From Agromyces sp. (GTDB lineage: Bacteria > Actinomycetota > Actinomycetes > Actinomycetales > Microbacteriaceae): DNA of 38,214 bases. The stretch spans positions 1 to 38,214 of the forward strand of contig JAPSJT010000005.1 of assembly GCA_031178045.1 (NCBI GenBank), given 5' to 3'. Shown here piece after piece: positions 1 to 38,214 of the stretch. The first letter of the stretch is position 1. Each line of letters starts with the position of its first letter. The translations under genes and the position numbers were made by a program. A model generated the notes under the pieces. That model ran no database searches, was not told where the DNA came from, and worked only from the letters and a program-made list of their open reading frames with translations.

Positions 1-1049
1 GCTTCACGCCGCTCGAGCGCTCGATCGGTCCCGTGCTCGACGAGGTCATCGCCCGTGCACCCCGTCGGGTGATCGTCGCGAGCTTCTCGAGCCACGTGCA
101 CCGCGTGCAGCAGGTGCTCGACGCCGCATACCAGAACGGGCGACGCGTCGCCCTCATCGGCCGCAGCATGGTGCGCAACATGACGATCGCCGCCGAGCTC
201 GGCTACCTCAAGGTGCCCGAGGGCGTGCTCATCGACTTCAAGAAGACCGGCGACATCCCCGACGACCGCATCGTCTACATGTCGACGGGGTCGCAGGGCG
301 AACCGATGGCCGTGCTCTCGCGCATGGCGAATCGCGATCACCAGATCGAGATCGGGGCGGGCGACACCGTCATCCTGGCGTCGAGTCTCATCCCCGGGAA
401 CGAGAACGCCGTCTACCGCGTCATCGACGGGCTCACGAAGCTCGGCGCGAACGTCGTGCACAAGGGCAACGCGAAGGTGCACGTCTCGGGTCACGCTGCG
501 GCCGGCGAGTTGCTCTACTGCTACAACATCCTGAAGCCGAAGAACGTGCTGCCGATCCACGGCGAGTTCCGCCACCTCTTCGCGAACGCGAAGCTCGCTC
601 GCGACACCGGCATCCCCGAACAGAACACGTTCATCGGCGAGAACGGCACGGTGTTCGACCTGCGCGACGGCATCGTGAAGGTCGCGGGCCAGCTCGACCT
701 CGGCTTCGTGTACGTGGACGGCTCGACGGTGGGCGAGATCACCGACGCCGACCTGAAGGATCGCCGCATCCTCTCGGAGGAGGGCTTCATCTCGGTCATC
801 ATCGTCGTGGATGCCTCGACCGGGCGCATCATCGTCGGACCCGAGATCCACGCCCGTGGCTTCGCCGAGGACGCCGCAGTGTTCGAGGAGGTCAAGCCGA
901 AGATCTCGGCCGCGCTCCTCGAGGCGGCGCAGAACGGAGTGCGCGACCAGCACTCGCTGCAGCAGACCGTGCGCCGCACGATGGGGACCTGGGTGAATCG
1001 CCGCCTGCGCCGGCGGCCGATGCTCGTTCCCCTCGTCATCGAGGCGTGA
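1..1049 (+). CDS. rnj: Ribonuclease J, C-terminal part (5' end outside window)
   Basis: RNase J is a metallo-beta-lactamase/beta-CASP ribonuclease with endo- and 5'-3' exonuclease activity in mRNA decay and rRNA maturation. The reading frame is open from base 3, so the gene enters from the left. About 348 codons are present, against roughly 555 in the family, so the N-terminal metallo-beta-lactamase half is missing. Visible are the beta-CASP segment (VIVASFSSHVHRVQQ), the MSTGSQGEP loop, the HVSGHA motif and the PIHGEFRHL motif that supplies a late metal/phosphate ligand, followed by the C-terminal dimerisation domain. A GTG at 33 is an internal valine and not a start. The next gene follows after 84 bases with its own promoter box. 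Lying upstream of ftsK is the usual actinobacterial order. Confidence 0.95.
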   Translation, partial: FTPLERSIGPVLDEVIARAPRRVIVASFSSHVHRVQQVLDAAYQNGRRVALIGRSMVRNMTIAAELGYLKVPEGVLIDFKKTGDIPDDRIVYMSTGSQGEPMAVLSRMANRDHQIEIGAGDTVILASSLIPGNENAVYRVIDGLTKLGANVVHKGNAKVHVSGHAAAGELLYCYNILKPKNVLPIHGEFRHLFANAKLARDTGIPEQNTFIGENGTVFDLRDGIVKVAGQLDLGFVYVDGSTVGEITDADLKDRRILSEEGFISVIIVVDASTGRIIVGPEIHARGFAEDAAVFEEVKPKISAALLEAAQNGVRDQHSLQQTVRRTMGTWVNRRLRRRPMLVPLVIEA

Positions 1050-1121
1050 GGCGGATGCCGCGGACGGTTGCCGCGTAGCCATCGGGGAGTGGGGCGAAAC
1101 ACGGCCGAAACGCGCCGCGCG

Positions 1122-1127
1122 TAGCAT
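1122..1127 (+). promoter_or_regulatory. -10 box TAGCAT for a leaderless start
   Basis: TAGCAT ends 6 bases before the ATG at 1134, so transcription would start at or next to the start codon. No Shine-Dalgarno sequence is present. The same spacing recurs before many genes in this window. Confidence 0.5.
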
Positions 1128-1133
1128 CCGGCC

Positions 1134-1625
1134 ATGGCGGCGTTCATGATCCGCCCGGCCATCCCTGCCGACGGCTCGTTCCTCGCCGACATGGTGGTCG
1201 AGGCGGCGAACTGGCGGGCGGGAAGCACTCGCCCGAGGCCGACGGTGCTGTCCGATCCCGTCTACCGGAACTACATCGCCGGGTGGCAGCGCCCTGCCGA
1301 TCACGGCGTCGTGGCGGTGGACCACGACGGCCGGGCCGTCGGCGCGGCGTGGTATCGGCTGTTCTCGCCCGAGGCGAGCGTCCACGGTTTCGTCGCCTCC
1401 GGCGTGCCCGAGCTGATCATCGGCGTGCGTCCCCTCTGGCGATCGCAGGGCGTCGGTCGGTCGTTGCTTCGGGCCCTCACCGACGGCGCCCGAGCGAACG
1501 GGTACGCACGGTTGACGCTGAGCGTGGAGCGCGACAACTTCGCCGGTGCGCTCTACCGCTCCGAGGGATTCGCCGTGGTGGGCTCCAGGGGAGACCGCGA
1601 GACGATGGTGCGCTCCCTCCGATGA
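1134..1625 (+). CDS. GNAT-family N-acetyltransferase
   Basis: This 163-residue protein has the GNAT fold. Seen: an N-terminal substrate-side region, then the acetyl-CoA loop RPLWRSQGVGRSLLRAL (a Q/RxxGxG/A-type motif, residues about 101-117) and the late strand LSVERDNFAGALYRSEGF typical of the family's C-terminal half. The substrate cannot be read from sequence. In Mycobacterium an acetyltransferase of the same superfamily (ArgA-type, Rv2747) sits beside ftsK, but this protein is not clearly that enzyme. Start: ATG 1134 lies 6 bases after a TAGCAT box. A second in-frame ATG is at 1146. Confidence 0.85.
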   Translation: MAAFMIRPAIPADGSFLADMVVEAANWRAGSTRPRPTVLSDPVYRNYIAGWQRPADHGVVAVDHDGRAVGAAWYRLFSPEASVHGFVASGVPELIIGVRPLWRSQGVGRSLLRALTDGARANGYARLTLSVERDNFAGALYRSEGFAVVGSRGDRETMVRSLR

Positions 1626-1713
1626 GCGCGCTCGGCTGAAAGGGCGACCGGCGGACGGCCCACGGATCGCGGACACTCGCCGTGGGCTGCGGCCGCGTGC
1701 GGGTGCTCGGCCG

Positions 1714-1719
1714 TAGCCT
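1714..1719 (+). promoter_or_regulatory. -10 box TAGCCT for leaderless ftsK
   Basis: TAGCCT is followed by exactly 7 bases and then ATG 1727. This supports the ATG over a GTG 45 bases upstream in the same frame, which would add 15 residues unlike FtsK. Confidence 0.5.
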
Positions 1720-1726
1720 TGTCAGC

Positions 1727-4639
1727 ATGGCTACGAGCACCAAGTCGAACGGGCGTGCCTCGGGCGCGACCGGGCGCGGCTCGAGCGCCCGAACGGCACC
1801 CACGAAGAAGCTCCCCGCCGCGGGCGCACGCGGTTCGAGCGGCGCGAAGCGCCAGCCGGCCGCTCCCGACGGCCCCAGCCTCCTCGTACGCGCCTGGATG
1901 GGCCTCGCGCACCTCACCGGCGGCGCCGCGCGCGCCCTCGGTCCCGAGACCCTGCAGAAGGAGGAGCGGCGCGACGGGCTGCCGTTCTTCATCATCCTGC
2001 TGGCGATCGCCGGCGCGGTCGTCGAGTGGTTCCTCATCAACGATCCCGTGGCGCAGGTGCTCGACTCGTGGACGTTCGGCGGACTCTTCGGCCGCGTGGC
2101 CTTCGCGCTCCCCGTCGTCATGCTGCTGTTCGCGGTGTGGCTCTTCCGTCACCCGAGCTCCGTGCACGACAACACGCGCATCGGCATCGGCGTCGGGTTG
2201 CTGCTGCTCACCGTCTCAGGCCTCTGCCACCTCTTCGGCGGCCAGCCCGAACCGAGCGAAGGCATGGCGGTGCTCGCGCGAGCGGGCGGCATCCTCGGAT
2301 GGATGCTCGCACAACCGCTCATCCTCCTCATCACCGAGGTCGGCGCGGCGATCGTCGTCATCGTGCTGCTCGTGCTTGCGCTCCTCATCATCACCAAGAC
2401 CCCGCCGAACCGGGTGCCGCAACGCTTCCGCGAGCTCTACGCCTGGTTGTTCGGCGCGCCGGAGCCCGACGAGCAGGCTGCGGCCGAGCGGGTCGAGAAG
2501 CCGTCGCGCCGCAAGGCGCAGAAGAGCGCGCAGACCGAACTCGACGGCATCGACGAGCTCGGCGACGGCGACGAAGGCGCCACCGGCCTCGTGCCGTGGT
2601 GGCGGCGCAACGAGTCGAACCGCGAGGAGGATCCCGCGTTCCAGGCCGAGGGCGTCGACGGGCTCACCGAGGTGTTCGGTCCGGGCTCGGCGGCGGGCAG
2701 CTTCGAGTCCCCCATCGAGGGCGTGGGCGGCGCGACGGGGTACGGCACCGAGGTGCTCGGCGACCTCGAGCGTGCCGAATCGGCCCTGCAGGAGTTCACC
2801 GGCGACGTGCCTCGCGGCGGCACCGGCCTCCGCGGCGATGACGCGGGTGCCACGAGCGTGCTCGCAGCGTTCGACGAGCCCGGCGGGGACGCCGACCTCG
2901 CGGCCGCGGGCCCGGTCGCGGCCCTCGGCGGGGACCCCGAGGCATCCGAGCCCGATCGTCCGTACAACCTGCCGGCCGCATCGACCCTCGCCGCAGGTGC
3001 ACCCGCGAAGACGCGTTCGGCGGCGAACGACGATGTCGTGCGCCAGATCACGGGCGTGCTCGACCAGTTCGGCGTCGACGCGAAAGTCACGGGCTTCTCC
3101 CGCGGACCGACCGTGACGCAGTACGAGATCGAGCTCGGTCCTGGTGTCAAGGTCGAGCGCGTCACCGCGCTCTCGAAGAACCTCGCGTACGCGGTGGCGT
3201 CGAACGAGGTGCGCATCCTCTCCCCGATCCCCGGCAAGAGCGCGATCGGCGTCGAGATCCCGAACGCCGATCGCGAGATCGTCACTCTCGGCGACGTGCT
3301 CCGCTCCGGCGCGGCGGCGCACGCCACGCATCCGATGACGATCGGCGTCGGCAAGGACGTCGGCGGCGGCTACGTCGTCGCCAACCTCGCGAAGATGCCG
3401 CACCTCCTCGTCGCCGGCTCGACCGGCTCGGGCAAGTCGAGCTTCGTGAACTCGATGATCACGAGCCTGCTCATGCGGGCGAAGCCGTCGGACGTGCGGA
3501 TGGTGCTCATCGATCCCAAACGGGTCGAGCTCGCACCGTACGGGGGCGTGCCGCACCTCATCACGCCCATCATCACGAACCCGAAGAAGGCAGCCGAGGC
3601 GCTGCAGTGGGTCGTGAAGGAGATGGACATGCGGTACGACGACCTCGCGTCGTTCGGCTTCCGTCACATCGACGACTTCAACAAGGCCGTCGTGAACAAC
3701 GAGATCGTCCTGCCGGCCGGAAGCGAGCGCAAGCTCAAGCCGTACCCGTATCTGCTCGTCGTCGTCGACGAGCTCGCCGACCTCATGATGGTGGCTCCGC
3801 GCGACGTCGAGGACTCGATCGTTCGCATCACGCAGCTCGCGCGAGCGTCGGGCATCCACCTCGTCCTGGCGACGCAGCGGCCCTCGGTCGACGTCGTGAC
3901 GGGCCTCATCAAGGCGAACGTGCCGTCACGCCTGGCCTTCGCGGTCACGAGCGTCACGGACTCCCGGGTCATCCTCGACCAGCCGGGCGCCGACAAGCTC
4001 ATCGGCCAGGGCGACGGACTCTTCCTGCCGATGGGGGCATCGAAGCCCATCCGCGTCCAAGGCGCGTGGGTGAGCGAGGCCGAGATCGAGAAGGTCGTCA
4101 CGCACGTCACGCGACAGGCACGCCCCGAGTACCGGCAGGATGTCGCTGCCGCCGTCGAGCGGAAGGAGATCGACTCCGACATCGGCGACGACCTCGAGCT
4201 GCTGCTCGCGGCGGCCGAGCTCGTCGTGTCGACCCAGTTCGGCTCGACCTCGATGCTCCAGCGCAAGCTCCGCGTCGGATTCGCGAAGGCGGGCCGGCTC
4301 ATGGATCTGCTCGAGTCGCGCGAGATCGTCGGCCCGTCGGAGGGGTCGAAGGCTCGCGACGTGCTCGTCACCGCCGAGCAGCTGCCCGGCGTCCTCGCGA
4401 GGCTGCGCGGCGAGGAGCCGGCCGGAGCGCCGGCCGGGTCGCCGCAATCGCGGCCGCCGGCGCCGTCGGCTCCGCCCGCATCCGCATCCGCATCCTCGGC
4501 CGAACCGGCCGATGCGTACGGCGCGCCCGACGACCGGTACGACGACGATCCCGTCGCTCGTTCGACCGCGGGCCTGCGCGAGGTCGAGGCCGAGTCCGAG
4601 TCCGATGAGGACGCCTGGGGGCTCACCGGCCGAGACTGA
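1727..4639 (+). CDS. ftsK: DNA translocase FtsK
   Basis: FtsK/SpoIIIE translocase anchored at the division septum. It pumps chromosome ends into daughter cells and assists dimer resolution. The protein has 970 residues: a basic Ala/Lys/Ser-rich N-terminus, membrane segments at about 85-105, 120-142, 152-172 and 187-224, a long acidic linker (about 240-430), then the motor with Walker [11 protein letters not shown] (about 562-571) and Walker [12 protein letters not shown] (about 676-686). The gamma winged-helix domain (about 823-890) contains [22 protein letters not shown] and should read KOPS-like polar sequences. After gamma there is an extra Pro/Ala/Ser then Asp/Glu-rich tail of about 75 residues. 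Start chosen at ATG 1727 because of the leaderless -10 box. The gene ends 86 bases before pgsA. Confidence 0.96.
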
Positions 4640-4712
4640 GCAGCGGGCGCCCTGACGCCGTCGCCGCCGCCGCGGCGGGCTCTCGCGGCGTCCCCGGATC
4701 GCCGCCGCCAGC

Positions 4713-4718
4713 TATCCT
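4713..4718 (+). promoter_or_regulatory. -10 box TATCCT for leaderless pgsA
   Basis: TATCCT lies 7 bases before ATG 4726. The 86-base gap after ftsK is otherwise GC-rich with short self-complementary CCGCCGCGGCGG runs and no clear terminator. Confidence 0.5.
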
Positions 4719-4725
4719 TGGGCGT

Positions 4726-5328
4726 ATGACCTCCTCCGCCGGCGGCCCCGGGCGATCGGCGAACTGGAACCTTCCCAACGCGATCACGGTCGTTCGCATC
4801 CTGCTCGCGCCGGCGTTCTTCTGGATGCTCCTCGCCGACGCCGGTCACGACGGCTGGCTCCGATGGGCCGCCGCGGCGCTCTTCATCATCGCGATCGCGA
4901 CCGACGGCATCGACGGCCACATCGCCCGCTCGCGCGGGCTCGTGACCGACCTCGGGAAGATCCTCGACCCGATCGCCGACAAGCTGCTCACGAGCGGCGC
5001 GCTCGTGTGCCTCTCGATCCTCGGCGAGCTGCCCTGGTGGGTGACCGCCGTCATCGTCGTCCGCGAGGTCGGCATCACCGTCTGGCGGCTCGTCGAGCTG
5101 CGTCGGGGCAACGTCGTTCCCGCATCGTCGGGCGGCAAGCTGAAGACGGTCGTGCAGTCGGTCGCCATCTCCTTCGCGCTCGTCCCGCTGTGGATGCTCG
5201 TCGGCGAATGGGTGCACTGGGTCAACGGCGTGCTGATGAGCGCGGCCGTCGTGCTGACGCTCTGGTCCGGGTTGCTCTACGTGCGTGATGCCGTTCGCCT
5301 CGCGCGCGGTGTGAGGGACGCGCACTGA
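4726..5328 (+). CDS. pgsA: CDP-diacylglycerol-glycerol-3-phosphate 3-phosphatidyltransferase
   Basis: Integral membrane enzyme making phosphatidylglycerol phosphate from CDP-diacylglycerol and glycerol 3-phosphate, the first step to phosphatidylglycerol and cardiolipin. The 200-residue protein carries the CDP-alcohol phosphotransferase signature near residues 60-86: DGIDGHIAR, then G, then D and D in LGKILDPIADK. Several hydrophobic segments follow, as expected for the six-helix fold. NLPNAITVVRILLAP near the N-terminus is typical of PgsA. Its stop overlaps the start of cinA by one base (TGATG), so the two genes are translationally coupled, and an ftsK-pgsA-cinA order is common in Actinobacteria. 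Other CDP-alcohol transferases share the motif, so the exact acceptor is inferred from context. Confidence 0.92.
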   Translation: MTSSAGGPGRSANWNLPNAITVVRILLAPAFFWMLLADAGHDGWLRWAAAALFIIAIATDGIDGHIARSRGLVTDLGKILDPIADKLLTSGALVCLSILGELPWWVTAVIVVREVGITVWRLVELRRGNVVPASSGGKLKTVVQSVAISFALVPLWMLVGEWVHWVNGVLMSAAVVLTLWSGLLYVRDAVRLARGVRDAH

Positions 5329-5855
5329 TGTCCGAGTCCGCGCCGCAGACGGCTCCGGATGCCGCTGCCGCCGTCATCGCGGAACTCGCTCGTCGGGGGC
5401 TCCGCATCGCCGTCGCAGAATCGCTCACCGGTGGCCTCGTGCTCGCCGAGCTCACTCGCATCCCCGGCGCATCCGCCGTCGTGAGCGGCGGGGTGGTGGC
5501 CTACGACACCGCAGTCAAGCACTCGCTGCTCGACGTGTCGGCCGAGCTGCTTCGGCGAGAGGGAGCGGTGCATCCCGAGGTGGCTCGCGAGATGGCCGAC
5601 GGGGTGCGTCGAGCGCTCGCGGTCGGCGGCCGGCCGGCCGACGTCGGCGTCGCCACGACGGGCGTCGCCGGGCCGTCGGCGCAGGACGGCAAGCCGCCGG
5701 GCACCGTCTACGTCGCCGTGGCGATCGACGATGCCGTCGAGGCGCTCGAGCTCCACCTTCCCGGCGACCGCGGCGAGGTCCGTGCGGGGACGGTCGACGC
5801 CGCCGTGCGGGCGGTGCTGGCGAGGCTCGGGGCTCAGGAGCGCGGAGTCCGGTAG
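5328..5855 (+). CDS. cinA: CinA C-terminal-type nicotinamide-nucleotide amidohydrolase
   Basis: A stand-alone CinA C-terminal domain (PncC), which deamidates nicotinamide mononucleotide to nicotinate mononucleotide in NAD salvage. The 175-residue length fits the single-domain form; the N-terminal MoaB-like domain of full-length CinA is absent. Seen: AESLTGGLVLAELTRIPGAS, with the conserved serine/threonine pocket, then SGGVVAYDTAVKHSLL and GVATTGVAGPSAQDGKPPGTVYVAV, all family hallmarks. It overlaps pgsA by one base. Its last 22 bases overlap the convergent response-regulator gene on the other strand, so the insertion boundary of the two-component block lies right at its end. Confidence 0.92.
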   Translation: MSESAPQTAPDAAAAVIAELARRGLRIAVAESLTGGLVLAELTRIPGASAVVSGGVVAYDTAVKHSLLDVSAELLRREGAVHPEVAREMADGVRRALAVGGRPADVGVATTGVAGPSAQDGKPPGTVYVAVAIDDAVEALELHLPGDRGEVRAGTVDAAVRAVLARLGAQERGVR

Positions 5856-6517
5856 CGGTGCTCGGGGCGGCCGGCGGAGCCGTACCGGGGTGCGACCTCT
5901 GCGACGCCGGTGGCGACGAGGTGCTCGAGGTACCGGCGAGCGCTCACCCGCGACATCCCGAGCGATTCGGCGATCTCGGCGGCGGAGGCATCCGCTCCGC
6001 GCGCTGACAGCTGCTCGGCGACCCGATCGAGGCTGACTGGCGACAGGCCCTTCGGCAGCGGCGCTCGGCGCGCGGCCGCCGTGCCGAAGACGTGGTCGAC
6101 CGCGCGCTGATCGAGCGCGCCGTCGAGCGCCGCCTCGTCGGCGGCGATGCCGCGCCGCACCTCGTCGAGTCGCTCCGCGAGGCTCGCGCCCGAGAAGGGC
6201 TTCACGAGGTAGTGACGCACGCCGAGCAGGCGAGCGCGGCGAACGGTCTCGAGATCGCGCGCGGCGGTCACGGCGATGACCTCGACGTCATCGCCCGCCG
6301 CGCGCAGCCGGCGCAGCACGTCGAGTCCACCGAGATCGGGAAGGTAGACGTCGAGGAGCACGAGCTGTGGGCGATGCCGTTCGATCACCGACAACGCCTC
6401 GCTGCCGGTGTGGGCCTCGGCCACGACCGTGAAGCCCGGCTGCGCGTCGACGAAGGCGCGGTTGACGTGCGCGACTGCGAAGTCGTCGTCGACGATGACG
6501 GCCCGGATCTCGTTCAT
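5834..6517 (-). CDS. CitB/DcuR-type response regulator
   Basis: Transcription factor partner of the kinase encoded just upstream on the same strand (4-base ATGA overlap). The 227-residue protein has a receiver domain (1-125) with acidic pair D10/D11, phospho-acceptor D56 in VLLDVYLPD, T84 and K106. It ends in a helix-turn-helix module (about 160-205, ASAAEIAESLGMSRVSARRYLEHL), the arrangement of the CitB/DcuR/DctR family controlling uptake of C4-dicarboxylates and citrate. Divergent from tctCBA, it most likely activates that transporter; this is inference from family and position. Its 3' end overlaps cinA by 22 bases, convergently. Confidence 0.92.
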   Translation of the reverse strand: MNEIRAVIVDDDFAVAHVNRAFVDAQPGFTVVAEAHTGSEALSVIERHRPQLVLLDVYLPDLGGLDVLRRLRAAGDDVEVIAVTAARDLETVRRARLLGVRHYLVKPFSGASLAERLDEVRRGIAADEAALDGALDQRAVDHVFGTAAARRAPLPKGLSPVSLDRVAEQLSARGADASAAEIAESLGMSRVSARRYLEHLVATGVAEVAPRYGSAGRPEHRYRTPRS

Positions 6518-8160
6518 CGGCGGGCTCCGGCCGCGTTCGATCCGTCGACGACCTCGGCGCGGCTCCACGGCAGCATGACGACGAAGCGCGCGCCGCCCGC
6601 CGGCGACGCGTCGACTGCTGCCGATCCGCCGAGCCGCGACGCCACACGCCGCACGATCGTGAGCCCGATGCCCCGGCGGGCCTTGCCGGGCGTCGGCGCC
6701 TTGCCGGAGACGTCGGGCTCGAAGATCGCGTCGCGGCGGTCCTCGGGCACTCCCGGGCCGTCGTCGTCGACGCGGATCACGACGTGTCCGGGTTCGAGGT
6801 CGTCGCGGATCGAGAGCGTGATGCGCCCGGCCAGGCCGCAGGCCTCGATCGCGTTGTCGAGCAGGTTCCCGACGACGGTGAGCAGCTCGGTGCGCGGCAC
6901 GCCGGCGTGCGCCGCCTCGAGGTGCGAGTCGGGATCGAGATCGAGCGCGATGCCGAGCTCCTGCGCCCGCGATCGCTTGGCGAGCACGAGCGCGGCCGTC
7001 TCGACATCCGCGATGCCGTCCTGTTCGTCGAGCGAGGAGAGCGCACCGCCGCTGCCCACACGCTGGATGAACGCGATCGCCGCGTCGACGTGCCCGAGTT
7101 CGAGCAGTCCGCTCACGACGTGGAGCTTGTTCGAGAACTCGTGCGATTGGGCGCGCAGGCCCTCGGCGAGGCCCTGCGCGCCCTGCAGCTCGCGAAGCAT
7201 GGACTCGAGCTCGGTGCGATCGCGCAGGATGGCGATCGACCCGACGTCCCGGCCGTCCACGCGGACGCGATCGCCGTGCACGAGCAGGACGCGCTCGCCC
7301 GAGAGCACGGGCGTCTCCCGGTCCTCGCCCGATGCGATGAACCGGGCGAGCTCCTGGTCGAGCACCCGGTCGACGTGCCGGCCGAGCACCGCGTTCGCGT
7401 CGGCGATGTCGAGGAGCCGAGCGGCCGCGTCGTTCATGAGCACGATGCGCCCGGCGTCGTCGACCGCGACGAGGCCCTCCCGGATGCCGTGCAGCATGGC
7501 CTCCCGGGTCTCGAGCATCGCCCGGATCTCGTCGGGCTCGAGGCCGTAGATGCGACGGCGGATGACGCGTCCGATCCATGCCGAGCCGATGACGCCGAGC
7601 ACGGCGGCCACCATGAGCGCGAGCAGCAGCCCGAACAGGCCTCCGACGAAGTCCTCGCGCAGCTCGGACTCGAGGATGCCGACCGACACCTGGCCCATGA
7701 CGTCGCCGCCCGCGTCGAAGATCGGCACCTTGACCCGCCACGACTCGCCGAGCGTCCCGGTCTGCGTGCCCACGTAGACCTCGCCCGAGAGCGGGATCGC
7801 CGGGTCCGTCGAGACCCGCTCGCCGATCCGGTCGGGGTTCGGATGCGAGTACCGGATGCCGTGGTCGTCGGCCACGACGACGTACGTGACGTTCGAGGCC
7901 CGCCGGATGACCTCGGCGACCGGCTGGATCGTCGACGACGGGTCCGCGTCGTCGAACGCCTCCGTGATGACGGGAAGCCCGGCGACCGATTGCGCGACGG
8001 CGATCATGCGGTCCTGATACGCCTCGCGGAGCTGCTGCTCCTGCAGCCACATCGCGGTCACGCCCGTTCCGACGACCGTCGTGAGCACGATGGCGACCTG
8101 CAGCAGCAGGAGCTGCATGCCAAGCGTCATCGACCGGCCCACCCGACCAGTGTGCCCCAC
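6514..8160 (-). CDS. CitA/DcuS-type sensor histidine kinase
   Basis: Membrane sensor kinase of 548 residues. Order: transmembrane helix 1 (about 15-38), extracytoplasmic PAS/PDC-like ligand domain (40-170, with NVTYVVVADDHGIRYSHPNPDR), helix 2 (171-198), cytoplasmic PAS (215-315), then the dimerisation segment with phospho-acceptor H340 in RAQSHEFSNKLHVVSGLLELG, and a HATPase domain with N box GNLLDNAIEA (431-440), DDDGPGVP and RRGIGLTIV. The H-E-F-x-N-K-L context is the CitA/DcuS signature, so citrate or a related carboxylate is the expected ligand. Start: GTG 8160 with GAGGG 7 bases upstream; a downstream in-frame ATG at 8130 would remove ten residues and has a poorer ribosome site. Confidence 0.93.
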   Translation of the reverse strand: MGHTGRVGRSMTLGMQLLLLQVAIVLTTVVGTGVTAMWLQEQQLREAYQDRMIAVAQSVAGLPVITEAFDDADPSSTIQPVAEVIRRASNVTYVVVADDHGIRYSHPNPDRIGERVSTDPAIPLSGEVYVGTQTGTLGESWRVKVPIFDAGGDVMGQVSVGILESELREDFVGGLFGLLLALMVAAVLGVIGSAWIGRVIRRRIYGLEPDEIRAMLETREAMLHGIREGLVAVDDAGRIVLMNDAAARLLDIADANAVLGRHVDRVLDQELARFIASGEDRETPVLSGERVLLVHGDRVRVDGRDVGSIAILRDRTELESMLRELQGAQGLAEGLRAQSHEFSNKLHVVSGLLELGHVDAAIAFIQRVGSGGALSSLDEQDGIADVETAALVLAKRSRAQELGIALDLDPDSHLEAAHAGVPRTELLTVVGNLLDNAIEACGLAGRITLSIRDDLEPGHVVIRVDDDGPGVPEDRRDAIFEPDVSGKAPTPGKARRGIGLTIVRRVASRLGGSAAVDASPAGGARFVVMLPWSRAEVVDGSNAAGARR

Positions 8161-8187
8161 CGGGGCGCCCTCGTCGCTCGCGAGAGC

Positions 8188-8275
8188 GTGACCAATACGA
8201 CCGAAACGAAGCGGAAACGACCACTACGACCCTTACGACCGCAGCGTTCCCCACGAGTACTCCGACTCATAGCGT
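8188..8275 (+). promoter_or_regulatory. Divergent regulatory region with ACGACC repeat array and tctC -10 box
   Basis: Between the kinase and tctC genes (8161-8329) the hexamer ACGACC occurs at 8197, 8217, 8226 and 8235. The last three are spaced exactly 9 bases apart, and a degenerate copy (GTGACC) lies 9 bases before the first. The complement is a run of GGTCGTA/T units. A candidate -10 TAGCGT lies at 8270-8275. The repeats are a likely binding array for the response regulator; the assignment is inference. Confidence 0.45.
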
Positions 8276-8329
8276 CGTCCGCACATCGATCGTCGCCCGC
8301 GAACGGACTCGGGCGCTCAAGGAGGAGAA

Positions 8330-9391
8330 TTGCGATCTCTCAGCAGGCCGGACATGCCGGCCCGAACCACACGCCGGCACGGCCCTCGCTCCGCGGCGGC
8401 CGGGGTCGGGATCCTCGCCCTGCTCGGCCTCGCGGCCTGCAGCTCGCCGACCGCATCGGCCGGTGATGAGACGGATGCCCCAGCGGCATCCGTCGACGCC
8501 GTGCAGCTCATCGCGCCCGCCGACCCCGGCGGCGGCTGGGACCAGACGGCGAGGGCGCTCTCGCAGGTGCTCACCGACGAGGGACTCGTGAGCTCGGCGC
8601 CCGTGGAGAACATCGGCGGTGCGGGCGGCACGGTGGGCCTCGCCGCGCTCGCGAACGAGAAGGACGCGGCCACGCTCATGGTCACGGGCCTCGTCATGGT
8701 CGGGGCCGTCGAGACGAACGCGTCCGACGTGCGCATCGAGGACATGACGCCGATCGCGAAGCTCACCGAGGAGGCCCTCGTGCTCGTCGTCCCGGCCTCC
8801 TCGCCGTACAAGACCGCGGAGGACCTCATCGACGCCATCGTCGAGGACGGCGCTGCCATCTCGGTGACGGGCGGCTCGGCCGGCGGTGCCGACCACATCC
8901 TCGCGGGCATGCTCCTCACCGAGGCGGGGGTGGATCCCGCCGAGATCCCCTCGACCCTCAACTACATCCCGAACTCGGGCGGTGGCGAAGCGGTGACGAT
9001 GCTGCTCGGCAACACGGTGCAGGCCGGCATCTCGGGAGTCGGCGAGTTCGTCGAGCAGATCGAGGCGGGGGAGCTGCGTGCCCTGGCCGTCTCCTCGCCC
9101 GAGCCCGTCGCGCTCCTTCCCGACACGCCGACCCTCGTCGAAGAGGGCTACGACGTCGAACTCACGAACTGGCGAGGACTGCTCGCACCGGGCGGCATTT
9201 CGACCGCCGAGGCCGACGCGCTCACCGCCCTCGTCACCGAGCTGCACGACTCCGCCGGCTGGTCGACGACGCTCGAGGAGAAGGGCTGGGCCGACGCGTT
9301 CCTCGTGGGCGACGAGTTCAGATCCTTCCTCGACGCCGATATCGCCGAGGTCACGGACACCCTTCGGACGATCGGCCTGGTCTCGTCATGA
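8330..9391 (+). CDS. tctC: Tripartite tricarboxylate transporter solute-binding lipoprotein TctC
   Basis: Extracytoplasmic binding protein that captures a tricarboxylate or related organic acid for the TctAB membrane pair. The 353-residue protein has a long basic N-region, a hydrophobic core and a lipobox LAAC (Cys37), so it should be lipid-anchored. The Bug/TctC fold is shown by LIAPADPGGGWDQTARAL, ENIGGAGGTVGLAAL and the late NWRGLLAPGG segment. Start: TTG 8330, preceded by AAGGAGG at 4-5 bases; ATG 8354 has no ribosome site and would shorten the signal peptide. It overlaps tctB by ATGA. The ligand is not readable from sequence. Confidence 0.93.
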   Translation: MRSLSRPDMPARTTRRHGPRSAAAGVGILALLGLAACSSPTASAGDETDAPAASVDAVQLIAPADPGGGWDQTARALSQVLTDEGLVSSAPVENIGGAGGTVGLAALANEKDAATLMVTGLVMVGAVETNASDVRIEDMTPIAKLTEEALVLVVPASSPYKTAEDLIDAIVEDGAAISVTGGSAGGADHILAGMLLTEAGVDPAEIPSTLNYIPNSGGGEAVTMLLGNTVQAGISGVGEFVEQIEAGELRALAVSSPEPVALLPDTPTLVEEGYDVELTNWRGLLAPGGISTAEADALTALVTELHDSAGWSTTLEEKGWADAFLVGDEFRSFLDADIAEVTDTLRTIGLVSS

Positions 9392-9954
9392 CCGATCCGG
9401 CACCGGCCTCCCTCGACGCTGCGGCGTCGGGGGAGGCCCCGCCCGAGCGGGCAGCGCGGCCGCCCATCGGCGAGCTCGCCTTCGCGGCCGTGTGCGTCGC
9501 GCTCGGCGTCTACGCGATCATCGGCGCCGGATTCATCCGGGTGCCGCCGGGCTCGGCGAGCGTGCTCGGACCCCGCGTCTTCCCGTATGCCGTCGGCGCG
9601 TTGCTCGTCGCGGCATCCGCTGCCGTCATCGTGCAGGTGCTGCGCGGCCGGCGCGGTGTTCCCGACGACGGCGAGGACGTCGATCCGGATGCCCCCACCG
9701 ACTGGCTGACGGTCGGCAAGCTCGTCGCATGCTTCCTCTCGCAGCTCGTGCTGATCGAGTTCGCCGGCTGGCCGATCGCCGTCACGGTGCTCTTCGCCGG
9801 CGCCGCGTGGTCGCTCGGCGCGAAGCGATGGTGGATGGCCCTGCTCGTGGGCCTCGGCCTCGGACTCGTGACGCAACTCGTCTTCGGCGCCTGGCTCGGG
9901 CTCTCGTTGCCCGCCGGCGCACTTCTCGACTGGATCCCGATCTTCCATGGATAG
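9388..9954 (+). CDS. tctB: Tripartite tricarboxylate transporter small membrane subunit TctB
   Basis: Small membrane subunit of the TTT transporter, 188 residues. A hydrophilic N-terminus is followed by four hydrophobic segments (about 28-48, 62-85, 108-138 in two parts, 150-175), the expected TctB topology. [27 protein letters not shown] matches the family's first-loop pattern, where Gly-Pro-Arg-x-(F/Y)-Pro is well conserved. It overlaps tctC by four bases and tctA by eight, so the three genes form one tightly coupled operon. Confidence 0.9.
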
Positions 9955-11515
9955 TCTCACCGCACTGCTCGAGGGCTTCGCGACCGCGTTGCAGCCCCAG
10001 TACCTGCTCTACGCGCTCTTCGGCGTCTTCATCGGCACCGCGGTCGGCGTGCTGCCCGGCATCGGCCCGGCCATGACGGTCGCGCTCCTCCTGCCGCTCA
10101 CCTACTCCCTCGACCCGACCGGCGCCCTGATCGTCTTCGCCGGCATCTACTACGGCGGGATGTACGGGGGTTCGACGACCTCCATCCTCCTCAACACGCC
10201 GGGGGAGTCCGCCTCCATCGTCACCGCCCTCGAGGGCAACCGGATGGCGAAGGCCGGAAGGGGCGCCGCCGCGCTCGCCACCGCCGCGATCGGCTCGTTC
10301 GTCGCCGGCACCGCCGCGACGCTCGCGCTGACCTTCCTCGCCCCCGGCATCGCGAAGGTCGCCGTGCAACTGGGGCCGGCCGACTACTTCGCCCTCATCG
10401 TCGTCGCGTTCCTCACGGTCGGTGCGCTGCTCGGCTCGAGCGTGCCGCGTGGACTCGTCTCCCTCGGCCTCGGACTGCTGCTCGGACTCGTGGGCACCGA
10501 GGTGCTCTCGGGCCAGCAGCGATACACGTTCGGCATCCCGAGCCTCGCCGACGGCATCGACGTCGTCATCATCGCGGTGGGGCTCTTCGCCCTCGGCGAG
10601 ACGCTCTACGTCGCATCGCGGCTGCGGCACGGGCCCGTCCGGGTGATCCCCGTGACCCGCGGCTGGCAGAGCTGGATGACTCGCGCGGACTGGTCCCGTT
10701 CGTGGCGTCCGTGGCTGCGCGGCACGGCCATCGGCTTCCCGATCGGCACGATCCCCGCCGGCGGGGCGGATGTCGCGACCTTCCTCTCGTACGCGACGGA
10801 GCGAAGGCTCGCCAAGGGAGCATCGAAGGCGGAGTTCGGTCGGGGAGCCATCGAGGGCGTCGCCGGTCCGGAGGCGGCGAACAACGCCGCGGCGGCCGGC
10901 GTGCTCGTGCCGCTCCTGACCCTCGGCCTGCCGACCACGGCGACCGCGGCGATCATCATCTCGGCGTTCCAGTCGTACGGCATCCGTCCCGGGCCGATGC
11001 TCTTCGAGAACCAGTCCGGCCTCGTCTGGGCCCTCATCGCGAGCCTCTACATCGGCAACGTCATGCTCCTGGTGCTGAACCTGCCGCTCGTCGGCATGTG
11101 GGTGAAGGTGCTGAGGATCCCGCGGCCCTACCTCTACGCGGGCATCCTGGCATTCGCGGGACTCGGAGCGTATGCGCTGCACTTCAACGTCTTCGACACC
11201 CTCACGCTGCTCGTGGTCGGCCTCGCCGGGTTCCTCATGCGCCGGTACGGCTATCCGGTCGCGCCGATGGTGGTCGGCGGCATCCTCGGACCGATGGCCG
11301 AAGAGCAACTGCGCAAGTCGATGGCGATCAGCCAGGGCGATCTCTCCTACCTCGTGCACAGCCCGTTCGCGATCGTCGCCTACGGCGCGCTCGCGGTCAT
11401 CGTCGCGACCGGACTCTGGTTGCAACGGCGCAAGGCGAGGATCGAGGCGGCGCCGAAACTCGTGGCCACCTCGGCGATCGCGGCGATCGGAGACGATCGG
11501 AACGCGAGGCGCTGA
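9947..11515 (+). CDS. tctA: Tripartite tricarboxylate transporter large permease TctA
   Basis: Large membrane subunit (522 residues, about 11-12 helices) that moves the substrate with cations. Family marks: [20 protein letters not shown] near the N-terminus, [20 protein letters not shown] (about 66-85) and the repeat-related second half [37 protein letters not shown], which carries the second copy of the transport motif. The start ATG 9947 lies within tctB. No clear terminator follows. The 180 bases after it belong to the clgR promoter region. Confidence 0.95.
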
Positions 11516-11543
11516 TCGTCTTCGAATCGAGGCGGTCGGGCGC

Positions 11544-11569
11544 GGAATACGAAACGTGAACACCCTGTT
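11544..11569 (+). promoter_or_regulatory. SigH/SigR-type promoter upstream of clgR (GGAAT-N18-GTT)
   Basis: GGAAT at 11544-11548 and GTT at 11567-11569 are separated by exactly 18 bases, the consensus of the ECF redox/heat sigma factors SigR of Streptomyces and SigH of Corynebacterium and Mycobacterium. In those genera clgR or its protease targets are under such sigma factors. A wide inverted repeat GTGAAC (11556-11561)/GTTCAC (11581-11586) spans the start region. Confidence 0.5.
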
Positions 11570-11634
11570 ACATGTGCCGAGTTCACAAGAAAGCCCCAGC
11601 GTGCAAGGCTAGATTGGAAGGCGAGAGGATCAGG

Positions 11635-11640
11635 TAGACT
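11635..11640 (+). promoter_or_regulatory. Candidate housekeeping -10 box TAGACT for clgR
   Basis: TAGACT lies 55 bases before the clgR ATG. The sequence 15-17 bases upstream (GATTGGAA, 11612-11619) is only a weak -35. It would give a second transcript with a short leader ending in AAGGAGG. Confidence 0.35.
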
Positions 11641-11695
11641 GACCCTCCCGTTTCCGACTCCGGCAGAGTCGCAGGCAGAGAGAAGGAGGTTCCCG

Positions 11696-12004
11696 ATGGT
11701 TCTGGTTCGACAGGAGATCGGCGATGTGTTGAGGAACTTCCGTCTGCAGAAGGGGCGCACCCTTCGACAGGTGGCGTCCAAGGCAAGCGTCGCGCTCGGC
11801 TACCTGAGCGAGGTGGAGCGGGGCCAGAAAGAGGCCTCCTCCGAGATCCTCGCCTCCGTCGCCGAGGCGCTCGACACGCCCATCTCGGTGATCATGCACG
11901 AGGTCGGCGACCGCATCGCGGTGCTCGAGGGCATGTCGGTGGTTCCCGACAGCCTGCCCGACGAGCTCGTTGCGGAGTTCGACGCGGACATGATGGTCCG
12001 CTGA
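11696..12004 (+). CDS. clgR: ClgR/PopR-family helix-turn-helix activator
   Basis: XRE-type regulator of 102 residues that in Actinobacteria activates clp protease and related stress genes. Helix-turn-helix at about 22-44 (TLRQVASKASVALGYLSEVE), then RGQKEASSEILASVAEAL, which is highly characteristic of ClgR. The C-terminus ends in FDADMMVR; family members often end in a short degron read by ClpP, and whether this tail serves so is unknown. Start: ATG 11696 with AAGGAGG 6 bases upstream. Position between cinA and recA matches other actinobacteria, except that the TCS/Tct block intervenes here. Confidence 0.92.
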   Translation: MVLVRQEIGDVLRNFRLQKGRTLRQVASKASVALGYLSEVERGQKEASSEILASVAEALDTPISVIMHEVGDRIAVLEGMSVVPDSLPDELVAEFDADMMVR

Positions 12005-12021
12005 CCCACGACATCCCAAGA

Positions 12022-12049
12022 GATCGGCCGGTCCTCGGACCGGCCGATC
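12022..12049 (+). terminator. Perfect 13-base-pair hairpin after clgR
   Basis: GATCGGCCGGTCC (12022-12034) and GGACCGGCCGATC (12037-12049) pair perfectly around a two-base centre, 18 bases after the clgR stop. No T-run follows, which is common for actinobacterial terminators. It separates clgR from DUF3046. Confidence 0.65.
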
Positions 12050-12068
12050 GCGTATTCGGAGACGATCG

Positions 12069-12305
12069 ATGAGGCTGAGTGAGTTCCAGATCGCCGTCGA
12101 TGAGGAGTTCGGCAGCGGGTACGGCAGCGTCATCGTGAAGGACCTGGTGCTGCCGACCCTCGCCGGACGCACCGCGAACGAGGCGCTCGCCGACGGGGTG
12201 GCGCCGCGCGAGGTATGGCTCGCGCTCTGCGATGCCACCGATGTTCCCGAGTCGCGCCGCCACGGCGTGGGCCGGCGGGAGCCGGGTCGTCGACGCTCCG
12301 GTTGA
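12069..12305 (+). CDS. DUF3046 small protein
   Basis: A 78-residue protein starting MRLSEFQIAVDEEFG, with VLPTLAGRTANEALADGVAPREVWLALCDATDVPE. This is the DUF3046 pattern found almost only in Actinobacteria, usually right before recA; its function is unknown. Typical members stop near residue 65, and the basic, Gly/Arg-rich last dozen residues here are not part of the conserved core. Start: ATG 12069 with GGAG 7 bases upstream. Confidence 0.85.
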   Translation: MRLSEFQIAVDEEFGSGYGSVIVKDLVLPTLAGRTANEALADGVAPREVWLALCDATDVPESRRHGVGRREPGRRRSG

Positions 12306-12340
12306 CGCCCGAAGACGTGTTCGACACGCGGGCGCCGCTT

Positions 12341-12370
12341 CGAACATGCGTTCGGTTCTTCGGTTAGAGT
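12341..12370 (+). promoter_or_regulatory. recA SOS promoter: LexA box and -10
   Basis: CGAAC-ATGC-GTTCG at 12341-12354 is a perfect match to the Gram-positive/actinobacterial LexA box (CGAAC-N4-GTTCG). A -10 TAGAGT lies at 12365-12370, so any -35 would fall inside the box and LexA would block it. Bases 12371-12563 form a leader of about 190 bases in which I see no further gene. Confidence 0.88.
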
Positions 12371-12563
12371 CGTCCTCGACAGCAGGAGCGAAGACGCAGC
12401 CCTCCACATCCCACCTCCCCGAGCGACGGATGTCGGTGGCCGGCCATACGGTCGATGCGTCGGAACACACCGCAACCGCCTTGTCGCGAGACGCCGAGGG
12501 TCACGGCCCACACGTGGAACGACAGCCTAGAGGCAGCCGAACCGAGCATCGAAGGAGTCCACC

Positions 12564-13628
12564 ATGGCATCACCAGCAGACCGCGAGAAGGCACTCGAGA
12601 ACGCCCTCGCCCAGATCGATCGCCAGTTCGGCAAGGGCTCGGTGATGCGGCTCGGCAGCGAAGATCGCGCTCCGGTCGAGGTCATCCCCACCGGCTCCAT
12701 CGCGCTCGACGTGGCGCTCGGCGTCGGCGGCCTCCCGCGCGGTCGCATCATCGAGATCTACGGTCCCGAGTCCTCGGGCAAGACCACGCTGACCCTGCAC
12801 GCGATCGCCAACGCCCAGCGCGCCGGCGGTATCGCAGCGTTCGTCGACGCCGAGCACGCGCTCGACCCCGACTATGCGAAGAAGCTCGGCGTCGACATCG
12901 ACTCGCTCCTCGTCTCACAGCCCGACACCGGCGAGCAGGCCCTCGAGATCGCCGACATGCTCGTGCGCTCCGGATCGATCGACCTCATCGTCATCGACTC
13001 CGTGGCCGCGCTCGTTCCCCGCGCCGAGATCGAGGGCGAGATGGGTGATTCGCACGTCGGCCTCCAGGCGCGCCTCATGTCGCAGGCGCTCCGCAAGCTC
13101 ACCGGTGGGCTGAACCAGACGAACACGACGATGATCTTCATCAACCAGCTTCGCGAGAAGATCGGCGTATTCTTCGGCAGCCCCGAGACGACCGCCGGCG
13201 GAAAGGCGCTGAAGTTCTACGCGTCGGTTCGACTCGACATCCGGCGCATCGAAACCCTGAAAGACGGCACCGAGGCGGTCGGAAACCGTACCCGCGTCAA
13301 GGTCGTCAAGAACAAGATGGCACCGCCCTTCAAGCAGGCGGAGTTCGACATCCTGTACGGCGTCGGCATCTCGCGCGAGGGCAGCCTCATCGATTACGGC
13401 GTCGACCAGGGCATCGTCAAGAAGTCGGGCGCGTGGTACACCTACGACGGCGACCAGCTCGGACAGGGCAAAGAGAACGCGCGCAATTTCCTGTTGCAGA
13501 ACCCCGACATCGCCGCCGACATCGAGAAGAAGATCCTCGTGAAGCTCGGCATCGGCCAGGCGGGCGCCGCGTCGGCGCCCTCGAACGTCGAGTCGATCGA
13601 AGGCAAGCTCGGGCGCAAGGGCGCCTGA
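12564..13628 (+). CDS. recA: Recombinase RecA
   Basis: RecA forms filaments on single-stranded DNA, drives strand exchange and triggers LexA self-cleavage. The 354-residue protein is complete: N-terminal helix, Walker A GPESSGKT (67-74), Walker [12 protein letters not shown]1 loop [21 protein letters not shown]2 region [33 protein letters not shown], then the C-terminal domain. No intein is present, unlike in M. tuberculosis. Start: ATG 12564 with GAAGGAG upstream. The promoter carries a perfect LexA box. recX follows after 31 bases. Confidence 0.98.
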
Positions 13629-13659
13629 TCGTTCGAGCGAGACCGGGGAGAGACACGAC

Positions 13660-14337
13660 ATGAGCGACGCATCCGAACGGCTCGCCCCGGTCTCGTACCT
13701 TCCATGGGCGGCACCCGACGAGGCCCAGCACGATCGCGAGCGTGGTGGGTCCCGTCGTCCTCGCGCCGACCAGCGGAGTCGCGGCGACCGGCTCAAGCCG
13801 AGACTCGCCGCGGTCGAGCACGGCGCCGACCCCGACGGAAGCGCCGCCGAGCCGATCGAAACCGGGCCTGAGCGTGATGACCGCATCGACCGGCTCGTCG
13901 TCTCCCGCTTGCGGCGATCGGCACTCTCGGTCGCCGAGGTCCGCGCGGTGCTCGCCGAGCACGGCCTCGACGACGGCGAGATCGAGGAGTGGATCGAGCG
14001 GTACGAGCGACTCGGCTACCTCGATGATGCCCGGCTCGCGGAGCAACTCGTGCACGTCAATGGATCCCGGCGCGGCCGGGGCAGCGGCGCGATTCTGCAA
14101 GAGCTCACGCGCCGCGGCGTCGACGCCGAAGCGGCGCGCGCTGCCGTCAGTCACCTCGACCCCGCGGTCGAGCAGGCGAACGCCATCGCGATCGCCGAAC
14201 GGCGTGCCCGGCAGCTCACGGGGCTCGATCGGCAGACGGCTGAGCGACGGTTGTCGGCGTTCCTGCAGCGGCGTGGGTATTCGGGCGAGGTCGTGCGTGA
14301 GGCGGTGACGGCGGCACTGACCGCCGACGGCTCGTAA
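13660..14337 (+). CDS. recX: Regulatory protein RecX
   Basis: RecX binds RecA filaments and limits their growth. The 225-residue protein has a long charged N-terminus (about 1-70) not found in the core family, then the three-helix repeats: LVVSRLRRSALSVAEVRAVLAEHGLDDGEIEEWIERYERLGYLDDARLAEQLV, followed by a repeat starting GSGAILQELTRRGVDAEAA and a last one ending FLQRRGYSGEVVREAVTAAL. Start: ATG 13660 with GGGGAGAG upstream. Co-transcribed with recA is likely. Its TAA stop is part of the TAAACT box that appears to drive miaB. Confidence 0.92.
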   Translation: MSDASERLAPVSYLPWAAPDEAQHDRERGGSRRPRADQRSRGDRLKPRLAAVEHGADPDGSAAEPIETGPERDDRIDRLVVSRLRRSALSVAEVRAVLAEHGLDDGEIEEWIERYERLGYLDDARLAEQLVHVNGSRRGRGSGAILQELTRRGVDAEAARAAVSHLDPAVEQANAIAIAERRARQLTGLDRQTAERRLSAFLQRRGYSGEVVREAVTAALTADGS

Positions 14338-14340
14338 ACT
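14335..14340 (+). promoter_or_regulatory. -10 box TAAACT for miaB
   Basis: TAAACT lies 9 bases before ATG 14350 and includes the recX stop codon. It would give a transcript with no leader or one of a few bases. Confidence 0.4.
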
Positions 14341-14349
14341 GGTGCGATC

Positions 14350-15945
14350 ATGAGCACCCTTCACGAGGTCTCGAGCCCCGAGACCACTGAGCAGGCGCCG
14401 ACGCCGCGCACCTACGAGGTTCGCACGTTCGGCTGCCAGATGAACGTGCACGACTCCGAGCGGCTGAGCGGATCGCTCGAGGCGGCCGGCTATGTACCGG
14501 CCGACGGTGCCGAACCCGACATCGTGGTCATCAACACGTGTGCCGTCCGCGAGAACGCCGACAACAAGCTCTACGGCAACCTCGGGCACCTCGCCGGGGT
14601 CAAGCGCCGGCATGCGGGCATGCAGATCGCCGTCGGCGGCTGCCTCGCCCAGAAAGACAAGAACGTCATCCTCGAGAAGGCACCTTGGGTCGACGTCGTG
14701 TTCGGCACGCACAACATGGGTTCCCTGCCGAGCCTCCTCGAGCGCGCCAGGCACAACGACGAAGCGCAGCTCGAGATCCTCGACGCGCTGGAGGTGTTCC
14801 CGTCGACGCTGCCCACCAAACGCGACTCGAGCTACAGCGGCTGGGTGTCGATCTCGGTGGGCTGCAACAACACGTGCACCTTCTGCATCGTTCCGGCGCT
14901 GCGCGGCAAGGAGAAGGACCGCCGGCCCGGCGAGATCCTCGCCGAGATCCAGGCCCTCGTCGACGACGGTGCCGTCGAGGTCACCCTCCTCGGCCAGAAC
15001 GTGAACTCCTACGGAGTCGAGTTCGGCGACCGGCAGGCGTTCGGCAAGCTCCTCCGCGCCGCCGGCCGTATCGAGGGCCTCGAGCGCATCCGCTTCACGA
15101 GCCCGCATCCGGCTGCGTTCACCGACGACGTCATCGACGCCATGGCCGAGACGCCCGCCGTGATGCCGCAGCTGCACATGCCGCTGCAGTCGGGCTCGGA
15201 CCGCATCCTCAAGGCGATGCGGCGTTCCTACCGCTCCGAGAGGTTCCTCGGCATCCTCGACCGGGTCAGGGCCCGGATCCCGAATGCGGCGATCTCGACC
15301 GACATCATCGTGGGCTTCCCCGGAGAGACCGAAGAGGACTTCCAAGAGACGCTGCGCGTCGTCGAGGCGGCGCGCTTCGCGTCGGCATTCACCTTCCAGT
15401 ACTCCATCCGGCCGGGCACTCCGGCAGCCACGATGGACGACCAGGTGCCGAAAGCGGTGGTCCAGGAGCGGTACGAGCGACTCATCGCCCTGCAGGAGCG
15501 CATCTCGTGGGAGGAGAACCAGCGCCTCATCGGCCGTCGGGTGGAGGTGCTCGTCTCGACCGGCGAGGGCAAGAAGGACGCCGAGACCCACCGGCTGAGC
15601 GGTCGCGCTGAAGACAGCCGACTCGTGCACTTCGAGGTGCCCGCGGGATCGGAGCTTCCCCGGCCGGGTGACGTCGTCTCGGTGACCATCACCCAGGCAG
15701 CGCCGTTCCACCTCATCGCCGACTCGCTCGACGACGCGCCGCTCGCCATCCGCCGCACCCGCGCGGGCGACGCGTGGGATCGGGCCCAGGCCGACAGTTG
15801 CGCGGTCCCGGTCGAGCTCGGAGCATCCGCCGCCGGTCGCGTCTCGCTCGGCCTGCCGACACTGCGCACCCGAGGCGCGGAGCCGCTCGTCGCGCCGGGA
15901 GTCGGCACCATGCCGATCTACGATCCGAGCGACGCACAGCGTTGA
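14350..15945 (+). CDS. miaB: tRNA-2-methylthio-N6-dimethylallyladenosine synthase MiaB
   Basis: Radical-SAM methylthiotransferase that adds the 2-methylthio group to i6A37 in tRNAs reading U-starting codons. In the 531-residue protein the UPF0004 domain holds Cys29 (FGCQMN), Cys64 (NTCAVRENA) and Cys98 (GGCLAQ) for the auxiliary cluster. The radical-SAM cluster is C172-x3-C176-x2-C179 in [21 protein letters not shown] domain covers about residues 395-455. The last 70 residues form a variable tail beyond the family core. It acts after MiaA, whose gene begins one base after the miaB stop. Confidence 0.95.
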
Positions 15946-15946
15946 C

Positions 15947-16867
15947 GTGACGCTCATCGCGATCGTCGGGGCGACCGGTACCGGCAAGTCGGATTTCGCC
16001 CTCGACCTCGCCGAGGCCTTCACCCGGGTCGGGCGCGAGGCCGAGGTCGTGAACGCCGACGCCATGCAGTTGTACCGCGGCATGGACATCGGCACGGCGA
16101 AGCTCGACGTCGAAGCGCGCCGGGGCGTGCCGCACCACCTGCTCGACGTGCTCGACGTCACGGAGGAAGCGTCCGCGGCCGCCTACCAGGGCGCCGCGAG
16201 GGCGGCGATCGACGAGATCGAGGCGCGCGATGCCGTCGCACTCCTCGTCGGAGGGTCGGGGCTCTACGTGTCGTCGGTGATCCACGATTTCCGCTTCCCC
16301 GGCACGGATGCCGCGATCCGCGCGCGCCTCGAGGCTGAGCTGGCCGAGCTCGGGCCGGGTCTCCTCCACGCGCGATTGCGCTCGATCGACGCCGAGACGG
16401 CGGCGAGCGTCGACCCGCAGAACGGCCGGCGGATCGTCCGTGCGCTCGAGGTGATCGAGCTCACGGGCGAACCGAAGGCCGCTCGGCTCCCCGACGAGCC
16501 GGTCCCGTGGCGCGAGCATCGCATCGTGCACCTGCGAAGCGAGCGTGCGCGCCTCGTCGCCCGTCTCGACGCCCGGGTGGAGCACATGTGGCAGGCGGGC
16601 CTCCTCGACGAGGTCCGTGCCCTCGTCCCCCTCGGACTCGAGCACGGGGTGACGGCGCGCAAGGCGATCGGCTACGCCCAGGCGCTCGCCGAGTTGCACG
16701 GTCGCGCAACCCGCGCCGACGCGATCGCCGAGACGCAGCAGCTCACCCGCACCTATGCACGTCGCCAGGTCGGCTGGTTCGCCCGGTACCGCGAAGCGAC
16801 GACGATCGACGCCGATGACCTCGACTCGCGCAGCACCGAACTGGCCCGGCAGGCGGCTCTAGACTGA
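15947..16867 (+). CDS. miaA: tRNA dimethylallyltransferase MiaA
   Basis: Transfers a dimethylallyl group to A37 of tRNAs, making the substrate of MiaB. The 306-residue protein has the P-loop [15 protein letters not shown] (8-22), [18 protein letters not shown] (substrate recognition), [34 protein letters not shown] and [12 protein letters not shown], all in family order. Start: GTG 15947, one base after the miaB stop, so translation is coupled. Its stop codon overlaps the -10 box of dapF. Confidence 0.95.
16860..16865 (+). promoter_or_regulatory. -10 box TAGACT for leaderless dapF
   Basis: TAGACT ends 6 bases before ATG 16872 and shares bases with the miaA stop. dapF has no ribosome site, in keeping with leaderless expression. 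Confidence 0.5.
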
Positions 16868-16871
16868 CGGG

Positions 16872-17753
16872 ATGCCGTTCGATCTGCGATTCACCAAGGG
16901 CCAGGGCACGGGCAACGATTTCGTGCTCTTCAGCGACCCCGAAGGTGACACCGAGCTGACGCCGACGCAGATCGCCGCCGTGTGCGACCGCCGGTTCGGC
17001 GTCGGCGCCGACGGCGTCATCCGCGCCGTGCGCTCGACGAGCCTCGACGACGGCGCCGCGGCACTCGCGGAGGACCCGCGGGCGGTGTGGTTCATGGACT
17101 ACTGGAATGCCGACGGCACCGTGTCGGAGATGTGCGGCAACGGCATCCGCGTGTTCACGAAGTACCTCCTCGACCAGGGGCTCGCCGAGCTCGCACCGGG
17201 TGAGTCGATCGCCATCGGCACGCGGGCGGGGGTGCGCACCGTCACGCGCAGCGCCGCCGGGTTCCAGGCCGACCTCGGACCATGGCGCCTCGCGGGCGGT
17301 GAACCGCTCGTGCGCGCGAAGAACCTGCCCGTCGCGCGGCCCGGCCTCGGCATCGATGTCGGCAATCCGCACGTGGTCGTCGCCCTCGCCGACGACGACG
17401 AACTCGATGGGCTCGACCTCGCATACCTGCCGATGCTCGATCCGGTTCCCGAGGCCGGAGCGAACGTGGAGTTCGTCGTGCCGGCCGAGCCGCTCGTCGA
17501 TGACGGCGTCGGCCGCATCCGAATGCGGGTGCACGAGCGCGGTTCCGGTGAGACGCTGTCGTGCGGCACGGGTGCGGTCGCCGCTGCGCTCGCGGTCCGG
17601 TACTGGGCGGGCGCAGGTGCGCCCGACGAGTGGCGCGTTCAAGTGCCGGGCGGAGTGCTCGGCGTGCGCATGTTCGAGGTCGACGGTGTCGAGCGCGTGG
17701 CGCTGTCTGGGCCCGCCGAACTCGTCTTCGACGGTGTCCTGAGCCTCGCCTGA
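16872..17753 (+). CDS. dapF: Diaminopimelate epimerase
   Basis: Cofactor-free epimerase converting LL- to meso-diaminopimelate for lysine and cell-wall synthesis. The 293-residue protein has both active-site cysteines, Cys88 ([11 protein letters not shown]) and Cys231 ([12 protein letters not shown]), plus the N-terminal GTGNDFV substrate motif and [10 protein letters not shown]. Some Microbacteriaceae use other diamino acids in the wall, but lysine synthesis would still need this step. The gene ends 28 bases before the convergent methyltransferase; that gap shows no clear terminator. Confidence 0.95.
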
Positions 17754-17781
17754 TCGGCGCAGGCCCCGGCGACGTCGAGTC

Positions 17782-18390
17782 TCAGCCGGCAGAGGGGGAT
17801 GCCGCGAGCACGCGGAATCCCTTGGAGTTCGCGGCCCGTTCGACGTCGAGCCCGAGGTCGTCGGCGAGCCACCGTTGCAGCGACTCGGCACCGAGGTGCT
17901 TCGCGACGACGAGCCATGCCGTGGCGTCGTCGTCGAGACGAGGCAGCCAGTGCGCGAGCATCGCGTGCAGTTCGGCCTTTCCGACTCGGATCGGCGGGTT
18001 CGACCAGATCGTGCGGAACGTGACCCCGTCGGGAACATCGCCGGGCAGTACCGCGTTGACATTGTGGAGGCCGAGTCGCGAGGCGTTCCGCCGCACGAGT
18101 TCGAGCGCCCGCTCGTTGACGTCGACCGCCCACACGGTCGCATCGGGCGATCGGAGTCCGAGGGTGAGGGCGATCGGTCCCCACCCGGCGCCGAGGTCGA
18201 GCACGTGGCCGGCGGCCGGGGGAGTGGGCACGGAATCGAGCAGGATGCGGGTGCCCTCGTCGAGGTGTTCGGGGCTGAACACCCCGGCGGCCGTCACGAC
18301 GTCGACCTCGCGATCGGCCAGCCGCACGCGGATCGTGCGGGCGGCGGCGGTGCTCCGAGGCGAAGAGGAGAAGTAGTGGTCGGAGCCCAT
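17782..18390 (-). CDS. Class I SAM-dependent methyltransferase, RsmC/RlmG type
   Basis: A 202-residue protein with the single methyltransferase domain of the RsmC/RlmG/YbxB group. Seen: SAM-binding LDLGAGWGPIALTLG (about 64-78), acidic VWAVDVNERALELVRRNA and the catalytic SNPPIRVGK motif typical of enzymes methylating exocyclic amino groups of guanine in rRNA. The N-terminal segment DHYFSSSPRS matches this group. The likely role is rRNA N2-guanine methylation, but the target site cannot be told. Start: ATG 18390, six bases after a TAGCTT box on the minus strand. It is divergent from hflX. Confidence 0.85.
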   Translation of the reverse strand: MGSDHYFSSSPRSTAAARTIRVRLADREVDVVTAAGVFSPEHLDEGTRILLDSVPTPPAAGHVLDLGAGWGPIALTLGLRSPDATVWAVDVNERALELVRRNASRLGLHNVNAVLPGDVPDGVTFRTIWSNPPIRVGKAELHAMLAHWLPRLDDDATAWLVVAKHLGAESLQRWLADDLGLDVERAANSKGFRVLAASPSAG

Positions 18391-18396
18391 GCAAGC

Positions 18397-18425
18397 AAGC
18401 TATCGCACGAGAACAGAAGTAGGGT
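18397..18425. promoter_or_regulatory. Back-to-back leaderless promoters of methyltransferase and hflX
   Basis: Only 42 bases separate the two start codons. The minus-strand -10 TAGCTT (plus 18397-18402) is 6 bases from its ATG, and the plus-strand -10 TAGGGT (18420-18425) is 7 bases from the hflX ATG. The two boxes are exactly 17 bases apart, so each sits where the other promoter's -35 would be. The two promoters should compete. Confidence 0.5.
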
Positions 18426-18432
18426 TGAGACG

Positions 18433-19962
18433 ATGAACGAAGCCGAACACGACACCCACGACGACGCCGTCGAGCGGGTGCTGCGCAGCGCCGAGTCGAA
18501 GGCGGGCGTCGCACGGTTCGGCGCGGGCGACGCGTCCGCCATCCAGAAGACCGAGGCGGATGCCTCGTTCGGCGTGTCCTCGGACGGCGACCAGTACGAC
18601 CGCGAGGAGCGTGCAGCGCTCCGCCGCGTGAGCGGGCTGTCGACCGAGCTCGAAGACGTCACCGAGGTCGAGTACCGGCAGCTGCGGCTCGAGAACGTGA
18701 TCCTCATCGGCGTGTACTCGCAGGGATCGCAGGACGACGCCGAGAACTCGCTCCGCGAGCTCGCGGCCCTCGCCGAGACCGCCGGGGCACGCGTCCTCGA
18801 CGGCCTCCTCCAGCGTCGGCCGCATCCCGACCCGAGCACCTACCTCGGCAGCGGCAAGGCGGAGGAGCTGCGGCACATCGTCGCGTCGCTCGGCGCCGAC
18901 ACCGTGATCGCCGACACCGAGCTCGCCCCGAGCCAGCGTCGCGCGCTCGAGGACGTCGTGAAGGTCAAGGTCATCGACCGCACTGCCGTGATCCTCGACA
19001 TCTTCAGCCAGCACGCGAAGAGCCGCGAGGGCAAGGCGCAGGTCGAGCTCGCGCAGCTCGAGTACCTGCTGCCGCGACTGCGCGGCTGGGGTGAGTCGAT
19101 GTCCCGCCAGGCCGGTGGCCAGGTGGGCGGCGCCGGCGCGGGCATGGGCTCCCGCGGACCAGGTGAGACGAAGATCGAGCTCGATCGTCGCCGTATCCAC
19201 ACCCGCATGGCCCGGCTCCGTCGGCAGATCGCCGGCATGAAGCCCGCGCGCGAGGCGAAGCGTGCGAACCGCAAGCGCAACGCGGTGCCGTCCGTGGCGA
19301 TCGCCGGGTACACGAACGCGGGCAAGTCGAGCCTGCTCAATCGCATCACCGGCGCTGGCGTGCTCGTCGAGAACGCCCTGTTCGCGACCCTCGACGCGAC
19401 CGTGCGCCGCAACACGACTCCCGACGGGCGGGTGTACACGATCGCCGACACGGTCGGCTTCGTGCGGAACCTGCCGCATCAGCTCGTCGAGGCGTTCCGC
19501 TCGACGCTCGAGGAGGTCGCGGACGCCGACCTGATCGTGCACGTCGTCGACGCGGCCCACCCCGATCCGGCCGGCCAGATCGCCACGGTTCGCGACGTCG
19601 TCGGCGAGCTCGGCGCCCGCGACATCCCCGAGCTCATCGTCTTCAACAAGGCCGATCTGATCACGCCCGAGGATCGCCTCGTGCTGCGGGGACTCGAAGC
19701 GAATTCCGTGTTCGCCTCCGCACGAACCGGCGAGGGCGTGCCCGAGGTGCTCGCGGCCATCGCCGCGATGCTGCCCGACCCTGCGGTCGAGGTCGACCTG
19801 CTCGTCCCGTACGACCGCGGCGACGTCGTCTCGACCCTGCACGAGACCGGTCGCGTGCTGTCGGTCGACTACCTCGAGGACGGCACCCGCATCCGCGCGC
19901 TCGCGTCGCCCGAACAGGCGGCGCAGCTCGCAGCGTTCGACGCGGCATCCGTCAACGCCTGA
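18433..19962 (+). CDS. hflX: Ribosome-associated GTPase HflX
   Basis: HflX splits stalled or heat-damaged 70S ribosomes. The 509-residue protein has an acidic N-terminal extension (1-75), the HflX N-domain (VILIGVYSQGSQDDAENSL, then a QRRPHPDPSTYLGSGKAEEL segment and SQHAKSREGKAQVELAQLEYLLPRL), a Gly-rich loop with GSRGPGETKIELDRR, and the G domain: G1 GYTNAGKSS (about 291-299), G3 DTVGFVRNLPHQLVEAFRSTLEE, G4 NKAD (about 405). Start: ATG 18433, seven bases after TAGGGT; the frame stays open upstream but has no family similarity there. A small hairpin overlaps the stop codon. Confidence 0.95.
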   Translation: MNEAEHDTHDDAVERVLRSAESKAGVARFGAGDASAIQKTEADASFGVSSDGDQYDREERAALRRVSGLSTELEDVTEVEYRQLRLENVILIGVYSQGSQDDAENSLRELAALAETAGARVLDGLLQRRPHPDPSTYLGSGKAEELRHIVASLGADTVIADTELAPSQRRALEDVVKVKVIDRTAVILDIFSQHAKSREGKAQVELAQLEYLLPRLRGWGESMSRQAGGQVGGAGAGMGSRGPGETKIELDRRRIHTRMARLRRQIAGMKPAREAKRANRKRNAVPSVAIAGYTNAGKSSLLNRITGAGVLVENALFATLDATVRRNTTPDGRVYTIADTVGFVRNLPHQLVEAFRSTLEEVADADLIVHVVDAAHPDPAGQIATVRDVVGELGARDIPELIVFNKADLITPEDRLVLRGLEANSVFASARTGEGVPEVLAAIAAMLPDPAVEVDLLVPYDRGDVVSTLHETGRVLSVDYLEDGTRIRALASPEQAAQLAAFDAASVNA

Positions 19963-19973
19963 CCGGCAGGCGT
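19955..19973 (+). terminator. Weak hairpin at the hflX stop codon
   Basis: ACGCCTG (19955-19961) pairs with CAGGCGT (19967-19973) around ACCGG. It overlaps the TGA at 19960 and has no T-run. It may be a weak terminator. Confidence 0.3.
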
Positions 19974-19992
19974 CGACGCCACTGCTCCCGAC

Positions 19993-20203
19993 GCCGCGCC
20001 GTATTCACGCAGAACTCGTCACCTCACGTCATAGAGGGAGCATTCGGCGCGGCTGAGGCGTATCGTCGCTCTTGATCGTCGGTGCACGGCCGGATGCCGG
20101 GCACCAGGAGCGACCGCCGAGCCCGGCACCCGCCCGCGAGCACCACCCGCCGTTCCGGCCGGGGGAGCGCGGCCTGCCGTGCCTCCGCCGAACCCACGGC
20201 ACG
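19993..20203 (+). promoter_or_regulatory. Structured 5' region of the metF-metE operon
   Basis: The 256-base gap before metF holds three self-complementary elements. GCCGCGCCG (19993-20001) pairs with CGGCGCGGC (20045-20053). GGTGC-A-CGGC (20081-20090) pairs with GCCG-G-GCACC (20096-20105). CGTGCC (20178-20183) pairs with GGCACG (20198-20203), just before the ribosome site. A possible -10 TATCGT is at 20061-20066. It does not match the SAM-I, SAM-IV or cobalamin consensus as I know them, so its role is unassigned. Confidence 0.35.
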
Positions 20204-20218
20204 CCACGCAGGAGCATG

Positions 20219-21211
20219 ATGGCAGAGACCGCATCGGACGCCGGGGGCGCCGACTGTCGGCCCCGCCCGCCGGTGTCGTTCGAGCTGTTCCCACCGAGGA
20301 CGGATGCCGCAGCGCTCGCCCTGGGCCGCACCATCGACCGCCTCGCCGAGGCGCGGCCGGCCTTCATCTCGGTGACGTTCGGCGCCGGCGGATCGTCGAG
20401 GAACCGCTCGCTCACGGTGCTCCGCTACATGCTGGAGCACACCGACGTCGAGCCGATGGCGCACCTCACGTGCGTGGGCTCCTCGCACGCCGAAGCGAAC
20501 CGGCTCGTCCGTGAGTTCCTCGACGCCGGAGTGACGAGCTTCCTCGCGCTCCGCGGCGATCCGCCCGTCGGCGCCGACCCCGACGCGGGCATCAAAGACC
20601 TCGGCAGCGCCGCTGAGCTCGTGCAGCTCATCCACCGTGTGCAGGAGGAACGGGAACCGTTCGCGCAGGTCGGCATCCCCGGGCTCCCGGGCGTCACCCA
20701 GATCCGCGAGCGGCCGCGACCCGAGCGGGTCGCCGTCGCCGCATTCCCCACCGGGCATCCGCGCTCGCGCAGCATCGCGCAGGACATCGACGCGCTCCTC
20801 GCGAAGGAGATCGCCGGCGCGAACCTGGCGATCACGCAGCTCTTCTGGCGCGCCGACGACTACCTCGGCTTCGTCGAGCGCGCTCGCGCCGCCGGCGTGA
20901 CGATCCCGATCCTGCCGGGCATCATGCCGGTCACCACGCCGGCACGACTTGCCCGGCTCACCGAACTGACGGGCGTGGAACCGCCGGCGCAGCTCGTCAT
21001 CGATCTCGAGATCGAGCCCGACGCCGACGCGCAAGCCGAACTCGGCATCTCGTTCGCAGCGCAGCTCGCGGCCGACGTGCTCGCGGGTGGGGCCCCCGGA
21101 CTCCACCTCTACACCTTCAATCGCCACGAGGCCGTGCTCGACGTCGTCGAGCGCATCGGGCTCGGCATCGACGACCGACTCGCCAATGAGAGGAACACCA
21201 CGAAACGATGA
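20219..21211 (+). CDS. metF: Methylenetetrahydrofolate reductase
   Basis: FAD enzyme reducing 5,10-methylene-THF to 5-methyl-THF, the methyl donor used by the MetE encoded next. The 330-residue TIM barrel shows SFELFPPRT (catalytic Glu region), [71 protein letters not shown] and the C-terminal LHLYTFNR. Start: two ATGs in tandem (20216 and 20219). AGGAG is one base from the first and four from the second, so 20219 is preferred. The stop overlaps the metE start (ATGA). Confidence 0.93.
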
Positions 21212-23553
21212 CCGCACACGCCTTCCCCACCGGGACGATCCTCGGATACCCGCGCATCGGCCGTCGCCGAGAGCTGAAGCGTGCCGTCGAGGCCTTCTGG
21301 GCCGGCACGATCGACGCCGCTGAACTCGAGTCGCGAGCGGCCGAGCTCCGCTCGTCGACGCGTGAGCGACTCGCGTCCCTCGGCCTCGGCCGCACCGACT
21401 CGGCGATCCCCGAGTCCTTCTCGTACTACGACCAGGTGCTCGACGCGGCCGTCGCGGTCGGAGCGATCCCCGAGCGGTTCCAGCGCCTCCAGGATGCCGA
21501 GGGACGCATCGACCTCGCCGGCTACTTCACCATCGCCCGCGGCGAGGGCGACGACGCCCCGCTCGAGATGACGAAGTGGTTCGACTCGAACTACCACTAC
21601 CTGGTTCCCGAGATCGGTCCCGACACCGCATTCGCCCTGCACCCTGAGCGGATCATCGGCGAGTTCGAGGAGGCGAAGTCGGCCGGATACCTCACCCGGC
21701 CGGTCATCGTCGGACCCGTCACCTTCCTCCTGCTTGCGAAGGCCGCCGACGGGGCACCCGAAGGCTTCCGGCCGCTCGATCGCCTCGGCGACCTCGTTCC
21801 CGTCTATCGCGAGCTCCTCGCCGAACTCGCCGCGGCCGGTGCCGAGTGGGTCCAGCTCGACGAGCCCGCGCTCGTCAGCGAGAGCATCGACGAGTCGCGG
21901 GATCGCGTCATCGAAGCGATCGGCACGGCCTACGACGTGCTCGGCGGCGAGACGAACCGGCCGGCGATCTTCGTCGCCGCCCCGTACGGCGCGCTCGACG
22001 ATGCGCTTCCCGCCGTCGCCGCAGCGCCCGTCGAGGCGATCGGGCTCGACCTCGTGCGCGGCAGCGCGCCCGAGCAGCTCGACCCCGCCACGGGTGAGTC
22101 GCTCGCCGCGAAGACGCTCGTCGCCGGTGTCATCGACGGTCACAACATCTGGCGCGGCGACCTCGAGCACGCGTTCGAGCGGGCCGACGCGCTGCGCTCG
22201 CTCTCGGGCTCCGTCTCGGTCTCGACGTCGACGTCGCTCCTCCACGTTCCCCACGACGTCGACGACGAGACGCAGCTCGACGCCCGCCTCGTGAGCTGGC
22301 TCGCGTTCGCCGACCAGAAGGTCGCGCAGGTCGCAGTGCTCGCCCGTGGGCTGGCCGAAGGGCGCGAGGCCATCGAGGCCGAGCTCGACGCGGCATCCGC
22401 GGCGCTCGCCGACCGTGCGGCAGCTCCCGGCGTGCGCGTCCCAGCCGTGCGGGACCGCCTGGCGGCGCTCGCCGACCGCGACTACAGCCGCACGCCGTAC
22501 GACGAGCGCGTCGCGGCGCAGGCGAGCCTCGAGCTCCCCGAGCTGCCGACGACCACGATCGGTTCGTTCCCGCAGACCGGCGACATCCGCCGCGCCCGCG
22601 CCCGGCTGCTGAAGGGCGAGCTCAGCGAGTCCGAGTATCGCCAGCTCATGCGCGAGGAGATCGAGCGCGTCATCCGCCTGCAGGAGGAGCTCGGTCTCGA
22701 CGTGCTCGTCCACGGCGAGCCCGAGCGCAACGACATGGTGCAGTACTTCGCCGAGCTCCTCGACGGCTTCGCCGTCACGCAGCACGGTTGGGTGCAGTCC
22801 TACGGATCGCGGTGCACGCGGCCGTCGATCCTGTGGGGCGATGTCTCTCGGCCCGCGCCGATGACGGTCGAGTGGTCGACCTTCGCGCAGTCGCTCACCG
22901 AGAAGCCCGTGAAGGGCATGCTCACCGGTCCCGTGACGATCCTCGCGTGGTCGTTCGTGCGCGACGACCAGCCCCTCGGCGACACGGCCCGCCAGGTGGC
23001 GCTCGCGTTGCGCGACGAGATCGCCGACCTCGAGCAGGCAGGCATCCGCGTCATCCAGGTCGACGAGCCGGCCCTGCGCGAGCTGCTGCCGTTGAAGCGT
23101 GCCGATCAGCCCGCCTACCTCGACTGGTCGGTCGGCTCGTTCCGCCTCGCGACGGGCGGTGCGGCATCCGCGACGCAGGTGCACACGCACCTCTGCTACT
23201 CGGAGTTCGGTGTCGTGATCGATGCGATCCGCAACCTCGACGCGGACGTCACCTCGATCGAGGCGGCGCGCAGCCGCATGGAGGTCGTCGACGACCTCGC
23301 CTCGAGCGGATTCGACCACGGCATCGGCCCGGGCGTGTACGACATCCACTCGCCGCGGGTGCCGAGCGCCGCCGAGGTGCAGGCGCTGCTCGAGCGCGCG
23401 GTCGCGGAGATCCCCGCCTCCAAGCTGTGGGTGAACCCCGACTGCGGCCTGAAGACGCGGGGATACGACGAGACGGTCGCCTCGCTCGAGCACATCATCG
23501 AGGCGACTCGCGCCGTGCGCGCCGAACGTTCGGAGCCCGCGCTCGCTGAGTGA
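21208..23553 (+). CDS. metE: Cobalamin-independent methionine synthase MetE
   Basis: Zinc enzyme that transfers the methyl group of 5-methyl-THF polyglutamate to homocysteine. At 781 residues it is full length. Two related barrels: the N-terminal one begins [16 protein letters not shown] and holds [15 protein letters not shown]; the C-terminal one begins [19 protein letters not shown] and holds zinc ligands His661 and Cys663 (HLCYSEF) and Cys746 (NPDCGLKTR). It overlaps metF by four bases and is followed by a 17-base-pair hairpin terminator, so metF-metE is a two-gene operon. Confidence 0.97.
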
Positions 23554-23564
23554 CGGCTCTCGAT

Positions 23565-23604
23565 GACGAGCGGATGCCGCGGGCGATCGCGGCATCCGCT
23601 CGTC
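23565..23604 (+). terminator. Strong 17-base-pair terminator hairpin after metE
   Basis: Positions 23565-23581 and 23588-23604 are perfectly complementary, with a 6-base loop GGCGAT, starting 12 bases after the metE stop. The stem contains GGATGCC/GGCATCC. No T-run follows. Confidence 0.8.
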
Positions 23605-23656
23605 GCGTCCCGGCATGCGCACGGGATGCGTGGAGTGCATGCTCAGGTGCACGACG

Positions 23657-23662
23657 TACGGT
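23657..23662 (+). promoter_or_regulatory. -10 box TACGGT for the leaderless hydrolase gene
   Basis: TACGGT is followed by 7 bases and ATG 23670. It selects this start over codons further upstream in the same frame. Confidence 0.45.
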
Positions 23663-23669
23663 CGTCGCC

Positions 23670-24407
23670 ATGCGTCTCGCGGTGCACGAAACGGGTTCCG
23701 GCCCGAAGACGGCGATCCTGATCCACGGGATCATGTCGGATTCGCGCGCGTGGCACCGCGTCGGCCACGAGCTCGAGGCGCACGACTTCCGGGTGCTGGC
23801 CGTCGACCTCGCCGGGCACGGTCGCAGCCCGAGGGCGCGTCGCTACTCGCCGGCCGCCTGGGCGGACGACGTCGTCGAAACGCTGGGTCCGTTCCTCGGC
23901 GGGCCGCCCGATGTCGTCATGGGGCACTCCCTGGGGGGACTCGTGGCGAGCATGGTCGCCGATCGGCTCGCGCCCAGGGCGGCGATCTACATCGATCCCG
24001 CCTTCGCATTCCCGTCGGGAGTGCGCGGGTGGGCCTTCAGGGCCTTCTTCGCCATCGCTCCTCGTCCCAGGCGATCGGCGCTCGTGCGCATGAATCCGAA
24101 GTGGAAGCCGGTCGACGTCGAGATCGAGCTCGCGACACTTCGCGACTGGGACAAGCGCACGATCCTCGGGTTCACCGACACCGCCGCGCTCGTGCCGCCG
24201 GCGCGTCTCGTCGCCCCGAGTCTCGTCGTGCTCGCGGAGAAGAGCCTCCTCATCACGGAGCGCGTCGCCACGCAACTGCGCAGGCAGGGAATGACGGTGG
24301 CCACCGTGGCGGGCACCGGCCATACCGTATTCCGGGACGACCACTCGGGGTTCATGGAGACCATCGTGCGCTGGCTGCGGGCGGTGCCCGTGCCCGCGAT
24401 CGCGTGA
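23670..24407 (+). CDS. Alpha/beta-fold hydrolase
   Basis: A 245-residue soluble hydrolase of the alpha/beta fold. Oxyanion region ILIHGIMSDSRAWHRVG (17-33), DLAGHGRSPR (46-55), nucleophile Ser87 in GHSLGG, and catalytic His218 in GTGHTVFRDD are clear. The acid is probably Glu190 (VVLAEKS) or a nearby residue; most relatives have Asp there. The substrate is unknown: esterase, lipase or haloperoxidase-like are all possible. Its last 16 codons and stop recur, diverged, 734 bases downstream beyond the DHFR-like gene. Confidence 0.88.
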   Translation: MRLAVHETGSGPKTAILIHGIMSDSRAWHRVGHELEAHDFRVLAVDLAGHGRSPRARRYSPAAWADDVVETLGPFLGGPPDVVMGHSLGGLVASMVADRLAPRAAIYIDPAFAFPSGVRGWAFRAFFAIAPRPRRSALVRMNPKWKPVDVEIELATLRDWDKRTILGFTDTAALVPPARLVAPSLVVLAEKSLLITERVATQLRRQGMTVATVAGTGHTVFRDDHSGFMETIVRWLRAVPVPAIA

Positions 24408-24410
24408 CTC
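24360..24410 (+). repeat. Direct repeat, copy 1 (3' end of hydrolase gene)
   Basis: 51 bases matching 25094-25144 at a constant offset of 734, with 8 mismatches and no gaps; the last 30 bases have only two. This copy encodes TIVRWLRAVPVPAIA and the stop codon. Confidence 0.85.
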
Positions 24411-24490
24411 GGAGCCGACTGAGGTGTATCGGTTGTCCGCGGCGGAGGGCAGACTCTCATCTGAGGTATCCCAGAGCAGAGGAGCGCCCC

Positions 24491-25072
24491 GTGGGCAGAG
24501 TGGTCATGTACAGCTCGGTGTCGGTCGACGGCTTCATCGCGGACGAGAACGACCAGCCCGGGCCCCTGTTCGACTGGTTGCTCAGCGGTGACGTGCCGTT
24601 GGACGAGAGCGGCGTGCTGAAGGTGTCGCAGGCGTCGTACGACTACGTCCGGCCGTACTGGGACCGGATCGGGGTGACGATCGCCGGCCGCCACGTCTTC
24701 GACATGACGGACGGCTGGGACGGGACGCCACCGAGCGGGGTCGAGCACGTGGTCGTCGTGACGCACCGGCCGCAACCCGAGGGCTGGGATCCCGAGGCGC
24801 CGTTCCACTTCCTCGACGGGGTCGAGGCGGCGATGGCCAAGGCGCAGGAGCTCGCGGGTGACCGAATCATCGAGGTCGCCGCCGGCGACGTCGGCGGCCA
24901 GGTGCTCGCCGCGGGACTGGTCGACGAGGTGCGCATGGACGTCGTACCCGTCGTGTTCGGGTCCGGCAAGCGCTACTTCGGGTCGGTCCACGGGCAGCAC
25001 CTGTTGGAGGACCCCGACGTGGTGATCCAGGGCGACCGGGTGCTTCACCTGCGCTATCCGGTGCGCCGCTGA
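24491..25072 (+). CDS. Dihydrofolate reductase/RibD C-terminal-domain family protein
   Basis: A 193-residue protein of the RibD_C/DHFR-like family (YyaP/YwjB type). Seen: MYSSVSVDGFIADENDQPGPLFDWL at the N-terminus, GRHVFDMTDGWDG, VVVVTHRPQPEGW, IIEVAAGDVGGQVLAAGLVDEVRMDVVPVVFGSGKRYFG, all typical. Members are NADPH-dependent reductases in form, but most have no known substrate, and true folate reduction is not implied. Start: GTG 24491 with GAGGAG 6 bases upstream. The gene sits between two copies of a 51-base repeat, which suggests that it was inserted after the hydrolase gene. Confidence 0.88.
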   Translation: MGRVVMYSSVSVDGFIADENDQPGPLFDWLLSGDVPLDESGVLKVSQASYDYVRPYWDRIGVTIAGRHVFDMTDGWDGTPPSGVEHVVVVTHRPQPEGWDPEAPFHFLDGVEAAMAKAQELAGDRIIEVAAGDVGGQVLAAGLVDEVRMDVVPVVFGSGKRYFGSVHGQHLLEDPDVVIQGDRVLHLRYPVRR

Positions 25073-25093
25073 CCGAGCACGACCGAAGCCGGA

Positions 25094-25144
25094 ACGATCG
25101 TGCATCGGCCGAGGGCGGTGCCCGTGGCGGCGATCGCGTGACTC
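25094..25144 (+). repeat. Direct repeat, copy 2 (remnant of hydrolase 3' end)
   Basis: The diverged second copy still reads TIVHRPRAVPVAAIA and a TGA in the same frame, but has no gene attached upstream. It ends inside the stop codon region of the convergent lexA gene (TGA complement at 25143-25145). Confidence 0.8.
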
Positions 25145-25832
25145 AGACGGCGCGCAGCACGGCGACGACCTTGCCGAGCACTTCGGCCTGATCGCCGACG
25201 ATGGGCTCGAACGCGCTGTTGCGCGGCAGGAGCCAGGTGTGCCCGTCGCGCTGGCGGAAGACCTTCACGGTCGCCTCGCCGTCGAGCATCGCCGCGACGA
25301 TCTCGCCGTTCTCGGCGGTGCGCTGCGAGCGCACGACGACCCAGTCGCCGTCGCAGATCGCCGCGTCGATCATCGAATCGCCGACGACCTTCAGGATGAA
25401 GAGCTCGCCCTTGCCCACGAGCTGGCGGGGGAGTGGGAAGACCTCGTCGATCTGCTGCTCGGCCGTGATCGGGATGCCCGCCGCGATGCGACCCACGAGG
25501 GGCACCATCGCCGCGTCGCCGACCGGGGTGGGCTCGCCCGCCGACGACGGTCGCTCACCGGTACCGGGGAGTTCGATGAGCACCTCGAGCGCCCGTGGCC
25601 GATTCGGGTCGCGGCGAAGGTAGCCCGCGAGCTCGAGCTGGTTGAGCTGATGGGTCACGCTCGACAGCGACGACAGGCCGACGGCGTCGCCGATCTCGCG
25701 CATGCTCGGCGGGTACCCGCGAGCTGCGACGGAGTGCTGGATGACCTCGAGGATCGCGATCTGCTTCGCGCTGAGGCTCTTCCGGCGGCGCGCCCGGCCG
25801 GTATCGCGCAGGTCGTCGATGTCGGTGCTCAC
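25143..25832 (-). CDS. lexA: SOS repressor LexA
   Basis: Represses the SOS regulon until RecA filaments stimulate its self-cleavage. The 229-residue protein has the winged helix-turn-helix (about 20-85, with [28 protein letters not shown]), cleavage site Ala118-Gly119 (RIAAGIPI), catalytic Ser153 (VVGDSM) and Lys190 (ATVKVFR). Start: GTG 25832 with AAGGAG 8 bases upstream; the frame stays open far upstream but has no similarity there. The promoter carries a LexA box, so it is self-regulated. It is divergent from a LysM gene and convergent with the hydrolase/DHFR pair. Confidence 0.97.
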
Positions 25833-25908
25833 GCGCCCAGCTCCTTCGTTGCGGTCGTTCGCCACCGAATGTCGGTGGGTGGTGATCGACTGTTGTCGAA
25901 CATTCGAA

Positions 25909-25948
25909 ACTGTATCCGGCTCCGGCCGGTGCGACAAACATTCGTTCG
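25909..25948 (-). promoter_or_regulatory. lexA promoter with LexA box
   Basis: On the minus strand, -35 TTGTCG (plus 25932-25937) and -10 TACAGT (plus 25909-25914) are 17 bases apart. The LexA box CGAACGAATGTTTG (plus 25935-25948), one mismatch from CGAAC-N4-GTTCG, overlaps the -35. Confidence 0.7.
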
Positions 25949-25993
25949 AGTGTGTCGCCGTATTCATTGCGGCGACGTGCTCGGCCGCGACGG

Positions 25994-26024
25994 TTGCAGA
26001 GTCGAACGTTCGAAGATATATTCG
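25994..26024 (+). promoter_or_regulatory. Promoter of the LysM gene with LexA-like box on the -10
   Basis: -35 TTGCAG (25994-25999), 17-base spacer, -10 TATATT (26017-26022). The -10 lies inside CGAAGATATATTCG (26011-26024), two mismatches from the LexA box consensus. The spacer also contains the perfect palindrome TCGAACGTTCGA (26002-26013). Confidence 0.6.
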
Positions 26025-26090
26025 GAACACAGCTTCGCATCCGGCCCTCCCGGCCGAGGGCCGGGTGCGATCCTCCAGGAGGTGTGAGAG

Positions 26091-26471
26091 ATGAGCGCAG
26101 CGATCGTCACGACGGGCTTCGGCACTCCCGCGCGGCAGCAAGAGACCCGCGTGCGGGCCACGACGTCCCGACTCCGCTTGACGCGTCGCGGTCGGGTCGT
26201 GTTCACCACGCTCGCCTCGGTCCCGCTCATCCTCTGGGCCGTCATCGCCGTGCTCGGCTCCGGTGTCGCAGCGGCCGACATCGGTTCCTCTGCCGGCGCG
26301 TCCTTCGAGTACGTCACGGTCGGGCAGGGTGATTCCCTCTGGGCGATCGCCGAGTCGATCGCTCCGCACGACGATCCTCGAGTCGTCATCGACGAGATCA
26401 TGCGACTCAACGGCCTGGCCGACATGATGCTCGAGCCCGGGCAGCGACTCGCGTTGCCCGTCGTTCCCTGA
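26091..26471 (+). CDS. LysM membrane protein, probable SOS cell-division suppressor
   Basis: A 126-residue protein: basic cytoplasmic N-terminus (1-36), one membrane helix (about 37-61, [23 protein letters not shown]) and an extracellular LysM domain (about 72-123, [17 protein letters not shown] to [11 protein letters not shown]) that should bind peptidoglycan. Small membrane proteins divergent from lexA block division during SOS: YneA in Bacillus (LysM), Rv2719c in Mycobacterium (LysM), DivS in Corynebacterium. The same position, architecture and LexA-like box point to that role here by inference. Start: ATG 26091 with AGGAGGTG 8 bases upstream. Confidence 0.85.
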
Positions 26472-26505
26472 CGTCATGCAGCGGTTCGGTCCTGCCCTCC
26501 ATGGC

Positions 26506-26511
26506 TAGCAT
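26506..26511 (+). promoter_or_regulatory. -10 box TAGCAT for leaderless hisC
   Basis: TAGCAT ends 6 bases before GTG 26518. An ATG within the box itself is out of frame. The position supports GTG as the start. Confidence 0.5.
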
Positions 26512-26517
26512 GGATCA

Positions 26518-27630
26518 GTGACGAGTCTCGACGATCTCCCCATCCGCGACGACCTCCGTGGTCGCACACCGTACGGTGCTCCGCAGCAAGCGGTGCCGGT
26601 CGCGCTGAACGTCAACGAGAACACGCACCCGATCCCCGAAGACGTCGCCCACGACATCGTCGCTCGCGTGGCGGCCGCGATCCTCACGCTCAATCGATAT
26701 CCCGACCGCGAGTTCACCGCGCTGCGCCGGGCGCTCGCCGAGTATCTCGGCCACGGTCTCGACGCCAGCCGGATCTGGGCGGCGAACGGGTCGAACGAAG
26801 TACTGCAGCACATCATGCAGGCGTTCGGCGGCCCGGGCCGCACCGTCCTCGGCTTCGCACCGACCTACTCCATGTACGGGTTGCTGGCCTCGGGCACGGG
26901 CACGACCTGGGTCACGGCCGAGCGCGACGGCGAGTTCGAGCTCTCCGCCGAGACGGCGGTCGCGGCGATCGCCGAGCACGATCCCGACATCGTGCTGCTC
27001 TGCGCGCCGAACAATCCCACCGGCACCCCGCTCTCGCTCGAGACGATCACGGCGGTCGCCGACGCGGCATCCGGAATCGTCGTCGTCGACGAGGCGTACT
27101 TCGAGTTCGCCGAGCCCGGCACGCCGAGCGCGCTCACGCTGCTCGAAGGCCGGCCGCGCCTGCTGGTCTCGCGCACGATGAGCAAGGCCTTCGCGTTCGC
27201 GGGCGCACGTGTCGGCTACCTCGCCGCCGACCCGGCGGTCATCGACGCGCTTCGACTCGTGCGGCTGCCGTACCACCTCTCGGCGCTCACGCAGGCGGCG
27301 GCCCTCGGAGCGCTCGCGCACTCGGCGGAGATGCTGGGCATGGTCGACGAGATCCGCGCCCAGCGCGAGCGCATCTCGCACCGGCTCGCCGAGCTCGGCT
27401 TCCGCCCGTTCCGCTCCGGATCCAACTTCGTGCTCTTCGGGGGCGTCGACGACCCGCACTCGGTGTTCGAGGCGCTTCGCGCCCGAGGCATCCTGATCCG
27501 CGAGATCGGACTCCCGGGCTGCCTCCGGGTCACCGCCGGCACCGAGACCGAGACGACCGCGTTCCTCGAGGCGATCGCCGCGTTCGCGCCGAGAACCCTC
27601 GCAGGGACCGAGAATAGGATGGGCTCATGA
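26518..27630 (+). CDS. hisC: Histidinol-phosphate aminotransferase
   Basis: PLP enzyme converting imidazole-acetol phosphate and glutamate to histidinol phosphate. The 370-residue fold-type I protein shows [57 protein letters not shown] and PLP lysine K223 in [17 protein letters not shown], all HisC marks. Start: GTG 26518 by the leaderless box. It overlaps hisB by ATGA. hisD, often upstream of hisC in Actinobacteria, is not in the window; the LysM gene stands there instead. Confidence 0.95.
27615..27620 (+). promoter_or_regulatory. Internal -10 box TAGGAT for hisB
   Basis: TAGGAT within the last codons of hisC lies 6 bases before ATG 27627, so hisB may also be expressed from its own leaderless transcript. 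Confidence 0.4.
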
Positions 27631-28241
27631 ACTCCTCCGGCGCATCGCGCTCCGCACGCGTGCAGCGCGAGACGAGCGAGTCGAGCATCGAGCTGTCCCT
27701 CGACCTCGATGGCACCGGTTCGAGCGACATCGAGACGACGGTGCCGTTCTACGACCACCTCCTCACGGCGTTCGCGAAGCACTCGCTCACCGACCTCACC
27801 GTGCGCGCGAGTGGCGACATCGAGATCGACGTGCACCACACGGTCGAAGACGTGGGCATCGTGCTCGGTCAGGCGATTCGCGAGGCGCTCGGCGACAAGC
27901 GCGGCATCTCGCGCTACGGCGACGCGCTCGTGCCGCTCGACGAGGCGCTCGCGCAAGCCGTCGTCGACATCTCGGGGCGACCGTTCCTGGTGCACGCCGG
28001 CGAGCCCGCTGGATTCGAGTTCCACCTCATCGGCGGCCACTTCACGGGCTCGATGGTGCGCCACGTCTTCGAGGCGATCGCGTTCAACGCGGGTCTCACG
28101 GTGCACGTCACGGTGCTCGGCGGTCGCGATCCGCACCACATCGCCGAGGCCGAGTTCAAGGCCTTCGCCCGGGCGTTCCGCCAGGCGAAGGCGCTCGACC
28201 CGCTCGTGAGCGGCATCCCGTCGACCAAGGGCGCCCTGTGA
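27627..28241 (+). CDS. hisB: Imidazoleglycerol-phosphate dehydratase
   Basis: Mn-dependent dehydratase of histidine synthesis, making imidazole-acetol phosphate. The 204-residue protein is the monofunctional form, without the phosphatase domain seen in enterobacteria. Both metal-binding repeats are present: [19 protein letters not shown] in the first half and [19 protein letters not shown] in the second. [15 protein letters not shown] is the usual N-terminal motif (more often FFDHML). It overlaps hisC by four bases and hisH by four bases (GTGA). Confidence 0.95.
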
Positions 28242-28876
28242 GCCGGACGAAGCGCGTGGTGCTGCTCGACTACGGCTCGGGCAACGTGCACTCGGCCGCG
28301 AAGGCGCTCGAGCGCGCCGGCGCCGAGGTGCAGGTCACGAGCGACCGGGCGGCCGCCCTCGAGGCCGACGGGCTCGTCGTGCCGGGCGTCGGTGCCTTCA
28401 AGGCGGTCATGGACCAACTCCGTGCCGTGCGCGGCGACGAGGTGATCGACCGGCGGCTCGCCGGCGGACGACCCGTACTCGGCATCTGCGTCGGCATGCA
28501 GGTGCTCTTCGAGCGAGGGGTCGAGCGGGGCGTCGACACCGAAGGCCTCGGGGAGTGGCCGGGCGTCGTCACGGAACTGCCGGCGACAGTGCTGCCGCAC
28601 ATGGGCTGGAACACCGTGGAGCCCGATGGGGGCTCGGTGCTGTTCGACGGCATCGAAGACGAGCGCTTCTACTTCGTGCACTCCTTCGCCGCTCAGGAGT
28701 GGCACCTCGACGTGATGCCGCCCTTCCCCGCCCCGCGGCTGACCTGGGCCGACCACGGCGGTCGCTTCCTCGCGGCCGTCGAGAACGGGCCGCTGTCGGC
28801 GACGCAGTTCCACCCCGAGAAGTCGTCGGATGCCGGCATCCGACTGCTCGCCAACTGGCTCGGCTCGCTCCGCTGA
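28238..28876 (+). CDS. hisH: Imidazole glycerol phosphate synthase, glutaminase subunit HisH
   Basis: Class I glutamine amidotransferase that feeds ammonia to HisF. The 212-residue protein has nucleophile Cys84 ([11 protein letters not shown]) and the His192/Glu194 pair (FHPEKS), plus [14 protein letters not shown] and VPGVGAF. The start is a GTG inside the hisB stop. HisF, its partner, is not in this window, so it must be encoded elsewhere or beyond another gene block. A 115-base gap with a new promoter box follows before hisA. Confidence 0.95.
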
Positions 28877-28917
28877 CCATGGGAGGTCACGGGCCGACCG
28901 ATCGGGTGCCGCACTAC

Positions 28918-28923
28918 TAGGAT
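28918..28923 (+). promoter_or_regulatory. -10 box TAGGAT upstream of hisA
   Basis: TAGGAT lies 9 bases before GTG 28933, the start of a short frame that ends on the hisA start codon, and 68 bases before the hisA ATG. Confidence 0.45.
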
Positions 28924-28932
28924 GCTGTGACT

Positions 28933-28992
28933 GTGCGCCGTGGCGTGATCCGGCCGTCGAGACTCGGCCGGCCATCGATTCGAGGACAGTGA
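28933..28992 (+). CDS. Candidate leaderless 19-codon upstream ORF coupled to hisA
   Basis: GTG 28933 opens a 19-residue frame, [19 protein letters not shown], whose TGA overlaps the hisA ATG by one base (TGATG). It contains six arginines and no histidine, so it is not a classic histidine attenuator peptide. A stem CCGGCCG (28950-28956)/CGGCCGG (28965-28971) lies inside it, and ribosomes on this frame would melt that stem. No homology is known to me. It may be chance, but position, -10 box and stop/start fusion agree. Confidence 0.35.
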
Positions 28993-29738
28993 TGAGTGAG
29001 TTCAACAAGATGCCCCGACTGGAGCTGCTTCCGGCAGTCGACGTCGCGGGCGGCAAGGCCGTTCGCCTGACCAAGGGCGAGGCCGGTACCGAGACGAACT
29101 ACGGCGACCCCGTCGACGCGGCGGTGGACTGGGCCGACCAGGGCGCCGACTGGATCCACCTCGTCGACCTCGATGCGGCGTTCGGCCGAGGCTCGAACGC
29201 AGGAATCCTGAAGAAGGTCATCCGCCAGGTGCGTGGCGTCAACGTCGAGTTGTCTGGCGGTATCCGCGATGACGAGTCGCTCGAGAACGCGCTCGCGATC
29301 GGCGCGAAGCGCATCAACCTCGGCACGGCCGCGCTCGAGAATCCCGAATGGGCGGCATCCGTCATCGCGCAGTACGGCGAGGCGATCGCCGTCGGTCTCG
29401 ACGTCCGCGGCACGACCCTCGCCGCTCGCGGGTGGACCAAGGACGGCGGCGACCTCTGGCAGGTCATGGACCGCCTCGAGGAGGCCGGGACCGCACGGTA
29501 CGTCGTCACCGACGTCACGAAGGACGGCACGCTGCAGGGACCGAACCTCGATCTCCTCCGTCAGGTGATGGACCGCACGCACCGCCCGGTGGTCGCCTCC
29601 GGCGGCATCTCGAGCCTCGACGACATCGCGGCCCTTCGCGAGCTCGTTCCGCTCGGCCTCGAGGGAGCCATCGTCGGCAAGGCGCTCTACGCCGGCGCGT
29701 TCACGCTCGCCGAGGCGTTGGATGTCGCCGGCTACTGA
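28992..29738 (+). CDS. priA: PriA-type phosphoribosyl isomerase (HisA/TrpF)
   Basis: A 248-residue TIM barrel. In Actinobacteria lacking trpF, PriA isomerises both ProFAR (histidine) and phosphoribosylanthranilate (tryptophan). Catalytic Asp17 (LLPAVDV) and Asp137 (VGLDVRG) are present. The loop [12 protein letters not shown] holds the Arg and Trp that mark PriA over plain HisA, and [19 protein letters not shown] and GGISSLDDI match the mycobacterial protein closely. Start: ATG 28992 with GAGG 6 bases upstream and TGATG coupling to a short upstream frame. It overlaps the SseB-like gene by 17 bases. Confidence 0.93.
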
Positions 29739-30549
29739 GCCCGGTCACGAGCCGGCGGATGCTGCGGCGGACGCTGCGGCGGACGGCGCCGGCGCGGCGG
29801 CCGACTCGGCGGGCGTGCCGTGGGCCGGCCGGTCGTTCACGCCGAACCCGCACGCCGCCGATGACGGAAGCGCCCCTCCGGCACTCGCCGCGGCGATCGC
29901 GCGATTCCGCTCGGGCGACGGGGCGCAAGGCGACGTCGTGGCCGAGTTCGCGCGTGCGCGGCTCCTGATCCCGCTGCTCGCCGAGCTCGGCGACGGCGCG
30001 GCGGAGACGGGCGCGCACGGTCTCGCGGTCGACAAGAGCCAGGAACTCTCGATCGTCACGGTCGAGGGTCCCGACGGTCGGCGGGTGCTGCCCGTGTTCG
30101 CGTCGGTCGACGCGATGGCGCGCTGGAATCCCGCCGCGCGACCGGTTCCCGCCGACGGCGTGCGCGTCGCGCTCGCGGCGGCCGACGACGGCACCGACCT
30201 CGTCGTCCTCGACCCCGGATCGCCGAGCGAGTTCGTCGTGCGCCGCCCCGCGCTGTGGGCGGTGGCACAGTCGCAGCCGTGGCATCCGTCGTTCGAGTCA
30301 CCCGAGGTGCGCGCGGCGTTCGAGCGATCGATCGCCAGCGAACTGGCCGTCCTCGGCATCGAGCTCGTCGCGGGCGATCCCGATGCGCGCCTCGCCGGAC
30401 CCGAGCTCGTGGTGCGGCTCTCGCTCGTCGAGGGCCTCACTCGGGCCGAGCTCGACGCCGTGATGCAGCGCCTCGCGGCACGGTGGGCGGCGGATGACGC
30501 GATCGCGACCCTCGTCGACTCGCTCACCGTGCGGCTGACGGCCGGCTGA
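29722..30549 (+). CDS. SseB-family protein
   Basis: A 275-residue protein. The N-terminus (1-45) is low-complexity Ala/Asp. The SseB N-terminal domain (about 50-170) is visible as [36 protein letters not shown], then [41 protein letters not shown] and [24 protein letters not shown]. Such genes commonly follow priA in Actinobacteria; their function is unknown, and the name comes from an enterobacterial protein with only this domain in common. Start: ATG 29722 inside hisA. Confidence 0.82.
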
Positions 30550-30630
30550 AGCACCGCGCGGATCGCGGGAGCCATTGCCGCACGCTCCGGACTGGAGCAG
30601 AATGAGCCTCTCGCGTGAGGGGAGCGCTTC

Positions 30631-32034
30631 ATGCCCGAGAACGAGTATGCCGAGGTCATGCGCGTGGCCGAACGCCACGCGCGCGAGTGGCTGGCATCGA
30701 TCGCCGAGCGTCCCATCGCCGCTCGCGCCGGCGTCGACGAGGTCAAGGATGCACTCGGCCGCGAACTGGCTGATGAGGGGCAGGACGCCGCTGCCGTCAT
30801 CGAACGCCTCGCCACGGCCATCGAGCCCGGCCTCATCGCCATGGCCTCGCCCCGGTTCTACGGGTTCGTGATCGGAGGCACCTATCCCGCCGCCTTGGCC
30901 GCGGACTGGCTCGTCTCGGCGTGGGACCAGAACACCGGGTCCCGCACTCCGACGCCGGGCGCCGCCGCCGTGGAGGAGCTCGCGGCCGCATGGCTGCTGG
31001 ACCTGCTGGGTCTTCCGGAGCGATCCGGAGTCGGATTCGTCACCGGAGCCACCATGGCCAACTTCTCGGGCCTGCTGGCCGCACGCGGAAGCGTGCTGCG
31101 GTCCGCCGGATGGGATGTCGAACGCGACGGTCTGCAGGGTGCGCCGCGCATCCGGTTCCTCGCCGGCGACGCGGTGCACAGTTCCGTGGTGGTGGCCGGC
31201 CGGATGGCGGGGCTCGGACCGCCGCGCACCGTCGGCGCGGATGCCCAGGGCAGCATCGACGTCGACGGGCTCGCCGCCGCGCTCGGAGAGCACGATGGTC
31301 CCGCGATCGTCGCCCTCCAGGCGGGCGACGTGCACTCCGGCGCGTTCGACGACTTCGCCGGTGCGATCGCCGTCGCACATGAGGCGGGCGCGTGGGTGCA
31401 CGTGGATGGGGCATTCGGCCTCTGGGCGGGAGCGAGCCCGTCGCTGCGCCGCCTGGTCGCGGGCTACGAGGCTGCCGACTCTTGGGCCACGGATGCACAC
31501 AAGACCCTCAACGTGCCCTATGACAGCGGGGTCGCGATCGTCGCCGATGAACGGGCGATGGCCGCAGCGCTGGCCATCCATGCGGCATACCTGCCCGAGG
31601 TCGGCGCTGCCGCCGAGCCGTACGACCACACGCCCGAGCTCTCGAGACGCGCGCGCGGGATTCCGGTCTGGGCGACGCTCCGGGCGCTGGGACGGCACGG
31701 TGTCGCGGAGCTCGTCGACGGGCTCGTCGCGTCGGCGAGGGGTCTCGCCGAGGGGTTCGCGGCGACGCGTGGGCTCGAGGTCCTGAACGAGGTCGTGTTC
31801 ACGCAGGTCTGCGTCGCCGCCGAGGACGACGCACTGACCCTCGCACTGGCCGACCGTCTGCGCGAGGACGGCGTGGCCTGGGCCTCGCCATCGCGATGGC
31901 GTGGCCGCGCCATCGTGCGCTTCTCGGTGAGCAATCGAGGCACGGATGCCGCGGCCGTCGAACGCACGATCAGTGCCGTCCGAAGCGCCCTCGCCGCCGT
32001 CCGGGGTGCTCCCGTCCCGTCCTCGACCGAGTAG
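30631..32034 (+). CDS. PLP-dependent group II decarboxylase
   Basis: A 467-residue fold-type I PLP enzyme of the glutamate/aromatic amino acid/diaminobutyrate decarboxylase group. Seen: SPRFYGFVIGGTYPAALAADWL, GFVTGATMANFSGLLAAR (PLP phosphate), AIVALQAGDVHSGAFDDF, VHVDGAFGLWAGAS and Schiff-base Lys291 in DAHKTLNVPYDSG. The substrate cannot be told; relatives act on amino acids or serve as aldehyde-forming enzymes. Start: ATG 30631 with GAGGGGAG upstream. It is unrelated to the histidine genes before it and may be an accessory gene. Confidence 0.87.
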   Translation: MPENEYAEVMRVAERHAREWLASIAERPIAARAGVDEVKDALGRELADEGQDAAAVIERLATAIEPGLIAMASPRFYGFVIGGTYPAALAADWLVSAWDQNTGSRTPTPGAAAVEELAAAWLLDLLGLPERSGVGFVTGATMANFSGLLAARGSVLRSAGWDVERDGLQGAPRIRFLAGDAVHSSVVVAGRMAGLGPPRTVGADAQGSIDVDGLAAALGEHDGPAIVALQAGDVHSGAFDDFAGAIAVAHEAGAWVHVDGAFGLWAGASPSLRRLVAGYEAADSWATDAHKTLNVPYDSGVAIVADERAMAAALAIHAAYLPEVGAAAEPYDHTPELSRRARGIPVWATLRALGRHGVAELVDGLVASARGLAEGFAATRGLEVLNEVVFTQVCVAAEDDALTLALADRLREDGVAWASPSRWRGRAIVRFSVSNRGTDAAAVERTISAVRSALAAVRGAPVPSSTE

Positions 32035-32095
32035 CACGACAGCACGTGCGCACCCGATCGGCCTCGCTGTCAGTGGCATCCGCTTGAATGGAGGC

Positions 32096-35000
32096 ATGGC
32101 CGAGGCGTTGAACGCGTTCTCGCCCGCCACTCGCGCGTGGTTCGGCGAGTCGTTCAGCGAGCCCACCACCGTGCAGCGCGAGGCGTGGCAGGCCATCGCA
32201 CGGGGCGAGCATGCGCTCGTCGTCGCCCCGACCGGCTCCGGCAAGACCCTCGCGGCGTTCCTGTGGGCCATCGACCGCCTGCATTCGAGCGGTGCGGATG
32301 CCGCGACGACGGGCACGAAGGTGCTCTACCTGTCGCCGCTGAAGGCGCTCGGGGTCGACGTCGAGCGCAATCTGCGGGCGCCACTCGTCGGCATCGCCCG
32401 CACCGCGGCGGCGCATGGACTCGAGGTGCCCGAGGTGAGCGTCGGGGTACGCTCGGGCGACACGCTGCCCGGTGAGCGCCGCGCGCTCGTGACGCATCCT
32501 CCCGAGATCCTCATCACGACGCCCGAGTCGCTCTTCCTCATGCTCACCTCGTCGGCGCGCGAGACGCTGCAGGGCGTCGAGACGGTGATCGTCGACGAGA
32601 TCCACGCGCTCGCCGGAACGAAGCGCGGCGCCCACCTCGCGCTCTCCCTCGAGCGACTCGACGCGCTCACGGCGAACCCGGTGCAGCGCATCGGACTCTC
32701 GGCCACCGTGCGTCCGCACGAAGAGGTGGCTCGCTTCCTCGCGGGCACGAAGCCGGTCTCCATCGTGGCGCCGCCAAGCGGAAAGCGCTTCGACATCCGC
32801 GTCACCGTACCGGTCGACGACCTCTCCGACCTGGCCACCGAGTCCGGCTCCGGTTCGGTGTGGCCGCACGTCGAGGCCGCCATCCTCGACGAGGTGCTCG
32901 CCCATCGCTCGACCATCGTCTTCGCCAATTCGCGGCGCCTGGCCGAACGGCTCACGGCACGGCTCAACGAGCTGTGGGCCGAGCGCATGCCCGAACCGGT
33001 CGCGGTGGCCGCCGGTGCCGAGGCCGGTTCCGGCACAGCCTCCGGTACGGCCTCCGGCGCCGTCTCGATCGCACCGACTCGGCCGCCCGCCGAGATGGTC
33101 GGCGGTTCCGGCATCACGGGGGGCGCGGCGCCCGTGCTGGCCCGCTCGCACCACGGCTCGGTGAGCAAAGAAGAACGCGCCCTCGTCGAAGCCGACCTGA
33201 AGGCGGGGCGGCTTCGCTGCGTAGTGGCCACCTCGAGCCTCGAACTCGGCATCGACATGGGCGCGGTCGACCTCGTGATGCAGGTCGAGTCCCCGCCGTC
33301 GGTCGCGAGCGGACTGCAGCGCATCGGCCGCGCCGGCCACCAGGTGGGCGAGGTGTCGAAGGGGCTCGTCTTCCCGAAGCATCGCGCCGACCTCCTGCAC
33401 GCGACGGTCGTCGCCGAGCGCATGGTGGCCGGGGCGATCGAGGCGCTGCGCGTTCCGACCAACCCGCTCGACGTGCTCGCCCAGCAGACCATCGCCGCCG
33501 CGGCACTCGACGAGTGGGAGGTCGAGGCGTGGTTCGACCTCGTGCGCCGGGCCGCGCCGTTCGCCACGCTGCCGCGCTCGGCATTCGATGCGACGCTCGA
33601 CCTGCTCGCCGGGCGGTACCCCTCCGATCGCTTCGGCGAGTTGCGCCCGCGTCTCGTCTGGGACCGCGACGCCGGCACGATCACCGGGCGCCGCGGCGCG
33701 CAACGGCTCGCCGTGACGAGCGGCGGCACCATCCCCGATCGAGGCATGTTCGGCGTGTTCATGATCGGCGAGGCCGGCCCGGGCCGGCGCGTCGGCGAAC
33801 TCGACGAGGAGATGGTCTACGAGTCGCGCGTCGGCGACGTCTTCGCGCTCGGCGCGACGAGCTGGCGCATCCAGGAGATCACGCACGACCGGGTGCTCGT
33901 CGCGCCGGCGTTCGGCGAGCCCGGGCGCCTCCCGTTCTGGAAGGGCGACGGCATCGGTCGTCCGGCCGAACTCGGCGAGGCCATCGGCGGCTTCGTGACC
34001 GAGATCGCGAACTCGAAGCCCGAGGCGGGGCTCGCGCGCGCCCGCACCGCGGGGCTCGACGAGCGGGCGGCGTCGAATCTGGTCGCGTTCATCGCCGATC
34101 AGCGCACTGCGACTCGCGTCGTGCCCGACGCGACCAATCTCGTGATCGAGCGATTCCGCGACGAGCTCGGCGACTGGCGCATCGTCCTGCACTCGCCGTA
34201 CGGCATGCGAGTGCACGCTCCGTGGGCACTCGCGGCCGGCGCTCGAGTCCAAGAGCGTTTCGGCGTCGACGCGAACGCCGTGGCGAGCGACGACGGCATC
34301 GTGCTGCGCATGCCCGACACCTCCGACGAGCCGCCCGGTGCCGAGCTCTTCGCCTTCGAACCGGCCGAGCTCACGCAACTCGTCACCGAGCGCGTCGGCG
34401 ACTCGGCGCTGTTCGCCTCGCGGTTCCGCGAGTGCGCGGCACGCGCCCTGCTGCTCCCGCGCCTGAATCCGGGCAGGCGCTCGCCGCTCTGGCAGCAGCG
34501 CCAGCGGGCGTCCCAATTGCTCGAGGTGGCGCGCGACTTCCCCGACTTCCCGATCGTGCTCGAGGCCGTACGCGAGTGCCTGCAAGACGTGTACGACCTG
34601 CCGGCGCTCACGCGCCTCGCCGAACGCATCGCCGCCCGCGAGGTGCGGTTCGTCGAGGTGACGACTGACACCGCGAGCCCCTTCGCTTCGAGTCTCCTGT
34701 TCGGCTACGTCGGCGCGTTCATGTACGAGGGCGACGCGCCGCTCGCGGAGCGCCGCGCGGCCGCCCTCTCGCTCGATCCTGCACTCCTCGCCGAGCTGCT
34801 CGGCACCATCGAACTGCGCGAGCTGCTCGACCCCGAAGTCGTGACCGAGACCGAGCGGATGCTGCAGCGCCTCGTGCCCGACCGTGCCGCTCGCGGCGAA
34901 GAGGGAGTGGCCGACCTGCTTCGTGAGCTGGGGCCGTTGACGAGCGCCGAGGTCGCCGAACGCGTCGATGACGAGACCGACGCCGCGACCGCGCTCGCCT

Positions 35001-36664
35001 CCCTCGTCGACGCTCGTCGTGTGGCGAGCGTGCGGTTCGCGGGGGAGTCGTGGTTCACCGCCGTCGAAGACCTCAGCCGCCTTCGCGACGCGCTCGGCGT
35101 GCCGATCCCGCCCGGCCTGCCCGAGGTGTTCGGCGAGCCCGTTCGCGATCCGCTCGGCGACCTCGTGAGCCGGTACGCCCGCACGCACGGGCCGTTCACC
35201 ACCCCCGCCCTCGCGGCGCGATTCGGCATCGGGCAGGCCATCGCGGCATCCGCGCTCGCGCGACTCGCCGGCGAGCGACGCGTGGTCGAGGGGGAGTTCC
35301 TCCCGCACGGCGCCGGCGTCGAGTGGTGCGACACCGAGGTGCTCCGTCGCATCCGACGTCGGTCGCTTGCGGCACTCCGCAACGAGATCGAGCCCGTCGC
35401 CCCTCGCGAGTACGCCAGGTTCCTCCCCGAGTGGCAGCACGTGCCGGCGCGCTTGCGTGGCGTCGACGGGGTCGCAGCCGTCATCGAGCAGCTCGAGGGT
35501 GCGCGCATCCCCGCATCGGCGTGGGAGTCGTTCGTACTGCCCGCCCGGGTCACCGACTACCGGCCGGGTCTGCTCGATGAGCTCACCGCCTCCGGCGAGG
35601 TGCTGTGGGCCGGCGCCGGCTCGCTTGCGGGCGACGACGGCTGGGTGAGCCTGCACCTCGCCGACACCGCCGAACTCACGCTGCCGGCCCCCGCCGCAGC
35701 CCCGCTCGATCCCCTCGAGACCGAGTTGCTCGCCACACTCGGCAACGGCGGCGGCTTCTTCTTCCGACAACTCGTCGAGTCGGTGGGCGCGAGCGACGAG
35801 AAGCTCGTCGTCGAGGCGCTCTGGCGGCTCGCCTGGGCCGGACTGGTGACGAACGACACGTTCGCCCCCGTGCGCGGGCTCGTCGCAGGGCGAGGTGCGC
35901 ACAAGACCGCGCCCGCAACGCCGCGGGCCAGGATGCGCGGGGCATCGCTCTCACGCCGGGCACTCGCCGCCAGCGTGCAGTCGAGCCGGGCGGGCGCGGC
36001 GAGGGCCACGCCGCCGAGCGTCGCCGGACGATGGGCCGTGCTTCCGCTCGCGAGCTCAGCCGCGACTCCCCGGGCGCACGCGCTCGGTGAGACGCTGCTC
36101 GAACGCTACGGCGTCGTCACTCGCGGCTCCGTCATGGCAGAAGGGGTCCTCGGCGGCTTTGCCCTCGCATATCGGGCCCTCGCGGGCTTCGAAGAGACCG
36201 GCCGGGTCCGGCGCGGCTACTTCATCGACGGGCAGGGCGGCGCCCAGTTCGCCTCCACGGCCGCGGTCGACCGGCTGCGGAGCGCCCCGCAGGGCACCGC
36301 GGTGGCGCTCGCCGCGACCGACCCCGCGAACCCGTTCGGCGCCGCGCTCGACTGGCCCGAGCTCGCCGACGGCGGGCATCGCCCCGCCCGAAAGGCCGGC
36401 GCGTTCGTCACGATCGTCGATGGCGAGGCGGTGTTCTACCTCGAGCGCGGGGGCCGCACGACGCTCGTCTTCACCGACGATGCCGACGTGCTCACGGCGG
36501 CGACGAGCGCACTGGCTGAGGCGCTGGCGCGGGCGGGATCGCCCCGGCTGCGCATCGAGACGGTGAACGGATCCGGCGTGTACGGCTCCGCGCTCGACGC
36601 GCCGCTGCGCGCCGCGGGCTTCCGCGAGACCCCGAGGGGGCTGCGCTTCGATGCCAGAAGGTGA
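32096..36664 (+). CDS. lhr: Large ATP-dependent helicase Lhr
   Basis: Lhr is a 3'-5' superfamily 2 helicase with roles in DNA repair, among the largest bacterial helicases. The protein has 1522 residues: Q-region [12 protein letters not shown], Walker A APTGSGKT (about 45-52), DEIH box (about 172-175), SAT motif, then domain 2 with [42 protein letters not shown]. The winged-helix and long C-terminal Lhr domains follow. Between the RecA-like domains lies a Gly/Ala/Ser linker (about 303-343) with small repeats. Start: ATG 32096 is preferred on family length; upstream codons in frame read into the decarboxylase gene. It overlaps nei by 14 bases. Confidence 0.95.
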   Translation: [1522 protein letters not shown]

Positions 36665-37427
36665 CACCGTATTCCAGGCCGCGCGCCGACTCGACCGTGC
36701 GCTCTCGGGCCAATCGGTCACCGCGAGCGATTTCCGGGTGCCCGGCTACGCGACCCTCGACCTCTCTGGCCAGACCGTGCACTCGGTCGTCAGTCGCGGC
36801 AAGCACCTGCTCATGCGCATCGGCGACGTCGTCGTGCACTCGCACCTCAAGATGGAGGGCGAGTGGCGAGTGCACCGGCCGGGGGAGCGCTGGCGACGTC
36901 CGGCGTTCCAGGCGCGCGCGGTCATCGAGACGCCGACCGTGGTCGCCGTGGGCTTCGACCTCGGTGTGCTCGAGGTCTTCCCCGCGGTCGAAGAGCAGGA
37001 GCGGCTCGCGTACCTGGGTCCCGACCTTCTCGGTCCCGACTGGGACGCCGCCGAGGCCGTCCGGCGCATCGCCTCGGCGCCCGAGGTGCCGATCGCGGTC
37101 GCGCTCGGGGAGCAGCGAAATCTCGCGGGGCTCGGCAACGTCTACGTCAACGAGCTCTGCTTCCTGCGCGGCGTCCTGCCGACCCGACCGGTCGGCGAGG
37201 TCGAGCTCGCCCCGATCGTCGACCTCGCGAGCCGCGTCATCCGGGCGAACCGAGATCGCATCGCCCGAACGACGACCGGCCACGACCGTCGCGGCGAACG
37301 CCTCTGGGTCTACTCGCGCGGCGGGGAACGCTGCCGCCGCTGCGGCACGCGCATCGCGCACGGTCGGCTCGGGCGAACCGCGCTCGAGCTCCGCGACACC
37401 TGGTGGTGCCCGAACTGTCAGCGGTGA
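36651..37427 (+). CDS. nei: Endonuclease VIII-type DNA glycosylase (Fpg/Nei family)
   Basis: Bifunctional glycosylase/AP lyase removing oxidised pyrimidines. The 258-residue protein begins MPEGDTVF; after Met removal Pro is the nucleophile and Glu3 the acid, and the GDT form is Nei-like rather than Fpg-like. SRGKHLLMRI has the conserved lysine, NLAGLGNVYVNELCFLRG is the helix-two-turn-helix, and a C-terminal zinc finger C-x2-C (CRRC) and C-x2-C (CPNC) ends the protein. In Mycobacterium, lhr and nei are also adjacent (Rv3296-Rv3297), so the pair is a conserved repair unit. The stop lies 10 bases from the convergent DUF1844 gene. Confidence 0.93.
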   Translation: MPEGDTVFQAARRLDRALSGQSVTASDFRVPGYATLDLSGQTVHSVVSRGKHLLMRIGDVVVHSHLKMEGEWRVHRPGERWRRPAFQARAVIETPTVVAVGFDLGVLEVFPAVEEQERLAYLGPDLLGPDWDAAEAVRRIASAPEVPIAVALGEQRNLAGLGNVYVNELCFLRGVLPTRPVGEVELAPIVDLASRVIRANRDRIARTTTGHDRRGERLWVYSRGGERCRRCGTRIAHGRLGRTALELRDTWWCPNCQR

Positions 37428-37437
37428 ACGGCGCCGC

Positions 37438-37794
37438 TCAGCTGACGGGGCCGGTCCACTTCTCGCCGGGGCCCTGACCGATCGCGTCGGGAATGACGGA
37501 TGCCTCACGGAACGCGAGCTGCAACGAGCGCAGGCCGTCGCGCAGCGATCGGGCGTGCATGTCGCTGATCTCGGGCGCGCCCGCGGTGATGAGGCCGGCG
37601 AGGGCGTTGATGAGCTTGCGGGCCTCGTCGAGGTCGAGCTGCTCGTCGGGGTCGTCGGCGAGTCCCACCTTGACCGCAGCAGCGCTCATGAGGTGGACGG
37701 CGGCGGTCGTGATGACCTCGACCGCCGGGACCTCGGCGATGTCGCGGGTGGCCCCCACGACGATGGACTCGTCTGAACTGTCGCTCACAGACAT
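37438..37794 (-). CDS. DUF1844 protein
   Basis: A 118-residue protein with VPAVEVITTAAVHLMSAAAVKVGL, then LDEARKLINALAGLITAGAPEISDMHARSLRDGLRSLQLAFREA: the DUF1844 pattern of an N-terminal hydrophobic helix and an amphipathic second half, function unknown. It sits next to infC in many Actinobacteria. Two starts are possible: ATG 37794, with AGAGG touching it, or GTG 37788, for which AGAGG is at 6 bases; the latter has the better ribosome spacing. The start is only 8 bases from the -10 box of infC, so the two promoters overlap. Confidence 0.85.
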   Translation of the reverse strand: MSVSDSSDESIVVGATRDIAEVPAVEVITTAAVHLMSAAAVKVGLADDPDEQLDLDEARKLINALAGLITAGAPEISDMHARSLRDGLRSLQLAFREASVIPDAIGQGPGEKWTGPVS

Positions 37795-37801
37795 CCTCTG
37801 T

Positions 37802-38048
37802 TAGACTGCTTCGGGCCCGGGGCCAGTCCCCGGTACGAAAGTGGAGATTCTCCCACCCGCGCATACCGCTTCATCAAGGTTACCGGGTCGATTGCCCTCC
37901 GCTTCCGCTCCGCAAGGCGTGGAAGTAGACAGGGGGCCGTGGTGCTCGACGGTGTGATTCCGTCCGAGCCTGCGTGGATCTTCCACTCTCGTCGACGGGC
38001 GACATCCGCCTCCCGTCGAGCAGACAGCTTGAGTAGAGGAGAACACGC
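37802..38048 (+). promoter_or_regulatory. infC promoter and structured 5' leader
   Basis: -10 TAGACT at 37802-37807, no good -35. The leader of about 235 bases holds several stems: CCGGGG/CCCCGG (37817-37822/37828-37833), GTGGAAG/CTTCCAC (37919-37925/37980-37986) enclosing GCTCGACGG/CCGTCCGAGC (37944-37952/37960-37969, one bulge), and CTCGACGGG-like nine-pair stem 37991-37999 with 38012-38019, just before AGAGGAG (38035-38041). It resembles an autoregulated ribosomal-operon leader. Confidence 0.5.
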
Positions 38049-38214
38049 ATCAGCGATCCCCGTACCAACGACCGTATCCGCGTCCCTGAGGTCCGCCTCG
38101 TGGGACCAGGCGGAGAGCAGGTCGGCGTCGTGAAGATCGAGGTGGCCCTGCGGCTCGCGCAGGAGGCCGATCTCGATCTCGTCGAGGTCGCACCGAACTC
38201 CAAGCCGCCGGTCG
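38049..38214 (+). CDS. infC: Translation initiation factor IF-3, N-terminal part, AUC start
   Basis: IF3 checks the initiator codon and keeps ribosomal subunits apart. The first 55 codons are present, running off the window: [53 protein letters not shown], the conserved N-domain. No ATG, GTG or TTG is available at the front: an in-frame TAG lies at 38034, and the only codons before the conserved start are AGG AGA ACA CGC. AGGAG (38037-38041) is 7 bases before ATC 38049, which is therefore the start. AUU or AUC starts in infC are known and allow IF3 to repress itself. Confidence 0.93.

Follow-up and report, generated by a model that had tools for sequence, protein, structure and literature searches.

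The entry of single genes into chromosomes without any mobile-element parts is rarely visible at the level of individual bases. DNA repair and lateral transfer are reportedly the subject of work by Popa and colleagues from 2011. In the passages cited here, much small-scale genome diversity is ascribed to illegitimate recombination (PMC2884548), and small variable segments are described as mostly under 500 bp, with insertions coupled to deletions (PMC3240628). The former source also states, in the same excerpted part, that prokaryotes other than a few species have almost no dedicated end joining, which counts against end joining; the distribution of bacterial end joining is the topic of a further article (PMC7719229, cited from its accessible portion). 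Homology-facilitated integration, as portrayed in the relevant section of PMC3240628, usually involves microhomology of 3-10 bp and the deletion of about 1 kb, and single-crossover duplications were seen as well. At the level of whole genes, the cited part of PMC11375855 reports that 26.5% of inter-species additive transfers lack any common flanking gene, while the RibD_C entry in PMC5581361 gives 27 transfers in 43 genomes and an HGT index of 0.628, within a top-20 list apparently ranked by that index.

The locus considered here lies in a window (the whole stretch of DNA analysed, 38,214 nucleotides of the genome of an Agromyces, a soil bacterium) in which a gene for a DHFR-like protein stands between an alpha/beta hydrolase gene and lexA, flanked by two copies of the hydrolase 3' end (Table 1). 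We propose that a fragment of about 0.7 kb was probably captured by illegitimate joining at the hydrolase–lexA interval, with duplication of the target end. For one gene, in one genus of Ku-bearing bacteria, three clean empty sites and two flanking duplications can now be set side by side, and this set of insertions allows end joining to be weighed against homology-assisted integration. No publication on this locus was found by title or abstract start, which is weak evidence, as most subscription journals lie outside the coverage of the search.

Table 1. Features of the metE–lexA interval, in window coordinates.
Feature	Position	Strand	Basis or remark
metE	21208..23553	+	Pfam; left neighbour in most relatives by synteny
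alpha/beta hydrolase gene, 245 aa, intact	23670..24407	+	Pfam PF12697; last 15 codons and stop form the left copy
left repeat copy (hydrolase 3' end and 6 bases)	24360..24413	+	repeat comparison
inserted block between the copies, 680 bp	24414..25093	+	homology to DHFR-like loci elsewhere
leader and ribosome-binding region of the DHFR-like gene, conserved, its own	about 24452-24490	+	homology
DHFR-like gene, RibD_C PF01872, 193 aa, GTG start	24491..25072	+	Pfam
right repeat copy, orphan hydrolase tail unattached to any gene	25094..25147	+	overlaps the lexA stop
lexA, 229 aa, convergent	25143..25832	-	TIGR00498

Between the two copies the DHFR-like gene stands alone, with no transposase. Homology of the insert to other DHFR-like loci sets in at 24452-24481 and stops at 25068-25098, and taken together the window's copy resembles the others from about 24452 to 25076. 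Since 24414-24451 and 25077-25093 are of uncertain origin, the ends of the insert can be placed only to within some tens of bases. A scan of 23500-25300 for promoter and terminator consensus sequences found nothing. Just past the metE stop, at 23565-23604, a 17-bp inverted repeat without mismatches encloses a 6-base loop; the terminator scan, in which a run of T is required, did not list it. Among the relatives, metE was not seen at the lexA locus of G055, nor at that of G040, where the contig ends.

In an ungapped same-strand comparison of the window, the two copies are identical at 45 of 54 positions at an offset of 734, ranking first among all such pairs at offsets of at least 60 (next offset, 38/54), and exact runs within the repeat do not exceed 15 bases. 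The initial annotation had reported the same offset with 43 of 51 bases matching (24360-24410 versus 25094-25144), and both figures are exact. The secure core of the repeat is 24379-24413 versus 25113-25147 (32/35 identical); 13 of the first 19 bases agree, nine of these within the first 10, and this leading identity could be due in part to chance or microhomology. To the left of 25094 there is no identity at the same offset (4 of 20 bases). The left copy consists of 15 sense codons and the stop (24360-24407) followed by six bases beyond the gene (24408-24413), so that its earlier assignment to the hydrolase 3' end stands and the count of 16 codons and a stop does not. The right copy reads TIVHRPRAVPVAAIA-stop: frame and stop are kept, as had been claimed for this orphan, WLR has become RPR, and the end reaches into the lexA stop. 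Its own stop (25139-25141) sits one base ahead of the complement of the lexA stop (25143-25145), whose TCA corresponds to TCG in the left copy; the copy was previously said to abut the lexA stop, and as a whole, running to 25147, it overlaps that stop.

The genome of origin is a draft of 325 contigs, 90% complete. A search of it with the left copy returned two places (E 6e-28 and 6e-10) ahead of a next match at E = 0.004, and no third copy was present in the 325 contigs. A dispersed repeat, considered as a further candidate, was ruled out by this search, with its two places only; matches in congeners are weak (E 5e-6 or worse).

The genus sample comprised 60 genomes, the one under study included, with the hydrolase present in 34 and lexA in 58. 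The lexA locus was read in 57 congeners, G030 and G051 having no lexA match at E 1e-60. In 33 of these 57 the hydrolase occurs at the lexA locus, and in all 33 it adjoins lexA, at a stop-to-stop distance of -4 to 106 bp (median 30) as against 735 bp in the window. The hydrolase is missing from the other 24 loci, and its absence in G040 may simply reflect a contig end about 216 bp past lexA. A DHFR-like gene between hydrolase and lexA was seen at none of the 57 congener loci (only about 216 bp being readable in G040). From the invariable adjacency of the two genes and the 735-bp gap in the window it follows that the DHFR-like gene entered an old hydrolase–lexA junction in this lineage, and among the genomes compared only the window's lineage has this insertion. 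This outcome supports the first of two histories put forward in the initial annotation, namely entry of the gene into an ancestral hydrolase–lexA junction with a direct repeat left behind. The comparison of the metE–lexA interval that had been suggested there showed a single hydrolase end adjoining lexA in the relatives without the gene at this place (33/33), and neither of the contrary patterns named in advance was found, that is, the gene with both copies in all relatives or the repeat at many unrelated loci.

Of the two further checks proposed at the same time, codon use and phylogeny, the former was not diagnostic and the latter was informative, as the gene tree conflicts with the core tree. 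The DHFR-like gene has a GC3 of 0.938, a little above the 0.880-0.926 of the five further genes in the window for which it was computed, and foreign codon use was accordingly discarded as a marker of the insertion. In the tree comparison (39 taxa), the DHFR-like and core trees reject each other by the AU test (p = 8.8e-5 and 1e-112), the core tree on the DHFR data giving p = 8.8e-5 with a delta lnL of 759. The core tree was built from seven core proteins of the metE–lexA–his region, and thus represents one region; G051, which has no lexA match, was left out of the trees. The conflict means that the histories differ and says nothing on the number of transfers.

By family membership, the DHFR-like protein is a putative reductase: residues 111-169 match PF01872 with 32.9 bits against a curated cut-off of 24.1, no NCBIfam match was obtained, and distant relatives of known structure are PDB 3kgy and 2xw7. 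The gene occurs in 42 of the 60 genus genomes at E 1e-20 or better, the studied genome included. Counts of context and repeats refer to 40 copies, the window's and 39 from congeners, the latter taken together with 15 to 20 kb of surrounding sequence; the counts exclude G010, whose copy is 62% identical, and G045, where the gene is in pieces at contig ends. In G045, contigs C5, C17 and C1 end in pieces of the gene, with an internal overlap duplication in two cases; this points to several copies, to copies in tandem or to a break in the assembly. In G147, inspection by eye showed that a few tens of bases are tandemly duplicated in the leader of the DHFR-like gene.

All 39 congener copies examined sit elsewhere than in the hydrolase–lexA interval; the hydrolase, by contrast, occupies the same place in 33 of 33. 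In G023 the DHFR-like gene lies beyond lexA, about 5 kb off, in the same conserved region (compare window 30559-30594) and in the opposite orientation. When neighbours were compared as proteins over 3.5 kb per side, the 40 copies fell into 37 groups with common two-sided neighbours. These are not 37 independent events, since five copies (G007, G024, G027, G053 and G054) have a common upstream side, partly a wider region. Additionally, about 900 bp of upstream sequence is common to 14 copies, and in G048, the one tested of the 14, this segment is a gene for an AraC-type regulator (PF00165); for these two reasons, the AraC-type regulator and the DHFR-like gene probably travel together in some members of the genus. 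Whether such wandering is unique to the DHFR-like gene is doubtful, because a gene of about 450 bp beside the DHFR-like copy in G052 has matches at unlike coordinates in 37 of the 60 genomes. This short gene, perhaps another wandering small gene, again lies near the DHFR-like gene in G046 (under 200 bp) and in G019 (about 1.4 kb).

Beyond the genus, 25 of 299 genomes of the family Microbacteriaceae match at E 1e-60, of which 20 belong to 16 other genera, the top other-genus match showing 91% amino-acid identity. With LexA as a yardstick, applied to 16 of the 20 other-genus genomes, identity of the DHFR-like protein is higher in 10, equal in one and lower in five (for example, 91 versus 84% in G147 and 76 versus 84% in G062); the signal of cross-genus transfer is mixed by this measure, because LexA is the more conserved of the two in 5/16. 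Among 72,556 plasmid records there are 28 matches, including three at 84-86% from other orders: pRHL1 of Rhodococcus jostii RHA1, a Nonomuraea record of 11.85 Mb labelled as a plasmid, and a plasmid of Streptomyces chartreusis (64% of the gene). The Nonomuraea copy aligns with the entire AraC–reductase pair over 1515 bp at 79%. No match was found in 50,697 phage records, and carriage by phage was discarded as a candidate. Lateral spread of the DHFR-like gene is thus shown.

Three other insertions could be read against clean empty sites: G003 versus G002, with 741 bp in, 12 bp replaced and flanks about 96% identical; G002 versus G049, with 708 bp in, 22 bp replaced and flanks at 92-94%; and G023 versus G028, with 889 bp in and 11 bp replaced, less exact as its flanks are about 87% identical. 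The inserted fragments have no fixed ends, extending -113/+46, -43/+74 and -220/+87 relative to the gene, and the 113 bp upstream of the gene in the G003 fragment include the 3' end of the AraC-type partner gene, cut off from the rest of it. In 100-bp bins beside the joints, identity stays within the range of bins farther away, so that none of the three sites bears a sign of a homologous donor anchor. All three show small losses and no duplications, which counts against the reading proposed here for the window. Where G002 has its DHFR-like gene, G003 (C1:494500-514000) has a different insertion of about 14 kb, and that G002/G003 site may be an insertion hotspot.

When 400 bp per side were compared at the 40 DHFR-like loci, just two scores were conspicuous, 31.5 for the window and 113.5 for G035, and no adjoining flanking direct repeat was detected in the remaining 38. 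When the span was extended to 7 kb, eight further loci gave direct matches, which are weaker and all lie over 500 bp away on either side. A common scar at all DHFR-like sites was ruled out, adjoining repeats being confined to 2/40 loci. In G035 the gene is enclosed by a direct repeat of 151 bp, 90.7% identical: the start of the next gene region, over 151 bp, is present again before the DHFR-like gene. Seven other genomes have versions without the insertion, to which this upstream copy is 79-87% identical and the downstream gene region 84-88% identical over a longer stretch. As controls, 2000 intervals of 582 bp drawn at random from these loci gave 6 at 31.5 or above, some of the 6 overlapping, with a maximum of 53, and 1560 cross-locus comparisons, some between related loci, gave one at 31.5 or above, with a score of 99. 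The G035 score thus exceeds every random interval and every cross comparison. Against the random rate, two of 40 loci corresponds to p = 0.007, and one of 39 without the discovery locus to p = 0.11; as the latter is not significant, duplication of the flanks may belong to these insertions but is not proven to do so.

Several other origins of the window's repeat have to be weighed. A donor already carrying a hydrolase tail beside the DHFR-like gene could have entered by a single (Campbell-type) crossover or by homology-facilitated integration, which would leave one copy from the donor and one from the recipient. A difference of 17%, as found here between the copies, is what the tails of two species might show, and duplications of that origin were seen in E. 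coli tests of homology-facilitated recombination, according to the section of PMC3240628 cited above. We nevertheless regard this origin as unlikely: linkage of the hydrolase with the gene is found at none of the 57 lexA loci; across the 39 congener loci, the hydrolase is present only in the 16-kb region of G023, several kb off and past lexA; no donor-like anchor is present at the three clean sites; and the hydrolase tail is hypervariable among species, so that 91% identity over a 35-bp core would be surprising for the tails of two species. The second history in the initial annotation, with a tandem hydrolase duplication, the DHFR-like gene in between and subsequent loss of most of the second hydrolase, accommodates the frame and stop retained in the right copy, yet it is hardly tenable, since at E 1e-20 a second hydrolase was found at the locus in none of the congeners (the sole other match at that threshold, in G005, is 33% identical and away from the locus), none has the gene between hydrolase and lexA, and just the last 35-54 bp would be left, identity having vanished at the left edge of the right copy.

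The gene behaves as mobile, and the unit of AraC-type gene and DHFR-like gene recurs with similar edges (about -923 to +587) even in Nonomuraea, as would be expected of a passenger of a transposable element or an integron-like cassette with the repeat as its target-site duplication. These seemingly fixed edges, however, fall at gene ends, where detectable homology stops anyway. Furthermore, the fragment ends are unlike at the three clean sites; the length of the duplication is not constant, the window having 54 bp and G035 151 bp, with none adjoining in 38/40; among the 25 of 32 inverted pairs listed for the window region none has arms at both ends of the insert; and the phage records yielded no match. 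Carriage by such an element is consequently very improbable. An assembly artefact or chance similarity could be suspected in a genome of 325 contigs, but an E value of about 6e-10 for the repeat within its genome, together with copies too different (longest common run, 15 bases) to be likely to mislead an assembler, leaves little to recommend either.

Illegitimate joining at the hydrolase–lexA interval fits the observations because the fragments are short, their ends arbitrary, the losses and duplications small, no anchor visible and no element ends present. In the sequence of events that we infer, the DHFR-like (RibD_C) gene with its own leader would have arrived on a fragment of about 0.7 kb without transposase or defined ends; a staggered chromosome break would have opened the short hydrolase–lexA interval, where the fragment would have been captured by illegitimate end joining; and overhang fill-in would have duplicated the target, leaving the hydrolase with the left tail and, on the right, another copy of its final ~35-54 bp, up to the lexA stop, to decay as non-coding DNA. 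Selection for the gene may have followed. Ku (PF02735) is encoded in 58 of the 60 genus genomes, including the one studied, and in one of 14 control genomes, a distribution compatible with end joining in which Ku would take part. A fill-in of 54 bases is long, which counts against the end-joining reading. A broader and decidedly tentative suggestion is that the bare gene, or the AraC-type and RibD_C pair, without a recombinase of its own, disperses across Actinomycetes in short fragments via end joining, the duplications of 35-151 bp being filled-in staggered breaks.

Altogether, the window records an ordinary kind of gene acquisition that is unusually clear and forms part of a wider travelling-gene pattern. 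The horizontally transferred RibD_C genes listed in PMC5581361 belong to the same Pfam family (PF01872) as the window gene; the entry, as far as excerpted, gives no integration sites, whereas here the sites of three other insertions are resolved through comparison with empty sites, and that of the window through its repeat. The present insertions are like the small variable segments described in the cited parts of PMC2884548 and PMC3240628 in being short, in replacing a small segment and in lacking a known mobile element; those segments were described inside single species (E. coli, S. aureus, S. pyogenes), whereas here one gene recurs at many sites across species, with a duplication at two loci. 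Homology-facilitated illegitimate recombination, on the evidence of the cited part of PMC3240628, likewise involves short linear DNA and a non-homologous joint, with duplications in the E. coli test, but it needs a homologous anchor, none of which was detected at the three clean sites, and comes with deletions of about 1 kb in place of the 11-22 bp replaced here. Finally, as in the additive transfers described in the accessible portion of PMC11375855, a gene is added in new surroundings, and here most copies differ in context, with 37 two-sided groups among 40 copies.
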